NCBI GenBank assembly: GCA_019636235.1
Contig: JAHBXW010000010.1
Span: forward strand, 1-64,000
Direction: 5' to 3'
DNA: 64,000 nucleotides
Source of the DNA: Planctomyces sp.
GTDB lineage: Bacteria; Planctomycetota; Planctomycetia; Planctomycetales; Planctomycetaceae
The notes under the pieces: model-generated
What the model was told of the DNA's origin: nothing
Seen by the model: only the letters and a program-made list of their open reading frames with translations
The model's database searches: none
Program-made: the position numbers and the translations under genes
Shown here: positions 1 to 64,000 of the stretch, piece by piece
Numbering within the stretch: position 1 is the first letter of the stretch
Layout: each line of letters opens with the position of its first letter

Positions 1-2507
1 TTAGGCCTGCCAGTGCAGTTCAGCCATGCCAAGCCCCGGTTCGGAGCCCCCATCAGCCAATCCGACTTGGTGATGTACGAAAGATGTCGCGCATAGAATC
101 CAGCCCGGTGGTCGAAATGCCCGACGGCTTCCCAGGGACGGGACCATTTCGTCACCGGTCCACCGGCGCCTACCAGCAGAGCCGAATTGTGATCAGGACT
201 GCGGCAGATGCCATAACCTCGCGTAAGGCCACTCTCCCAGATCGAGACTGGTTCGATTGGAACGGGAATGTTGTCTCGACTCTCCTTCCGATGAATCGCG
301 AGCCGAAACAGCACGGCATGCCCTTGCGTAGTGATTACGACCAACATTCGGCGTTTCGGATCGAAGCAGGCGTCCACAGGCGGCTCGTGCAAATCGCGGC
401 TGACGATCCTCTCGCCAGTGTCGGGACGGATGATCGAAATGGCTCCTCCAGATCTGTGATCGCGTTCCAGGACGGCCAGATACTCGCCATTGGCGGAAAA
501 GGCGACACCCGATGCCTTGTAACGTACTTCGATTCGCTGGACTTCGAGACCGCTGTCAAGGTTCCAGACTCTCGCCGTGCCGTCATCACTTGCGGAAGCC
601 AGCATTGGCGTCCCGGCGTTTATTGCGATTGACTGGATCGGCGCAGCATGGCCCAGCAAGACGCCGCGGCTCAGGCCGTCTTCAGCATTCCAGATGCGAA
701 TTTCAGATCCTGTTCCGCAGGTAAAAAGTGCATCACGCCGCGAATCAAACAGGACCTTGAATGCCTGCTCGCCCGGGTGGGCTTCAGTCGACCACAGGCA
801 TTTCCCAGTTGCAATCTCCCATTTCTTCAGGGTCCCGTCGTCTCCCGCTGTCCATACGAACTCGCCATCGGCGGAGAATGCGGCGCAGTTTGTCTCGCCC
901 TGTCCTGTTGCCCATGCATGGATGAGTTCTCCGGTTTCCGCATCCAGAATCCGGACCCGCGCATCCTGGCCGACGATGGCGATTGACCGCCCATCCGGCG
1001 AGTACACGCCGCAGTATACGTCTCCGATATTGTTGGCCAGCACGGAACCGTCCCGGCGTGTTCGGCCATTGAGCAGATTCCACTCGACGCCTCGAACGGC
1101 GGCGCTGCTCTGACCGTCCGCATACCGAGCGACGATGTCCTGGAAGAGCTTGAACTGTCCGCTCGACCACGCCCCCGCCGCCCGTTGAACATCGCTTGCA
1201 TACAGTCGCGATTCTCGATCGAACAACAGCGCGGCCAGCGCCTGCGATTGAATCTGGCGATCGATGACAAATGCGGCGGTCGCGAGCACCGCGAGAACGG
1301 ACAGCGACGCGGCCAGCCAGTGTCGCTTCGCTTGTCTGATGACCCGTTCCAGGGCACGTGGGCGGCGAGCACCGATCGGCACGCCTTCCAGATGGTGTCG
1401 CACGTCATTCGCCAGTTCACTGACTGAGGAATATCGATCGTCCGGCGAGTGTGAAAGCGCCTTGAGCACGATCGAGTCAATGTTCCCGTGCAAGTCTCGA
1501 GACAGCTGACGAACGCTCAATGTCCGTGCAGCTGCAATTTCGGGAGACAACGCACGTCGGCTCGGCAGCCGCGGCACTTCCGTATTGACGATCTGAATGA
1601 CATTCAGCAGCGAGCAGCTTCTCAACCTGTCCCGACCATGAGGCAGATCGCCCGTCAGCAGCTCGCAGAGAATCACTCCCAGCGCGTAAATGTCCGCACG
1701 TGTGTCGACTTGCCGCGAATCGAAGAGAAACTGCTCGGGCGCCATGTACTCGATGGTTCCCACCATCTGGCCGTGCTGCGTCAGCGACTCCTCGGTCAGC
1801 AGCGGATTGGAAAACGCCTTGGCGACGCCGAAGTCGATGACGCAGGGCTGCAGGCAGCCGGACACGTTCTGCAGCAGGATATTGCTCGGCTTCAAGTCGC
1901 GATGAATCAGCCCCTTTTGATGAGCGTGCTGGACCGCCTCGCAAAGTCGAATGAACAGCTTCAGCCGCTGCCTGATGCTGAGTTGTCGCGCATCGCACTC
2001 TCGGGTAATCGCCGCACCGTCGATGTACTCCATGACGAAATACGGGAGACCGGCGTCCGTCGTGCCGGCGTCAAAGACGCGGGCAATTCCCTCGTGGCTC
2101 ATCATCGCCAGTGCCTGCCGCTCTGCATTGAAACGTTGCAGGAACTTGCCGACAGCGAGTCCGGACCGAATCACCTTGAGGGCCACCTGGCGTCGAATCG
2201 GCCACTCCTGCGCGGCGAGATAAACCACACCCATGCCGCCCTGGCCAAGGACGGCCTCCAACCGATACGGGCCGATCGTCGCATTCAACGGAGCGGGAAG
2301 CTGCGTTGCCTCCTCCCGCGATGCGACTGTGACCGTTTCCAGCGACCGCGAGTTTCGCTCGTGGGCCGCAAGCAACTGAAGTATACGGGCCTGGCGATCG
2401 TGGTCGCCGGGCAGCGCATTCTCCAGGTGCTCCAAACGCTCCTGCTCGGTCGCCAGGCGGCGCAACGTGTTGAAGATCGCGCCGTCCTCAATGAAGGACT
2501 CAGGCAT
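1..2507 (-). CDS. Serine/threonine protein kinase with WD40-like repeats (C-terminus off left edge)
   Basis: The reverse-strand frame starting at 2507 stays open to base 1, giving about 835 residues with no stop in the window. A Hanks-type kinase domain spans roughly residues 80-350: glycine loop GQGGMGVVY near residue 88, VALK lysine near 111, catalytic loop HRDLKPSNILL and DFGVAKAF. One membrane segment follows (LAASLSVLAVLATAAFV), then a long tail with WD40-like repeats such as ASASDDGTARVWNLDSG. The layout is the usual planctomycete receptor kinase: cytoplasmic kinase, membrane anchor, probably external beta-propeller. The start lies 48 bases downstream of the ECF sigma factor stop and follows GGGGCGG, so the two genes look co-transcribed. 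The substrate is unknown. Confidence 0.9.
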   Translation of the reverse strand, partial: MPESFIEDGAIFNTLRRLATEQERLEHLENALPGDHDRQARILQLLAAHERNSRSLETVTVASREEATQLPAPLNATIGPYRLEAVLGQGGMGVVYLAAQEWPIRRQVALKVIRSGLAVGKFLQRFNAERQALAMMSHEGIARVFDAGTTDAGLPYFVMEYIDGAAITRECDARQLSIRQRLKLFIRLCEAVQHAHQKGLIHRDLKPSNILLQNVSGCLQPCVIDFGVAKAFSNPLLTEESLTQHGQMVGTIEYMAPEQFLFDSRQVDTRADIYALGVILCELLTGDLPHGRDRLRSCSLLNVIQIVNTEVPRLPSRRALSPEIAAARTLSVRQLSRDLHGNIDSIVLKALSHSPDDRYSSVSELANDVRHHLEGVPIGARRPRALERVIRQAKRHWLAASLSVLAVLATAAFVIDRQIQSQALAALLFDRESRLYASDVQRAAGAWSSGQFKLFQDIVARYADGQSSAAVRGVEWNLLNGRTRRDGSVLANNIGDVYCGVYSPDGRSIAIVGQDARVRILDAETGELIHAWATGQGETNCAAFSADGEFVWTAGDDGTLKKWEIATGKCLWSTEAHPGEQAFKVLFDSRRDALFTCGTGSEIRIWNAEDGLSRGVLLGHAAPIQSIAINAGTPMLASASDDGTARVWNLDSGLEVQRIEVRYKASGVAFSANGEYLAVLERDHRSGGAISIIRPDTGERIVSRDLHEPPVDACFDPKRRMLVVITTQGHAVLFRLAIHRKESRDNIPVPIEPVSIWESGLTRGYGICRSPDHNSALLVGAGGPVTKWSRPWEAVGHFDHRAGFYARHLSYITKSDWLMGAPNRGLAWLNCTGRP

Positions 2508-2554
2508 CGTCCGCCCCTTTGCCGCATCGTTTTCCGGCCCGGCCCCATCTGTCG

Positions 2555-3109
2555 TCAGCACCCGCTGGCGTTGCGCGTCCCCTGAAGTTCCAGTTTCAGC
2601 CACGAACGCGCGTAAGCCCAGTCGTCGTCCACCGTCGAGGAGGACACGCCGAGGGCTTTTGCCGTTTCATCAATGCTCAGCCCCGCGAAATACCGCAGCT
2701 TGACCACCTCGGCATGCCGCGGCGAGAGGCTCTCCAACCGGGACAGGCACTCATCGAGCGTCAGAATGTCGATCGTGCGGCCCGTGGGATCATGGCCGCA
2801 GTCGCTCAGCCCCACGCGCTCCCAGCCTCCGCCCCGCTTCTGCCGGCGACGCCGTCTCGCCCGCTCGACCAGAATCCTCCGCATAGCCTCTCCGGCAGCC
2901 GCGAAGAAGTGCCCCCGGTGGTCCCACAACGGCGTGGACGGCCCCGACGCCAGCCGCATATACGCCTCATGGACCAGATCAGTGGGCTGGATCGAAAGCG
3001 GCTCGCCACGTTCCTGCGCGAGCTTCGCCGCGGCCAGACGGCGCAACTCGCGATACATGCGGGGCAGCAGCACGTCCGCCGTGCAGGGCCCGTCGTAGTC
3101 GCCCGACAT
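2555..3109 (-). CDS. ECF-type RNA polymerase sigma factor (planctomycete ECF/Ser-Thr-kinase-linked group)
   Basis: The 184-residue product has the two-region form of an extracytoplasmic-function sigma factor. Region 2 is near residues 15-85 (LVHEAYMRLA, then a very basic RARRRRRQKR stretch) and region 4 is near 120-178 (LSPRHAEVVKLRYFAGLS followed by a helix-turn-helix ETAKALGVSSSTVDDDW). No anti-sigma factor is adjacent. A membrane Ser/Thr kinase lies immediately downstream on the same strand, an arrangement known from planctomycete ECF groups in which the kinase is thought to control the sigma factor. That link is inference from gene order. Target promoters cannot be told from this sequence. 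Confidence 0.9.
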   Translation of the reverse strand: MSGDYDGPCTADVLLPRMYRELRRLAAAKLAQERGEPLSIQPTDLVHEAYMRLASGPSTPLWDHRGHFFAAAGEAMRRILVERARRRRRQKRGGGWERVGLSDCGHDPTGRTIDILTLDECLSRLESLSPRHAEVVKLRYFAGLSIDETAKALGVSSSTVDDDWAYARSWLKLELQGTRNASGC

Positions 3110-3410
3110 GGGGGCTCCCAGTCAGCTTGTGTTGGCCAATTCACAATCCCGCGACCGGCCCCCCCGCCGAGACAGACGGCAAGTCTAACTCGACGCCGTA
3201 TTCAATACAATCGGCGACTCACTGAAAATCGCACGTGTGCGCATGGGGCAGAGCCTGGTGGGGGCGGTCTCCGTTCGCCGGAGCATTCGAAAGGCAGCGA
3301 ATTTCAAAAAACTGGAGAATCTGGCCGGTCGCTGACGATTGGACGGCGCATATCGGTTCGGGCGGAGTCCACATTCATCCGCTGTGGTCCTGGTACGGGG
3401 CGGCGGAGCG
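3110..3410. other. Intergenic region between divergent genes
   Basis: This gap separates the leftward sigma-factor gene from the rightward gene pair beginning at 3411. It should hold promoters for both directions, but I see no convincing -35/-10 pair, RNA gene or repeat. Short reading frames crossing it have no recognisable features. Confidence 0.4.
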
Positions 3411-3602
3411 ATGCGTCTATCAGCAGGGACGCGAATCCTGATTTTGCTGGGCGTCGTGCTGCTCGCCGTTGGGGCGGCGGCCTTTGCCAGGCGTCAGCTG
3501 CAGGTCCGCGAACTGCGGACCTTCCGCGGCGATGGGGCCGGTGCGCGCTCCATGTCCGCGGGAGTTCAGGAAGACAGCAGGCGGTCAACACAATCACGTT
3601 GA
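3411..3602 (+). CDS. Possible small membrane protein, 63 aa
   Basis: An ATG at 3411 is preceded by GGCGGAGCG, an acceptable ribosome-binding site. It opens a 63-codon frame with one strong hydrophobic helix near the N-terminus (ILILLGVVLLAVGAAAFARR) followed by a basic, polar tail. It ends 13 bases before the ATG of the PEP-CTERM protein, so the two could be co-transcribed. I recognise no family and the tail looks low in information, so it may be a chance frame. If real it would be a single-pass inner-membrane protein. Confidence 0.35.
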   Translation: MRLSAGTRILILLGVVLLAVGAAAFARRQLQVRELRTFRGDGAGARSMSAGVQEDSRRSTQSR

Positions 3603-3615
3603 AGGATGGGCGATC

Positions 3616-4437
3616 ATGAGCTTTCGAACGGGCTGGCTGCTGGGGGCGATGGTGATGTGCTGCCTGCCGAAGGTGGGCGAGGGGGCGATGATTTCGGGGG
3701 GATCGAACATCCTTTCGCAATCGGACGCTGATCAGCTGGAGACGTGGCTGGGCCAGGGGCCGATCACTCAGACGAACATCTTCAGCTTTGAAAGTGGGCC
3801 AGTCGGGCAGAACATCGCATTCGACTTCCACGCGGCGGCCGACGGAAAGGGGCCGACGTTCACAGTCGTGCGCGTGGACAGTGTGTGGGAACGAGACACC
3901 ATCACAGGGGAATGGATCGACCGCCCAGACCTCACCGGGCAAATTGTCGGCGGGTACAATCCGGAATCGTGGGTTTCATTCGTTGTTTTCAATTTTAGCT
4001 GGGATCCGACGGTCAGAGAAGCCTTCCTTTTCAACCTGTCGACGAGCCTCAAGCTCGACCAACGCTCAGACGACCAGGGGGTTTTTCAGACCTACAACGC
4101 GATTTACAACGGACCTGTGTTTGGCGGTGGATTCGACTTGTACATTGACAACTACCAGGACGACCAACCAATACGCAATTACGCGTATGACTACTCTTAC
4201 GGGGAATTGACGGGCCAGAACGTGTTTGGCATGCAGTGGTCATATTTCAGTCTCAGTCACCTCGAAGTCTTCACGATCGCCCCGTACGTCACCGACCCGA
4301 CCGACCCCACGGACCCCGGGGCGGCCAATCCGGTCCCCGAACCCGGATCGCTGGCGCTCCTCGGCCTCGGCGGCCTGGGGCTGTTCCATCGGCTCCGCCG
4401 CCGGACGAGCACTGCGAACTCCTCAGCGGACGCGTAA
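3616..4437 (+). CDS. PEP-CTERM sorting-domain protein with TLD-like domain
   Basis: The product is 273 residues. An N-terminal signal peptide (MSFRTGWLLGAMVMCCLPK) is followed by a domain resembling the TLD-type domain of other bacterial PEP-CTERM proteins: SDADQLETWLGQGPITQTNIF, then HAAADGKGPTFTVVRV, GGYNPESW and a late LEVFTI. A TDPTDPTDP linker leads to the C-terminal sorting signal PVPEPGSLALLGLGGLGLF plus an arginine cluster. Such signals are recognised by exosortase, so the protein is probably exported and processed at the cell surface; no exosortase is in the window. ATG 3616 was chosen over upstream in-frame codons because it begins the signal peptide. The coding sequence is clearly less GC-rich than most of the window. 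Confidence 0.85.
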   Translation: MSFRTGWLLGAMVMCCLPKVGEGAMISGGSNILSQSDADQLETWLGQGPITQTNIFSFESGPVGQNIAFDFHAAADGKGPTFTVVRVDSVWERDTITGEWIDRPDLTGQIVGGYNPESWVSFVVFNFSWDPTVREAFLFNLSTSLKLDQRSDDQGVFQTYNAIYNGPVFGGGFDLYIDNYQDDQPIRNYAYDYSYGELTGQNVFGMQWSYFSLSHLEVFTIAPYVTDPTDPTDPGAANPVPEPGSLALLGLGGLGLFHRLRRRTSTANSSADA

Positions 4438-4793
4438 GCAACCTGGCTGATCAGCGAACGTCGCTGTACATCGAGAATTGTCGCGCTCCGGCGGAAACGG
4501 GCCCTCCGCCGGAGCGTCTTCATGCGCCGCCCCTGCACTGGCCGCGGAGTGTCTCTCCAATCTTCGTCTCATGATGAACTGCTGCGCCCGGGCGGTATCG
4601 TCCGGAGTGGGGTTCGACCACGCAGCCCGAAGAATGGGCCTTGGTGGAGATTCCGCAAGCTGAATGGCGTCTAATCCCCGGTCTGAATGCACGCCCAGAT
4701 ACTGGGGCACATGCCCCCAGCGGAGCTTGTGCGTCGCAGGGCCTTTCGGGAACCCTGGGCATGGGCCGTCCGCGCTGGCTGATTCAACCTGAA
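4438..4793. other. Intergenic region between convergent genes
   Basis: The gap lies between the stops of the PEP-CTERM gene (+) and serC (-). It contains one strong hairpin terminator near its left end, listed separately. I see no gene, repeat or RNA in the remainder. Confidence 0.5.
4484..4520 (+). terminator. Rho-independent-type hairpin after the PEP-CTERM gene
   Basis: A perfect 12-bp stem, CGCTCCGGCGGA paired with TCCGCCGGAGCG, encloses a 9-base loop and is followed by TCTT. It lies 46 bases after the PEP-CTERM stop. The T-run is short, as is common in high-GC genomes. Confidence 0.7.
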
Positions 4794-5900
4794 TCACCCC
4801 CGCCCGTCCGGACCGTCGCGGTCCGCCTGGTCTTCAAACTCGCGCATCGCGGCGATCAGCGCATCCACCCCCGCCGGCGGAAACGCGTTGTAGATGCTGG
4901 CCCGCATGCCGCCCACGCTGCGGTGCCCCTTCAGGCCGTCCAGCCCGCGGGCCTTCGCGAAGGCGATGAACTCGGCGTCCAGCGTCTCATCCCCCGTGAC
5001 GAACGTCACGTTCATCAGCGAGCGGCTGTCGGGCGCGGCCGTCGCGCGGAACAGCCGGCTGCGGTCCAGATGCGCGTACAGCTTGCCGGCCTTGTCCTCG
5101 TTGCGGGCGGCCAGGCCCTCCAGCCCCCCCTGGGACAGGATCCACTTGAAGACCTGCCCCATCAGGTAGATGCCGAACGTCGGCGGCGTGTTGTAACAGG
5201 AGTCGTCCGCGGCGTGCGTCCGGTACTGCAGCATCACCGGCAGGTCCTTCGAACCGCGTTCCACGAGATCCTTGCGGATGATCACCAGCGTCACGCCGGC
5301 CGGCCCGATGTTCTTCTGGGCGCCAGCGTAAATCAGTCCGTACTTCGCGACGTCGATCGGCCGGCTGAAGATGTCGCTCGACGCGTCGCAGATCAGCGGG
5401 ACGCCGGCGGGGGGCGTCGGCTCCTTCTGGAACTGCGTGCCGAAGATCGTGTTGTTCGAGGTGAAATGCGCGTACTTCGGGGCGCCGCTGTAGCGGACCT
5501 CTGATGGGATGTACGAAAAGTTCCGGTCCTCGCTGGTGCACGCGACATGCACGCGGCCGTACCGCTTGGCGTCGGCGACGGCCTTCTTCGACCAGGCCCC
5601 CGTCACGAGGTAATCGGCCGTGTCGCCTGGCGTCAAAAAGTTCATCGGCGCCATGTAGAACTGCGTCGACGCGCCCCCCGTCAGAAACAGGATGTCGTAG
5701 TCGTCGGGAATCTTCGCCAGCGTCCGGCAGTCGGCGATCGCCTGCAGCAGCACGGTCGAAAACGCTTTGCCCCGATGCGAGTGCTCGAGGACGCCAATGC
5801 CGGTGTTCGAGAGGTCCCAGAGGTCTTCACGGGCCTGCTGCAGCACGGGTTCGGGCAGGACGGCCGGCCCGGCGGAGAAGTTGAAAATGCGATTCGACAT
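4794..5900 (-). CDS. serC: Phosphoserine aminotransferase
   Basis: SerC is a PLP enzyme that converts 3-phosphohydroxypyruvate and glutamate to phosphoserine, the second step of serine synthesis, and can also act in pyridoxal phosphate synthesis. The 368-residue product matches the family length. It begins [14 protein letters not shown], has the [11 protein letters not shown] phosphate-binding segment and the PLP-lysine region [12 protein letters not shown] with the lysine near residue 196. The conserved [11 protein letters not shown] segment lies near the C-terminus. The gene stands alone between a convergent terminator and the divergent porin gene. serA, the preceding step, is about 57 kb away in this window. 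Confidence 0.97.
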
Positions 5901-6243
5901 GGACGGTTGCTGAGGTTGGAGAAGTCGCCGCGCCCGGCGGGACGTGCCCGCAGAGGGTATATCCCTCGCTTCTCGCCGGCGTCAACAAGCCGCAGGACGC
6001 GCGGAACGGGGTTCCGGTTCGCGGGAAACGCGGTCAGGCGACCGCCGGGGACCGACGCCCGCGGGCGTGCCGGGTCGACCGTCGGGGCCGGCGCCAGGCG
6101 GCTGGCCGGCCATCCGGGGGCGGTGAGAAACTGGCGGCGTGAAGCTGGCGGCAGGCCATTCTTAACAATTCATCATCAATCGAAAAAACCGGCACAACCG
6201 ATACATCTTCACAGACGGCGCGTCGAGTTCGCTTGCGCTCCGC
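5901..6243. other. Divergent promoter region between serC and the porin gene
   Basis: This 343-base gap separates two divergently transcribed genes and must hold both promoters. A conspicuously AT-rich patch at about 6160-6215 (including TTCTTAACAATTCATCATCA) stands out in the GC-rich surroundings just upstream of the porin start and is the likeliest promoter area. I cannot assign exact boxes and see no RNA gene. Confidence 0.45.
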
Positions 6244-7818
6244 ATGCGCGCCGCCCCTGGAGTTGCCCCCTTGCCTCTGCGCGTTCGCGACATTCCGCTG
6301 CTCGTCGCCCTTGCTCTGGCAGGTCTGGGGGTCCATCCGGCGAAAACCGCCGCTGACGAGTGGCCCGCATCGACCATTCGCGGTCAGTCGCCGTCCGGGG
6401 ATCTGTTTGAAGGTCAGATTCCCCGCGCCGAATCGTCGTCGGAGTTTCTGGCCCCGCCCGCTGCCGCGTCGCTTCCCGATGACGGGCCCGCCGCCGAGCT
6501 GGACAGCGCCCCGCCGCCCGACGACTGGAACGCCGCCGCCGCCCGGCTCTCCGCGCAGATCGAGGAACTGCAGGCGGAATTGAAGGACCTCAAGGCCGCC
6601 CCGCCGAAGTCCGACGACAAGAAAAAGGAGGAGAAGAAGGACAAGGCCTGGTACGAGAAACTCAACATCCGCGGGTACACGCAGTTCCGCTACAACGCTG
6701 TCCTGAACGATGAAGGAGATGCGCCGCCCCAGCACGTCGGCGACTTCTCCGTTCAGGAGGATCAGACGTTCCTCATCCGCCGGGCTCGCGTCATCCTGTT
6801 CGGCGACGTCAGCGATCATTTGTACGTCTACCTGCAGCCGGACTTCGCCGTCACGCCCCCGGGCAGCACGGACGGCATCCAGTTCCTGCAGATCCGCGAC
6901 TGGTATGGCGACATCTACTTCGACGACAACAAGGAGTACCGCGTCCGCGTCGGACAATCCAAGGTCCCCTATGGCTGGGAGAACCTGCAATCCAGCCAGA
7001 ACCGGCTGCCGCTCGACCGGGCCGACCCGTTGAACAGCGCCGTCCGCAACGAGCGCGACCTGGGCGCGTTCTTCTACTGGACGCCGACATGGGCCCAGGA
7101 TCGGTTCAAATACATCATGGACGAGGGCCTGAAGGGCTCGGGCAATTACGGCGTGTTCGGCATCGGCGCTTACGCCGGGCAGGGGGGCTCGCTCCGCGAG
7201 CAGAACGACAACGTCCACCTGGTGACGCGGCTCACGCTGCCGCTCCAGCTGGAGGACGGTCAGCTCGTGGAGTTCGGCGTGCAGGCCTACACGGGCCAGT
7301 ACGCGGTCCTGTCGACGCCCATCTCCCCGCTGGGCGTGGGGCCTCCCGTGCGCCCGACGGGAACGTTCGAAACGGGGGACGCCGACGGCAAGCTCGATCA
7401 GCGGATCGCGGGTTCGTTCATCTGGTATCCGCAGCCGTGGGGGTTCCAGTCGGAATGGACGGTGGGCCGCGGTCCGGCGCTCGACGACGCGCAGACGGCC
7501 GTCACGGATCGGCCTCTGTACGGCGGTTACGCCATGACGATGTATCGCATCCAGACGGAGTCCTGCGGCGAACTGTGGCCGTTCGCCCGTTGGTCGTACT
7601 TCAAAGGGGGCTACAAGTCCGAGCGGAATGCCCCCTGGTCGCACGTCAACGAGTGGGAACTTGGTCTCGAATGGCAGATCAGCAAGTCGATCGAGTTCGT
7701 CAGCATGTACACGATCACCGACCGCACGAACACGATCGCCCGCAACGTCGCCGACACCCGCTCCTATCAGCAGTTCCAGGGAGACTTGCTGCGGTTCCAG
7801 TTGCAGATGAACTACTGA
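6244..7818 (+). CDS. OprP/OprO-type outer-membrane porin
   Basis: The 524-residue product begins with a signal peptide (LLVALALAGLGVHPAKTAADEW). A coiled-coil segment follows around residues 95-130 (ARLSAQIEELQAELKDLKA, then a lysine-rich stretch). The remaining ~390 residues look like a beta-barrel of the phosphate-selective porin family: GYTQFRYNAV near the barrel start, RRARVILFGDVSDHLYVYLQPDF, VRVGQSKVPYGWENLQSS, and an end in LRFQLQMNY, a typical aromatic outer-membrane C-terminus. An N-terminal coiled coil before the barrel is common in planctomycete members. Substrate preference for phosphate is only a family inference. It overlaps the convergent DivIC-like gene by 7 bases. Confidence 0.88.
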   Translation: MRAAPGVAPLPLRVRDIPLLVALALAGLGVHPAKTAADEWPASTIRGQSPSGDLFEGQIPRAESSSEFLAPPAAASLPDDGPAAELDSAPPPDDWNAAAARLSAQIEELQAELKDLKAAPPKSDDKKKEEKKDKAWYEKLNIRGYTQFRYNAVLNDEGDAPPQHVGDFSVQEDQTFLIRRARVILFGDVSDHLYVYLQPDFAVTPPGSTDGIQFLQIRDWYGDIYFDDNKEYRVRVGQSKVPYGWENLQSSQNRLPLDRADPLNSAVRNERDLGAFFYWTPTWAQDRFKYIMDEGLKGSGNYGVFGIGAYAGQGGSLREQNDNVHLVTRLTLPLQLEDGQLVEFGVQAYTGQYAVLSTPISPLGVGPPVRPTGTFETGDADGKLDQRIAGSFIWYPQPWGFQSEWTVGRGPALDDAQTAVTDRPLYGGYAMTMYRIQTESCGELWPFARWSYFKGGYKSERNAPWSHVNEWELGLEWQISKSIEFVSMYTITDRTNTIARNVADTRSYQQFQGDLLRFQLQMNY

Positions 7819-8345
7819 CTCGCGGCCCTGCTCCGGGGGACGGGCCGGCGGTCGTGCAGGAAGGTGAAGCCGAACAGGACGAGCGCGGCGGCCGTCGTCA
7901 GCAACCGGGCGCGCAAGAGGCCGTTCTCCGCCAGTTCCCGGAGTTGCGGCCACAAGGGGGGCAACGGCGCGTCGGCCGGGGGGGCGGCAGGACGTGTGCT
8001 GGCCGGGGCGGCGGGAATGAGGATTTCGCCGGGCGCCGACAGACGCAGTCCCTGACGCGCCCGCGCCGCGACGAATTCCGCATCGCGCTCGAACGCCCGC
8101 ATCTCCAGTTCCCGCTGTTCGACGTCGGCCGCCAGCCCGGCTGCCCGCGCCGCCTGCCGCAGCGCCTCGTGCTGCCGCACCGTCAGGCTGACGACCTTCG
8201 GCCCCAGCGTGGCTGCGGCGTACAGGCAGGCCGCGACGAGCAGGGTCAGCCAGAAGGCGCACGACAACAGTCCCGCTCGCCAATCGTCGGCCCAGTCGCT
8301 GGACGCGGCTACGTCGGAGGTCGTCGAGTCGCGGTCGTCGTCCAT
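7812..8345 (-). CDS. DivIC/FtsB-like septum formation initiator-type protein
   Basis: ATG 8345, preceded by GGGGGCGGA, gives 177 residues; an in-frame GTG at 8387 is less likely. After an acidic N-terminus there is a membrane helix near residue 25-45 (FWLTLLVAACLYAAATLG), then a charged helical stretch (VRQHEALRQAARAAGLAADVEQRELEM), a GLRLSAPGEILIP segment and a second hydrophobic helix near the C-terminus (LLTTAAALVLFGFTFL). One transmembrane helix followed by a coiled coil, in a gene directly downstream of eno, fits FtsB/DivIC, which is often found next to eno. The second C-terminal helix and the proline-rich linker are atypical, so a role in division is plausible but not shown. Confidence 0.6.
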   Translation of the reverse strand: MDDDRDSTTSDVAASSDWADDWRAGLLSCAFWLTLLVAACLYAAATLGPKVVSLTVRQHEALRQAARAAGLAADVEQRELEMRAFERDAEFVAARARQGLRLSAPGEILIPAAPASTRPAAPPADAPLPPLWPQLRELAENGLLRARLLTTAAALVLFGFTFLHDRRPVPRSRAASQ

Positions 8346-8494
8346 TCCGCCCCCGCGGTACGGCCCGGGGACTCGGCCGTCGCCCACGGCCGGGCGCCAT
8401 TGTCATTGCGGACCATCGTCCAGCTGACGCCTGGGGCGGCGCGCACGCTCCCCTCGGGCGACGTCATCGGCTGGTCCGCGGTCCGCGGACGACC

Positions 8495-10117
<1,623 letters not shown>

Positions 10118-11011
10118 ATGAACGCTGAACGACGCACGATGCGGACCCGCCTGCTGGCCCTCGGACTCGGCGCCTGCGTCATCGGAGGCGCCAGCGAAGC
10201 CTACCGCTACAGCGTCCGCGAAACTCTCCGTCAGGCGGATGCGGCGGACCACCTCGCCCTGCTGACGCCTGGCCCGCCCAACGCCCACGCCGCGCCGCCC
10301 GAAATCGGCATGCTCGCTCCTTATCGCGTCGAGTCGGCAATCGCCGTCCGCGAGTCCGGCGGGCCGGGCGCTCAGCACGAATTCGTCGACGACGCCACCC
10401 GCACGCTGGTACGCGTCGCCATCCATCGCTGTCGGCCGCTGGCCGCCGAGCACGGCCTGCCCGCATCGACAATTAATCTCGTCGACGGCTCCGACCATGA
10501 TCCCTGCACGTCCGGCGGGGCGGTGGAACTGCGGGACCTCGACACCGGAGACGAGCTTCAAATCCGCTTCAAACTCATCGGCGCTCCCAACGGCACGATC
10601 TCCTGGGACGCCGAACGGCTGGCCGCCGATCCCCGCTGGTTCGATCGCCTCCAGCGGCTGGAGGGCTCGCTGTCCGGCGGCGGTCATTCGACGTCCGAGC
10701 TCCCGGGAATGCCCGGGGCGGTCGCGGACGGCGAACGGATCGCGCTGCGGGACCACGCTGATCCGGATCGCGTGCTGATGGAGGGTCCGCGCGACGACGT
10801 CCACGCGCTGCTTCAATTCCGGAACGCGTTCCGCGAGTTCTACGACGCGCAGAACGACGAGCACTCCGGCCGGATCGCCGCGATGGTCATCGAACGGCTG
10901 CTCGAGTCGGACGAGCAGCGCGAATTGACCGGCGAATGGCAGCGCTACCTGCGGACGCTCGACGAAGCGACCGCTGGCGCTACGGCGTACGCGGCTCTGG
11001 GCGATACCTGA
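10118..11011 (+). CDS. Protein of unknown function with N-terminal membrane or signal segment
   Basis: The 297-residue product starts with a basic stretch and a hydrophobic segment ([19 protein letters not shown]), suggesting export or a membrane anchor. The body is acidic and mostly soluble-looking, with [23 protein letters not shown] in the middle and a helical C-terminal part ([21 protein letters not shown]). I recognise no family. ATG 10118 was chosen as the nearest start ahead of the hydrophobic segment; ATG 10139 is an alternative. Codon use fits the neighbours, which supports this strand over the opposite-strand frame. Its end overlaps the convergent beta-propeller gene by 32 bases. 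Confidence 0.6.
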
Positions 11012-14000
11012 ACCGGATGATCTGTTTCGGCATCCGCACATCGATCCAGCCGTCGTCGACGCTGCGCTCGACCGTCATTCCCATGGCCCGGGAGACCCCC
11101 GCATAGGCCGGCCCTCCGGCTTCGTGCAGCAGCTTCCCCGTGCGGCGGTCGAAACAGCGCAGCCGATCGACGGGCACGGCCGATTCCATCAGGGCGTCGT
11201 CGATCACGGCGTCGTTGATGATCAACAGCGGCACGTCGGGCGGTTGATCGAGCGGGAACACCGTGCCCTCCAGCTTCAGCGACCAGAGGCGGTCGCTCCC
11301 CGATGCATTGACCGCGTGCAGCCAGCCGTTGGCGGCCGGTCTCCGCGGACCCACCAGCGCGCTGAACGGCCGTCGTGTCTGCCCGACCGGCGGCAGGGCA
11401 TTCGTCAGAATCAGCAGCCCCTGCGGATCGCGGACCGCGTGGACGGAATCCAGCGACGCCGGCGTTTCGACGCTGTGTTCCGCGACGAGTTCGCCGTCCG
11501 CCTGTCGATGCAGCGCGAGTCGCCCGGATGAGACGACAATGACCAGCTGATCGTCCGCCAGCGCGGCGACGCTGCCGATTGGCGCGTCCTTCGCCCACCG
11601 GCGTTCCCCAGTCGCCAGGTCGAGCGCCTCGAGCGGCGCAACGCCCGGCGCGCTGCCGCCGCCGTCGCCGGCCTGTGGAGAAGCGAACGCAAACGCCAAT
11701 CGACCTGCGACGCCGATTAGCAGTTCAGACGGAATGACAGTCGCCCCCTGATCCAGCAATCGGCCGTCCAGCGGCCGCAGCGATTCCCGGCGGCCGGTGC
11801 GCGGCGACCACAGGACGAGCGCCGTCTCGTCGCCATGCGCCTCCTCGTCCGCCGCGTAGCCTTCACGGGTCCACAGCGGTTCGCCCGAGGCGAGATCGAA
11901 CGCCGCCAGACGGCCGAACTGCCGCAGCGCGAGGTAGGAAGCCGTGACGGGGCCGACCTGCGCCAGCGGTCGCCCGAAGCCGTCCTGATCGAGCGGATGC
12001 GGCCCGGGTCCGGCGTCGGACACGCGCGGCAGAAAGTCGACGCTGCCGTTCGCCGCCGTGCCCCAGGCGTCGATCGTCATTCCGTTCAGGGGCCATACCA
12101 GACGGGCGGAACGCTCCCCCTGCGCATCGAACGGCGCCGCGCCGCGGAGTTGCGTGCCGCTCTGCATGATGACCAGCGGACCAATCGACCAGGCCCGCTG
12201 ATGCTCGGGAACATGGCTGATCGTCCGCTGACTGCGTTCGATGCGGACGGCCCACGGGCGGTCCTCTCCGCAACCTGAGAAGCGAATCTCCGAACGGCCA
12301 ACGAATCGCAGCTCGACGTTGAGTTCGTCAAATGAGGGGCCGGCGACGGTCTGTCGCGCAAGCCGGCGAAAGGGCGTTTCCGACGGCCAGGCGCGCTCCT
12401 CGACCTGCGGCGGCCCGGCCGGCCAGCGGTCGATGGTCGACGCCGGCGCCCGTTCGAAGCGAGCCAGGAGCGCCCTGGCCCGGATGCCAGCGGCGTCGTC
12501 GACCAGCGCCAGCCGATGCAGGACCACCTGTCGACGAACCTCGGACGTCCGATTGCCTCCGGACAAGAAACGCGAATCGGCTTCCAGCAGCGACAACCAG
12601 CGGTCCGCTCCCTGATCCGTTGGCAGCAGCCACTGCAACAGCGACTCGACGTCTTCGTCGCGCCCCGCGCCGCGGAGCCGCGCGAGGGCGGCGTCGAGCA
12701 CGGCCGTCGTCGACTCGCTGAGCCGCGCGCGGCCGTCGACAGCAGGCTCCGTTTTATCGATGAGAACGGACGCCGCGAACGCCTCGGCGCGCAGTCGCAC
12801 CGCGGGGTCCGCGCGGGACGTCGTCCAGAGCGGCGGCCCTCCACTTTGAACGGCCGCGACCAGGCAGTCGATCGCGCGCACGGGAGAGAGATCCCGCTGC
12901 AACAATTGCAGCGCTCCGCGCAGCTCGCCGGTCGGTTCGCCCGCGACGACGGCTGGCAGCGGGAGGACGTCTGTCGGCTCGGCACTGGCCGCAATCACCG
13001 TCAGCTCCCGGAGCTGCCGGATGAGGTCTGTGCGCTGGTCGCCGTTCGCCGCCTCAATTGCATCGGTCAGAACGGCTGCTGCTTCCGCGAGGGCGCCACG
13101 CCGCGCGAGCGCGGCGGCCCGAGCGACCGCATCGGCATCGTCGGCGAACAGCTGCGGCGCGGACCCCGTCGTTCTGACAAGTCGCGCTCCCTGATGATCG
13201 ACAATCAGGATGCCCTCCGGGGCCTGCGTCAGCGTGCGCAGCGTTTCGAAAGGCCGACGGTCGCCGGTCGGGGCGGCGATCTCCCGTGGCCAGTCGATCG
13301 CGCGGCGCACAGCGCCATCGTTCAATCGTACGGCCAGCGTCCCACCGCTGCGAAGCGGCACGACCGCCCAGCCCCGGGCGACGAACCCCCGCCCCGCGAT
13401 TTCCGGCACGGGGATCGACCAGCGCTCGGTTCCGTGCTCTGCATTGAGCAGCGTCAGGCGGGCTGGCTCGATGACCAGCGCATCCTCCTCGGCCGGCACG
13501 ACGAGCAGCGCTGCGCCGCGCGGACGGTTCCACAGTCTGCGGCCGGAGGAGGGGGCCAGCGCCTCCAGCAGGTCCGATTCCGGCGTCGCCCAGATCAGCG
13601 CGTTCCCGGCGCGGAACACGGCCGGCGCCCGCCACCCCGCGAAATGCTTCAGCCGCGGCGAATGCGGAGGGATCGAAGCGCTGGGAGGCCCCGCGCCGCG
13701 CCAGTCATCCCGCGATGTCCGCCGCACCCACTCCACTCGCCGGTTCCGCAGGTTGACCGTCGCCAGCGCGCCGCAGCCCAAGCTGATGCAGACGCGCTCG
13801 CCGATGACCGTCTGTTCGACGGCTGCGGACATCCGCCGCGGATCCTGCGCCAGCGGCAGACCGGCGACGCCCAACTCCAGCGTCCAGCGACGCGTGCCGT
13901 CGGCGGGATCAAGCGCCGCCAGATGCAGCGTCGAGTCGACGTCCGCAACGAACAGCAACTCGTCGCCGGCGCGGACGGGCGGGCCGAGCACGACGATGGG

Positions 14001-15479
14001 CAGCATGACATCGCCGATCGCCCACACCGGTTCCGATTGCCAGTGCTCGCGCCGGAAGTCTGGCGACGTCGTGACGATCTGCCGCACGCGGACGCGCCGC
14101 TGCTGGATCGACCTGTCGGCGAACGGCGGCGGCAGCGGCGGCGGCGGCAGCTGTGACGCGTCGTGGGCGTCGGCGGCCGGATCGACGATCCAGTTCTCGA
14201 CGACCAGCGAGACGCGGTCCCCATCGGCGGCCGGCTGTGCGAACACCGATTCGCCGAGCAACTGGCGGGCCAAGGTGAAGGGCTGCATGCGGTCGACGGC
14301 GATGCCCCCCGGCCATTCCACGGCCGCCCCGCTGTCAGCAGTCGCCGATGCGATCGTCGTCATGCCATTGACGATCCAGCGGCCGTCCGCAGTGCGAGCC
14401 GGCGCCGTCAATGCCAGCAGCGGATGGGCGATGAATTCAAAGTCGTCCAGCGCCCCCGCGACCTGCCGCGCAAGTTCCTGCGGCACGCGCAGCGGCAGAT
14501 CCCAGACGACGGTCTCCGAGGGCAGCAGTTCTGCCGGCTCGTCCAGAGCGCTGGCGCCGCTGCGTTCGATCTCCTTCAGAACCGGTCCCAGGCGAGGATC
14601 GTTCAAAGCGGCGGCGCGTGCCGCCGGCGACAGGAGCGGTTCCGTCGCGCGCCACCACGCGGTCGCCTCGGCCGTCCGTCCAGTCTCCTGCAATGCGATT
14701 GCTCTCCACAGCGCGGCGCGGAGCGACGCATCCGCCAGCCCGGCAGGCACGGCCACGCCCGCGAACAGTTCGTCGCAGGCGGCGGCACATTCGCGCAGCG
14801 ACCACGCGTCGAACGCCCGCCCGGCGAGTTCCACCAGCGCCCGCTCCCGGGACGGCGTCTCGGGAAAGCGCTCCGCCAACGACCACAGATCATGCGGCGA
14901 GCCGTTGCGGAGTGCCGCTTCAAGTTGCCGGCCCGCCTCCGGTTCCGCGATTCGAATATATTCGGCGCGGACGGACCGGGGCTGCGCGGCGAGCGCCTCC
15001 CGGACGGCCAGCCGCGGCGAGAGCCTTCGATCATCAACGGCGATCAGCGCAGCCGGATCGGCGCTCTCCAGCAGACTCCGCCATTCCGCGATCGCGGCCA
15101 GCACATCCCCGCGCGTCGCGGTTTCCGCTGCCGCCGCCAGTCTGCGCGTGGCGGCTTCATCGACGACCGTCTGCAGTGAGTAGCGCCGCAGCGCGGCATC
15201 CGCGTCGTCCGCGGCAACGTCCGGTCTGTCCGCCTGGGCGAGAACGTTCGGAGAGGACAGCAGAGCCGCAGCCAGCGCGGCGAACGCGAACGTCCGGCGC
15301 CGCAGCGCGGGCGCACGCTCGCCGCGGCGCGCAGTCCGGTCAGGAGGCGCCGAGTTCCCGGCGCAGGGCGTGCAGCTCGTCGCGGAGTTCAGACAGTCCG
15401 CCTTCCAGCGCGGAGACGCGTTCTTCGAGCGCCGCAAGTGCGGACGCGCCGCGCGGGACGGACGTCGCAACGGCTTCAT
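10980..15479 (-). CDS. Very large secreted PQQ/BamB-like beta-propeller protein
   Basis: From ATG 15479 the product would be about 1,499 residues. An export signal is visible 60-80 residues in ([20 protein letters not shown]). A helical, TPR-like region follows ([37 protein letters not shown]), then two sets of propeller blades such as [35 protein letters not shown] and [20 protein letters not shown] second helical region lies between the sets. The start is uncertain: the signal peptide begins only after the yceH stop, yet no ATG or GTG lies in frame there, so either translation begins inside yceH or a rare start codon is used. It is probably a periplasmic or surface scaffold; no catalytic motif was seen. 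Confidence 0.8.
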
Positions 15480-16059
15480 CGTCGGACTCCTCGTCCGGAA
15501 ACTGGGCGGCCGGTTCAAGGCGTTTGCCCTCGTCGGACAGGTAGAAGTGATGATCGACTTCCACGCCCCGGCGGTCCAGCGAGCCATTGGACTGGACGTA
15601 TCCCTGTTCGATCAGCGGCGCGAGTTCCGTCCGCAGCTGCTCCAGTGTTTCGATCGCCGCCATCCGCCCCGCGCGGGATCGGAGTTCCCCCAGCTGCTGC
15701 CGACCGCGCAGCCACAACTCGGCCATGATGGCCAATTGCGGTTCGGACCAGGGGTAGGCCTTGCGGGCGTAATGCCGGAAGCGTTCGGTGCGGCCGCCTT
15801 CGGTATGCACTACGGCGACCAGCCCCAGATGCCGGAGTTCCGTGAGGAATCGTTCGACCTGCTCTTCGCTGTAGCTGGTGACAGGATCGCGATTGCTCTT
15901 CTGATTGCAGCCGGCGGTGCAGGACTTGAGCGTCAGCGGATACTGATCGGGCGTGGTCATCGCCTTTTCGATCAGAACGCCCAGCGTGCGGCGCTGCGGC
16001 CTGGAGAGTTCCCGGGGCGCCGGCGCGCGCTCCGCCTGGTCTTGCAGTTCCTCGGACAT
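15340..16059 (-). CDS. yceH: YceH family protein (DUF480)
   Basis: The product is 239 residues from ATG 16059, which follows AGGAG at 9 bases; an upstream in-frame ATG (16092) and GTG (16098) are possible. The DUF480 core is clear: [20 protein letters not shown], then [38 protein letters not shown] and [11 protein letters not shown]. The fold is a tandem winged helix and the molecular function is unknown. The C-terminal ~40 residues form a short coiled coil ([20 protein letters not shown]). The 3' end overlaps the candidate start of the downstream beta-propeller gene. Confidence 0.93.
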
Positions 16060-16110
16060 CCCTGACGACTCCTGTGTCTCCCTGCCGGACATTCCCACAG
16101 CGCGCCGCTT

Positions 16111-16124
16111 TCCGCCGCGGCGGA
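16111..16124. promoter_or_regulatory. 14-bp perfect palindrome upstream of yceH
   Basis: TCCGCCGCGGCGGA is a perfect palindrome 52 bases upstream of the chosen yceH start. It is nested in a longer imperfect hairpin (CAGCGCGCCG near 16098 pairing with CGGCGCGCGCTG near 16131). It could be an operator, an mRNA structure, or chance in GC-rich DNA. Confidence 0.25.
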
Positions 16125-16314
16125 CCGGGCCGGCGCGCGCTGCCGGAACAGCAGGTTAGTTTTCGGTTCGTGTCGGGTCACGCGTCCGCAGGCATCTTTC
16201 ATCCGTCGCGACGGAATGGCCCGGGGCTGGAACCGTTTCGCGGGCGGTGCATCTTGCGGGCGGCTTTCGAACCGCCTACGGTGGCGGATTCCTTCCCGCC
16301 TGCCCGCGACGTTC

Positions 16315-17520
16315 ATGCCCACCGACAGCCTGCCCCGCGTCGTCCTCAAGCCCCGTCGCGCGGCCCCGTTCTTCAACCGCCACCCCTGGGTCTTCGCCGG
16401 CGCGGTCGATCGAATCGAAGGCTCGCCCGAAGCCGGCGACATCGTCGACGTCCATTCCAGCGCCGGAGCGTTCGTTGCCCGGGGCCTGTTCAACCCGGCC
16501 AGCCGCATCCGCGTGCGGCTCTACGCCTGGCAGGACGGAGTGTCGCTGGACGACGACTTCTGGGCCGAGCGACTGCGCGAGGCCATCGCCCTCCGGCGAA
16601 AGCTGTTCGCTGGAACGCCGGCCGAACGGGCCTGCCGCATCGTGTTCAGCGAGGGAGATGGGCTGTCCGGCGTCATCATCGACCGCTACGGCGATTATCT
16701 GACCGTCCAATGGACCAGCCGGGCGCTCGCCCAGCGGCAGGCCGTGTTTCTGGAAGTCCTGCAGGAGGAGCTGCAGCCCAAAGGCATCTGGCTGCGAACA
16801 GAGAAGGGCATCGGCGAGATCGAGGGGCTCGAGATTCGGGACGGTCTGCTGTCCGGCGAAGCGCCGCCGCGTCCGCTGATCGTCGAGGAGCAGGGGCTGT
16901 CGTTCGCGGTGGACATCGTCGAGGGTCAGAAGACGGGGTTCTTCTTCGACCAGCGGGAGAACCGGGCGGCCGTGGCGCGATACGCGAGCGGCGCGAACGT
17001 GCTGGACACGTTCTGCTACACGGGGGGGTTTGGGATCGCGGCGGCGAAGCTGGGGGGGGCGGCGCGTGTGACGTCGGTCGATTCCTCCGCGCCGGCGCTG
17101 GCGCTGGCGGGCCGGAACGCGGAAATGAACGGCGTTCAGGAGCGGATGCAATTCGAGAACGCGAACGCGTTTCGCAAGCTCGAAGAGCTGAAGGAAACGC
17201 AGGCGCGGTTCGACCTGGTGATCCTTGACCCGCCGAAGATGGCCCGGAACCAGAACGGACTGGAGAAGGCGTTGCGGGGGTACTTCAGCCTGAACCGGCT
17301 GGCCATCGACCTGCTTCCGCCGGGGGGCATTCTGGCGACATGCAGCTGTTCCGGGCTGGTGACGCGTGAGGATTTTGAGGGGATGCTGCAGCAGACGGCC
17401 CTGCAATCGAAACGTCGGGTGCAGATTCTGGAGGCCCGTCTGCAGGCGCCGGATCATCCCTTTACGCCGGCGTGCCCGGAGACTCTATACTTGAAGTGCT
17501 ACATCTGCCGGGTTCTCTGA
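16315..17520 (+). CDS. Class I SAM-dependent rRNA methyltransferase, RlmI-like
   Basis: The 401-residue product matches the RlmI family, which methylates cytosine C5 in 23S rRNA. An N-terminal PUA domain (VVLKPRRAAPFFNRHPWVFAGAV) is followed by a central linker (EGDGLSGVIIDRYGDYLTVQWTS) and a Rossmann methyltransferase domain with GQKTGFFFDQREN, the SAM-binding stretch VLDTFCYTGGFGIAA, DSSAPALALAGRNAEMNG and the catalytic LVILDPPKMARN. A conserved cysteine segment (ILATCSCSGLV) follows. ATG 16315 starts at the PUA domain; the in-frame codons before it are not family-like. The target base is inferred from the family. Confidence 0.9.
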   Translation: MPTDSLPRVVLKPRRAAPFFNRHPWVFAGAVDRIEGSPEAGDIVDVHSSAGAFVARGLFNPASRIRVRLYAWQDGVSLDDDFWAERLREAIALRRKLFAGTPAERACRIVFSEGDGLSGVIIDRYGDYLTVQWTSRALAQRQAVFLEVLQEELQPKGIWLRTEKGIGEIEGLEIRDGLLSGEAPPRPLIVEEQGLSFAVDIVEGQKTGFFFDQRENRAAVARYASGANVLDTFCYTGGFGIAAAKLGGAARVTSVDSSAPALALAGRNAEMNGVQERMQFENANAFRKLEELKETQARFDLVILDPPKMARNQNGLEKALRGYFSLNRLAIDLLPPGGILATCSCSGLVTREDFEGMLQQTALQSKRRVQILEARLQAPDHPFTPACPETLYLKCYICRVL

Positions 17521-17632
17521 CCGGGCGGCGGCGCCGGAGACGTCTCTCGCGGGTCGCCGAGCGGCCGCCAGCGAACGCTGTCCGTGCGATGCGGCCCGTC
17601 GCGCCCGCCCGGCGCACCTGGGAAAAATCGCC

Positions 17633-18142
17633 ATGCCGATGTGCCTCATCCCGATGGACGGCAGCCACCCGGTCCCTGTCGACAAGGCCGTGATCCTCGT
17701 CGGCCGCCAGCAGGACTGCGACGTCGTCATCAAGAACAGCCGGAAGGTCTCGCGACGCCACTGCTGCGTGGCCCAGATCAACGGCGAGTTCGTGGTCCGG
17801 GACCTGGGCAGCATGAACGGCGTGCGGATCAACGGGCAGTTGATCGGCAAGGAGGGGCGGATCCGCGTCGGCGACGAGCTGCACATCGGCGACGTCGGCT
17901 ATCGGCTGGCGGCGGTGGACGCGATTCCGAAAAAAGGCGCCCCGGGGTCGCCGCCCAGGCGGCCCATCCAGACGCCCGATCCGAAATACCTCAGCATGGA
18001 CGTTCCGGTGGCGCTGCCGGAGCAGGCTCAGAATTTCGCGGTCGAGGAGACCGATCCGCGGATGAAGGCCGTTCCGAAAAAGCCGTCGCGCCCGCCGAGA
18101 AAGACGTACGAAGTCACCGACGACGACGTTATCGAGGAGTGA
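17633..18142 (+). CDS. FHA-domain protein
   Basis: The 169-residue product has one forkhead-associated domain at about residues 18-95, which binds phosphothreonine peptides. Key residues are visible: GR at 24-25, the SRRH motif at 40-43 and NG at 62-63 within DLGSMNGVRINGQL. The C-terminal third is proline- and basic-rich and ends in an acidic TDDDVIEE tail, with no second domain. It lies between the methyltransferase and Ku on the same strand. A partner kinase is likely somewhere, but none is adjacent. Confidence 0.9.
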   Translation: MPMCLIPMDGSHPVPVDKAVILVGRQQDCDVVIKNSRKVSRRHCCVAQINGEFVVRDLGSMNGVRINGQLIGKEGRIRVGDELHIGDVGYRLAAVDAIPKKGAPGSPPRRPIQTPDPKYLSMDVPVALPEQAQNFAVEETDPRMKAVPKKPSRPPRKTYEVTDDDVIEE

Positions 18143-18277
18143 TGGGACGGCGCGGCGGGCCCCAGCGACGCCGAAGGCCGCTCCCGCGGCATGACGTTTG
18201 CCCGTACAATCGCCCGTGCTGTGCCAAGGCAGGCTGCGTCCATTCAGGGAGGTGGTCCTCCACTTTGAAGGCCGGCC

Positions 18278-19171
18278 ATGGCTGCCCACGCGTTCTGGAA
18301 GGGTTTTCTGCGCATCAGCCTCGTTTCGATCCCCGTCAAAGCCTACTCGGCGATCAATTCGGGCGAGCGCATCTCGCTGAATCAACTGCACGCAGACTGC
18401 CTGTCGCGCATCCAGTACAAGAAGTCCTGCCCCGTCCACGGCGAAGTCCCCTCAGCGGAAATCGTCTCCGGCTACGAAGTCTCCAAGGGACGCTGGGTCG
18501 TCATCGATCCGGATGAGCTCGACCGCCTCAGAACCGACAGCGACCGAAATGTCAGCGTGGACACGTTCGTCCCGGCGGGGGCCGTCGACCCGATCCATTA
18601 CTCCGGCCGCAGCTATTACCTCGTGCCGGACGCCGCCGTCGGCCAGAAACCGTATCAGATCATCGTCGACGCGATGCGCGACCAGAAGGTCGAGGCCCTG
18701 GCCCAGGTCGTCATCGGGCGTCGCGAACAGCTCGTGGTGGTCCGCGCCGCGGACGGATTGCTGATGATGTCGTCGCTGATGTACGCGGCCGAGGTGCGGC
18801 CCGCGAGCGAATTCCGCAACGAGGTCGAAGGCGCCTCCGCGAACCGCCAGGAGCTGCAACTGGCGAAACAGCTGATTTCAGCCATGACCGCGAAGTCCGC
18901 GAAGCTGGATGCGTACCGCGACCTGTACAACGAGAAGCTGACGGCGCTGATTCAGTCGAAGGCGGACGGGAAAGAACTGTCGGTTCCGGAGGAGTCGGCG
19001 GCGCCGCCGGTGATCAACCTGATCGACGCGATGCGGGCCAGCATGAAGCAGGTGAAGTCGCCCCCGGGGCGGGCCGCGAAGCCGGCCGCCGGCCGCAAGA
19101 AGACGGGCGCGCTGCGGCAAGTGGTCGCCGCGACGCGCAAAACGCCGGCGAAAAAACGCAAGTCAGGCTGA
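18278..19171 (+). CDS. ku: Ku protein (non-homologous end joining)
   Basis: Bacterial Ku homodimers bind double-strand DNA ends and recruit LigD. The 297-residue product starts with WKGFLRISLVSIPVKAYSA and shows HADCLSRIQYKKSCPVHGEVPSAEI, GYEVSKGRWVVID and the bridge/arm region EFRNEVEGASANRQELQLAK. The C-terminal extension after residue ~255 is lysine-, arginine- and alanine-rich (AAKPAAGRKKTGAL through KTPAKKRKSG), the type of tail linked to DNA binding in longer bacterial Ku proteins. No LigD or other repair gene is nearby. Confidence 0.95.
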   Translation: MAAHAFWKGFLRISLVSIPVKAYSAINSGERISLNQLHADCLSRIQYKKSCPVHGEVPSAEIVSGYEVSKGRWVVIDPDELDRLRTDSDRNVSVDTFVPAGAVDPIHYSGRSYYLVPDAAVGQKPYQIIVDAMRDQKVEALAQVVIGRREQLVVVRAADGLLMMSSLMYAAEVRPASEFRNEVEGASANRQELQLAKQLISAMTAKSAKLDAYRDLYNEKLTALIQSKADGKELSVPEESAAPPVINLIDAMRASMKQVKSPPGRAAKPAAGRKKTGALRQVVAATRKTPAKKRKSG

Positions 19172-19241
19172 TGCGGACGTGTCATCGCCCCGCGCAGGAA
19201 GCGCGGCATGAGCCGGCAGCCTGAGCGCCGGGCGTCGCCGC

Positions 19242-19397
19242 AGGGTGCGGTCGAGGCACGAGACCCACCGGCTCTTCGGCGGGCATTGGAAAGTGCAAAT
19301 TGAAGAGGCGAGCGGGGGACGCCCATCCCCTTTACCTCGTGGATGGTGGGTCCCCGCCGGCTCGCCCTCACGGGCTCACGGCTCGACGCCACCCTAC
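19242..19397. repeat. Intergenic element, copy A (~156 bp)
   Basis: Copy A runs from AGGGTGCGGTCGAGGCACG to CTCGACGCCACCCTAC. It matches copy B over nearly its whole length, including CGAGACCCACCGGCTCTTCG, GGGGGACGCCCATCCCCT, CGTGGATGGTGGGT and CCGGCTCGCCCTCACGGGCT. The two ends are imperfect inverted repeats of each other. The interior holds further GC-rich inverted segments, so the transcript could fold into a large structure. No reading frame is conserved between the copies. Confidence 0.85.
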
Positions 19398-19423
19398 CGC
19401 TTCGCGCGACGTCAAATCGATGT

Positions 19424-19597
19424 AGGGTGTGGTCGAGGCACGAGACCCACCGGCTCTTCGGCGGGCAAAGTGCAAAACGGCAATTGCAAAGTGCAAATTG
19501 AAGAGGCGAGTGGGGGACGCCCATCCCCTGTGGACGTCGTGGATGGTGGGTCATCGCCGGCTCGCCCTCACGGGCTTACGGCTCGACGCCACCCTAC
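19424..19597. repeat. Intergenic element, copy B (~174 bp)
   Basis: This second, same-orientation copy begins 26 bases after copy A. Just outside its left edge the sequence reads GTAGGGTG and its right end reads CACCCTAC, an 8-bp perfect inverted terminus that extends imperfectly to 16 bp (GTAGGGTGTGGTCGAG against CTCGACGCCACCCTAC). Relative to copy A it has an extra piece in which AAAGTGCAAA occurs twice, 21 bases apart (19467 and 19488). That spacing is three heptamers. Confidence 0.85.
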
Positions 19598-19630
19598 GGC
19601 GCCGTTTGCAGGCGAATGATGACGATCGCA

Positions 19631-19660
19631 ATGACCAATTATTGATGACCAATGATCAAT
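19631..19660. repeat. Short ATGAYCAAT repeat cluster
   Basis: ATGACCAAT occurs at 19631 and 19645 and ATGATCAAT at 19652, forming an AT-rich patch in GC-rich DNA. The spacings of 14 and 7 bases are multiples of seven, as in heptamer-type intergenic repeats. Confidence 0.6.
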
Positions 19661-19758
19661 TCTGGTCGCCCGGACCACGCCCAGTGCTGCGACCTGGGTC
19701 CTGCAGCCCGACAGCCGAGCCGTCGGCTGGGATGCCTGTCATCCCGCCGCCTTCCTCC

Positions 19759-21009
19759 TCAGTCCGCCTCCCGCAACTTCGGCTGCGCGGCACGCCACGT
19801 CGCCTCATCGACCTGCCGCGTCTCGTGCAGCAGCACATGGCAGCCCTTCATCCCTCCCACCACGATATCCGGCAGGCCATCCCCGTTGAGGTCCGCGATC
19901 GAAATCTGCCGCCCGATCCCCGCCTCCCCGTCCGCCAGATAGGGCGTCCACACAACCCCTTCGTCCGTCCGCTCGAGCCGGAACCAGTACACCACTGCCC
20001 CGGCGTCCCACATCGGGCTCTGCCGGTGGTGTGACCAGTACGTTTTCCCGGTGACGATGTCCTGCAGGCCGTCGCCGTCAATGTCCGCCAGCGCGACCGA
20101 GTGCAGCTCGGTGAACACCAGCCCGTGCCGGTTCTCCTCCGGCCGCTCGTTCATGATCATCCGCAGGTCGAACGTCCGCTCATCCCCCTCGCGCGACTGC
20201 TGGTACCAGGCCAGGCCGAAGTCGTGCGCCGCCAGGCTGGTGATGACGTCGTTCAGCCCGTCGCCGTCGACGTCGTAGGCGTGCATCTCCGCGCCGCCGT
20301 ACTTCGGGGTGAATTTCGTTTCGTGGAACGGCCAGGGCGCGTTCAAGGCGTTCTCGGCCGGCTGCTCGAACCAGCCGGTGGCCATCAGGATGTCGCTGCG
20401 GCCATCTCCGTTGACGTCGCCGACGCCCAGGCCGTGGCCGAAGCGTTCCGGCGCGGACTGGTCGGAAACGACGTGAAACGTCCACGCCTGGAAGGGGCGT
20501 TCGGGGTGAAATGTCGCGAAGCCGTACTTGCCCTGAAACGTGCAGACCAGCTCCGGCCGCCCGTCGCCGAGGACGTCGATGAAGTGGGGGGATTCGTTGG
20601 CGACCGAGTCGAAGACCTGGTGCCTGGGCCAGTGTCCGCCGGCGTCGCCGGGGTTCTCGTAGACGTACGCGGGCGTGCCGGGGAAGCCTACGACGAACAC
20701 GTCGGCCCAGCCATCGCCGTTGAAGTCGTACACCCAGTTGAAGAAGTTGTCGGCGTAGAAGTCGAGCGGTTGCGGTTTGGGCGGGTAGATCTCGTGAGCG
20801 GTCTGGAAGTCAGGCCCCGCGTACCAGAAGGGGCCGTAGACGACGTCGGGATGTCCGTCGTTGTTGAGGTCGCCGGCATTCGCGCCTTCGGAGTAGTACA
20901 CATCCGTAAGTTGAATGCGGCGGAACGTGTGCAGAACGCGATCTTCGGCGCTGGCGGCCGTCAGCAGGGCGGGAACGGCAAGGACCAGCAGAACGGGCAG
21001 GCGGCGCAT
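19759..21009 (-). CDS. Secreted FG-GAP/VCBS repeat protein
   Basis: The 416-residue product has a signal peptide (LPVLLVLAVPALLTAASA). FG-GAP-type repeats run along the chain, each with a calcium-binding-like D-x-N-x-D-G loop: GDLNNDGHPDVVYG, YDFNGDGWADVFVVG, GDVNGDGRSDILMAT, YDVDGDGLNDVITSL, ADIDGDGLQDIVTGK and ADLNGDGLPDIVVGG. Together they should form a seven-bladed, integrin-alpha-like propeller outside the cytoplasm. This is a common planctomycete surface family; ligand and role are unknown. The next gene on this strand, a PQQ-type propeller, lies 104 bases upstream and could be in the same operon. Confidence 0.92.
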   Translation of the reverse strand: MRRLPVLLVLAVPALLTAASAEDRVLHTFRRIQLTDVYYSEGANAGDLNNDGHPDVVYGPFWYAGPDFQTAHEIYPPKPQPLDFYADNFFNWVYDFNGDGWADVFVVGFPGTPAYVYENPGDAGGHWPRHQVFDSVANESPHFIDVLGDGRPELVCTFQGKYGFATFHPERPFQAWTFHVVSDQSAPERFGHGLGVGDVNGDGRSDILMATGWFEQPAENALNAPWPFHETKFTPKYGGAEMHAYDVDGDGLNDVITSLAAHDFGLAWYQQSREGDERTFDLRMIMNERPEENRHGLVFTELHSVALADIDGDGLQDIVTGKTYWSHHRQSPMWDAGAVVYWFRLERTDEGVVWTPYLADGEAGIGRQISIADLNGDGLPDIVVGGMKGCHVLLHETRQVDEATWRAAQPKLREAD

Positions 21010-21113
21010 GGAGGACTCCGGGAGAACTGCCGCGGCGGAGGTCCCGCCATCGGCCGGTGTCGATCAGGCCGCCACTGTACCCGCGCGGCGTTCGCGTCGC
21101 ACGCCGCTGACGT

Positions 21114-22385
21114 TTACCGGGGGCCGTCGGAGGGGGAGTCCTCGCTGGCGGGTCGCCACCGATAAACCGCGAGCGCGTTGAGTTCGCGGATGAACACCTG
21201 GCCGTCGCACGCCGCCAGGTGCGCCCAGGCCGGATCGCTGCTGATGGTTCGCGCATCGACAATGCGGAATTCGGCGGGGTCCGCGTCCAGCAGCAACAGC
21301 TCTCCCCGTTCATCGAGCGCGAGCATCCGGCGATCGTTGGCGATCAGGCTCCAGTACTTGCCAAACGGCCGCGAAATCCAGGTCTCCAGGCCCGTTTCGA
21401 GATTCAGGCAGGCGAACCGCTGGTTTCGGAGATGCAGGTAGACGTGGCCGTCGATGACGATCGGCGACGACATGTAGGCCTGGACCTTGTTCCGCCACAG
21501 CTCGCGGACGGACCAAACGCCGGCGGCCTTGTCGATGGCGAACAGAAACGATCCGCCGCCGTAGCTGCTGGTGAACACCCTGTCGCCGACGACCGTGGGA
21601 GTCAGGATGTTCATGCCCCGGAAGGCGGGAATCTCCTGCGACCACAGCTCGTCCCCGGTTTCGGGATCCACGCCGGCCAGCCGGGTCCGCGTCTGCACGA
21701 CAAGCTGCGAAACTCCCTGAATCTCGGCCAGCACCGGCGATGAGAACGCGCTGCCATTCATGCCGCCGCCGTCCCGCAGCGTGTGCCACACGATCCTTCC
21801 GGTCCGTTTCTCGACCTTCACGAACCCGGCGCCGGCCTGCACGTAGACGTGATCGCCGATCACGAGCGGCGAGGCGACGAACCCGAACGCTGGAAGCTCC
21901 GCGGCCGATTGTTTCACGAAGTCGATTCGCCAGCGCTCCGCGCCCGTCGCGACATCCAGGCAAATGAGAACATCCCGCATGCCCCCCACGAACAGCGCGT
22001 CGCCGTCGCAGGCGGGGGTCGACCGGATCCAACTGCCGTTGGACATGGCGAAGAAGGGCACGAGCATCGCGCCCTCCCATTCCGTGCGCCACAGTTCTTC
22101 GCCCGTGGTCCGGTCCAGTGCGGCGGCGATTTCCGTCCCGGACTCGGTCGAGCCCGTCACGAAGACGCGATCGCCGACCACGACCGGGCCCGAGTAGCTG
22201 GACGGCAGCGGGACGCGCCACTCGGCGACCAGCGACTGTTCATCAAGCCGGACTGGCCAGCGCCCCGTTGCGGTGCCATCCCGCCGCGGGCCGCGCCACT
22301 GGTTCCAGCCGGTCTCTTCGGAATCGGCTCCGAGCGCGGCGCCCGTCACAAGGATCGCCGCGGCGATCACGGCCCATTTGGTCAT
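21114..22385 (-). CDS. Secreted PQQ-binding-like beta-propeller protein
   Basis: The 423-residue product starts at ATG 22385 with a signal peptide (MTKWAVIAAAILVTGAALGA), then NQWRGPRRDGTATG, a hallmark of planctomycete PQQ-like proteins. Blades of the BamB type follow: AALDRTTGEELWRTEWEGA, ICLDVATGAERWRIDF, AGVDPETGDELWSQEIPA and ACLNLETGLETW. The frame is open further upstream, but that part lacks protein-like features. It probably lies in the periplasm or at the surface. No alcohol-dehydrogenase active site or cytochrome domain is present, so PQQ binding itself is doubtful. Confidence 0.92.
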   Translation of the reverse strand: MTKWAVIAAAILVTGAALGADSEETGWNQWRGPRRDGTATGRWPVRLDEQSLVAEWRVPLPSSYSGPVVVGDRVFVTGSTESGTEIAAALDRTTGEELWRTEWEGAMLVPFFAMSNGSWIRSTPACDGDALFVGGMRDVLICLDVATGAERWRIDFVKQSAAELPAFGFVASPLVIGDHVYVQAGAGFVKVEKRTGRIVWHTLRDGGGMNGSAFSSPVLAEIQGVSQLVVQTRTRLAGVDPETGDELWSQEIPAFRGMNILTPTVVGDRVFTSSYGGGSFLFAIDKAAGVWSVRELWRNKVQAYMSSPIVIDGHVYLHLRNQRFACLNLETGLETWISRPFGKYWSLIANDRRMLALDERGELLLLDADPAEFRIVDARTISSDPAWAHLAACDGQVFIRELNALAVYRWRPASEDSPSDGPR

Positions 22386-22498
22386 TGGCTTCACTCCGAG
22401 TGTCCGCTCTGACGCCGCAGCGCGCAGCCACGCCCGCGGAGTCGCAGGGAGCGTAGACAGGGAGCGGCTCTCGGACAGGCGAAGTCTCGAAAATTCGC

Positions 22499-24535
22499 TC
22501 AGCGTTCGATCACCCAGTGCCCGACGAGCATGTGTCGCTCGTAGGACATCAGGTACAGGTGCGCCCGGTTGGGGTTCTGGGCGTCCCGATGCAGAATCGG
22601 TCCATCCACGCCAATCCGGCGGTGGTCCAGCCACTCCCCTTCCTCGTTGAGCATCAGGCACACGTAGGGGGATCGCTGCGGCGGCGAGGCCAGCAGCGAA
22701 TCGTAGTCCTGGAAAAAGGGCGGTACGGCGATGCCCATCGGCATATACAGGCCGCGGGGATACTCTTCAGGGCCGGCCTGAGGCAGCCGATCCCAGCGGA
22801 ACCCGCTGACGATGAACCGGCAGACGCCCGGGCTTCGCGAGCTGCGAAACACGAGCTCGATTTCATTGCGGACCTCGTTGTCGGCCCGAGAGGCGATCTC
22901 GCGGACGAGCGCCCGTTCGAATGTGTCCATCCGCTGGTATTCGTTCCCCTGCGGCCTGGCGAACGAATACCGGCCGGGCGCTTCGAACGCGGCGAAGCGA
23001 ACGGGCCGGCCGTCGTACAGGTCCTTCCACGACAGGACATTCTCGGCGACGACAGCGCGCCGCCGGCGCGCCTGCTCGCCGCTGGCGAACACGAACTCCG
23101 CGGGGTCGTAGCCGCAGCGGGCCTCGGCCTCCCGCGTCACGCGCCGCAGATCGTCCATGCGGATGCGGACCCCCTCCGGCCGGCAGCCGGTCTCCAGGCG
23201 CCAGCCGTTCGTCAGGTACGACAATCCCGTGTTCTGTTCGAACAGCCGGCGATAATGTCCCAGGGGGAACTGGAACCAGCCCTGGTAATACAACGCCTTG
23301 TCGCCGCGCTCCTGCACGTACAGCATGACTTCCCAACGTCCCGCCTCGAGCGAGTTTTTGACCAGGTCGGCCGAGTACAGGCGTTTGGCCTCGAAGCCGT
23401 CACCGCCGGTCACTTCGAGATGCCGCGACCCGACGCCGCCGAACCGAACTTGCTGGCGGTTCCATTGCCGGTCGGTCAGCGCGACCTTGCGAAGGGCTGA
23501 TTTGTCCTTTGTCCACTCGGGCAGCGAGGGCGTCATCAGGCTGACGTCGACGTTCTTGAACACGATCCGCGCCAGGTGCGGATGCTGTGGCTCGAACACG
23601 AAGTCGAAATGCGTTTCGTCCCGACGGTTGAGGGTCAGTGTCCGCCCGGTGTACTTGCCGTGATGAATGCTGCGCGGCGTCGGGTCCTCGGGATAGTCGG
23701 CGTTGGTGAACTCGACGACCGGAATGGCCATCGAATCCGCGGTGCGGTAGCGCAGCCAGGCGGCCGCGGTCGACCCCATCAGCAGCACGCCCGCCGCCAC
23801 GCCGGCGCCGATCAGCACTTTTCGGCGGGGAACCTTCAGCAGCCAGCGGAATGCCAGCGGCGCGACCCCCAGCAGAGTCAGTGAAATCAACACGGCCGGA
23901 GAAACCAGGTCCGCGGGACGATCAATGGCCCCCAGCACGCTTCCCGCATTCGCGTAAATCCAGATCGCGGGCAGCATCCCGACCAGACTGACCCAGGCGA
24001 ACGTCCACACGCGGACGCGCGTCAGGCCCAGGGCCAGATTGACCAGAAAGTACGGGACCACCGGGGTGAGCCGCAGCGCGAACAGGTAATACGCGCCTTC
24101 CTCTTCGAACCGCTTCTGCACGGGCTCGATCCGTTCGCCGAAACGATCCGTGACCCAGTCGCGGAGGAAAAACCGGCTGATCAGCATGGCGCCGGTCGCT
24201 CCCAAAGTCGAACCGAGCGCGACCAGCGGCACGGCCATCCAGACTCCGAAGATCGCTCCGCCGAGCAGCGTCAGAGCGGTGCCGATGGGCAGGCTCGCGG
24301 CCGCCGCGGCGGCATACAGGCCCACAAAGGCCAGACCCGCGACCAGCGTATTGTCGTCAGCCAGTTTCTGAATGGATTCCAGGCGGTTGCGCAGCGCGTC
24401 CATAGAAACGGCTTGCGAACCGAAGGCCCACAGCGCCACGGCCGCCAGCACGAGCGCAAGCCCGATCAGCCCCCTGCGGCGGCCCGCGGACAGGGGGCGC
24501 GATTCCGGTCGACCTGGCGTATCTGGCTTGGGCAC
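22499..24535 (-). CDS. VTT (SNARE-associated/DedA-like) membrane protein fused to a large C-terminal domain
   Basis: From GTG 24535 the product is 678 residues. The first ~230 contain a TVP38/TMEM64-type VTT domain: TALTLLGGAIFGVW, GATGAMLISRFFLRDWV, FEEEGAYYLFALRLTPVVPYFLVNLALGL and the terminal GMLPAIWIYANAGS. Two further membrane helices follow (PAVLISLTLLGVAPLAF, KVLIGAGVAAGVLLMGSTAAA). The last ~400 residues are a soluble domain I cannot assign, with RLYSADLVKNSLEAGRWEVM, ALYYQGWFQFPLGHYRRLFE and NTGLSYLTNGWRLETGC. It probably faces the periplasm. The frame is open to 24790, but that region is not protein-like and GTG 24535 is the most plausible start. Confidence 0.8.
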   Translation of the reverse strand: MPKPDTPGRPESRPLSAGRRRGLIGLALVLAAVALWAFGSQAVSMDALRNRLESIQKLADDNTLVAGLAFVGLYAAAAAASLPIGTALTLLGGAIFGVWMAVPLVALGSTLGATGAMLISRFFLRDWVTDRFGERIEPVQKRFEEEGAYYLFALRLTPVVPYFLVNLALGLTRVRVWTFAWVSLVGMLPAIWIYANAGSVLGAIDRPADLVSPAVLISLTLLGVAPLAFRWLLKVPRRKVLIGAGVAAGVLLMGSTAAAWLRYRTADSMAIPVVEFTNADYPEDPTPRSIHHGKYTGRTLTLNRRDETHFDFVFEPQHPHLARIVFKNVDVSLMTPSLPEWTKDKSALRKVALTDRQWNRQQVRFGGVGSRHLEVTGGDGFEAKRLYSADLVKNSLEAGRWEVMLYVQERGDKALYYQGWFQFPLGHYRRLFEQNTGLSYLTNGWRLETGCRPEGVRIRMDDLRRVTREAEARCGYDPAEFVFASGEQARRRRAVVAENVLSWKDLYDGRPVRFAAFEAPGRYSFARPQGNEYQRMDTFERALVREIASRADNEVRNEIELVFRSSRSPGVCRFIVSGFRWDRLPQAGPEEYPRGLYMPMGIAVPPFFQDYDSLLASPPQRSPYVCLMLNEEGEWLDHRRIGVDGPILHRDAQNPNRAHLYLMSYERHMLVGHWVIER

Positions 24536-24855
24536 GTCTGTGCGCTGGAAACGACGACTGTCGCAATCGGCCGTCCCGAACGGGACCACCGGACAATTCA
24601 GCACGCGCGTGGCGCGTCGTTCCCGGCCTCGAAAACGAACGGGCAGCTGCGCAGCCGCGGTAAGATAGCAGCGACTGCGGACTTCACTACAAGAGGAGTT
24701 TCCCGGCAGCCTGTTCAAAGCGGGCAGTGCGGTCAGCAACAGGTCCCGGGGAATGCTGGCGACCTTGGCGGCCGACGCGAAGCGGAACATTGGTCACCAC
24801 GATCCATCAGCCGTAGGATACGGCCCCGTCCGCCCGCGCCCGGCCCCTCTGACCA
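24536..24855. other. Divergent promoter region
   Basis: This gap separates the leftward VTT fusion gene from the rightward symporter gene. The VTT frame stays open across most of it, so part may be coding if an upstream start is used. I see no RNA gene or repeat and cannot place promoter boxes. Confidence 0.35.
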
Positions 24856-26403
24856 ATGATCATCTCACCGCTCGACCTGATCATTGTCGCCGCCTACCTG
24901 GCGGTCGTGCTGGGGTTCGGCGGCTGGTTCTTCCGGAATCAAAACACCGAACGCTACATGGTGGCCGGCCGCTCGTTGCCCGGCTGGGCGGTCGGCCTGT
25001 CGATCTTTGGCTCGTACGTCAGCAGCATCAGTTTTCTGGCGAACCCGGGGAAAGCCTATTCGGGGACATGGAGCGCGTTTTCATTCGCGATCCTGATGCC
25101 CGTCGCGGCCTGGATCGCCTGCAAATGGTTCGTCCCGTTCTACCGGGCGACCGGGGATGTCTCCGCGTACGACCACCTCGACCGGCGGTTCGGGGCGTGG
25201 GCCAAGATCTACTCCGTGGGCTGCTATCTCGCACTGCAGATCGCGCGGCAGGGAACGATCATGTATCTCCTGTCCGGGGCGCTGCAGCCGTTCACGGGCT
25301 GGTCGAAGCCGCTGCTGATCGGACTGCTGTCGCTGCTCGTCACGATCTATCCGTTCCTGGGAGGGCAGGAGGCGGTGATCTGGGCCGGAGTGTTCCAGTC
25401 GATTGTGCTGCTGATCGGTCCGCTGCTCTGCCTGCTGGTGATCCTGCAGGGGATTCCCGGCGGACTGTCGGAGTTCGCGGCGGCGACGGCGGCGGACGAC
25501 AAGTTCTCGCTGGGCTCGTTCGTCGCTGATTTCAGCGTGCCGACGTTCTGGGTGATCGTGCTGTACGGCTTTGTGACGCACCTGCAGAACTTCGGGATCG
25601 ACCAGGCGTATGTGCAGCGGTACGTGTCGGCGCGTTCGGACCGGGCGGCGATCCGGTCGGTGTGGCTGGCGACGGCGATGTTCATCCCGGTCAGCGCGCT
25701 GTTTTTTCTGATCGGCACGGGGCTGTATGTCTACTACCGGGCGCATCCCGAGCTGCTGCCCGCGGGGATGGGGTCGGACGATGTGTTTCCATGGTTCATC
25801 CGGTACGCGCTGCCCGTGGGTTTCCGGGGGCTGGTGCTGTCGGCGCTGTGTGCTGCGGCGATGGACTCCAACCTGGCCAGCATGGCGACGCTGTACTGGT
25901 GCGACATCCACAAGCCGCTGTTCAAAACGCCCGAACCCCGGGGGGTGTTCGTGCTGCGCGCGGCGACGATCGCGTTTGCGCTGCTGAGCACCGTGGCGGC
26001 GCTGGCGATGCTGGACTCCAAGCAGGTCCTGGACAGTTGGTGGACGGCGGCGGGAATTTGCAGCGGCGGGATGCTGGGGCTGTTTCTGCTGGGGCGGATC
26101 AGTCGCCGGGCGGATGGGCGGGCGGCGGCCGCAGGCGTGCTGGCGGGGACGCTGGTGATCCTGTGGATGACGTTGTTGCCGATGCCCAAAGGGGACGTCG
26201 CGACGGCAGCGGCCGGGGAGTCGGCGCTGGAAGCGGAGGCGGCGCCCGTGGCGGCGTCGTGGCGCGTCCCGAACGCGTTTCGCTCGCCATTCCATGAGAA
26301 CATGATCCTCGTCCTCGGCACGGCGACGGTGCTGGGCGTCGGCCTGTTGTCGACGGCCTTGAGACGGCCGCGGGTCGCGGATGTGCCACAGGGATCGGGC
26401 TGA
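24856..26403 (+). CDS. Sodium:solute symporter family transporter
   Basis: The 515-residue product has about 13 hydrophobic segments and typical SSS-family features: an N-terminal PLDLIIVAAYLAVVLGFGGWF, then NQNTERYMVAGRSLPGWAVG, SYVSSISFLANPGKAY, ALQIARQGTIMYLLSGAL and the later SALCAAAMDSNLASMATLYW. The family couples sodium entry to uptake of sugars, amino acids, sialic acid and other solutes; the substrate here cannot be told. It heads a rightward run of genes, with the tadC-like gene starting 5 bases after its stop. Confidence 0.92.
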   Translation: MIISPLDLIIVAAYLAVVLGFGGWFFRNQNTERYMVAGRSLPGWAVGLSIFGSYVSSISFLANPGKAYSGTWSAFSFAILMPVAAWIACKWFVPFYRATGDVSAYDHLDRRFGAWAKIYSVGCYLALQIARQGTIMYLLSGALQPFTGWSKPLLIGLLSLLVTIYPFLGGQEAVIWAGVFQSIVLLIGPLLCLLVILQGIPGGLSEFAAATAADDKFSLGSFVADFSVPTFWVIVLYGFVTHLQNFGIDQAYVQRYVSARSDRAAIRSVWLATAMFIPVSALFFLIGTGLYVYYRAHPELLPAGMGSDDVFPWFIRYALPVGFRGLVLSALCAAAMDSNLASMATLYWCDIHKPLFKTPEPRGVFVLRAATIAFALLSTVAALAMLDSKQVLDSWWTAAGICSGGMLGLFLLGRISRRADGRAAAAGVLAGTLVILWMTLLPMPKGDVATAAAGESALEAEAAPVAASWRVPNAFRSPFHENMILVLGTATVLGVGLLSTALRRPRVADVPQGSG

Positions 26404-26408
26404 CGACG

Positions 26409-27329
26409 ATGCCGCAAACATCGGGCCTCTGGCCGATTGTCGCGTCGACGCTGGTCGGGGGCGGGGTGTTCGCCCTGGCAGCGGCGTATCTGCGGTTTTC
26501 GACGCCCAGGGATGCGGCGGAGGGGGGCTGGCGTTACGACCGGGCCCGGGCAGGGGAGCTGCGGCGAATCAGTCTGTTGTATCGCCTGGCGGGTCCGCTC
26601 ATCCCGCCCCTGGCGCGATTCAACCGGCGGGCGCTGGCGCGGCAACTGCCGGAGATCGGACGCGAACTGCAGGCCGCCGGCCGGCCGCGTTTCTGGTCGC
26701 CCGAAGAATGGCTGGCGGTGACCGAGCTGCAGGCCGTCCTGCTGAGCCTGCCAGCATGGGTGATGCTGTTCCGCTGGCTGGGTCCGCCGGGGCTGTTGAT
26801 CGCGGCGGCCGTGACGGTTTTGGTCGCGCTGTTGCTGCGTCGCGGACTGACGCAGGCGGCCCGCGCGCGGCTGTGGGCGCTGAAGCTGTCGCTGCCTTAT
26901 CTGCTGGACCTGTTGACGCTGTTGATGGAGGCGGGGGCGACGTTTCTGCATGCGCTGCAGGAGGCGGTGCAGGAGTTCCGGCACGATCCCGTGGGCCAGG
27001 AATTCGGGCGGGTGCTGGCGGAGATGCAGATGGGCAAAAGCCGGCTGGCGGCGCTGGAGGGCCTGAAGGAGCGCCTCAACGACGACGAAGTCGGCAGCCT
27101 GATCGGGGCCATCATTCAGGGGGAGCAACTCGGGACGCCGCTGGCCTTGCTGTTTCGGGCGCAGGCGGATCTGCTGCGGCTGAAACGGACCCAGCGGGCG
27201 GAGACGATCGCCGGGGAGGCGGCCGTCAAAATGCTGTTTCCGGCCGTACTGATTATGATTGCGACGGTGATCATCATGCTCGGGCCGTTCGTGCTTGGGC
27301 TGCTGACGGACAACTGGTTCGCGGGCTGA
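26409..27329 (+). CDS. TadC-like type II secretion system F-domain protein
   Basis: The 306-residue inner-membrane protein resembles TadC, a platform protein of tight-adherence (Flp) pili. It has an N-terminal helix (LWPIVASTLVGGGVFALAAAYL), a pair of central helices (LSLPAWVMLF, GLLIAAAVTVLVALLL), the T2SSF helical domain (KLSLPYLLDLLTLLMEAG, QEFGRVLAEMQMGKSR, LIGAIIQGEQLGTPLA) and a final helix (MLFPAVLIMIATVIIMLGPF). TadA, TadB and pilin genes, which normally accompany it, are not in the window. It follows the symporter stop by 5 bases, so co-transcription is likely. Confidence 0.9.
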   Translation: MPQTSGLWPIVASTLVGGGVFALAAAYLRFSTPRDAAEGGWRYDRARAGELRRISLLYRLAGPLIPPLARFNRRALARQLPEIGRELQAAGRPRFWSPEEWLAVTELQAVLLSLPAWVMLFRWLGPPGLLIAAAVTVLVALLLRRGLTQAARARLWALKLSLPYLLDLLTLLMEAGATFLHALQEAVQEFRHDPVGQEFGRVLAEMQMGKSRLAALEGLKERLNDDEVGSLIGAIIQGEQLGTPLALLFRAQADLLRLKRTQRAETIAGEAAVKMLFPAVLIMIATVIIMLGPFVLGLLTDNWFAG

Positions 27330-27347
27330 GTCGGGGAGGGGCGGGCG

Positions 27348-28502
27348 ATGCGCATCGTCCTGGCGGGAATCGTGCTGGCGGCGGTCTGCGCCGCAGCGAC
27401 CGGCGGCCGGTGCGACGAGCCAGCGGTCCCGGATCCCGGGCAACTGGCTCGCGTCGACGCCCGCGAGCCGGTCACGTATGACGTCGAACTCGTCTACGCG
27501 GTCACCGCCCCGGCCGGGACGCGGGAGTTGCGAGTGTGGATTCCCGTCCCGCAGACCGGCGACGGACAGGAGATCCGCTCCGCGGAGTTCGAAACGTTTC
27601 CGGACGATCAGGCGCCGGCGATCGAATCCGAGCCGGAGTTCGGAAACCGGTTTGCATCGTTCGTTTTCAAACGGCCGCTGGGCGCTCAGGTGATCCGGAC
27701 CCGCATTCGCGCGACAGTTCAGGAGTTGCGCTGGAACGTCGATCCGGAGGAGGTGCGGCTGCCGGAGACCTGGCCGGCGTCCTTTGACGTCTACCGCCGG
27801 CACGAACCGGGCGCCGTCGCGACGGACGAGCGGTTCCAGGCGACGCTGATGCGGATTGTCCCCGATCGGGGGGGCTCGGTGACCGACTTCACCCGCGTGT
27901 TGCGGTGGGTCGACGAGTCGCTCGAATACGATCACCACGACGCCTCCCTCCGGGCCTCGGCCGAACATGCGCTGGAGCGCCGCCGCGGACACTGCAGCGA
28001 CTATCACTCGCTGTGCGCGGCGTTCGGCCGACTGCTCGGACAGCCGACGCGCGTGGCGTACGGTCTGAACCTGTTTCCCAAGGGCAGCCCATCGCACTGC
28101 AAGCTGGAGGCCTTTCTGCCCCCCTATGGCTGGGTGAGTTTTGACGTGTCGGAGACGCAGCGGCTGTCGCGCCGCATCGAACAGGACGAATCCATGAGCG
28201 CGGCCGAACGCGAGGCGTTGCGGCGCGCCTGCTTCGCACGGCTGGACTCGGGTTTCCGGGAGAACAGCTGGCTGGCTCAGACGCGGGGCACGAATTACGA
28301 ATTGGCGCCGCGAGCCTCGCGGAAGGTGAATGTGGTTCGGACGCTGTACGCCGAGGCGGATGGCGAGCCGCTTCCGGAGCCGGACCCCGCGGACCCGGAC
28401 GAGCGGATGTTCGCCTGGATGACCGCGCACCGTTTCACCGCGGACCGGGAGGTTCCAAACCCGTTCGTCGACCGCGGGACGCTGGCGCCATGGATTCGCT
28501 GA
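27348..28502 (+). CDS. Secreted transglutaminase-like protein
   Basis: The 384-residue product has a signal peptide (MRIVLAGIVLAAVCAAATGG), an N-terminal beta-rich domain (YDVELVYAVTAPAGTRELRVWIPVP) and a transglutaminase-like cysteine-protease-fold domain. The catalytic triad is visible: Cys216 in RRRGHCSDYHSLCAAFGR, His250 in SPSHCKLEAFLP and Asp266 in WVSFDVSET. Members act as proteases or amidases on peptides or peptidoglycan more often than as crosslinkers. It starts 18 bases after the tadC-like gene and overlaps comF by 13 bases, so all three are probably one operon. Confidence 0.9.
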   Translation: MRIVLAGIVLAAVCAAATGGRCDEPAVPDPGQLARVDAREPVTYDVELVYAVTAPAGTRELRVWIPVPQTGDGQEIRSAEFETFPDDQAPAIESEPEFGNRFASFVFKRPLGAQVIRTRIRATVQELRWNVDPEEVRLPETWPASFDVYRRHEPGAVATDERFQATLMRIVPDRGGSVTDFTRVLRWVDESLEYDHHDASLRASAEHALERRRGHCSDYHSLCAAFGRLLGQPTRVAYGLNLFPKGSPSHCKLEAFLPPYGWVSFDVSETQRLSRRIEQDESMSAAEREALRRACFARLDSGFRENSWLAQTRGTNYELAPRASRKVNVVRTLYAEADGEPLPEPDPADPDERMFAWMTAHRFTADREVPNPFVDRGTLAPWIR

Positions 28503-29284
28503 AAGCCGAACTGGCCGCATTGGGAGGGTGGCTGTCGGGCGTCGCGGCCGCCGGACGGGATGTTCTGTTTCCTCCGGACTGCCCCCGCTGCGGACGCGGC
28601 ATCGCGGAAGGGTTGGTTCAGGGGGCCGGTCTGCGGCTGTGCGGAGAATGCGTTGGCGCGCTCGTGCCCGGGCGCCGGGATGTGTGCTGGCGGTGCTCGT
28701 GTCCCGTGGGTCCGAATCTGGACACGACTCAGGGTTGCGGCCAGTGCCGCGCCGAGCGGTGGTCGTTCGAGCGCGTCGTGGCGCTGGGGCCGTACGAAGG
28801 GGAACTTCGCGGGGCATGTCTGCGGAGCAAAGAACTGGGAGGCGAACCGCTGGCGGCCGGGCTGGCGGAACTGTTGTGGGCCGAACGCGGTGCGGAGCTG
28901 CAGGCCTGGGGCATCGATGCCGTGGCGCCGGTCCCGCATCATGTGCGTGACCGCATTCAGCGGCGGACGTTGACGCCGCTGGTGCTGGCGACTCAGCTCG
29001 CGCGGCGGCTCGGGCGGCCGCTGGCGCATCAGATCGTGTCGAAGGTCCGGCATACGCCGCCGCAGCACCGGTTGTCGCCGACGGAACGGCGCCGGAACCT
29101 GGTGAATGCGTTTCGACCGTCCGGCCGACCGCGGCTGGAGGGCGCCTCGCTGCTGATCGTGGACGACGTGCTGACGACGGGGGAGACGGCTCACCGGGTG
29201 GGACTGGCGTTGCGAAGTGCGGGCGCCGCGCGGCTGCTGACGGCGGTGATCGCCCGCGGCGGGGCGGGGGGCGGCGGCGCCTGA
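28490..29284 (+). CDS. comF: ComF family protein (phosphoribosyltransferase-like)
   Basis: The 264-residue product has the double zinc-ribbon N-terminus of ComF (LFPPDCPRCGRG, LCGECVG, CWRCSCPVG, GCGQCRAE), the FERVVALGPYEGELRGACLRSKE segment, and a C-terminal phosphoribosyltransferase domain with APVPHHVRDRIQRR and the PRPP-binding loop LLIVDDVLTTGET. In naturally competent bacteria ComF helps DNA uptake or processing; no other competence gene is here. The start overlaps the transglutaminase gene, suggesting translational coupling. Confidence 0.93.
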   Translation: MDSLKAELAALGGWLSGVAAAGRDVLFPPDCPRCGRGIAEGLVQGAGLRLCGECVGALVPGRRDVCWRCSCPVGPNLDTTQGCGQCRAERWSFERVVALGPYEGELRGACLRSKELGGEPLAAGLAELLWAERGAELQAWGIDAVAPVPHHVRDRIQRRTLTPLVLATQLARRLGRPLAHQIVSKVRHTPPQHRLSPTERRRNLVNAFRPSGRPRLEGASLLIVDDVLTTGETAHRVGLALRSAGAARLLTAVIARGGAGGGGA

Positions 29285-29368
29285 GGGCCGGATGAAATCC
29301 GGGACGCCGGCGGGGAGTCGGCGGACGCAGCGTTGGCAACCGGAGGCGTCGGATTAGAATTGGACGTC

Positions 29369-30109
29369 ATGGCGGCGCCACTCATCATGGTCGTCGAGGA
29401 CGAGAGCGCCCTCGCGAAAGGGCTGGCTTTCAACCTCGAACAGGAGGGCTACGAGCCGGTCGTGTTCGACAACGGGCCGGCGGCGCTCGAGTATTTCGAT
29501 CAGCACCCCGGCGACGTGGCGCTGGTGCTGCTGGACCTGATGCTGCCGGGCATGAGCGGCTACGAGATCTGCCGCAACCTGCGGAGCCGGGACGGCCGGG
29601 TGCCGATCCTGGTGCTCAGCGCGCGGACGCTCAGCGAGGATCGCAGCCTGGCCTTCGACTGCGGCGGCGATCAGTACTTGACCAAGCCGTTCCATCTTCC
29701 CGAGTTGCTGAGCCGGGTGCGGAACCTGCTGAGCCGTTCGGAGCGGATGGGCCTGGCCCCGGGACCGCTGGCGACCGGAGTGATGCGGTTCGGCGAAGTG
29801 GAGGTCGATTTCGACCGGTTCGAGGTGCGCACCGCGGGGGCCGTGCATTCGCTGACGACGATGGAGATGCAACTGTTGCGGTATTTCATCCAGCACGAGG
29901 GGACGGTGCTGTCCCGGAGCCGGCTGCTGCGGGACGTGTGGGACGAGAAGGCGGACCTGGCGACGCGATCGATCGACAATTTCGTGATGCGACTGCGGCG
30001 GGTGATCGAGCCGGATCCGGCGAATCCCGTGCATCTGCTTTCGGTGCGCGGAACGGGGTACAGATTTCTTTTGACCCCGAACGGATTCTCAAGTGTTGAT
30101 TCTGTATAG
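29369..30109 (+). CDS. OmpR/PhoB-type response regulator, orphan
   Basis: The 246-residue product has a receiver domain (residues 4-120) with acidic pair E10-D11, phosphoacceptor Asp56 in LVLLDLMLPGMSG, Ser84 and Lys106 in LTKPFHLPEL. A winged-helix DNA-binding domain follows (about 140-240): HSLTTMEMQLLRYFIQHEG, RSRLLRDVWDEKADLATRSID and a terminal HLLSVRGTGYRFLL. No histidine kinase is adjacent. ATG 29369 starts the receiver domain cleanly; a TTG at 29333 is less likely. An 11-bp direct repeat lies directly downstream and is a candidate binding site for this protein. Confidence 0.92.
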   Translation: MAAPLIMVVEDESALAKGLAFNLEQEGYEPVVFDNGPAALEYFDQHPGDVALVLLDLMLPGMSGYEICRNLRSRDGRVPILVLSARTLSEDRSLAFDCGGDQYLTKPFHLPELLSRVRNLLSRSERMGLAPGPLATGVMRFGEVEVDFDRFEVRTAGAVHSLTTMEMQLLRYFIQHEGTVLSRSRLLRDVWDEKADLATRSIDNFVMRLRRVIEPDPANPVHLLSVRGTGYRFLLTPNGFSSVDSV

Positions 30110-30119
30110 GGTTGCGCTG

Positions 30120-30149
30120 CTGACAAAAGTTTGACAGAAGTTTGAACGG
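30120..30149. promoter_or_regulatory. 11-bp direct repeats upstream of the desaturase gene
   Basis: CTGACAAAAGT at 30120 and TTGACAGAAGT at 30131 are consecutive 11-bp units matching at 9 positions, followed by a half unit TTGAACGG at 30142. Direct repeats with 11-bp phasing are the usual binding pattern of OmpR/PhoB regulators, and such a gene ends 10 bases upstream. A possible -10 box TTATAG lies at 30178. Confidence 0.45.
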
Positions 30150-30274
30150 TCTCAGACAGGGCGGCTCCGAAATCCGGTTATAGTTCGCCGCGGTTACCCG
30201 CTGGCGGACGCGCATGCTCCGCCGCGGACGGCCTGCGGGATTCCAACACTGACGATCGGACTGGAGAGCCGAAG

Positions 30275-31261
30275 ATGCATATGCCCGTCGTGGAGACGAC
30301 TCGAACGAAGTCCCGGCGCCGCAAGCGGAAGTTCTCGACCGAAGTGCCCCAGGCGCCGAAGCCCGCCCTGCAGAGCGAAGCCGCCGCGGAGCGCTCGGTC
30401 GTGCTGGAGAGCTTCTACCGCGACCAGTTGAAGTGGAAGAACGTCGACTGGATCGTGCTGGTATGGATGGTCGGCATGCACGTGGGAGCGCTGGCCGCGC
30501 CGTTCTTCTTCACCTGGTCGGCGCTGGGCGTCACGGCGGTGTTGCACTGGCTGACGTGCAGCATCGGCATCTGCCTGTGCTACCACCGCTGCCTGTCGCA
30601 CCGTTCGCTGAAACTGCGTCAGCCGTCGCGGTTTTTCGCGCTGCTCGCGGGGGTGATTTCGGGCGAGGGCTCGCCGCTGATGTGGGCGGGCGTGCACCGC
30701 ATCCACCATGCGCGGTCGGACCAGGACGGCGACCCGCATTCGCCGCTGGAAGGCACGTTCTGGTCGCACATCCTGTGGCTGTTCGTGCTGCATGACCCGA
30801 AGACGCGGGACATGATGAACCGGCGGTTCTGCCCGGACCTCGCGAAAGACAAGCTGCTGGTGTTCTTCGACCGCACCTACGGGATGTGGATCATCGGCAC
30901 GGGCGTGGTCCTGTACGCGCTGGGCGGCCTGCCCTGGCTGCTGTGGGGCCTGTGCGTGCGGATGGTGCTGGCGTACCACAGCACGTGGTTCGTGAATTCG
31001 GCGACGCACCTGTGGGGCTATCGCAACTATCAGACGAAGGACGAATCGCGGAACCTGTGGTGGGTGGCGCTGTTCGCCTATGGCGAGGGCTGGCACAACA
31101 ACCACCACGCCCATCCGCGGCTGGCCCGCGCGGGACATCGCTGGTGGGAGGTCGACATGACCTGGTGGTCGATCCGGTTCCTGCAGTTGATCGGCCAGGC
31201 CACCGACGTCGACGACCGCATCCCCGTGGAGGGCGCGGAATCGACGGAGCACGACCTGTAA
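30275..31261 (+). CDS. Acyl-CoA-type fatty acid desaturase
   Basis: The 328-residue membrane di-iron enzyme would introduce a double bond into acyl chains, probably at delta-9. The three histidine boxes are present: HRCLSH (104-109), HRIHH (141-145) and WHNNHH (273-278), with the extra histidine segment NSATHLWG near 241. Hydrophobic segments flank them (DWIVLVWMVGMHVGALAAPFF, MWIIGTGVVLYALGGLPWLLWG). The first ~45 residues are basic and alanine-rich without a domain. The electron donor is not encoded nearby. A regulator gene and candidate operator repeats lie just upstream, and a strong terminator follows. Confidence 0.94.
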   Translation: MHMPVVETTRTKSRRRKRKFSTEVPQAPKPALQSEAAAERSVVLESFYRDQLKWKNVDWIVLVWMVGMHVGALAAPFFFTWSALGVTAVLHWLTCSIGICLCYHRCLSHRSLKLRQPSRFFALLAGVISGEGSPLMWAGVHRIHHARSDQDGDPHSPLEGTFWSHILWLFVLHDPKTRDMMNRRFCPDLAKDKLLVFFDRTYGMWIIGTGVVLYALGGLPWLLWGLCVRMVLAYHSTWFVNSATHLWGYRNYQTKDESRNLWWVALFAYGEGWHNNHHAHPRLARAGHRWWEVDMTWWSIRFLQLIGQATDVDDRIPVEGAESTEHDL

Positions 31262-31290
31262 GCCGCGCTTCAGGAAAGCCGCCAAAACAC

Positions 31291-31330
31291 AACGCCGGAC
31301 GCCCGCCACTGCGCGGCCGTCCGGCGTTTT
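31291..31330. terminator. Bidirectional hairpin terminator
   Basis: A perfect 11-bp stem, AACGCCGGACG paired with CGTCCGGCGTT, encloses a 16-base loop. Right of the stem a TT continues the T-run for rightward transcripts, and AA-rich bases on the left give a T-run for leftward ones. It sits between the convergent desaturase and deiodinase-fusion genes. Confidence 0.75.
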
Positions 31331-31345
31331 GCGTTTCCGGGCCAG

Positions 31346-33895
31346 CTACTTCGAACTCGACTGCGCCGACTCCGCCGGCGGCTCGAAGTGCTCGAACACG
31401 TTCTCCCGCTCGAGCTGAAGCTGGAACGTGTCCGACACCTTGGTCATGAACTGGCAGCGGGCGATCCACCAGATCGCGTCGATCGCCCGCTCGCGACCCA
31501 GCGCCTCGACCAGCGCCTCGAAGTCGGCGTCCGAGACGGCCCAGGGCGTCCGTGTCATCTTCGAGGCCATCGCGAACGCGGCCCGCTCGGCCGGCGCGAA
31601 CTCGCTCCAGTTCCCATCCGCCATCCGCCGCGTGCGATCGGAGATCTGGTCCCTGGAGAGGCCGCCGACCTCCATCAGCATTTCGCAGTGACCCATGCAG
31701 TAAAAGCACCGCAGGTCGCGCGTCACCACCCAGAACACGCTCTCCTCGAACGCACGGTCCTGATGGGCCTCGTTCCCGAACACCCGCAGGCACTTGATCC
31801 ATGCCGGACCGATCGTCGGCTGACGACCGATCACCAGCCGGCTCCAGCGGATCCGCAGCGGCCGGTTGGGGTTGTACAGGCCGGTCGGCAGCCGGGCGAT
31901 CATCTCCTCCCACGTCGGGATGTCGATCCGCGCCTCGCGGTCGCGCTGCTGTTCCAGCCGATCCTGCAGGGCGTCGAAGTTGAAGTCGATCCACACTGGA
32001 CGCGGGATGTCCGGGCCGGATGCCGCCGGGAGTTCGGGACGCGCCGCCTGCTGGACCAGCGAACCGCCGGGCGTCGATTCCGGGGACTGAAAACGGACCT
32101 CCGCCGGAGGCAGGGGGCCGTCGGACTCCAGCGGCAGCGCCAGCGCATGCACCAGCCGGTCCTGGAAATTGGCATACGCGGTCAGCAGCACCAGCCCGAC
32201 AAGCCGGTCGTCCCCCAGGTCCGCGCGCAGTTTGGCGACCTGCTCATCGGTCAGGTCGCGCGCGGCCAGCGAGGCCTGAGCAGCATACGCCGTGATTCGC
32301 CGCTCCTGTTCGCTGAGCGCCGGCCAGTCGCCGGAATTCAAGGCCCCTAGGTCCGACTCCGACAGCCCGGCCGCCCGCAGCTCGGCGTCCGCGTAGGCCA
32401 GCCCGTAAGCGCTGCGGTTCACGCTCGCCACCGCCCGCCGGATCAATCCCCGCTCCCGCGGAGTGAACTCCGGCGTCGTCCGGCAGGCGAAGTCGAGTTC
32501 CAGCATCGCGGCCGTCGTGTGCGGCAGCGTCGCGGCCAGTCCCCGCGCCCAATTGGGCAGCCGCGGTTGCGCCTCCGCCTCGGGCAGCCCGGCCCAGGCC
32601 TCTTCATCGCTGAGGAGCGGAACGCGCGGTTGGGCATGCGAAACCGGGCCGGCGTCCGGAGCGCCCGACGGCAGGGACTGATCGAGGAGCGTCATCACGA
32701 GCGCCTGTTCCATTTCCCCCGCTTTGAAGCCGAACGGCCCGCGGCCTCCCTTATACGCAACCCGGCCGGTGCGATCGATGACATACAGCCTCGCCGGCAT
32801 GCCGCTGTAGGCATGGCCAACCGAGTCCTGCGCATCGTCGACGAGCAGCGGCATGCCATACTTCAGCCGAGCCTGACATTGCTGGGCGACGGCCTGCCGT
32901 TCAGCGTAGGTCTTTGGCTGAGCGACGGCGACGCCCACGCGATCGTTGGACTGCATCTGCCAGCCGTCCGTGGGATGCGCTTCGCGGACGTAGACCGCGA
33001 GAAACTCCGCCTGATCGCCGAACCGCTCCCGCACCCGCTCGACATCCGGATACATCGAGCGGAACGGGCCGCAGGTGAAGTTGCCGAAGACGAGCACGAT
33101 CGGCTTCGATCCGAACAGGCCCGACAGCCGCACCCGGCGGTCGCCGCCGACCGTCTCCAGTTCAAAATCCGGCGCCGGATCGCCGACGGCCGGGCCCTCC
33201 TGCATGGAACCCACGTCCCCGCTGAAGAATCCCTGCAGCAGGCGCTCCTGCGTCGGCTCATCGCCCGGGAGGAACCCGGCCGTCATGCCTTCCAGCCACA
33301 GGTCGCGGAGCGTGTCGGAGGTGACGTCCTCGCTCCCCTGCGCGGCCTTGTCGAAAAAGGCCAGCCATTCCTCGCGCGACAGCCGTCCATCCCCCGAAGG
33401 ATCGATCTTCCGGAACATCCGGTTCGCCAGGTACGCGTATCGCACCCAGGGATTGCCTTCGCTCCAGTCGAGATCAATCGGCGTGATGCGGCCGTCGCGG
33501 TCGCGGTCCAGCCGGTCGAACAGCGGACGCGGGCCCAGAAACTGGTCCGCCGCGATTCCGGAGTCCGCCGGAACTCCGTGTTTGTCCGCCAGCCAGGCCC
33601 AGCCATAGGGCGATTCGCCGTCCCGGAACCAGCCTTCGCCGGCGCCCATCCGCGAGCCTTTGAGGATCGCGAGATACATGCGGACGGCTTCCGGCGGCGT
33701 CGCGTCCGCGTATTGCTGCTCCAACTCCTCGACGGTTCGGCCTTCGAGATCGGCGGCGGCCGGCGCGTCCGGCTGCCGGTCCGGAATCGCGGCCTCGGAC
33801 GCTGCGTCATCAGCTGCCGCTTTGTGCAGAGTCGACTGCGCCAGCATGAAACACCCCAGCCAGAACGAAAGGGTCAACGAAACTCGAAAACGCAT
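31346..33895 (-). CDS. Secreted EF-hand / deiodinase-type redoxin / AhpD-like fusion protein
   Basis: The 849-residue product has a signal peptide (LTLSFWLGCFMLAQS). Two EF-hand calcium loops follow: residues 130-141 (D130, D132, D134, G135, D141) and 165-176 (D165, D169, G170, E176). A thioredoxin-fold domain of the iodothyronine-deiodinase family spans about 236-420, with FGNFTCGPFRSMYPDVE placing Cys275 where animal enzymes have selenocysteine, and YVREAHPTDGWQM after it. The C-terminal ~400 residues contain two regions like carboxymuconolactone decarboxylase/AhpD: one around PEFTPRERGLIRRAVASVNRS and one with RCFYCMGHCEML near residue 730. A periplasmic redox role is likely; no substrate can be assigned. 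Confidence 0.88.
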   Translation of the reverse strand: MRFRVSLTLSFWLGCFMLAQSTLHKAAADDAASEAAIPDRQPDAPAAADLEGRTVEELEQQYADATPPEAVRMYLAILKGSRMGAGEGWFRDGESPYGWAWLADKHGVPADSGIAADQFLGPRPLFDRLDRDRDGRITPIDLDWSEGNPWVRYAYLANRMFRKIDPSGDGRLSREEWLAFFDKAAQGSEDVTSDTLRDLWLEGMTAGFLPGDEPTQERLLQGFFSGDVGSMQEGPAVGDPAPDFELETVGGDRRVRLSGLFGSKPIVLVFGNFTCGPFRSMYPDVERVRERFGDQAEFLAVYVREAHPTDGWQMQSNDRVGVAVAQPKTYAERQAVAQQCQARLKYGMPLLVDDAQDSVGHAYSGMPARLYVIDRTGRVAYKGGRGPFGFKAGEMEQALVMTLLDQSLPSGAPDAGPVSHAQPRVPLLSDEEAWAGLPEAEAQPRLPNWARGLAATLPHTTAAMLELDFACRTTPEFTPRERGLIRRAVASVNRSAYGLAYADAELRAAGLSESDLGALNSGDWPALSEQERRITAYAAQASLAARDLTDEQVAKLRADLGDDRLVGLVLLTAYANFQDRLVHALALPLESDGPLPPAEVRFQSPESTPGGSLVQQAARPELPAASGPDIPRPVWIDFNFDALQDRLEQQRDREARIDIPTWEEMIARLPTGLYNPNRPLRIRWSRLVIGRQPTIGPAWIKCLRVFGNEAHQDRAFEESVFWVVTRDLRCFYCMGHCEMLMEVGGLSRDQISDRTRRMADGNWSEFAPAERAAFAMASKMTRTPWAVSDADFEALVEALGRERAIDAIWWIARCQFMTKVSDTFQLQLERENVFEHFEPPAESAQSSSK

Positions 33896-33933
33896 GTGCG
33901 GGTCTCCCCAAAGGAATCCAGATAACAGGGGAA

Positions 33934-34347
33934 TCAGGGCAGCATGTGGCGGAACACCGTCAACACTGGATCCGTGCCGACCATGTAGGCCACCTGCTTC
34001 TCACGTGGCTTGCCGTCCGACTCCTCGAGAGTCAGCCGGACCTTGGCGATCAGGTTGGCGTCCTGAGCAAGCGGATTGGGCAGGATTTCAAAGTCGACCA
34101 GCCGCGCTCCGCCTGACCAGTCGAGGTCCTGGACGACGACCGAGGGCGTCGCCGCGCGGACGTCGTCGGGGCTCAGGCCGCTTTTCCAACTGTCCAGAAC
34201 CGATGCCAGCGTTTCCTGGGCCACTTCGACGCGGACGGGAGCATTGCCATGACCGCAGCCCGGAAGCAGGGTCAGCGCCAGGCAACCGCCCAGCAACGCG
34301 CCAATCAAGAACCGCAGGGGAACATTCCGCATTGCAATGCTTCTCAT
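33934..34347 (-). CDS. Small lipoprotein of unknown function
   Basis: The 137-residue product has a lipoprotein signal peptide with lipobox LLPGC near residues 27-31, giving a lipid-anchored mature protein of about 107 residues. The mature part is compact (VAQETLASVLDSWKSGLSPDDV, VQDLDWSGGARLVDFEIL, KVRLTLEESDGKPREKQVAYMVGTDPVLTVFR). It lies 79 bases downstream of the DUF1559 gene on the same strand, a pairing often seen in planctomycetes. The function is unknown. Confidence 0.85.
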   Translation of the reverse strand: MRSIAMRNVPLRFLIGALLGGCLALTLLPGCGHGNAPVRVEVAQETLASVLDSWKSGLSPDDVRAATPSVVVQDLDWSGGARLVDFEILPNPLAQDANLIAKVRLTLEESDGKPREKQVAYMVGTDPVLTVFRHMLP

Positions 34348-34426
34348 GGGACTGTCATCCAGTGTGATTTCAGGAAGGGCGGGGAGGCCGCGCTGGCGGC
34401 CCGCCGCCGAAATGCGATCGAAACGC

Positions 34427-35383
<957 letters not shown>

Positions 35384-35714
35384 GGGATGCATTCCTGAGG
35401 ACAAATGAATGGAAACAGCAGCTCGCCGCTGCGAATGCAGCCGGCGCGAATGGAATCGCGGGCGCGCTTCCGCTCGGGAAGTCGCGCTGCGGGATGCGCG
35501 GCAGCACGCTCGTGCGGGCGGAAGGCCGCGTCGGGATCAGCTGGCATTCCGCGGCAGTCGCGGACAGCGTCCCGGCGCAGCCACGACCCGGCGGTCGGAG
35601 CGGTCAGCGCGCGGCGGATCAAACAGAGACGATCGCGGGCCGTCGGACGGGCACAAGCGGAGCGCGCGAAATGCGAGCACGCAGGCCGTCAGCGGCGACG
35701 GATCCAGGGAGGCG
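35384..35714. other. Intergenic region upstream of the DUF1559 gene
   Basis: This gap lies between the stop of the small secreted-protein gene and the start of the DUF1559 gene, both leftward. I see no gene, repeat or clear terminator. The short frames crossing it are arginine-rich and look non-coding. Confidence 0.4.
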
Positions 35715-36158
35715 TCACGCCGTCGGCGGGCGGAGAATCGCGGGCAAATAACCATCCCGCGCATGCATCCCGGACTCGCGCTCCCGATCCCGGACCGGGC
35801 CGGTCAGGGGCAGCTCCGGATTCCCGAAAGCCGCCAGCAGCGGGTCGTGCCCACGTTGCAGCTCGGGGGACGAGGGCGGCACGGCCGGGGCGGAGGGCTG
35901 ATTGCGACAGCCCGGTCCGCGACAGGGCCGGCGCTGATCCGGCTGCGGCGTCGCGGCGCCGGAAGCGTGCGCGGCGGCGACAACTTCCGCCGCGTCGGCC
36001 TCCGTCATGCCTGAGTGCAGCAGGTAGTCGCCGCAGGTCGCGTCCGCTCGGCTGGCGGCGCCGAGCGTCAGGACCACGAGGAAACAGGCCGTGCGTCGCG
36101 CGCGGACATTTCCCGCGAGTCGCGTCCTGGCCAGTCGATCGCCCCCGTCAGCCGTCAC
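35715..36158 (-). CDS. Small secreted planctomycete-type cysteine protein
   Basis: The product is 147 residues from GTG 36158. After a basic N-terminus there is a signal-peptide core (ACFLVVLTLGAASRADA) with the mature protein beginning TCGDYLLH. A proline-rich section with the pair RRPCRGPGCRNQ follows, and the C-terminus ends GYLPAILRPPTA. From memory, this pattern (CGDYL after the signal peptide, a C-x-GP-x-C motif, and a short RPP near the end) recurs in small planctomycete proteins of unknown function; I could not verify that by search. The mature part has two or three cysteines and no known fold. The start codon is uncertain. Confidence 0.6.
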   Translation of the reverse strand: MTADGGDRLARTRLAGNVRARRTACFLVVLTLGAASRADATCGDYLLHSGMTEADAAEVVAAAHASGAATPQPDQRRPCRGPGCRNQPSAPAVPPSSPELQRGHDPLLAAFGNPELPLTGPVRDRERESGMHARDGYLPAILRPPTA

Positions 36159-36461
36159 AACGTCACCGCCCGATGAAACCTTCAGGCCTGTTCGCCGATG
36201 CGCGGTTCGCGCCCGCGATCAGACCTGACGTTAACGATGAGATTACGCACGCGAGGATTTCGCCGTCAAGACGCTGGCATCCAACCTTCGGGCGCGGCCG
36301 TGGGAGGGCGCGGAGCGTCGAACCGCGCCGCGAAGCTGCTGCCCGGAACCGAAATCTGACACAATGCCCGGTCGTCGCCGACGCCGGAAAAGTCGGGGCC
36401 ACGCGTCGCCGCAGGCCGGGCCGGTCTGCGATCGTCCTCCTTCGACCGCCAGCGAGGATCC
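36159..36461. other. Divergent intergenic region
   Basis: This gap separates the leftward small secreted-protein gene from the rightward exonuclease gene. It includes an AT-richer stretch near 36225-36250 (GACGTTAACGATGAGATTAC) that might be promoter sequence. I see no RNA gene or repeat. Confidence 0.35.
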
Positions 36462-37283
36462 ATGAAATCCGATCCCACCGACGTCGGCTATTTCGTCTTC
36501 GACATCGAAGCCATCGCCGACGGCCATCTCGTTTCCAGCCTGAAGTATCCGGGACAGGGTTTGATGCCGCAGGACGCGGTGAAGCGATTCCGGGCGGAAC
36601 TTCTGGAAACGACCGGCAAGGACGTGTTCCCGCCGACGTACGTGCTGCCCATCTCGATCGCCGTGGCCAAGGTGAGCCGCGAGCATCGGCTGCTGGACGT
36701 CTGCGTGCTGGACGATCCCGCCTACCGTCCGCACGTCATGACGCGGCTGTTCTGGCAGGGCTGGCGGCACTATGGCCGGCCGGTGCTGGTTACGTTCAAC
36801 GGCCGCGGCTACGACCTGCCGGTCCTGGAATACGCGGCGTACCGTTACGGGATGTCGCTGCCGGACTGGTTCAACGTGAACGCGCCGACCTACGAGCAAA
36901 GCCGGAACCGGTACAACACGCGGTCGCATCTGGACCTGGTGGACCTGTTCTCCAACTTCGGCGCGACGCGCGTCAACGGCGGGCTGAACCTCATGGCGCG
37001 GCTGATCGGCAAGCCGGGCAAGACCGGCGTCGATGGCTCGCAGGTGCAGGACATGTACGACGCGGGGCAGACGGCCGAGATCAACGACTACTGCCGCTGC
37101 GACGTGCTGGACACGTACTTCGTCTTCCTGCGGACGCGCGTGCTGCTGGGCCGGCTGACGCTGGAACAGGAGCAGGAACTGGTGGAGGAAGCGAAGCGGT
37201 GGATCGCGGAGCGCGCGGGGGAGGTCCGGGCGTTCTCGCATTATCTCGAGAACTGGGGGGACTGGAGTCCGCCGGAGGACTGA
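36462..37283 (+). CDS. DEDDy-type 3'-5' exonuclease (PolB-like exonuclease domain)
   Basis: The 273-residue product is a stand-alone exonuclease domain like that of family B DNA polymerases. The metal-binding residues are visible: Asp14 and Glu16 in [10 protein letters not shown], Asp118 in [14 protein letters not shown], and Tyr210 with Asp214 in [15 protein letters not shown], which makes it the DEDDy subclass. [14 protein letters not shown] near 155-168 is also typical of this group. No polymerase domain is fused and no replication gene is adjacent. It probably trims 3' ends of DNA or RNA; the substrate is unknown. It converges on the ketoacyl-synthase homologue, 11 bases away. Confidence 0.9.
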
Positions 37284-37294
37284 CGCCGCGCGCC

Positions 37295-38614
37295 TCAGGG
37301 CGCGAGCGCCTCGAACACCGTCGCGCTGGCCTGGCCGGCCCGCGTGAAGTTGATCTTCAGGAACGTCTTCGAAGCGACCGGCACGAAGTCCTGTGTCACG
37401 TTCAAACGGCAGGCCGGGTCGGGCTCCTCGCAATTCAGCGTCGGCGGCGCGACCCCTTCCGCGGCGGCCAAAAGCGACGCGGCCGCTTCCAGCGTACCGC
37501 AGCCCGCGCCCGAATTGCCCGTATAGCCTTTCAGACCGGCGACGGGGATCCGACCGGCGAGGTCGCCGAACACGTCCCAGATCGCTTCCGCCTCGACGTG
37601 ATCCGAGGCGACGTCTCCCGTGCCGTGCGCGCTGATGTGGCCGATGTCGCCCGGCGCCAGTCCCGCGTCCTCGAGCGCCGACCGCATCGCGTTGACGAGC
37701 GCCGTGCGGGCCCGCGGCCGTCCGTCCCGGTCCAGTGCACAGGACGATCCGCCCCCCAGAAGCCGTCCATAGATCCGCACGCCGCGGGCGCGGGCATGCG
37801 CTTCCTCTTCGAGAATCATGCAGCCCGCGCCTTCGCCGATCGCCTGGCCATTGCGATGGGCGTCGAACGGGCGGCAGCTCCGCCCGGGATCATCCGCGGT
37901 CCCGATGGCGTCCCACAGCCGGGCATGCATCGCCCGGATCGGATGCAGCCGCGTGCCCGTCGCCCCGGTGATCATCGCGTCCGCGGCCCCGCGGCGCAGG
38001 ATCCGCAGGGACTCGGTCAGCACCACGTTCGAGGACGCCTCATCCAGCGTCAGCGAGTTGCTGGGCCCCCGGGCATCGGCGTAAATCGCGATGTGGCAGG
38101 CCGGCATGTTGGGCAGGTACTTGAGCATCCACAGCGGCTCCATTTTGGCGAAGCCGTTTTCGCCCCAGCGTTCGAAATGGAACTGCCGGGTGTCGTCGGT
38201 GCAGGCCCAGCAGGCGTCCTGCAGGTCCTCGGGCGGGGAGAAGATCAGGTTCGCGCCGTATTCGACGCCGATCCGCTCCGGGTCGACCGTGCCGCGGATG
38301 CCCGATTCCGCGAGAGCCAGCGACGCGGCGGCCGCCGCCATCTGGATGTCGCGGCTCATCACCTTGAGGCTCTTGCGGAGGTCCTTCAGATAGACCTTCT
38401 TGATCGTCTCGTCGTTGAAGTCCTTGACCTCGCCGCCGATGCCCCGCGAGACGTTCGAGCATTCGAACTGCTCCACCGGGGCGACGCCGGAACGCCGCTC
38501 TCGAATGGCGTTCCAGAACGCCTCGCGCCCGATTCCGCAGGGACTCAGAATGCCCAGCCCGGTGATGACCACCTGGCGGGAGCGGTAACTGTCTGTACTC
38601 ATCGAACGATTCAC
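37295..38614 (-). CDS. Beta-ketoacyl-ACP synthase homologue lacking the catalytic cysteine
   Basis: The 439-residue product aligns with FabF/KAS II throughout: VVITGLGILSPCGIGREAFW, the central RSCRPFDAHRNGQAIGEGAGCMILE and the C-terminal LKINFTRAGQASATVFEA. The nucleophile site differs. Where active enzymes have DTACSS this protein has LDEASS, with Ala193 in place of the cysteine. The first histidine is kept (His330 in SAHGTGD), as is Lys362, but the second histidine is replaced by Asn367 (LKGYTGNSG). The pattern resembles chain-length-factor or decarboxylating partner subunits and argues against condensation activity on its own. No active ketosynthase, ACP or other fatty-acid synthesis gene is adjacent. 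Confidence 0.88.
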   Translation of the reverse strand: MNRSMSTDSYRSRQVVITGLGILSPCGIGREAFWNAIRERRSGVAPVEQFECSNVSRGIGGEVKDFNDETIKKVYLKDLRKSLKVMSRDIQMAAAAASLALAESGIRGTVDPERIGVEYGANLIFSPPEDLQDACWACTDDTRQFHFERWGENGFAKMEPLWMLKYLPNMPACHIAIYADARGPSNSLTLDEASSNVVLTESLRILRRGAADAMITGATGTRLHPIRAMHARLWDAIGTADDPGRSCRPFDAHRNGQAIGEGAGCMILEEEAHARARGVRIYGRLLGGGSSCALDRDGRPRARTALVNAMRSALEDAGLAPGDIGHISAHGTGDVASDHVEAEAIWDVFGDLAGRIPVAGLKGYTGNSGAGCGTLEAAASLLAAAEGVAPPTLNCEEPDPACRLNVTQDFVPVASKTFLKINFTRAGQASATVFEALAP

Positions 38615-38959
38615 CCAGCCGATTGCCGGACGGTCTGAGGGGAGACTCCGCGTTCGCGCGCCGGGGCGGTCCGCACCCGGGGGGAATCAGCGACAGCGCG
38701 ATGTTCGTCGCGCGCCGTTCGGCGGCCCCCGCGGGCCGGCAGTTCCTGCGCCGACCGCCGGCGCCGCCGGCCTCGACCGTAATCCGAAATTCTGTTCTTC
38801 GGCGTCGCACGTTCCGACGCCGCATCGCAACCTAACCCGGGAATAGCAGAGACGTTCGCACGAAACTTTGCAACCGAACTGTATCCCCGGGGAGCCGGGC
38901 GCGTCCCGTCCCGCTGGAATTGTCGGCAACCGCGCCGCCCCCGACGCAGCCGGAATCCC
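38615..38959. other. Intergenic region between accC and the ketoacyl-synthase homologue
   Basis: Both flanking genes run leftward, so this gap should hold the end of the accC transcript and perhaps a promoter for the synthase homologue. It has several GC-rich inverted stretches but no hairpin with a T-run. No gene or RNA was recognised. Confidence 0.4.
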
Positions 38960-40297
38960 CTACCAGGTCCGTTCGACGAACTTTGTGTCGCCGGTCGCAT
39001 CAATGAACGTGGGGTGGTTGATGATCTTCTGCAGGATCGGAATCGTCGTCTTGATTCCCTCGACGACGAACTCGGACAGCGCCCGGCGCAGCGTCGTGAT
39101 CGCCTCCGTGCGGTTCGCCCGGTGCACGATCAGCTTGCCGATCATCGAATCGTAATTCGGCGGAACCCGGTATCCCTCATGGACATGGCTGTCCCAGCGG
39201 ACCCCCGCGCCCCCCGGAATCCGCAGCCGGGTGATCGTTCCCGGGCAGCCCCGGAAGCCCTCGTCCGGGTCTTCCGCGTTGATCCGGACTTCGATCGCAT
39301 GCCCCGTCGTCGTGATGTCCTTCTGCTTGAACGCCAGCTTCTCGCCGGCGGCGACGCGGATCTGCTCCTTGATGAGGTCGACGCCGGTGACTTCCTCGGT
39401 GACAGGATGTTCGACCTGGATACGCGCGTTGACCTCGATGAAATAGAAGTTGAAGTCGGCGTCGACCAGAAACTCGCAGGTCCCGGCGTTGGTGTAGCCG
39501 GCGGCCTTCACCAGCCGCACCGCGGCCTTGCAGATTTCCTCGCGGACGTCCTTGGGCAGGTTCGGGGCGGGGCTTTCCTCGATCAGTTTCTGGTGTTTGC
39601 GCTGCATCGTGCAGTCGCGTTCCCAGAGATGCACGACGTTGCCGTGCTGATCGGCCAGGATCTGCACTTCGACATGCCGGGGCCGGTCGACGTAGCGCTC
39701 GATGTAGACGCCGGCGTTCTTGAAGGCCTTCTCGGCCTCCGCCGAAGCGTTCTTCAATTCCGCCCGCAGGCTGACTTCATTCATCGCGGGCCGGATGCCC
39801 TTGCCGCCGCCCCCGGCCGTCGCCTTGATCAGCACGGGGTAACCGATGTCCGCGGCGACGCGGATGGCGTCCTCCTCGGATTCGATGAGCCCCTCGGAAC
39901 CGGGGACGAGCGGGACCTTGTTCTCCTTCGCGAGCTTCTTGGCGGCGACCTTGTCCCCCAGCAGGTTCATGGCCTCATGCGGAGGGCCGACGAACTCGAT
40001 CTTCGAGTCCCGGCAGACTTCCGCAAAATGAGCGTTCTCCGCCAGGAAGCCGTACCCGGGGTGGATGGCCTGCACATTGCCCAGCTCGGCCGCGCTGATG
40101 ATCCGGTCGATCTTCAGGTAGCTTTCGGTCGACTGGGCGGGGCCGATGCAGTAGGCCTCGTTCGCCAGCGACAGGTAATGCGCGCCGCGGTCGGCCTCGC
40201 TGAATACGGCCACGGTTTCAATGCCCAGCTCTTTGCAGGCGCGCATGACGCGGAGGGCGATTTCGCCGCGGTTGGCAATCAGAATCCGCTGGAACAC
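38960..40297 (-). CDS. accC: Biotin carboxylase subunit of acetyl-CoA carboxylase
   Basis: The 445-residue product carboxylates biotin on its carrier protein using ATP and bicarbonate, the first half of malonyl-CoA synthesis. Visible features are [24 protein letters not shown], the [17 protein letters not shown] segment, the ATP-grasp glycine loop [14 protein letters not shown], the biotin carboxylase signature around [20 protein letters not shown] and [13 protein letters not shown]. The start is GTG 40297, which follows AAGGA at 6 bases; the frame is open further upstream without family similarity. The biotin carrier gene accB, usually directly upstream, is absent here. Confidence 0.95.
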
Positions 40298-40773
40298 GAT
40301 CAATCCTTGCAGGAATCGGGCGGCCGCACACCGGCGGGCCGCGGAGGCCACCGGAGTCTAGAACGACGGCCGTCGTTCCCAAAGCGTGCGGCGGTCCTTC
40401 AGGCAATCCCTGCGGGCTGGCGAGGCGCGGCGAATGGCGGCGCGGCAAGCGGTCGCCCGAAATTCTCAACCTGTCCGAAAGTTTTCGCCGATTCCCAAGG
40501 TGCTTGAACGACTTTCAACGCGGCTCGTAGAATTCGGGCAAGCCGCGCAGACTTTTCGGGGCGGCTGTCGAGATCCGAGGCAACGATGGCGATGACTGGA
40601 ACCTGGCCGGGGACGCGGGGGCGCCAGCCCGGCCGGAGCGCTCCTCCGGCGGCCCGGTGCTCGTGTCCCGGTCCGGCGTTCGGCCGGACCTGCCGCTGAT
40701 GCCTGGAGCGGACGCGCGCGTCCCGCACGCACGCCTTCGCCACGCCCCATACTCGACTCCGGAACACGTCCCC
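40298..40773. other. Divergent intergenic region between accC and the serine acetyltransferase gene
   Basis: This 476-base gap has no gene I can support. The frame of the rightward gene is open from 40657, but the extra residues are not family-like. An AT-richer stretch near 40460-40535 (GAAATTCTCAACCTGTCCG onward) may hold promoter elements. No accB, RNA gene or repeat was found. Confidence 0.45.
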
Positions 40774-41727
40774 ATGGCCACTGACTATCGCGTCAAAGAA
40801 CAGCTCGGCGATCTCACCGATCGCATGGTCGAGAGCTATCTCGAACACGGCACCATCAACTACCTCGGCCATTGCCCGCTGCCGAGCGCCACGGCCGTCG
40901 TCGACATCGTCGACGACATCAAGGAACTGCTGTTCCCCGGCTACCGCCGGCGGCAGAACCTGCACGTCGGCAACGTCACGTACTTCGTCGGCGACCTGAT
41001 CGACTCCCTGCACGACCGGCTGACCCAGCAGTTCGCACGCGCCGCCCGTTACGGCCACGACGCCCTCCGCGGCGAATGCAGCGACGCCGCCATGCAGCAG
41101 GACTTCGAGGCCCTTGGCCAGCTGCAGACCGTCCGGTTCCTGAACGCGCTCCCGGATATCCGGGCTCTGCTGGCGACCGACGTCCAGGCCGCGTTCGACG
41201 GCGACCCCGCGGCCTCCGGCTACGACGAGATCATCTTCTGCTATCCCGGACTGCAGGCCGTCACCAGCTACCGGATCGCCCACCAGCTCCACCGCCAGGG
41301 CGTGCCGCTGATACCCCGGATCATCTCCGAGCACGCTCACAGCACGACGGGCATCGACATCCATCCCGGGGCGAAGATCGGGCCGTCGTTCTTCATCGAC
41401 CACGGCACGGGGGTCGTCATCGGCGCGACGTGCGAGATCGGTTCGCGGGTGAAGATCTATCAGGGAGTGACGCTGGGCGCCCTGAGCTTCCAGAAGGACG
41501 AGCAGGGGAACCTGGTCCGCGGCGTCAAGCGACATCCGACGATCGAAGATGACGTCGTGGTGTACGCGAACGCGACGGTGCTCGGTGGCGAGACGGTCGT
41601 CGGCGCGAACTCCGTCGTGGGCGCCAGCGTGTCGCTGACGCGCAGCGTGCCTCCCTTCACGATCGTGACCATCGAGAAGCCGCAGTTACGATTCCGGGAC
41701 GTCCAGCCCAAGCCCGAAGCATGTTGA
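40774..41727 (+). CDS. Serine O-acetyltransferase, EpsC type
   Basis: The enzyme acetylates serine with acetyl-CoA, committing it to cysteine synthesis. The 317-residue product has the long helical N-terminus of the EpsC-type group ([34 protein letters not shown]), then [19 protein letters not shown] and the left-handed beta-helix of hexapeptide repeats: [40 protein letters not shown] and [28 protein letters not shown] 40774 was chosen because similarity begins there. The sulfhydrylase partner (cysK) is not adjacent. Confidence 0.93.
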
Positions 41728-41806
41728 AGCCCCCGGGGCGGCGGCCCCGGCGCTTGGCACGCATCCATCTCTTGTGATGCGATCCCGGCGCGGGGACAAT
41801 TCGGAA

Positions 41807-43279
41807 ATGCACCGTTCCGAATGCCCCGATTGGGATTCACGCCGTCAGCGCCGCGCATTTTTGCGGGACCTCGGACTCGGCTTTGGCAGCGTCGCGCTGG
41901 CGTCGATGCTGGACCGCGAGGCCCGCGCCGACACCGGCTGGTCGCGCGGCCAGGCCATGCATGCGCCGCGAATCAAGAGCGTCATCTGGCTGTTCATGGT
42001 CGGCGGCGCCAGCCATGTCGAGACGTTCGATCCCAAGCCCGAACTCACCACGCACGCCGGCAAGACGATCGCCGAGTCGCCGCACCGCGCAGTCCTGGAA
42101 TCGCCCTTTCTGAAGAACCGCCGCGCGATGGTCGACGACGACCCGCGCAAGGGCGTCCTGCCGCAGATCTATCCGCTGCAGGTCGGCTACCGGAAACGCG
42201 GCGACTGCGGGCTGGAGATCAGCGACTGGTTTCCGCACGTCGGCGGGCTGGCGGACGACCTGTGCCTGATCCGGTCGATGTGGACGGAGGACAACGATCA
42301 CGCGGCGCAGTTGCAGTTCATGCAGGGCCGGCATCGCCTGGACGGCTTTCATCCGACGGTCGGCGCCTGGGCCAGCTACGGCCTGGGTTCGCTGAATGAG
42401 AATCTGCCGACGTTCGTGGTGCTGGGAAATCCCTTGTCCGACTGCTGCGGCGGCAAGGAGGGGCATCGGGCGGCGTATCTCGGTCCGGAGTTCGACGGCG
42501 TGCCGGTGTCGATCGACGCGTCGAATCCGCTCCCGTTCGTGCGTCCGGCGGACACGCTGTATCACGAAGAGCAGGCGGGCGAGTTCGATCTGCTGCGAAA
42601 GCTGAACGGGCTGACGGAGCAGCGTTACCCCGATGACGCGGCGCTGCGGGCGCGGGTGAAGTCGTACGAGCTGGCGTTCCGGATGCAGTCGGCGATGCCC
42701 GCAGCGGTGCATGTCGAAACGGAGACGGAAGCGACGCAGGCGATGTACGGGCTCGACCAGTCGGAGACGCGGGAGTTCGGGCGGCAGCTTCTGGCGTCGC
42801 GGCGGCTTGTCGAGCGTGGCGTGCGGTTCGTACAGGTGTTCCACGGCTCGAACGGCGGCGCCGGAAGCTGGGACGCACACAGCAATCTTAAGGACGGCCA
42901 CACGGCGCTGTGCCGCCAGACGGACCTGCCCATCGCGGGCCTGCTGCGGGATCTGAAGCAGCGGGGCCTGTTCGAGGAGACGCTGGTCGTGTGGGCCACG
43001 GAATTCGGCCGGACGCCGGGCAGCGAAGGGGCGACGGGTCGGGACCATCACCCGTTTGGATTTTCAATCTGGCTGGCGGGCGGCGGCGTGAAGGGGGGCA
43101 TCGCGCATGGCGCGACCGACGAACTCGGTTTCCACGCTGTGGAGCACCGGCATTACGTCAGCGACGTGAACGCGACGGTGCTGCACCTGCTGGGGCTCGA
43201 CTCCGGACGGTTGGCGATTCCCGGACGGATCCGGCTGGAGAAGGAAACCGGCCACGTGATCCACGACATCCTGGCGTGA
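41807..43279 (+). CDS. DUF1501 family protein, copy 1
   Basis: The 490-residue product has a Tat-like N-terminus (RRAFLRDLGLGFGSVALASML) followed by the DUF1501 alkaline-phosphatase-like fold: SVIWLFMVGGASHVETFDPKPE, SDWFPHVGGLADDLCLIRSM, WDAHSNLKDGHTALCRQTD, VVWATEFGRTPGSEG and GRDHHPFGFSIWLAGGGVKGG. Proteins of this type are abundant in planctomycetes, usually encoded next to a DUF1549/DUF1553 protein; their activity is unproven but related to sulfatase/phosphatase folds. ATG 41807 is preferred; ATG 41777 is possible. It converges on a second DUF1501 gene 59 bases away. Confidence 0.93.
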   Translation: MHRSECPDWDSRRQRRAFLRDLGLGFGSVALASMLDREARADTGWSRGQAMHAPRIKSVIWLFMVGGASHVETFDPKPELTTHAGKTIAESPHRAVLESPFLKNRRAMVDDDPRKGVLPQIYPLQVGYRKRGDCGLEISDWFPHVGGLADDLCLIRSMWTEDNDHAAQLQFMQGRHRLDGFHPTVGAWASYGLGSLNENLPTFVVLGNPLSDCCGGKEGHRAAYLGPEFDGVPVSIDASNPLPFVRPADTLYHEEQAGEFDLLRKLNGLTEQRYPDDAALRARVKSYELAFRMQSAMPAAVHVETETEATQAMYGLDQSETREFGRQLLASRRLVERGVRFVQVFHGSNGGAGSWDAHSNLKDGHTALCRQTDLPIAGLLRDLKQRGLFEETLVVWATEFGRTPGSEGATGRDHHPFGFSIWLAGGGVKGGIAHGATDELGFHAVEHRHYVSDVNATVLHLLGLDSGRLAIPGRIRLEKETGHVIHDILA

Positions 43280-43338
43280 CGGGCCGCGGGGGGCGGGGGG
43301 CTGGAACGAACGCGTTTCGGCGTGGCCGATCGCGACGC

Positions 43339-44721
43339 TCACAATACGTCGATCCCGGGGATCGGTTCGCCGCTGGCCAGTCGGACGATTTCCTCGGGCA
43401 CGCCCGGCACGAGCCGCAACTGGCCGACATCGAACAGCGTCCGCAGGATGGTGGCGACGAGCTGCGGAATGTCGACCGCTGCGGACTGCGGCTCTCCGGC
43501 GTCCCTGGTGGACTGGCCGATGACGCCGCCCCGCGGCACGCCGGCTCCGGACAACAGCAGCGGCGCCAGGCTGCCCCAGTGGTCTCGACCTCCCGACGCG
43601 TTCAGCCGCGGCGTGCGGCCCATTTCGCCGCAGCACACGAGCAGGATCCGGTCGCTCAGCCCGCGCGCCTCGATGTCCCGGAGAAATGCCGAGACGGCGT
43701 GATCGAACGGGGTGCCGACATACCGCATGCCCTCAGCGGGCGGCGCGTTGTTCACATCGGAGTGCATGTCCCACACGAAACTCGTCGTGACCGTCACGAA
43801 TTTCGCGCCCGCTTCGCACATCCGCCGCGCCAGCAGCATCAGCTTGCCCAGCGACTTCGCGTGATCGACATAGTGGTTGTAGTTGTTCCAGACGCGGTCG
43901 ATCTGATCGGGACGGACCAGGGGAGCCGTGTCGTACCGCTCGACGGTCGTCGCGTCCTCCTTCGACAGGTCGAACGCCCCGGCGATGCCGGCCAGCAGCG
44001 TCTCGAACGCCTGCTCCCGCAGCGGATCGGTCCGCCCCTCGCGCAGTCTCGGTCGCAGCCGGTCGATCTCCTCCAGCAGCGAGCGGCGGTCGCCCAGCCT
44101 TTCGGCCGTCAGCCGCAGTTCCAGATTCTGCTGCAGGTCCCCCCCCGCGCCGGGCACGAAGGGAGCGGCGCCGGCGCCGAACGCTCCAGTGCTTTCGAGC
44201 CGACCGAAGTCCTGAATTTCCGGGCCGGTCGAGTCGTCGACGGAGCGTGGGTACAAGACGAGGTTTGTCGGGAAGCCGGTGCGGGGATCGTTCGAGCCGG
44301 CCACGCGCGCGTACAGCGAGCCGATGTTCGCGCCCGCGGAGTTCCGGCCGACGATCGGTTTGATGTCATGGTTGCCGTCACCCGTCACGAACGAGCGGAC
44401 GATCGTGAACCGGTCGGCCAGCTCCGCGAGCTGGGGCATCAGTCCGCCGAACCGCACGCCGGGGATGCGGGTCTGGATGTCGCCATTGACGCTCCGCACC
44501 TCGACGGGGGCGTCGGGCTTGGGATCGAAGGTCTCGATCTGACTGGGGCCGCCGTGCTGAAACAGAAACACGACCGATTTTCCGGTCAGGGCGTCCCGCA
44601 GCGCCGGCGTGGCGGCTTCCAGGCGCGGCAGCCAGCGGTCGACGAGCAGACCCGAGCCCAGGGCCAGGCCTCCGACGCGGAGGAAGTTGCGGCGCGAAAA
44701 CAGCAGCCGATTCAGCGACAT
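43339..44721 (-). CDS. DUF1501 family protein, copy 2
   Basis: The 460-residue product starts at ATG 44721 with a Tat-type signal (SRRNFLRVGGLALGSGLLV), then GKSVVFLFQHGGPSQIETFDPKPD, GLMPQLAELADRFTIVRSFVTG, WDMHSDVNNAPPAEGMRYVG, LVCCGEMGRTPRLNASGGRDHWG and GVIGQSTRDAGEPQ. It differs widely from copy 1 but keeps the same core motifs, so this is not a recent duplication. It is transcribed away from the DUF1549/DUF1553 gene that starts 279 bases to the right; such genes more often lie in tandem. Confidence 0.93.
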   Translation of the reverse strand: MSLNRLLFSRRNFLRVGGLALGSGLLVDRWLPRLEAATPALRDALTGKSVVFLFQHGGPSQIETFDPKPDAPVEVRSVNGDIQTRIPGVRFGGLMPQLAELADRFTIVRSFVTGDGNHDIKPIVGRNSAGANIGSLYARVAGSNDPRTGFPTNLVLYPRSVDDSTGPEIQDFGRLESTGAFGAGAAPFVPGAGGDLQQNLELRLTAERLGDRRSLLEEIDRLRPRLREGRTDPLREQAFETLLAGIAGAFDLSKEDATTVERYDTAPLVRPDQIDRVWNNYNHYVDHAKSLGKLMLLARRMCEAGAKFVTVTTSFVWDMHSDVNNAPPAEGMRYVGTPFDHAVSAFLRDIEARGLSDRILLVCCGEMGRTPRLNASGGRDHWGSLAPLLLSGAGVPRGGVIGQSTRDAGEPQSAAVDIPQLVATILRTLFDVGQLRLVPGVPEEIVRLASGEPIPGIDVL

Positions 44722-45000
44722 GACAGCTCCGCGAGGCCGGGGCGTGTCGCCTGATCGTATAAGCGGGCATTGATCGAAGCAATCCTCGAAGTGTGCTGAC
44801 AGACAACGGCGCGGGATCGAAGCGGCGTCGAGGATCTCCTTCTCGCGGTTCGTCCGCGAAGCGCGATCGCCGGGTGTTTTTGTCGATGCGCGCCGATGGG
44901 GAACGGGATGGAGCGCGGCGCGGCGGCGGGGTACGATGGCTTCCCCGCCTCCCGTCCGACGCTTCCAGCGTCGAGCCCACCCGAACGGAAGCTGACCGAC

Positions 45001-48000
45001 ATGCATCGTCAGGTGCTGCAGTCGATGATCGTGCTCTTCGCGAGCGCCTCGCTTCAGGCCGGCGAGTTTCCCGCGGAACAGATCGAGTTCTTTGAATCGC
45101 AGGTGCGGCCGCTGCTGGTCGAGAGCTGCGGCAAGTGCCATCAGGGGGGCGAGCAGAAAGGGGGCCTGCGGCTGGACACGCGCGAGGCCCTGCTGAAAGG
45201 GGGCGACACTGGCCCGGCGATCGTCCCCGCCAATCCCGACGAGAGCGAGCTGATCCGTGCCGTCCGCTACGACCCCGATGGCTACCAGATGCCGCCGGAG
45301 GGCCGGTTGCCGGCGGACAAGATCGCCATTCTCGAACACTGGGTGTCGCTGGGCGCGCCCTGGCCCGCGGACGCCGCGTCTGACGGGTGGACCGAAGACG
45401 GGCACGATGTGTTTGCCGAACGCGCCCAGCACTGGTCGCTGCAGCCGCTGCGTCGCCCGTCGATCCCGGCGGTCGCCGACAGCCACTGGGCGAGAAATCC
45501 CATCGATCGGTTTTTGCTCGCGGCGCTCGAGGAGCGCGGCCTGAAGCCCGGTCCCGACGCGGCGCCTTCCACGCTATTGCGTCGCACGGCGTTCGATGTG
45601 GTCGGACTGCCCCCCGAACGGGAGCTGCTGCAGCGGCCGCTGACCAGCGATGAGTTCGACCGTCAGATCGACATCTGGCTGGCGTCGCCGCACTTTGGAG
45701 AGCGCTGGGGGCGCCACTGGCTGGACCTCGTGCGATACGCCGAATCCCGAGGGCACGAATTCGATTACGACGTTCCGAACCCGTGGCATTATCGGGACTA
45801 CGTCCTCCGCGCGATCAACCAGGACGTCCCCTACGACCGATTCGTCGTCGAGCATGTCGCGGGGGACTTGCTGACCGACTCGGCCGCCGAAGGCCGGCAT
45901 GTTGTCCGCCGGAACCCCGGGAACGGCGCCGAGGAATCGCTGTTGGGAACCGGGTTCTGGTTCTTTGGTGAGTGGGTCCACTCGCCGGTGGACATCAAGC
46001 AGGACGAGGCCGAGCGGGTGCACAACATGCTGGAGGTCTATGGCAAGGCCTTCCTGGGGCTGACGATCAGTTGTGCGCGCTGCCACGATCACAAATTCGA
46101 TGCGATCTCGGCGCAGGATTACTATTCGCTGGCCGGGTACCTGGCGAGCGCCGCGTACGTGCATGCGCCGTTCGATGTCCGCGGCGACAACGCGCGGATC
46201 GCCGGGCGGCTGGCCGCGCTGGACGATGAAGCGGCCAGGATCGTTCGCGACTGGCTCGCGGAAGGGGGCGTCGACGTCCCGACGCTGTCGGCTTCTTCGG
46301 CCGCCGGGCCGGAGGACGTCCCCGCCGAAAACGTCATCGCCGACTACCGGTCGCCGGACGCATCCGTGGTCTCGGACGGGCCGGCCTATGGAACTCGTCC
46401 CCGCCAGCCCGGAGACGTCCGCTGGGGCGCCAGCCCGGAACGTCCGCTGGCTGGTCTTGTCGTGGACCCGGCGGTGGAGCGTGATCCCGCGTGGAATGAG
46501 CTGCATCCCGCTGAAGATGTGATGGAGGATGTCGGCGTCAACGGCTGGCGGAGGGCTGGACGCACGCTCGTGACGCCGAACTTCTGGGTCGGTCCCGGAA
46601 GGGTTTACGCCTGGGTTCGCGGCGGCTGCCGGACGTATGCCGCGGTGAACTCGCATCTCATGCTGGCCGGTCCGCTGCACGGCGGGCTGGTGAAGGATCA
46701 TCCGTCGCAGGCGGGCTGGCGGTGGATCGAACACGATCTCAGCCGGTACCGGGGCCACCTGGGTCGTCTGGAGTTCAGTCTGCGGGACGGCGAGGACTTC
46801 GCGGTGGCGCTGATCGTTCAGGCCGAGTCGTCTCCGCCGCCGTTGGAGACCGCGCCCCCACTGGTCGATGCGGATCTGGCGAACGCGAAGCCGCTGCAGG
46901 AACGATTGCGTCCGCTGTTCGAGCAGCGCGCCGCGCTCCGCTCTGAGATTCGCAGCGGCTATCAGGCGGCCCCCGTGATGCTCGACAGCACGGGCGTCGA
47001 TCTGCCGGTCGCGATCCGTGGAAATCCGCACAAACCGGGGGACATCACGCCCCGCCGGTTCCTGACGGTATTTGAACAACCTGGCGATGACGAGCGGCCC
47101 AGCGATCCCGAGTTGCCCGCGCGGCTGGAACTGGCGCTGCAGATGGTCGATTCCGGTCGGACGCCGATCACGGCGCGGGTCATCGCCAACCGCATCTGGC
47201 AGCATTACTTCGGCGAGGGCCTAGTGACTTCGCCCGATGACTTCGGCCGCATGGGTCAGGCGCCCTCGAATCCGGAGCTGCTGGACTGGCTGGCCTGTGA
47301 ACTCATTGACCACGACTGGTCGTTGAAGCACCTGCACCGGCTGATTCTGAATTCGCGGGCGTACCGCATGGCGTCGCATCTGCCGACCGACGCGGCGCCC
47401 GCCGTTCGCGCCGCCTGGGAGGCCGCCGCCGCCGCCGATCCGAACAACGCGCTCGTGCACCGGATGCCGGTCAAGCGGCTCGAGGCCGAGGCGCTGCGGG
47501 ATGCGATTCTGTCGGCGTCCGGACGCATCGACGACGCGATGTATGGCCGGAGCGTGCCCGTGCACCTGACGGCGCACCACGACGGCCGCGGCAAGCCGGG
47601 CGTGTCCGGTCCGCTCGACGGCGCGGGGCGACGCAGCGTTTACATGGCCGTCCGCCGCAACTTCCCCGACCCGCTGATGCAGGCGTTCGATTTTCCCGTG
47701 CCCAGCACGACGCGCGGGCGGCGGAGCACGTCGAACGTGCCCGCCCAGGCGCTGGCGCTGATGAACAATCCCTTCGTGATGGAGGAGTCGCGCCGGTTCG
47801 CCGCGCGGGTCATCGAGGAGACTCCGTCCGTGGACGGCGCGGACCTTGACGACTTGAGAATCCGTGCGGCATTTTCGATGACGATGGCGCGCGACCCCTC
47901 CGAACCGGAGGCCGCTGCGGGCCGCGCGTTCCTGAACGAGGCCCGGTCCGAGGGGGCGCCCTCAGAACTCGACGTCTGGGCGGACTTCTGTCACGCACTC

Positions 48001-48033
48001 TTCAACGTGAAGGAATTCTCGTTCGTGCCCTGA
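45001..48033 (+). CDS. Cytochrome-c-like / DUF1549 / DUF1553 protein
   Basis: The 1,010-residue product starts at ATG 45001 with a short signal peptide. A planctomycete cytochrome-c-like domain comes first (QVRPLLVESCGKCHQGG, haem motif C43-x-x-C46-H47, and the axial-ligand-like DGYQMPPEGRLP). DUF1549 follows (NPIDRFLLAALEERGLKPGPDA, HFGERWGRHWLDLVRYAESRG, CARCHDHKFDAISAQDYYSLAG). After an insert of about 250 residues comes DUF1553 (RVIANRIWQHYFGEGLVTSPDDFG, PAQALALMNNPFVMEE, FCHALFNVKEF). These proteins are thought to work with DUF1501 partners at the cell surface, but the reaction is unknown. Only one complete CxxCH is in the cytochrome-like domain; a second, CARCH, sits inside DUF1549. Confidence 0.94.
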   Translation: MHRQVLQSMIVLFASASLQAGEFPAEQIEFFESQVRPLLVESCGKCHQGGEQKGGLRLDTREALLKGGDTGPAIVPANPDESELIRAVRYDPDGYQMPPEGRLPADKIAILEHWVSLGAPWPADAASDGWTEDGHDVFAERAQHWSLQPLRRPSIPAVADSHWARNPIDRFLLAALEERGLKPGPDAAPSTLLRRTAFDVVGLPPERELLQRPLTSDEFDRQIDIWLASPHFGERWGRHWLDLVRYAESRGHEFDYDVPNPWHYRDYVLRAINQDVPYDRFVVEHVAGDLLTDSAAEGRHVVRRNPGNGAEESLLGTGFWFFGEWVHSPVDIKQDEAERVHNMLEVYGKAFLGLTISCARCHDHKFDAISAQDYYSLAGYLASAAYVHAPFDVRGDNARIAGRLAALDDEAARIVRDWLAEGGVDVPTLSASSAAGPEDVPAENVIADYRSPDASVVSDGPAYGTRPRQPGDVRWGASPERPLAGLVVDPAVERDPAWNELHPAEDVMEDVGVNGWRRAGRTLVTPNFWVGPGRVYAWVRGGCRTYAAVNSHLMLAGPLHGGLVKDHPSQAGWRWIEHDLSRYRGHLGRLEFSLRDGEDFAVALIVQAESSPPPLETAPPLVDADLANAKPLQERLRPLFEQRAALRSEIRSGYQAAPVMLDSTGVDLPVAIRGNPHKPGDITPRRFLTVFEQPGDDERPSDPELPARLELALQMVDSGRTPITARVIANRIWQHYFGEGLVTSPDDFGRMGQAPSNPELLDWLACELIDHDWSLKHLHRLILNSRAYRMASHLPTDAAPAVRAAWEAAAAADPNNALVHRMPVKRLEAEALRDAILSASGRIDDAMYGRSVPVHLTAHHDGRGKPGVSGPLDGAGRRSVYMAVRRNFPDPLMQAFDFPVPSTTRGRRSTSNVPAQALALMNNPFVMEESRRFAARVIEETPSVDGADLDDLRIRAAFSMTMARDPSEPEAAAGRAFLNEARSEGAPSELDVWADFCHALFNVKEFSFVP

Positions 48034-48078
48034 TCGCGTTTCGGCCGTCGGGTTGAACGGCGTCGGCCCGATTTCCGA

Positions 48079-50199
48079 TCACTCGAGCGGGAACGGCTTC
48101 TGGCCGCGCTGTTCGAGATAGGGCTTCGTCGACATCAGCGCGCGGTTCGCGCGTTCGTCGACGAACACCGCCAGGTCCGACTGGTCCGGCACGGTGACGA
48201 TCGCCCGCAGCGCCTCGATCGCGGGCTTTTCGCCGAGGCTCAATTTCTGCGGCATGTTGCGCGTGTAGCCCGTCATTTCGAGGGCCTCTCCGTCGACGGC
48301 GAAATTCACGCCCGTCTGCTCGCCGATGTAGATGACGGCCTGCTCAATCGACATTCCCTGGAACTCGGCCAAGATCGGCTTGCGCAGCCGCTCGGCGATC
48401 GGACGCGTATCGCCGCTGGTCGCGACGGGCGCCGCCTCCGCCGGGCTGGTCTCGCCGCGACGCAATTCGTCCCACGTCAGCAGCGTCCCCAGCGCGAGGT
48501 TCGGCGCGGCGCGGGCGGGAAGCACCGTCGTCAGCCGCACCTGCTGCGGCGCGACGTGCATCACCGTCGCCTGATTCACCGCCTCGAGCATCGCCGGAAA
48601 GCGGCCCACGATCTCGCGGAACCCCTGCTGGCGGGGACTCAGCGTCTTCACGATCTCCACCATCCGGGGAGGGACTGCCGCCAGCCGCTTCTGCAGCGAC
48701 GCCCGCAGCATCGTCGGCGACACCCCCATCTGCGGCCGCACAACAAGTTCCGAATGCAGCGCCGGTCGCGTATGCAGACTCCACAGCACCGCCTCGACGT
48801 CGTTCCCCAGCCAGTCCACGAACGCCTCCACCGCCGGTCGCACCGGTTCGCTGAACAGCATCGCCGAGTGCCGCCGCAGGTCGGGAAGTTCAACGGCGAT
48901 GGTCAGCAGCCGTTCCCGATCCGATTGCTTGAGCAGGTCCGCCAGATTCCGAGAGACGTAACCATTCGGCTCCGCAAGGGCGTCCTGCAGCTCGAGCGAC
49001 GTATCCGCCGGCGCGATCGCGAACGTCTGCGAATCGACCAGCACGTGGGCCGTCTGGCCGCTGACGGTGATCGGCGGCTGCGTTTCATCGTCCACCAGCC
49101 GGCCCTGAAACTCCTCCAGCAGTTGCGAGGGTTTGACCGGCTCCTTGAGCCGGACGACGACGGCCCAGCGGGGCTCGGTGCCGAAGGCCCCCAGTATGCC
49201 GACGAATGTCGCCTCCGCGACCTGCGCGGGTTCCCGGCGGCAGACGGCGCGGATCTGCGTCTCCAGCCAGGCGACGACGCCCTCCGTCAGACTGGCCCGC
49301 AACTCCGCCGCGGCGCGATCATCGCTCCACAGATCCGCGGGTCGCAAGTGGATCACCAGGTTGACGCCATTCGGCACGTAGCGCATGCCGACGGGTTGAC
49401 CCTGCGTGGGGCGGAACTCGTCCAGCAGGCCGAGATTCGATTCAAGCGTCGCGCGGGAGTAGGGGCCGAGGCCGTCGGCCGCCTGGGGGGTCCCGCCCAC
49501 ATCAGGATTTGCCGGCCCGGGAGCTGTCCGCGCCACGGGGCGCGTCCGCGGCAACAGCAGATACGCGCCCAGGGCGAGACTGGCCACGACGCCGATCGCG
49601 ACGATCGTCATCCGGCGCTGCCGCGCGCGCTTTCGCTGGCGCAGGTCCGCGAGCGCCGAGGCGTCGCCCCCTGTGGCGGGGGCGATGTCGATCCCGACGG
49701 CCTGCGCGGCAGCCGTCCGCGCCGCCGGCGGCTCACCGGGCGGTCTCGCGGGCGACTCCACCAGCGTGCTCCAGCCGTCATCAGCGGCGGGCGCGGCGGG
49801 AGGCGGGACGTCGGGGAACTCGGGTTCGACGACGGGATCGTCCGGCACCCATTTCGCATTGACTCCGACGAGAATTTCTCCGGGCGCGGCGAGCGTCGGT
49901 TCCGAGCCGCGGGGACGGCCACGCAGAGAGGGAGTGGTCGCCTTGGAAGTCCCGGGCCGACCGGGGAGCGGCGGTTCGGTCGCGGACGTATGCGACCGCT
50001 GCCGGTCCGGCTTCAAACTCGGCGTGGCGGGTTCGGGAGGCGCGGCGCCGGACGGCCGGGGCGGAGCGTCCGCGCCAGATCCAAGCATTGGAAACTTGTG
50101 GCCGCAGGCGGAGCATTTGCCCGTCCGGCCAATCAGTTTCGGGTCCGCGATGCGAAACGATTTATCGCATTTCGGACACTGAACAACGACACCAGGCAT
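48079..50199 (-). CDS. MJ0042-type zinc-ribbon membrane protein with secretin-like C-terminus
   Basis: The 706-residue product begins with an MJ0042-type zinc ribbon (VQCPKCDKSFRIAD with C8 and C11; GKCSACGHKF with C29 and C32). A proline-rich cytoplasmic linker leads to one membrane helix near residue 196-215 (MTIVAIGVVASLALGAYLLLP). The large external part contains NGVNLVIHLRPADLW, RWAVVVRLKEPVKPSQLLEEF and further beta-alpha segments. The last ~100 residues (IEQAVIYIGEQTGVNFAVDGEALEM, KLSLGEKPAIEALRAIV) resemble the short STN-type domain found in secretins and TonB-dependent receptors. A zinc sensor joined to an envelope domain suggests signalling or assembly, but the function is unknown. 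Confidence 0.82.
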   Translation of the reverse strand: MPGVVVQCPKCDKSFRIADPKLIGRTGKCSACGHKFPMLGSGADAPPRPSGAAPPEPATPSLKPDRQRSHTSATEPPLPGRPGTSKATTPSLRGRPRGSEPTLAAPGEILVGVNAKWVPDDPVVEPEFPDVPPPAAPAADDGWSTLVESPARPPGEPPAARTAAAQAVGIDIAPATGGDASALADLRQRKRARQRRMTIVAIGVVASLALGAYLLLPRTRPVARTAPGPANPDVGGTPQAADGLGPYSRATLESNLGLLDEFRPTQGQPVGMRYVPNGVNLVIHLRPADLWSDDRAAAELRASLTEGVVAWLETQIRAVCRREPAQVAEATFVGILGAFGTEPRWAVVVRLKEPVKPSQLLEEFQGRLVDDETQPPITVSGQTAHVLVDSQTFAIAPADTSLELQDALAEPNGYVSRNLADLLKQSDRERLLTIAVELPDLRRHSAMLFSEPVRPAVEAFVDWLGNDVEAVLWSLHTRPALHSELVVRPQMGVSPTMLRASLQKRLAAVPPRMVEIVKTLSPRQQGFREIVGRFPAMLEAVNQATVMHVAPQQVRLTTVLPARAAPNLALGTLLTWDELRRGETSPAEAAPVATSGDTRPIAERLRKPILAEFQGMSIEQAVIYIGEQTGVNFAVDGEALEMTGYTRNMPQKLSLGEKPAIEALRAIVTVPDQSDLAVFVDERANRALMSTKPYLEQRGQKPFPLE

Positions 50200-50320
50200 G
50201 GCGGTCGGCTGCGGGCAACGGGACGACGGCGGCTTCCCAACCGGAAGCCGGTTTCCTGATTGTAGCGCAGAATGCCGCGCGCGGGGCAGTCCGGTGGCGA
50301 TCCGCCAGGCTCCGGCGGTC

Positions 50321-50761
50321 CTACATCTCCCGGGCGGCGGCGAGCGACTCGATCTGTTCCAAGGGGATGAAATCGCCCTGACCCACGCCCGGACAGGTCG
50401 CGCCGGCCCGTTCCCAGGCGTCGGGCGAGGCGAGATTTGAGCGCCAGAACGGCCAGGTTCGGCACTGCGTGGGGCGGGCGGGATAAACCCGGCAGCCGCG
50501 TGTCGCCGGGTCGAAAAACGTGCAGTCGCCGTTCGCGAACTCCGCCAGCGACAATTGCCCCCGGTACAGGCGCGTGTGCATCAGCCGCGTCTCGCCGATC
50601 GTCTGCCCCAGGTGGTCGGCGATGGCCTGCAGCTCGTCGTCGGTCAGCCAGACGAAGCCCGGAAACCCGGAGCAGCAGTTGCCGCACTGAGTGCACTGGA
50701 AGCGAAGCCCGTCCCGGTACCAGGGGCTGTCGGCGGGATCGACGGGGGGCGAATCGGACAT
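50321..50761 (-). CDS. YkgJ family cysteine-cluster protein
   Basis: The 146-residue product has the two halves of the cysteine cluster that probably binds zinc or an iron-sulfur centre: FQCTQCGNCCSGFPGFVWL near the N-terminus and DCTFFDPATRGCRVYPARPTQCRTWPFW in the middle. ATG 50761 was chosen; the frame is open upstream but lacks family similarity. The function of the family is not established. It lies 121 bases upstream of the zinc-ribbon membrane protein gene on the same strand. Confidence 0.9.
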   Translation of the reverse strand: MSDSPPVDPADSPWYRDGLRFQCTQCGNCCSGFPGFVWLTDDELQAIADHLGQTIGETRLMHTRLYRGQLSLAEFANGDCTFFDPATRGCRVYPARPTQCRTWPFWRSNLASPDAWERAGATCPGVGQGDFIPLEQIESLAAAREM

Positions 50762-51112
50762 GGCAAGAACCAGCAGGATGGTATCAGGCGGCGGCTGGGA
50801 CGGGCGACGGCCGGGCGCAAAAACCGGCGGAATCGCGCCAATTCGCATGACCATTCGAGTTCATTTGGGATAGGCTTTAGCTGGCCTGTCCGCACGGAAC
50901 CACCGTCCTGACAGCTAGATGCCTCCCTGTCCGCGTTGCTGGCAGGATGCGTTCCGCCCCCACGCCGCGCGAGGAATCGCAGATTCTGCCGGTCAGTTTC
51001 GCAACGAGCCTGACCTAGTGTTGCAGAGTCAACCGATGCGAATGGGGTCGGACGAAGGACTCAATCGCAGGAGGGGATGTCGCACGAGGCTTCCGCCATA
51101 GAGGACGCGGTC
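50762..51112. other. Divergent intergenic region upstream of csrA
   Basis: The gap separates the leftward cysteine-cluster gene from rightward csrA. Part near 50850-50885 is AT-richer (GTTCATTTGGGATAGGCTTT) and could be a promoter. A strong purine-rich site AGGAGGGG ends at 51076, directly before an in-frame ATG, which may serve an alternative csrA start. No RNA gene was recognised. Confidence 0.4.
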
Positions 51113-51310
51113 ATGTTGGTTCTGAGCAGGAAACAGGACGAGAAGATCATCATCGGGGATTCGATCACGTTGATGGTCGTGTCGATCCAGGGGGACAAGG
51201 TCCGCCTGGGCATCGAAGCGCCCAAACACGTCAGCATTCACCGCGAAGAGGTCTACGTGGCCATTCAGCGGGAACGCCAGATCCCCCCGACCGCGCAGCC
51301 GGCGAACTGA
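51113..51310 (+). CDS. csrA: Carbon storage regulator CsrA
   Basis: CsrA is a dimeric RNA-binding protein that represses translation by binding GGA motifs in mRNA leaders. The 65-residue product begins [20 protein letters not shown] and continues [27 protein letters not shown], with the key residues Leu4, Arg6 and the C-terminal Arg of the GIEAP-H-REEV region in place. ATG 51113 gives the standard start and has GAGGA at 7 bases; ATG 51077 would add 12 residues not seen in the family. Flagellar genes, common neighbours of csrA, are absent. Confidence 0.95.
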
Positions 51311-51325
51311 TCCGGCCGCGTCCGC

Positions 51326-51352
51326 GCCGCCCCAGGCTTGCGTCAGGGCGGC
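51326..51352 (+). terminator. Possible hairpin terminator after csrA
   Basis: GCCGCCC and GGGCGGC pair perfectly over 7 bp with a 13-base loop, starting 16 bases after the csrA stop. The hairpin overlaps the stop region of the convergent acetyltransferase gene. There is no T-run, so this is only suggestive. Confidence 0.3.
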
Positions 51353-52377
51353 AGGAGCGCCGTATCCGTGTAGCCCGGCGCGGCCTCCTCGCGCACCGTT
51401 TCGAACGATTCGTTCGATCCCAGGCGGTACACGATGCCCGTGTCCGTGCGCTCGAAGCCCGCGCCCGTGATCGCGCGCATCGCCGCGTCGTTCGCCTCCG
51501 GACAGTGAATCTCCGCGCGCGTCACCAGCTCCTGACGCAACTGCTTCAGCATCTCGATCAACAGCGTCAGCCCGTACCCCTGGCCGCGGTACTGCTCGGG
51601 CACTTCCAGGTCCACCAGGCCGATCGTCCGCTCGTTCCAGACCGGGATGTACTGGTCCAGGCCGATCGCTGTGATGCCGGCCACCTGCTCGTGCGTCTTC
51701 TTGAACTTCAGCCGGAACCGCAGCGTGTCCAGCCGGCCGAACCGCGTGAACCACCACCAGCTGGGGCGCTGCGGCTTTTCCGACACCTCCACGTAGGTCG
51801 AGCGGCGGATGTTGATCACCCGGACGTTCGTCGGATCGCGGCCCGTCGTCATGTCGCGCTCGAACACGCCGTGCCGTTCGAGTTCCTCGTAGCCCAGGCT
51901 CTGAAAGAAAGGCTGCGCGACGGGATCGGACGTCAGGAAGCCGGAGGGCCGACTGCCCCCATAAAGCCCGAAGTAGAACGGGTCGTTGTAGCGGTGGGGG
52001 CCGGCGACGATCTGCCGGCTGCCCCGGTCGCGAAGGTGCTGCTCGGTGCGGCGGACGAGTTCCCGGCCAATGCCCCGCCGCCGGAATTCGGGATGCACGA
52101 CCACCGCGCACACCACGCCGATGCTGCGGCTTTCCCCCTGCCGGTCGGCCCGCGTGCCGAACCCGCCGTGTGCGAACCCCGCCAGTCGCGGCCCGTCGAA
52201 GGCCAGCAGCAGCCCGGCCGGATCGAAATAGGGCTGCGCGTAGTTCGAGATTTCAAACGGTTCGGTGCTGCGACAGCGGACGGCGCCCCGTCCCAGTCCG
52301 CTGTCATTCCACAGTTGCAGAATCCGCGGCGGATCGCTGTTCTGGAACGTACGGAAACTGACCACCGAACCGCTCAT
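51343..52377 (-). CDS. Double GNAT-domain N-acetyltransferase
   Basis: The 344-residue product has two GNAT folds. The first, around residues 5-170, keeps the acetyl-CoA loop (VCAVVVHPEFRRRGIGRELVRR) followed by SRQIVAGPHRYNDPFYFGLYGG. The second, around 180-330, has LVDLEVPEQYRGQGYGLTLLIEML and a degenerate acetyl-CoA loop. GNAT enzymes acetylate amines of small molecules or proteins; the substrate here is unknown. The gene converges on csrA and lies 86 bases downstream of the transketolase-subunit stop region, in the opposite sense to csrA. Confidence 0.88.
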   Translation of the reverse strand: MSGSVVSFRTFQNSDPPRILQLWNDSGLGRGAVRCRSTEPFEISNYAQPYFDPAGLLLAFDGPRLAGFAHGGFGTRADRQGESRSIGVVCAVVVHPEFRRRGIGRELVRRTEQHLRDRGSRQIVAGPHRYNDPFYFGLYGGSRPSGFLTSDPVAQPFFQSLGYEELERHGVFERDMTTGRDPTNVRVINIRRSTYVEVSEKPQRPSWWWFTRFGRLDTLRFRLKFKKTHEQVAGITAIGLDQYIPVWNERTIGLVDLEVPEQYRGQGYGLTLLIEMLKQLRQELVTRAEIHCPEANDAAMRAITGAGFERTDTGIVYRLGSNESFETVREEAAPGYTDTALLPP

Positions 52378-52463
52378 GCTCCCGGGCCTGTGCGGCCCTG
52401 ACCAGTTCTTGCGGGCGCCGTTTGAACGCCGTCAGGCGGCCGCTGTCACCGCGCCTGGGTCGC

Positions 52464-53426
52464 TCACTTCCGGCGGACGACCCGACGTACGGCCTCGGCG
52501 ACGTTCTCCGCCGTCAGCCCGTACTTCACCAGCAGGCCGTCCGGATCGCCGCTCTCCGCGTACTGATCGCCGACGTTGACGAATTCGACCGGGGCCGGAT
52601 GCGTCTGCACGACCGCCTGCGCCACGACCGAACCCAGGCCGCCGTGCGCCAGGTGCTCTTCCACGACCACGATCGCGCCCGTCTCCTTCGCCGCCCGGGC
52701 GATCGCGTCCACGTCCAGCGGCTTGACCGTGTGCATATCCAGCACGCGGACGTCGATCTTCTCGGATTCCAGCAGTTTCGCCGCATCGAGCGCAGCGGCC
52801 GTCATCAGCCCGTTGGCGATGATCGTCGCCGACCGCCCGGCCCTCACCTCGATCGCCTTGCCGATCTGGAAATCGCAGCCATCGGGGTAGATGTCCGCCA
52901 CCTTCTGGCGGCCGATGCGGAGATAGGCCGGCCCCGGGCGGTCGATGATGGCCTGCGTGGCGGCCTTCGTGCAGGCGGCGTCGCTGGGGACAACCACGAT
53001 GACGCCGGGCAGCGAGCAGGCGAGGGCCACGTCCTCGATGCCCATCTGCGAGGGGCCGTCCTCGCCGATCGAGATGCCGGCGTGCGAACCGACCATCTTC
53101 ACGTTCAGGTTCGGAAACGCGACCGACATCCGGATCTGGTCGAACGCGTTGTCCATCAGGAAGCAGGCGAAGCTGGCGATGACCGGCGTCTTGCCGCAGG
53201 CCGCCAGGCCGCCGGCCACGCTGACCATGTTGCTTTCCGCGATCCCCACGTTGAACGCGCGGTCGGGAAAGGCTTTGGCGAACAGTTCGGTCCGGGTGCT
53301 GTTGCCCACGTCGCCGTCGACGGTGCACAGCAGGGGGTTCCGGGCGCCGCACTCCTTGAGCGCATCGCCGAACGCATCCCGGGTCGCCTTGCCGAGTTTC
53401 AATCCGCTTCGTTCGCCGAGGTACAT
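52464..53426 (-). CDS. Transketolase C-terminal subunit (split transketolase)
   Basis: The 320-residue product equals the second half of a transketolase: the pyrimidine-binding domain with VDGDVGNSTRTELFAKAFP and FNVGIAESNMVSVAGGLAACG, whose Glu in GIAE would activate thiamine diphosphate, then SHAGISIGEDGPSQMGIEDVA and the C-terminal domain (VRVLDMHTVKPLD, VVVEEHLAHGGLGSVVA). Split transketolases need an N-terminal partner to bind the diphosphate, normally the adjacent upstream gene. Here the upstream neighbour is unrelated. ATG 53426 fits the family start. Confidence 0.92.
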   Translation of the reverse strand: MYLGERSGLKLGKATRDAFGDALKECGARNPLLCTVDGDVGNSTRTELFAKAFPDRAFNVGIAESNMVSVAGGLAACGKTPVIASFACFLMDNAFDQIRMSVAFPNLNVKMVGSHAGISIGEDGPSQMGIEDVALACSLPGVIVVVPSDAACTKAATQAIIDRPGPAYLRIGRQKVADIYPDGCDFQIGKAIEVRAGRSATIIANGLMTAAALDAAKLLESEKIDVRVLDMHTVKPLDVDAIARAAKETGAIVVVEEHLAHGGLGSVVAQAVVQTHPAPVEFVNVGDQYAESGDPDGLLVKYGLTAENVAEAVRRVVRRK

Positions 53427-53624
53427 GCGTCGCGTTGTGAAGAGAGGGTTAACGCCGTCGCTGGTCTGCAGTTGCGCGGCTGGGCCGGGAGGTCGAATGC
53501 GGGAGGATACCCGGAGAGACGCGGCGCGTGAAGGTTCACGCGGCAGTTTCGAGCCGCGGAACCAGAGACGCCGATCGGTCGACACGCCCGCGCGCAGACC
53601 CGCCGCGGCGCGCCGCGCTCCCCG

Positions 53625-55277
53625 TCAGACCCCGCCGACCGACGTCGTCGCCGTCTTCTGCAGCCCCGACACGTGAGCCCGCAGCACGTCCAGCTGGGCG
53701 ATGACCTTATCCTTCAGCGGCCCCGCGGACTTGAGGACCTTCTCGCTGTTGTTCTTTGCGAGATTGGCGCAGCGGACGATTTCGTCGATGGCCTCGATGT
53801 CGCTGGCGACGGTGTTCACCGCCACCTCCATTTCGTGATAGCAGACCGTCTGCTCGTTCATCGCCTTTTCGCGCTGGACGATCAGCGCCCGGGCGATCGA
53901 CAGCGCCGCCTTCAAATACACGTCCGTCGTCACGTCCTCCGGATCCCAGACGACAAACACGTCCTGTCCGAACCGGGTCAGCGGCTTCAGGTCGGTCGGC
54001 GCGTTGTTCCGGGCGAAGACGAACACGCCGAACGCGGCGTCCCGGTTCTTCCGGGCCGTCTGAATCTCCTCCCGCGCGTCCTTCAGCCGGACCACCTGCT
54101 TGTCCTTGGCCTCGATGACGATCCGCCCCTCCGGCGCTCCGGACTCCGCCGACAGCGTGATCACGAAATCGCCGACCTTGGAATTGTGGATGCTGCCCGG
54201 CCGCGTCCCCGTCGCGTCGACCAGGTCGCCATGCCCCTCGGCGTCCGCCGTCAGGAACCGCCCCAGCGCCGCCTCGAAGTCCAGACCGTGCGTCGTCGAA
54301 CGGGCCGCCTCCTGCTTGCGGACGTTCAGCGCCTCCAGCGTCGTCCGCACGTGTTCCTGGAAATCGGTCTGCTGCCGGTTCAGCTCCTGCATCACCTTCA
54401 GCAGCTCGCTGCGGAGTCGCGACAGCGGCGACTTCTCATCGTCCAGCGACAGCCGCGAATCGATCGAGCTGTTCGTCGTCTCCAGGAGCCGCGACAGCTT
54501 CCGCAGCGCGGACTGCTCATTGTCAGCCGAGAACTCCAGCAGGATCGTGCGGTTCGCCCGATCCACCTGTCCCACCAGCCGATGCAGCGCGCCGTCCTCG
54601 TTGTCCAGCGAGAATTCCTTGCGGACTGCTTCCAGGTCCTGCGTCAAAGCCGTCCGCAGGTCCCCGTTCTTCTGCGTCAACTCCGCGATGCAGCGCGACA
54701 GCGCCGACTGCCGGTCATCCAGCGAGAACTGACGCAGAATCGCCTCGCTCTGCTTCTGCACCACCTCGCCGATGGAGCCTGTCAATGCCGCCAGCAGCCC
54801 CCGCTTCTGATCGGGCGACAGCATCTGCAACAGCGGGCTCTGATCGCCGACATGCCGCTCCAGCATCCGCGACAGCGCCGAACCCTCGCCATGCAGGTGA
54901 GTCGCCAGCAGCGTCTCCAGCTCGCCGTCCTTGCAGATCAACCGGTCCAGACGACGCTGAAACTCGCCGCTCTGCGGATCGAAGAACCGGCCCAGCAGCG
55001 TCCCGACCCCCTGCGATACCGACTTCTCATGCTCGCGCAGCGTATCCTGAATGCCGTCCAGGAACCGCTCGCACTCCTGCTGCACCGACTGCGCGTCCAC
55101 GACGCCGGAGGCCTGGCGCACGGCCAGCACGCCGATCCGCAGGGCCGCCAGGGCGAACTGCTCGCGATCCGCGTCGATTTCGTGCTTCAACAGCTCGTGG
55201 ACCGTCTCCCGGTCAGTGACGTTCAGCTCCAGACGGATCGCGTTGTCCAGCTCGCCATTGACGCTCGTCCGATGCAT
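53625..55277 (-). CDS. Coiled-coil/repeat protein with PD-(D/E)XK nuclease-like domain
   Basis: The 550-residue product starts at ATG 55277, which follows GGGGAG. Residues ~95-300 are helical and contain a repeated unit of the form F-S-L-D-D/N-x-x-x-A-L-x-R-L: clear copies begin at 184, 222, 249 and 276, with weaker ones near 99 and 128. The C-terminal part has a PD-(D/E)XK-like core: Glu335 in LDFEAALGRFL, Asp370 in SKVGDFVITL, and Glu389-Ala-Lys391 in RIVIEAKDKQ. A later helical part follows (AREEIQTARKNRDAAFGVFVFA). The spacing fits restriction-endonuclease-fold enzymes, so DNA cleavage or DNA binding is possible but unproven. I know no characterised member. Confidence 0.78.
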   Translation of the reverse strand: MHRTSVNGELDNAIRLELNVTDRETVHELLKHEIDADREQFALAALRIGVLAVRQASGVVDAQSVQQECERFLDGIQDTLREHEKSVSQGVGTLLGRFFDPQSGEFQRRLDRLICKDGELETLLATHLHGEGSALSRMLERHVGDQSPLLQMLSPDQKRGLLAALTGSIGEVVQKQSEAILRQFSLDDRQSALSRCIAELTQKNGDLRTALTQDLEAVRKEFSLDNEDGALHRLVGQVDRANRTILLEFSADNEQSALRKLSRLLETTNSSIDSRLSLDDEKSPLSRLRSELLKVMQELNRQQTDFQEHVRTTLEALNVRKQEAARSTTHGLDFEAALGRFLTADAEGHGDLVDATGTRPGSIHNSKVGDFVITLSAESGAPEGRIVIEAKDKQVVRLKDAREEIQTARKNRDAAFGVFVFARNNAPTDLKPLTRFGQDVFVVWDPEDVTTDVYLKAALSIARALIVQREKAMNEQTVCYHEMEVAVNTVASDIEAIDEIVRCANLAKNNSEKVLKSAGPLKDKVIAQLDVLRAHVSGLQKTATTSVGGV

Positions 55278-55553
55278 GAGGACTCCCCGCTCATAAACGG
55301 ATGTGTCTGGCTGCCGGATCCGGCGGCCCGTGGTCGTTCGGCCTCTCCCGCCCACAGTGTACGAATACACACGTGCGACGCAACCACGATCCGGCGGCCT
55401 CGATGCTGGCCGGCCCCGAGGACTGATGGCGGACAACGCGACCGCTCCGCGAGCCTCGCCGCAATGTGGGCAACGCCCGCGACAACAGCTCTGGCGTCGC
55501 GGGACGCCGCGCGGCGCGAGTCGATTGACACCACTCGCCGATCCGCGTGAAAT

Positions 55554-56996
55554 TTGGGTCTCACCCGCGCCATCCCCCGCGAGGCTGCGTTGTCCCGCCG
55601 AACACCCTCCTCAATCTCCCGACCACCTGGCTTCGGGACGTCCCGCGGCTTCGCGACCGGCTGGTCATTTGTCGCCGTCCTGTGCACATGGGCGGCGTCG
55701 GCCGGAGCCGATGACGACTATTGGAACCAGTTTCGCGGGCCGCGCGGCGATGGCGCTTCGACCAGCACCGACCTCCCGACGACCTTCAGCGAGGGCTCGC
55801 CCGAGATCGACTGGAAAACGCCCCTCCCGGGCCGCGCGTGGTCGTCGCCCGTCATCTGGGGCCGGCAGATCTGGCTGACCAACGCGCCGGAAATCGCGGA
55901 CGGGGCGGACGGCGAAACGCGAATCGACCCGCCGATCGTCCTGTCCGCTGTCTGCCTGGATCTCGACTCCGGCCGCGTCGTGCATGACTTGCCGCTGTTT
56001 GAAGTTGACCTGCCGCAATTCACCCACGCGACGAACAGCTATGGGTCGTGCACTCCATTCGTCGAAGAGGGCCGCGTCTACATTCACTTCGGAGCGTATG
56101 GCACGGCCTGTCTCGACACGGCGACGGGGAAAAAGTTGTGGGAACGGCGGGACCTGCCCTGCGACCACTTTCGGGGCCCCGGGTCGTCGCCAGTGGCGTA
56201 CGGCGACCTGTTGTACCTGACGATGGACGGCTTCGACGTTCAGTACATCATCGCGCTCGACAAGCGCACGGGGGAGACCGTCTGGAAGCGCGACCGGGAC
56301 GTCGATTTCGGGACGTCGGACGGCGACGCCAAGAAGGGTTACTCGACGCCGCTGCTGATCCACGCGGACGGCCGCGACCAGCTCATCAGCCCGTTCGCCT
56401 CGGCGACCATTGCGTACGATCCGCTGACCGGCGAGCCCATCTGGACGGTGCGCCACGGCGGGATGAACGCCGCGGCGCGACCCCTGTACGGGAACGGCCT
56501 GGTGTATCTCAACGCCGCGGACGGCTCCGACCCGTTGCTCGCCGTGCCGCCCGTGGGGACGGGGGACCTCAGCGACAAGATCGCCTGGCGGTCCAACAAG
56601 TCCGTGCCGAAGCGCCCGTCGCAGATCCTCGTCGACGACCTCCTGTTCCTGGTCAACGACAGCGGCGTCGCCTCCTGCGTCGATGCGATGAACGGCGAGA
56701 CGATCTGGACGAAGCGTCTCGGCGGCGAGTACTGGAGCTCGCCGATTGTGGCCAACGGCTTGATCTACTGCTGCTCGCAGTCCGGCGAGATCCCCGTCTT
56801 CAAGGCCGCGCGAGAGTTTGAACTGGTGGCTGAAAACAAGCTGGATGACGGCTTCGTGGCGTCGCCGGCCGTCGCCGGCAACTCATTGATCCTGCGATCG
56901 AAAAGCCACGTCTACCGGATTTCGAAGTCAGGCGCCGCGGGCAGCGACTCATCGCCGGGGCCGCGCACCCCCAATTCGCCCCCGCAGGACGACTGA
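55554..56996 (+). CDS. Secreted PQQ-binding-like beta-propeller protein
   Basis: The product is about 480 residues with a signal peptide (GWSFVAVLCTWAASAGADDD) and the WNQFRGPRGDGASTSTDLP opening of planctomycete PQQ-like proteins. Blades follow: ACLDTATGKKLWERRDLPC, IALDKRTGETVWKRDRDVD, IAYDPLTGEPIWTVRHGG and SCVDAMNGETIWTKRLGG. No ATG or GTG lies between the upstream stop and the signal peptide; TTG 55554 and TTG 55590 are the candidate starts. It is divergent from the PD-(D/E)XK-like gene. It is probably periplasmic or on the surface; the ligand is unknown. Confidence 0.88.
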   Translation: MGLTRAIPREAALSRRTPSSISRPPGFGTSRGFATGWSFVAVLCTWAASAGADDDYWNQFRGPRGDGASTSTDLPTTFSEGSPEIDWKTPLPGRAWSSPVIWGRQIWLTNAPEIADGADGETRIDPPIVLSAVCLDLDSGRVVHDLPLFEVDLPQFTHATNSYGSCTPFVEEGRVYIHFGAYGTACLDTATGKKLWERRDLPCDHFRGPGSSPVAYGDLLYLTMDGFDVQYIIALDKRTGETVWKRDRDVDFGTSDGDAKKGYSTPLLIHADGRDQLISPFASATIAYDPLTGEPIWTVRHGGMNAAARPLYGNGLVYLNAADGSDPLLAVPPVGTGDLSDKIAWRSNKSVPKRPSQILVDDLLFLVNDSGVASCVDAMNGETIWTKRLGGEYWSSPIVANGLIYCCSQSGEIPVFKAAREFELVAENKLDDGFVASPAVAGNSLILRSKSHVYRISKSGAAGSDSSPGPRTPNSPPQDD

Positions 56997-57082
56997 GCCC
57001 GACCCGCGATTCCGCACTGGGGCGCTGTCGGCCGCCGCGAACCCGGGCGATGGGGGCTGTCCGTTTGGTCCGTCAAATGAAA

Positions 57083-57115
57083 CCGGGCGCGATGCCTGGT
57101 GAGCGTCGCGCCCGG
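57083..57115 (-). terminator. Hairpin terminator for the giant coiled-coil gene
   Basis: CCGGGCGCGA and TCGCGCCCGG form a perfect 10-bp stem with a 13-base loop. On the reverse strand it is followed by TTTCATTT, a weak T-run, 30 bases after the stop at 57146. It may also stop the convergent PQQ-propeller transcript. Confidence 0.6.
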
Positions 57116-57145
57116 GAGAACCTCACGCGTCCGGAACAGCGGGGG

Positions 57146-60100
57146 TCAGCGATCGAAGCTGGCGGGCGGAAGGGCGGCCTGCCGCGGCGGAGCAAACGAA
57201 CGCGGCGGCGCCGGGAGCCCGGGCACGGTGCTGACCGCCCGCGGCAGCGTCGCGGGAGGAGTGCGAAGGAAGGACATATCGGAATCGGCGGGCTGAGTTG
57301 CCGGCGCTGGCTCGGCGGCCGTTGCCGGCAGCGCCGCAGCCGGTGCCCCGGCATTTGGCGTCCGCGCCGTCGTATCGCCTCCCGCTGCAGGCGGAGTTCC
57401 GCCTGAAGTTCCCGTAGACGGCGCGGGCGGGCAGGGGCACTGGACGTTGATGTTCGCGGGCTTGGTCCCGCCCAGCGGATCGATGACGTCCACCTTCACT
57501 TTCAAGACGCCCTCGACGCGGATGACGGGTTGGGCGTCCGAATGCGTCGTCAGCGGGAAAGCGCCATCCTTCTCCTTGAACCGCAGGTAGCCGACGATGT
57601 GAACTTCCTCGGTGTCAGGATGCACTTCGCCACGTTTCAGCAAGTCGGCAATCTGCGATTGGAACTTGCCAAGATCGACCGACGCCCGCCTAGCGGAGCC
57701 GAACGACGTGAATTCCACGGGGATGTCCGTTTGCGACCCCCCGCGTTTCTCCGGATCCTTGTCCTTTCTCTTGACGGAGACAACACATCGCAGATCGGCC
57801 TGCTCTCCCTTGAATGGCGAATCCGTGGCATCGACCAGCCACAGCGGCGACGGATAACAGAAAGCTTCGACTTCCCGGCAGTTGCTGAGCAGAATCCGGC
57901 CGATCGCTTCAGTCTTGTCCCACAGCACCTTGTCGACGTGCTTGTCGGCGACGTGCTTGGCGACGACCTTTTCGATCTCCGCCTCGGCCTTGCCGATTTC
58001 GGTCGCCGGCACCAGCAGATGGTTGGAAACTCCGTAGGGCGTCGCGATGTGAATGTCGACCCGGCCGTCGACGACGCGGACGTCGCTCGGCACCTCGATT
58101 CTCATGATCTGACGGCTGAGAATCTGAGGCGTCAACCTCCGATTTCCAGCGATGACGTGGGCCTCATGGACGCTGAAGTTGTCCCCGACAAGAAACAGAC
58201 TGGTGATGGGATTGTACGGCTCCGCTTTGGGCTTCTGATTCGCGGCCGCCGTCCAGACAGCCGGCGGATTCACCTGGATGCCGGGCTCGCCGTAGAAGCC
58301 GTGCAGCTCGGGCGCCAGATCGGGCACTCCGCTGTTGAAGAACTCGAAGCCGCCCAGCGAGTTCTCATACGGCATCGGGACATGGGCCGTTTGCAGCGGA
58401 AGCCGCTGTTCGAGCTGATGTACGGCCCGCGTCAGCCGGTACACTTCGTCGGGTCGATACAGATGGGCGTCCTGCGCACATTCCATAGACAGCGACTTGA
58501 GGCAGGTGATCTCCTGGCTCAACTCCATCGACTTCCGCAGGTCCAGCTCGTGCTTCTTCGGGTTCGTCAAACGGAACCAGTTTGATCGCACGTCAAAAAT
58601 CACGTACGGCACGAACGACGGCATGATGACGATCGCGGTGCACTCCCGGATGCCTGGTTCCAGTCGCCGCTGCTTGATCAGCGAATCGCGGCTCTGGCCT
58701 CCCCACAGCAAGTCCCGCACGGCGACTTTGCAGTTGCTGTCGCTGTCGGGATTCTGCACACGCGGAGAGAACCGCCAGCCGAAGGTGTCGTCCCCATGCG
58801 AGAAGCCGACGGCCGTCCGGTTCAGTGCAATCGTTTCCTGATCGAGCTCCAGCCGCCGCGCGTACTGGGTGAAGTTCTGAGCGCTCATTCGGCCGCTGGC
58901 GAACGCCAACGACATGGCCAGCTGCATCTCGCGACGCATGCTGAACGCATCGGCCACGTTCTGGTCGTCGGTCACAGGATCGAGAGCCACGACATGGATC
59001 GGCCAACGGCAGGCGACGTACTGGTTGAAGACGGCCCGCGCTTCCGGGCACGGATTCGGATGACTGAACTGGAGGCCGTCTGCGTGGAGATGGATGGCGT
59101 TCTTGGCCGCCGCCAGATGTCGAATGTCCTCCACGAGCCGCTCGTTGAGCAACGCCGACTCCACCAGAATCAGCCAGGCCAGAGCGGCGACGTGGCCGTT
59201 CGGCTCCACCGATTGGGAGACTTGCGTCACCGTTGCTTGAAACTGGCATCGCAGGTTGCTGAGCAAGACCTTGTCCGACGTTCTGACAGCATGGACGATC
59301 GAGTCCGAACACTGATCCCAGAAGATCGGGGTGCGGACCAGGAATTCGTACGCATGGTCGGCCTCCTGCAGCAACGTCTTCTGGACGTCCAGCAGAAGCA
59401 CATGCGGCGTGTGCAGCGGTTCCGACTTCAGGCCCGCGGCCAGAACGGCGAGGCCGCCGAGCATCTGGCAATCGACGATGTCGACGAGCTGGGAAGGCGG
59501 GAAGGGCATCTGCGCCCGGCGGCCGGGGGAGACGGGAGCGTCAAAAGTTACCTTCTCGCGAAGAGCTTCGTTCGCAGCAATCTGCGAGCGAAGCTCGTCA
59601 GCGGCTGCGTTAGCAGACGCTAGTTGATCATACAGCTTCTCGTCTTCAACTTGCTTTGCCGCATTCGCAAGTTCTAACTTCGCGGCCTCAAGCTGGCTCA
59701 TGATGGCTGCTTGCTGCGAATTCAAGTTTGCGAGTTTCGACTTGTCTAACGATTCACTCAACTGAATTCCTGACATCTGATTTGAAAGCGACTCAATCTG
59801 ATTGTCGTAGTCCTGCAACTGAGCCCGCCGCTGTTCCAAATCGGCTGCAATTCCAAGTAGTAGATTGTCGATTGGTTCCTCGGCCGCTTGAACCTGGACT
59901 CCCTGTGCAGATATGTTCGCCTGCATTCGATTCGCGAGCCACAGGCGATCCGTTTCGCCAGATTCCATCGACTCAGTTACTGCAGCCCGCGCGGCGTTTC
60001 GGATCACGGGATTCTTGAGGTCTGAGACGTACTTTGCCTCACGGGCGCTTAGGTTGGCAATTTCCAATCGGAGACGTGCCTTGAGTGATTCCAGTTCTTT

Positions 60101-61216
60101 GAGATGAGTTTCCGCTGTGTTCAACTGTGATTTCGTTGAAAGACGCTCGAATTGAAGTTCTGTTGACCTTGCGTTCAGTGCTGCAATCCGCGCCTCGATG
60201 TGACATATCTGTGCTAGGATCGCCCTAAGCTCTGTTTGTTGCTTCCGTGCGTCCTCGTCGGCCTTCTTGAGCTCTTCATCGCTAGGTTCTTTGCAGCCAT
60301 GCTTCTGAAGCGTCTTGGCAAACTTCATCGCGTCCTTGCGGTCCACCAGCTTCGTCAACGGGAATGTCAGCACATCGACAACATCATTGACGACCAAATG
60401 GCGAAACACTTTGGGGAGCAGTTCATCATGCAGGTGCGGCTTGGCGGTGATCGTGACCTCCGCTCCAAAGCCTTCGCGCGTCCGGGAGCCCGGCATCACC
60501 GAGACCGGAATCCGCACGAGATTCAGCGAGTAGCCGGGAAAGTCCGCGACGTCGTCGCCATCATTGATCCGGCGCAGATGATGGAGATGATTCAGATAGC
60601 GAGAGCGTTGATCGAGGCTGATCACCGGCTCGAGCGCAATCTCCTTCTCAAGCCGCTTCGTTTTCAACAGGCCGCCGGGATCCGTCGATGCGCCGGAGGG
60701 CGAGACCGCGCCCATCAGCTCGGCCGCCGATGGCCCTCCGGGAATGGCGATTGGCTCGCGCGTGCGAACCGGCTCATCGGCAGGAGCCGTTGTCTCTGCG
60801 GGCGTCGATGTGGTCGTCACCTGAACATTCGACTGCGTCGGCGCCGGAGTCGACCCTTTGCGCCGTCCACTGCCGATGGCGGCCTGGAGCGCGAAGGCGT
60901 TTGCCAGGAAGGCGTTGTCGCTGCGTGCGATCGACGCATTGATCGTGTCTCCGAACGCATCGAGCTGCTTGCTCATCTGCTGTTCGTATTCGAGGCGATA
61001 CTTCGTCAGCCGCGCTTCGCCCCACACGTCCGGGGTCTTGGCGACGACCGTCCCGTATTCGTCAATGTGACGTTCCAACTTGTCGATCTGCTTCGCCAGA
61101 CGCTCCACCGTCGTCGTCCCGGCAAACGGGTTCCCCGCCGTGCACAACATCGGCGAGATCAGATTCAGGACGCTCGCGCTCAGCGCCGCCCACATGCCCA
61201 CACGCATCCGTCTCAT
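57146..61216 (-). CDS. Giant secreted coiled-coil protein of unknown function
   Basis: The product is 1,356 residues from ATG 61216, which follows GAGGGG. A signal peptide (GMWAALSASVLNLISPMLC) is followed by an N-terminal helical region (TTTVERLAKQIDKLERHIDEYG) and a globular part with SRYLNHLHHLRRINDGDDVAD. A long coiled coil covers about residues 300-550 (SQLNTAETHLKELESLKARL, LDKSKLANLNSQQAAIMSQL). Several beta-rich segments follow, including SLFLVGDNFSVHEAHVIAGN, which resembles an IPT/TIG-like fold, and the end is proline/alanine-rich with a CPCPP motif. No catalytic motif was seen. A surface or envelope structural role is likely. The coiled-coil section is encoded by markedly lower-GC DNA. 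Confidence 0.82.
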   Translation of the reverse strand: MRRMRVGMWAALSASVLNLISPMLCTAGNPFAGTTTVERLAKQIDKLERHIDEYGTVVAKTPDVWGEARLTKYRLEYEQQMSKQLDAFGDTINASIARSDNAFLANAFALQAAIGSGRRKGSTPAPTQSNVQVTTTSTPAETTAPADEPVRTREPIAIPGGPSAAELMGAVSPSGASTDPGGLLKTKRLEKEIALEPVISLDQRSRYLNHLHHLRRINDGDDVADFPGYSLNLVRIPVSVMPGSRTREGFGAEVTITAKPHLHDELLPKVFRHLVVNDVVDVLTFPLTKLVDRKDAMKFAKTLQKHGCKEPSDEELKKADEDARKQQTELRAILAQICHIEARIAALNARSTELQFERLSTKSQLNTAETHLKELESLKARLRLEIANLSAREAKYVSDLKNPVIRNAARAAVTESMESGETDRLWLANRMQANISAQGVQVQAAEEPIDNLLLGIAADLEQRRAQLQDYDNQIESLSNQMSGIQLSESLDKSKLANLNSQQAAIMSQLEAAKLELANAAKQVEDEKLYDQLASANAAADELRSQIAANEALREKVTFDAPVSPGRRAQMPFPPSQLVDIVDCQMLGGLAVLAAGLKSEPLHTPHVLLLDVQKTLLQEADHAYEFLVRTPIFWDQCSDSIVHAVRTSDKVLLSNLRCQFQATVTQVSQSVEPNGHVAALAWLILVESALLNERLVEDIRHLAAAKNAIHLHADGLQFSHPNPCPEARAVFNQYVACRWPIHVVALDPVTDDQNVADAFSMRREMQLAMSLAFASGRMSAQNFTQYARRLELDQETIALNRTAVGFSHGDDTFGWRFSPRVQNPDSDSNCKVAVRDLLWGGQSRDSLIKQRRLEPGIRECTAIVIMPSFVPYVIFDVRSNWFRLTNPKKHELDLRKSMELSQEITCLKSLSMECAQDAHLYRPDEVYRLTRAVHQLEQRLPLQTAHVPMPYENSLGGFEFFNSGVPDLAPELHGFYGEPGIQVNPPAVWTAAANQKPKAEPYNPITSLFLVGDNFSVHEAHVIAGNRRLTPQILSRQIMRIEVPSDVRVVDGRVDIHIATPYGVSNHLLVPATEIGKAEAEIEKVVAKHVADKHVDKVLWDKTEAIGRILLSNCREVEAFCYPSPLWLVDATDSPFKGEQADLRCVVSVKRKDKDPEKRGGSQTDIPVEFTSFGSARRASVDLGKFQSQIADLLKRGEVHPDTEEVHIVGYLRFKEKDGAFPLTTHSDAQPVIRVEGVLKVKVDVIDPLGGTKPANINVQCPCPPAPSTGTSGGTPPAAGGDTTARTPNAGAPAAALPATAAEPAPATQPADSDMSFLRTPPATLPRAVSTVPGLPAPPRSFAPPRQAALPPASFDR

Positions 61217-61699
61217 GAGAGGCCCCTCGTTTCGCTCGTAGCGAAGTCTGTGCGAACAGAAACGTGGATCAGCGGCCCGCCCTGTGGCCCCCGCCGTCCA
61301 GACGCCGCCCGCACAACAGCGTCGCTCCGAAGAATCGGCCCGACCCGACGAACTCCTCCCGCCATTCCCGTTGGAACAACCCCAACCCGTCATTGGAGCA
61401 TTCCGCCGCGCCGTTCAGCTTGCCCGGCTTGCCCGACCGGACCCGCATGCGTGAGGGAATTCCCGCACAAATCCGGAGAAACCTTCGCAAAACACCGTCG
61501 ATCTCTGCCCTCCGCTGCGTTGAATCCGCAGACCAGCGGAGACATCCCATCCGCACGCCAGCCAGCTCCGTTGTCATCACTGGGACGACGCTGGCGCGAT
61601 TTGCGCGCGGCGGCTAATCGCGACCGAATTGCTGTTCAGCCGCCGGAGAGGAACCTGAATCGCTGGCGAGGCCGGACTCAACCGTCGCTCGGCGCGCCC
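61217..61699. other. Intergenic region between serA and the giant coiled-coil gene
   Basis: Both flanking genes run leftward, so this 483-base gap should hold the end of the serA transcript and the promoter of the coiled-coil gene. A frame of 103 codons at 61269-61580 on the reverse strand has no ribosome-binding site or domain and I do not call it. No RNA gene, repeat or clear hairpin terminator was found. Confidence 0.45.
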
Positions 61700-63331
61700 T
61701 CACATCCCCAGCCAGGGCAGCGGAGCGCCGGCGGACGGCAGCTTCACCAGTTGCACGCCCGTCACCTCGGGGTGGCCGGCCACTTCCTGCAGCGCCGCCT
61801 CCGAGGGCTCGTTGTCCAGGTTCAGAATGGCGATCGACTTGCCACCCGGCGTGTTCCGCTCCCGGCCCAGCGCCATCCGCGAAATGTTCACCTGGTGACG
61901 CCCGAACGCCGTCCCGATCGCCCCGATCAGCCCCGGCACGTCCCGGTGACGGTACACCAGCATCAGCCCGTCCAGAAACGCGTCCATCTGGTAGTCGTCC
62001 AGCCGCACCAGCCGCAGAAACTCGTTTCCGAAAATCGTCCCCGCCGCGCAACGCACGCCGTCGCTCGTCTCCAGCGAAATCGAAATCATCGAAGAGAAGT
62101 CCGCGGATATCGTCGACGCCGATTCCGTGATCGTGATGCCCCGCTCGCGGGCCAACAGCTCCGCGTTGATGATGTTCACGTCCTCCAGCGCGTGCTGCAG
62201 CAAGCCAGCCGTGAACGCGTTGGTGATCAGCCGCGTGGGCCGCGACGCCGCCTCGCCCTGGTAGGTGATGGTGGCCGCCTTCACCGCCGACCCGCGGGTC
62301 ATCTGCGCCATGAACAGGCCCAGCCGGTAACCCAGGTCGAGGTAGGGCTTGAGGCCTTCGACTTCCTTGGCCGAGATGGCCGCCATGTTGACGGCGTGCC
62401 GCACCTCGTTCCGCGAGAAGAAGGCCGCGATGATCTCGGCCGCTTCGATGGCGACCTGCTCCTGGGCCTCGTCGGTCGAGGCGCCCAGGTGCGGCGTGGC
62501 GAGAACCTGCGGCAGTTTCGGCAGGCGGCAATCGGATTTGGGCGGCTCATCGACGAAGACGTCCACGGCCGCCCCCGCCACCTGCTTGGCTTCGATCGCG
62601 TCGGCCAGCGCGTTCTCGTCGACGATGCCCCCGCGGGCGCAGTTGATGATCCGCACGCCCTTCTTCATCGCTCCCAGCCGGGCCGCATTGATGATGCCCC
62701 GGGTCTCGTCCGACAGCGGCGTGTGCACCGTCACGATGTCGCACTTCGGCAGCATCGCGTCCAGGTCGCGGAACAGTTCGATCCCCTGCTCAGCCGCCTT
62801 CTCCGGCGACAGGAACGGGTCGTAGCCCAGCACGTTCATCTCCAGGCCCCGGCAGCGGCGGGCCACCGCCAGGCCGATCCGGCCCAGCCCGACGACGCCG
62901 ATCGTCTTGCCGGCCAGCTGCGTCCCGGTGAAGCTCTTGCGATCCCAGCGCCCCTCGCGCATCGAGTGCGAAGCCGGGCCGATGTTGCGGACCAGGGCCA
63001 TCAGCATGGCGATGGTGTGTTCGGCCGTGCTGGTCGTGTTTCCGGCGGGCGTGTTGCAGACGATGATCCCTTCGCGGGTGGCGGCGCCGAGGTCGATGTT
63101 GTCCACGCCGACGCCGGCCCGGACGATGATTTTCAGCCGCTGCTGGCCTTCGAGCAGTTCGGGGGTGAGGCGGGTGGCGCTGCGGACGATGATGGCGTCG
63201 GCGTTTTGCAGTTCTTCGCGGACCTGGGCGGGCGAGAGCCCCGATTTGTTGACGACTTCGAGCCCCGGGGTTTCGGACAGGAGCGCCAGGCCGGCGGCGG
63301 ACAGGTTGTCGGTGATCAGGACGCGGGGCAT
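61700..63331 (-). CDS. serA: D-3-phosphoglycerate dehydrogenase
   Basis: SerA oxidises 3-phosphoglycerate to 3-phosphohydroxypyruvate with NAD, the first step of serine synthesis. The 543-residue product is the long form. It has VLITDNLSAAGLALL, the substrate segment IVRAGVGVDNIDLGAATREGI, the NAD-binding fold KTIGVVGLGRIGLAVARRCRG, the catalytic NCARGGIVDE and PHLGASTDEAQEQVA, then an intervening domain and a C-terminal ACT domain (LDNEPSEAALQEVAGHPEVTG) that usually senses serine. A GTG codon directly before ATG 63331 is an alternative start. serC lies about 57 kb away. Confidence 0.97.
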   Translation of the reverse strand: MPRVLITDNLSAAGLALLSETPGLEVVNKSGLSPAQVREELQNADAIIVRSATRLTPELLEGQQRLKIIVRAGVGVDNIDLGAATREGIIVCNTPAGNTTSTAEHTIAMLMALVRNIGPASHSMREGRWDRKSFTGTQLAGKTIGVVGLGRIGLAVARRCRGLEMNVLGYDPFLSPEKAAEQGIELFRDLDAMLPKCDIVTVHTPLSDETRGIINAARLGAMKKGVRIINCARGGIVDENALADAIEAKQVAGAAVDVFVDEPPKSDCRLPKLPQVLATPHLGASTDEAQEQVAIEAAEIIAAFFSRNEVRHAVNMAAISAKEVEGLKPYLDLGYRLGLFMAQMTRGSAVKAATITYQGEAASRPTRLITNAFTAGLLQHALEDVNIINAELLARERGITITESASTISADFSSMISISLETSDGVRCAAGTIFGNEFLRLVRLDDYQMDAFLDGLMLVYRHRDVPGLIGAIGTAFGRHQVNISRMALGRERNTPGGKSIAILNLDNEPSEAALQEVAGHPEVTGVQLVKLPSAGAPLPWLGM

Positions 63332-63500
63332 CACGTGGCTCGAAGAACGGAGTCAGAAGTCGGAAACGTCCGCCGCAGCGGAATCCGTAAGGATAGGGGA
63401 CCCGGCGACGGCGGCAAGCGCGCGGGAGAACCTGCCCGAAATCGCGACATCCGAGCCTCAGGCGGCGACGGACAGGTTCCCGGGCGGCGACCTCGGGAAT

Positions 63501-64000
63501 TCATTCCCGATCGAGCGACAGGTGCTGCCGTGCGAGGTCGGCCCATGGACCGCGGGGGTTATGCGCCAGAAACGCTTCCCAGTGCGGCCGCGCTTCGCCG
63601 TCCCGGCCCTGCGTCGTCAGCAGGTCGGCCAGGTGATAATGGGCGTCCGGGAACTCCGGGTGCACGTCGAGCGCGATCCGGAACGCATCCGCCGCGGACT
63701 CCGCGTCTCCCATCTCCGTCAGCAGGCAACCGAGCTGCGTCCAGGCTTCGAGATAATCGTGATCATGCTCGACGGCCGCGTAATAACGTTCCAGCGCCCC
63801 GGACAGGGCGCCGGATCGGTACAGGCACTCCGCCAGGTGGAAATGCGCTTCCGGATAGGCCGGCGTCTGCATCACCGCGCAGCGGAAGGCTTCGACGGCC
63901 CCGTCGAGCTGTTCATCGGCGTACCGCCGACACCCCTCCTCGAACCAGTCGGTGGCGGACCAGTCGGGAACCGTCGTCCGCGCGACAAACGGCACGGCAG
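63501..64000 (-). CDS. Tetratricopeptide-repeat protein (N-terminus off right edge)
   Basis: The frame is open to the right edge, so about 166 C-terminal residues are visible; an in-frame GTG at 63995 is unlikely to be the true start. At least three TPR units are visible: DGAVEAFRCAVMQTPAYPEAHFHLAEC, GALERYYAAVEHDHDYLEAWTQLG and SAADAFRIALDVHPEFPDAHYHLADLL, ending RPHWEAFLAHNPRGPWADLARQHL. The DWFEEGCRRY start of this region and the closing segment resemble TPR tails of planctomycete MerR-type regulators, so a DNA-binding domain may lie beyond the edge. That is inference. Confidence 0.8.
   Translation of the reverse strand, partial: AVPFVARTTVPDWSATDWFEEGCRRYADEQLDGAVEAFRCAVMQTPAYPEAHFHLAECLYRSGALSGALERYYAAVEHDHDYLEAWTQLGCLLTEMGDAESAADAFRIALDVHPEFPDAHYHLADLLTTQGRDGEARPHWEAFLAHNPRGPWADLARQHLSLDRE

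Follow-up and report, generated by a model that had tools for sequence, protein, structure and literature searches.

Proteins that join a coiled coil to a PD-(D/E)XK nuclease domain are a known kind of architecture, represented by RmuC, DUF3782, the CoCoNuTs and DUF2130. RmuC, as described for E. coli, combines a coiled coil and a PD-(D/E)XK domain with an N-terminal transmembrane helix, and its function was proposed there without a partner protein (PMC1189080). According to the description of the Shield system, a single membrane-anchored nuclease with an RmuC domain, ShdA, suffices for anti-phage defence (PMC10270631). The DUF3782 endonucleases of crenarchaea carry their PD-(D/E)XK domain on a regularly interrupted coiled coil, and the same source reports that insertion of a heptad plus two residues forces a beta-layer (PMC4786415). 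The coiled-coil nuclease tandems, or CoCoNuTs, are McrBC-type systems described as having extensive coiled coils and nuclease domains (PMC11090510). In DUF2130 proteins (PF09903), judging by their sequences, a coiled coil likewise stands ahead of the domain.

Here we describe a gene from the 64,000-nucleotide stretch of Planctomyces sp. DNA that was analysed (the window). On the basis of sequence comparison and structure modelling, its product most likely belongs to a family of PD-(D/E)XK nucleases that has no name and whose members carry a stalk but lack a membrane anchor. In the window protein the highest 19-residue hydropathy is 1.45 and no anchor was found, which sets it apart from both E. 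coli RmuC (PMC1189080) and ShdA (PMC10270631), as these are described. As far as we found in the open-licence literature, where a nameless family had to be sought through similar systems, the segmented rod and the N-terminal region seen here are undescribed.

The window gene and its predicted nuclease domain

The original prediction gave the correct coordinates for the gene but not its strand, which is minus (Table 1); a genome search found the gene as a single copy in the 5.6 Mb genome. Its product shares 33-45% identity with 50 relatives and passes no Pfam or NCBIfam cut-off (best E values 0.031 and 0.072, far under the cut-offs). Most of the gene is covered by a 625-aa antisense open frame (53673-55550, plus strand) that looks like a high-GC artefact; used as a query, the antisense reading matched only its own locus in the genome. 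Within the window the gene is flanked by half of a transketolase and by a PQQ-type beta-propeller. The best matches of the two flanking genes were distant from one another in the seven single-contig genomes searched. At 57146-61393 on the minus strand a large protein is predicted (1415 aa counted from the first ATG); it has helical, coiled-coil-like stretches by eye, and 57149-61219 gave no Pfam match at E 1e-5.

Table 1. Features of the gene and its predicted protein, in window coordinates
Feature	Residues	Position	Strand	Basis
Whole gene, 550 aa		53625..55277	-	ATG at 55277, stop at 53627-53625
Shine-Dalgarno-like GGGGAG		55288-55283	-	5 nt upstream of ATG
Conserved N-terminal region	14-56	55110..55238	-	Alignment, model; common to archaeal relatives
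Predicted helix	62-98	54984..55094	-	AlphaFold2 model; hydrophobic period 3.72
First rod part, degenerate units, including weak repeats 126 and 153	99-183	54729..54983	-	Repeat matrix, fixed spacings
Repeat unit 1, 38 residues, FSLDDRQSALSRCI...	184-221	54615..54728	-	Regular expression and position matrix
Repeat unit 2, 27 residues, FSLDNEDGALHRLV...	222-248	54534..54614	-	Regular expression and position matrix
Repeat unit 3, 27 residues, FSADNEQSALRKLS...	249-275	54453..54533	-	Regular expression and position matrix
Repeat unit 4 (LSLDDEKSPLSRLR...) and long helix into nuclease domain	276-328	54294..54452	-	AlphaFold2 model and position matrix
Predicted PD-(D/E)XK nuclease domain	329-448	53934..54293	-	AlphaFold2, Foldseek, VIA; Mrr_cat in L047
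Helix A glutamate	E335	54273..54275	-	50/51 sequences
Presumed metal-binding aspartate of motif	D370	54168..54170	-	51/51 sequences
(D/E)XK motif	E389-A390-K391	54105..54113	-	E389 and K391 in 51/51
Single predicted C-terminal helix	449-548	53634..53933	-	AlphaFold2 model, periodicity

Family comparisons drew on 61 loci, 60 from genomes and one viral. At 55 of these an open reading frame matched, and the 50 matches spanning at least 440 residues were aligned with the query as A3 (51 proteins); a further set, A1, holds 28 proteins. Five proteins were omitted from A3 as partial (L095, L098, L106, L107 and L108). The six loci without a matching frame (L089, L093, L099, L104, L105 and L109) owe this at least partly to the caller, which favoured longer antisense frames. 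N-terminal extensions were trimmed in A3, so that some of its rows start off a start codon.

The original prediction proposed a PD-(D/E)XK fold with E335, D370, E389 and K391 at its site, and named structure prediction and matches to nuclease folds as the way to check it. Both now support the proposal well. AlphaFold2 gives a confident restriction-endonuclease fold at residues 329-446, with block-mean pLDDT of 87-97 over residues 331-450 and the element order alpha-beta-beta-beta-alpha-beta. In the model E335 lies in the first helix, D370 directly before a strand, and E389 and K391 in the third strand. All four residues are present in the window protein and conserved as listed in Table 1, the distance from D370 to E389 is 19 residues in 51/51 sequences, and E404, N411, R412 and W444 are also invariant (each 51/51). 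Given their positions in the predicted elements and the structure matches, D370, E389 and K391 would be expected to cluster in space.

The leading Foldseek rows are mostly restriction and repair nucleases, including MspJI, EcoT38I, Bax1 and McrC at probability 1.00. Judging by their titles, we take 14 of the top 16 rows to be PD-(D/E)XK nucleases; the exceptions are the N-terminal domain of the rhomboid YqgP at rank 4 and a protein of unknown function at rank 11. E values in these 16 rows run from 0.01 to 0.1, with none at 0.001. VIA re-alignment returned McrC at Z 9.8 (121 residues, rmsd 3.1), Can2 at 9.6-9.8 and Bax1 at 9.3, over 113-122 residues; models without a clear match typically reach Z 7-8, against which 9.8 is only somewhat higher. 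Searches for solved relatives by sequence found no nuclease, either by phmmer with the window protein (best E 0.035, a MarR regulator) or with the A1 profile (best E 0.043, coiled-coil proteins). We regard a nuclease fold with an intact site as very probable.

By their Pfam cut-offs, RmuC, DUF2130 and Mrr_cat do not take in the window protein. The comparison with RmuC that the original prediction suggested fails: the protein does not reach the gathering cut-off of RmuC (PF02646) and has no match to it, no RmuC was found in the genome, and hhalign gave E 0.29 (with two sequences on the RmuC side). We therefore reject kinship with RmuC. The conserved GGD...WExKR of DUF2130 aligns with G369-D370...E389-x-K391 of the window protein at hhalign E 0.002, with a probability of only 14%, and the DUF2130 gathering cut-off is reached neither by the window protein, which has no match, nor by its relative L087, which comes close with the best score noted among relatives (24.0 against 26.7 bits). 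The same genome also encodes a true DUF2130 coiled-coil protein (G000:C34:62404-63132, 264 bits); by eye, the DUF2130 proteins compared lack FSLD units and show a CPxC stretch close to their start.

Mrr_cat (PF04471), known from type IV restriction, belongs to the same superfamily as the window family. Of ten proteins scanned singly, one, the archaeal homologue L047, scores above the Mrr_cat cut-off (27.6 against 21 bits), and 17 of the 51 A3 members match at E values no higher than 0.1 (best 1.7e-4). The window protein itself has no Mrr_cat match, there is none at E 0.001 genome-wide, and the matched stretch excludes the family's rod and N-terminal region. DUF3782 (PMC4786415), the closest architectural precedent, is not among the best 25 of 32 and of 67 Pfam families listed. 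McrC, the top VIA match of the nuclease domain, recalls the McrBC-type CoCoNuTs; unlike these, the bacterial gene has no recurrent partner. PADLOC gave no match for the window protein. Of its candidates, PDC-S06 is matched most often among the relatives, weakly and in 17/51 (best E 5.6e-5), the match lying in the rod in the one member with coordinates; PDC-S02, also weak, covers 44 residues of the nuclease domain in three of the four archaeal relatives scanned (E 3.6e-4 to 0.0047).

The segmented rod and the terminal regions

The repeat region spans residues 99-328, and its strong units have the consensus F-S-L-D-x-x-x-S-A-L-x-R-L. The original prediction's count of four clear and two weaker copies was right. 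Scored with a matrix of 136 units from the 50 other A3 proteins, the query being excluded, strong units begin at 184 (29.3), 222 (37.8), 249 (23.1) and 276 (28.1), and weak units at 126 (10.2) and 153 (3.2). Across 2000 query shuffles, the 95th and 99.9th percentiles of the best score per shuffle were 2.3 and 10.3, so that unit 153 is barely past the 95% level. A strict regular expression found three copies in the query; 20000 shuffles averaged 0.0016 copies and never gave more than 1. Degenerate units of the types YFDPxSGxF..., KDGELE..., GExSALSRML... and LSPDQ... make up the first part of the rod, where the F99-L113 and S133-S147 distances are 14 residues each in 51/51 sequences.

Spacings between repeats are strongly restricted. 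Across the 51 A3 proteins, 113 of 117 are either 27 (71 cases) or 38 residues (42 cases), and the remaining four are 31, 31, 69 and 16; inspection of the printed rods by eye revealed units of 20 residues in L038 and L040 and one of 16 residues in L090. Rod length, measured from F184 to L278, takes five values in the 28/28 A1 proteins: 94 (n=7), 67 (n=9), 56 (n=5), 49 (n=2) and 40 (n=5). The steps between them are 27 (94 to 67 and 67 to 40), 11 (67 to 56) and 7 (56 to 49), corresponding to one unit, a hendecad and a heptad, so that helix register is kept, as expected for coiled-coil helices. This five-value result belongs to A1; in A3 the length was measurable in 19/51 rows, all at 94, since for the remaining rows the alignment had the last unit in a different position.

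Hydrophobic periodicity beyond that of 95% of shuffles was found in seven of nine segments tested, with periods of 3.51-3.85. Besides the helix at 62-98 (Table 1), these include 155-183 (3.85), 190-222 (3.67), 229-248 (3.55) and 284-326 (3.59), together with the C-terminal helix, whose period of 3.51 over 449-545 is carried by 500-545 (3.57). Segments 256-276 and 449-500 had no significant period. Core positions of the unit are 1, 3, 10, 13 and 17, with 24 added in three of the four units. AlphaFold2 breaks the helix at all four repeat sites (184-191, 223-229, 248-256 and 276-283), at modest confidence: with a block-mean pLDDT of 44-74 across residues 181-280 and a pTM of 0.39, the overall arrangement is not predicted. 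An antiparallel hairpin bundle is unlikely because the number of units differs by one between relatives, and we infer that the rod is extended and parallel. Periodicity and register-preserving length changes lend indirect support to an oligomeric rod and, going by these sequence patterns, the protein is probably a coiled-coil oligomer.

Residues 14-98 form a conserved N-terminal part, separate from the repeats. Within it, residues 14-56 comprise an extended stretch followed by two helices (consensus LxLxVxDPExxxEL...R..FALxALRIGVLALRQA), for which no confident match to a known domain was obtained. A ribbon-helix-helix fold, attractive here by eye in view of the strand and two helices, was unsupported: there was no such match in PDB sequences or Pfam, and hhalign against four ribbon-helix-helix stretches gave 1% probability. 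A separate model of residues 10-100 had no structure match above Z 4.1, and ribbon-helix-helix proteins were not among the matches listed, which leaves that fold possible.

Distribution and gene neighbourhoods

The gene is present in 12 of 59 genomes in a sample of relatives, its own included, and missing from the one other genome of the genus. In a sample of the phylum it was found in 30 of 294 genomes, five of these 30 being weak matches (E 3.9e-16 to 9.1e-4). Record titles assign the 60 named loci to Planctomycetota, Myxococcota or Deltaproteobacteria, Acidobacteriota, Chloroflexota, Pseudomonadota (Ramlibacter and Sedimenticola), Latescibacterota and a Coriobacteriia bin, giving by title at least five phyla beyond Planctomycetota. 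Most records are metagenome bins, with Aeoliella and Ramlibacter the only isolates. The family tree, in which 15 of 48 inner branches are starred, requires 11 changes of phylum label, against a minimum of 5 and a shuffled mean of 16.4, a pattern that suggests transfer between phyla.

Two bacterial copies look decayed, G278 being shortened by one TAA and G029 a stop-containing remnant at the edge of a contig. No copy was found at E 1e-5 in phage records or in bacterial plasmid records, the only plasmid matches being archaeal. Two scans of viral contigs yielded one relative, at 5001-6485 of locus L111 on the 183 kb IMG/VR contig IMGVR_UViG_3300044695_008209, which may be a large phage or a misassigned contig; about 3 kb downstream of it lies a frame that by eye is GyrB/ParE-like.

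Relatives with 24-32% identity are carried by seven archaeal plasmids. They are homologous over most of their length (hhalign 99.9%, E 5.8e-37, 382 columns), have the same N-terminal region and keep the order FE...GD...E-x-K in 7/7; two of the seven are annotated as restriction endonucleases. In L047, L127 and L128 repeat-like units outscore the 99.9% shuffle level, and by eye the haloarchaeal rods contain 14-residue units of the type FGEDGELxxxLxxx.

No recurrent partner was found in bacteria, where clusters of non-family proteins, obtained with a simple ORF caller, recur in at most 5 of the 61 loci. A Pfam scan of 74 directly adjacent ORFs, from 140 candidates, gave 76 families, of which the 25 most frequent are metabolic, peptidase, TPR, PDZ types and the like. 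Neither a nuclease nor a methyltransferase nor a nucleic-acid helicase is among these 25 families; single defence genes could escape such a listing.

Archaeal plasmids present a different set of neighbours. AAA, VWA and MBL-fold genes lie near the relative in Haloferax, Halobaculum litoreum and H. rubrum, accompanied in the first two by a UvrD helicase, and the Halosegnis locus contains ExoVII, a PD-(D/E)XK nuclease and a helicase. A UvrD-type helicase occurs within ~8 kb in 3/7 archaeal plasmid loci, with ExoVII in one of them; Pfam confirmed helicase-type AAA_11/AAA_12 and AAA proteins at L127 and a UvrD/PDDEXK_1 protein at L050. The Methanomethylovorans relative adjoins a methyltransferase and a DEAD/DEAH helicase, and the Halobiforma and Natrinema loci hold mainly unnamed genes. 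At three haloarchaeal loci (L048 1-9000, L127 1-16759 and L128 4800-15700) the nuclease relative sits inside a shared gene cluster that contains a helicase or AAA ATPase, VWA and MBL-fold genes and, in two of the three, an HHH/AAA protein. This cluster may be a repair or defence module.

Candidate functions of the family

The reading we prefer, evenly poised in our judgement between being right and being wrong, is that of a stalked, oligomeric, metal-dependent DNase that acts alone in DNA maintenance. Rod segments would pair in register with those of other copies to form a parallel coiled-coil oligomer, which would join two or more catalytic heads and so allow both DNA strands to be cut with Mg2+. 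The rod would fix the distance between the nuclease heads and the N-terminal region, and the latter would serve as a binding or regulatory end. In a weaker step of the argument, the gene's isolation and the lack of a lasting partner in bacteria would mean that the protein works unaided to maintain the genome, dealing with structured or broken DNA as proposed for RmuC, and not within an operonic defence system. Maintenance, to which we give about an even chance, is favoured by the gene's solitude and by what lies next to it; patchiness, loss and the weak PADLOC candidate matches favour defence, which is a serious possibility short of even.

As a single-gene defence nuclease, comparable to a type IV restriction enzyme or to ShdA, the protein would wait as an oligomer and break down invading DNA, either in response to a signal or through recognition of modified DNA. 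Solitude is compatible with such a role, since ShdA, in the description available, is a single sufficient nuclease protein that defends alone (PMC10270631). Patchy presence (12/59 and 30/294 genomes) is more typical of an accessory or defence gene than of one for core repair, and the decayed copies, G278 with its one TAA and the G029 remnant, point the same way. So do Mrr_cat as the most frequent weak Pfam match (17/51 at E up to 0.1), the PDC-S02 matches of 3/4 archaeal relatives scanned and the methyltransferase and helicase beside the Methanomethylovorans relative. Set against this are the window protein's lack of a PADLOC match, the position of the PDC-S06 match in the rod in the one member with coordinates, the non-defence character of the adjacent bacterial Pfam families (best 25 of 76), and the lack of any copy in phage or bacterial plasmid records at E 1e-5. 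We rate a defence role as plausible, but not as the likelier one.

The archaeal neighbourhoods raise the further alternative of joint action with helicases in DNA-end processing, the bacterial partner being encoded elsewhere in the genome. The UvrD-type genes near 3/7 archaeal loci, ExoVII in one of them, and the Pfam-confirmed proteins at L127 and L050 speak for it; this evidence, however, comes from plasmid context at 24-32% identity, and bacterial loci have no such recurrent neighbour, and we consider a helicase partnership improbable. Many descendants of the PD-(D/E)XK fold have lost activity, and the rod and conserved N-terminal region point to a structural role, so the protein might instead lack catalysis and serve in DNA binding or as a scaffold, its nuclease fold being retained only as a DNA-binding module. 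We consider this very improbable, since the site is kept in 50-51 of 51 sequences and FE...GD...E-x-K in 7/7 archaeal relatives, which would be unexpected for an idle site.

A more specific reading of the rod draws on DUF3782. Its breaks at FSLD could be beta-layers or similar crossing points within a trimeric alpha/beta coiled coil that bears three PD-(D/E)XK heads and varies in length by 27- and 11-residue steps, making the protein a nuclease ruler of adjustable length in bacteria and archaea. The F-S-L-D-[DN]-E pattern resembles the beta-layer consensus [aliphatic]-A-T-K-[polar]-[DE] given for DUF3782, and core positions 1 and 10 of the unit are nine residues apart, the heptad plus two of that account (PMC4786415). 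The A-T-K motif itself does not occur in the window protein, and the breaks in the single-chain model are 7-9 residues long compared with the three of a beta-layer, which weakens the case. We regard this reading as rather doubtful.

Whichever role applies, the window protein has a name in neither Pfam nor NCBIfam, and its family, present in bacteria and archaea alike, combines an intact nuclease site with a rod whose length varies without loss of helical register. If the family is defensive, it would be a self-contained defence nuclease of the kind that gene-neighbourhood methods would miss, because no neighbours are kept. If the rod oligomerises, the stalks of different length found in the family would provide a ready-made natural set with which to study how cutting depends on the distance between nuclease heads.
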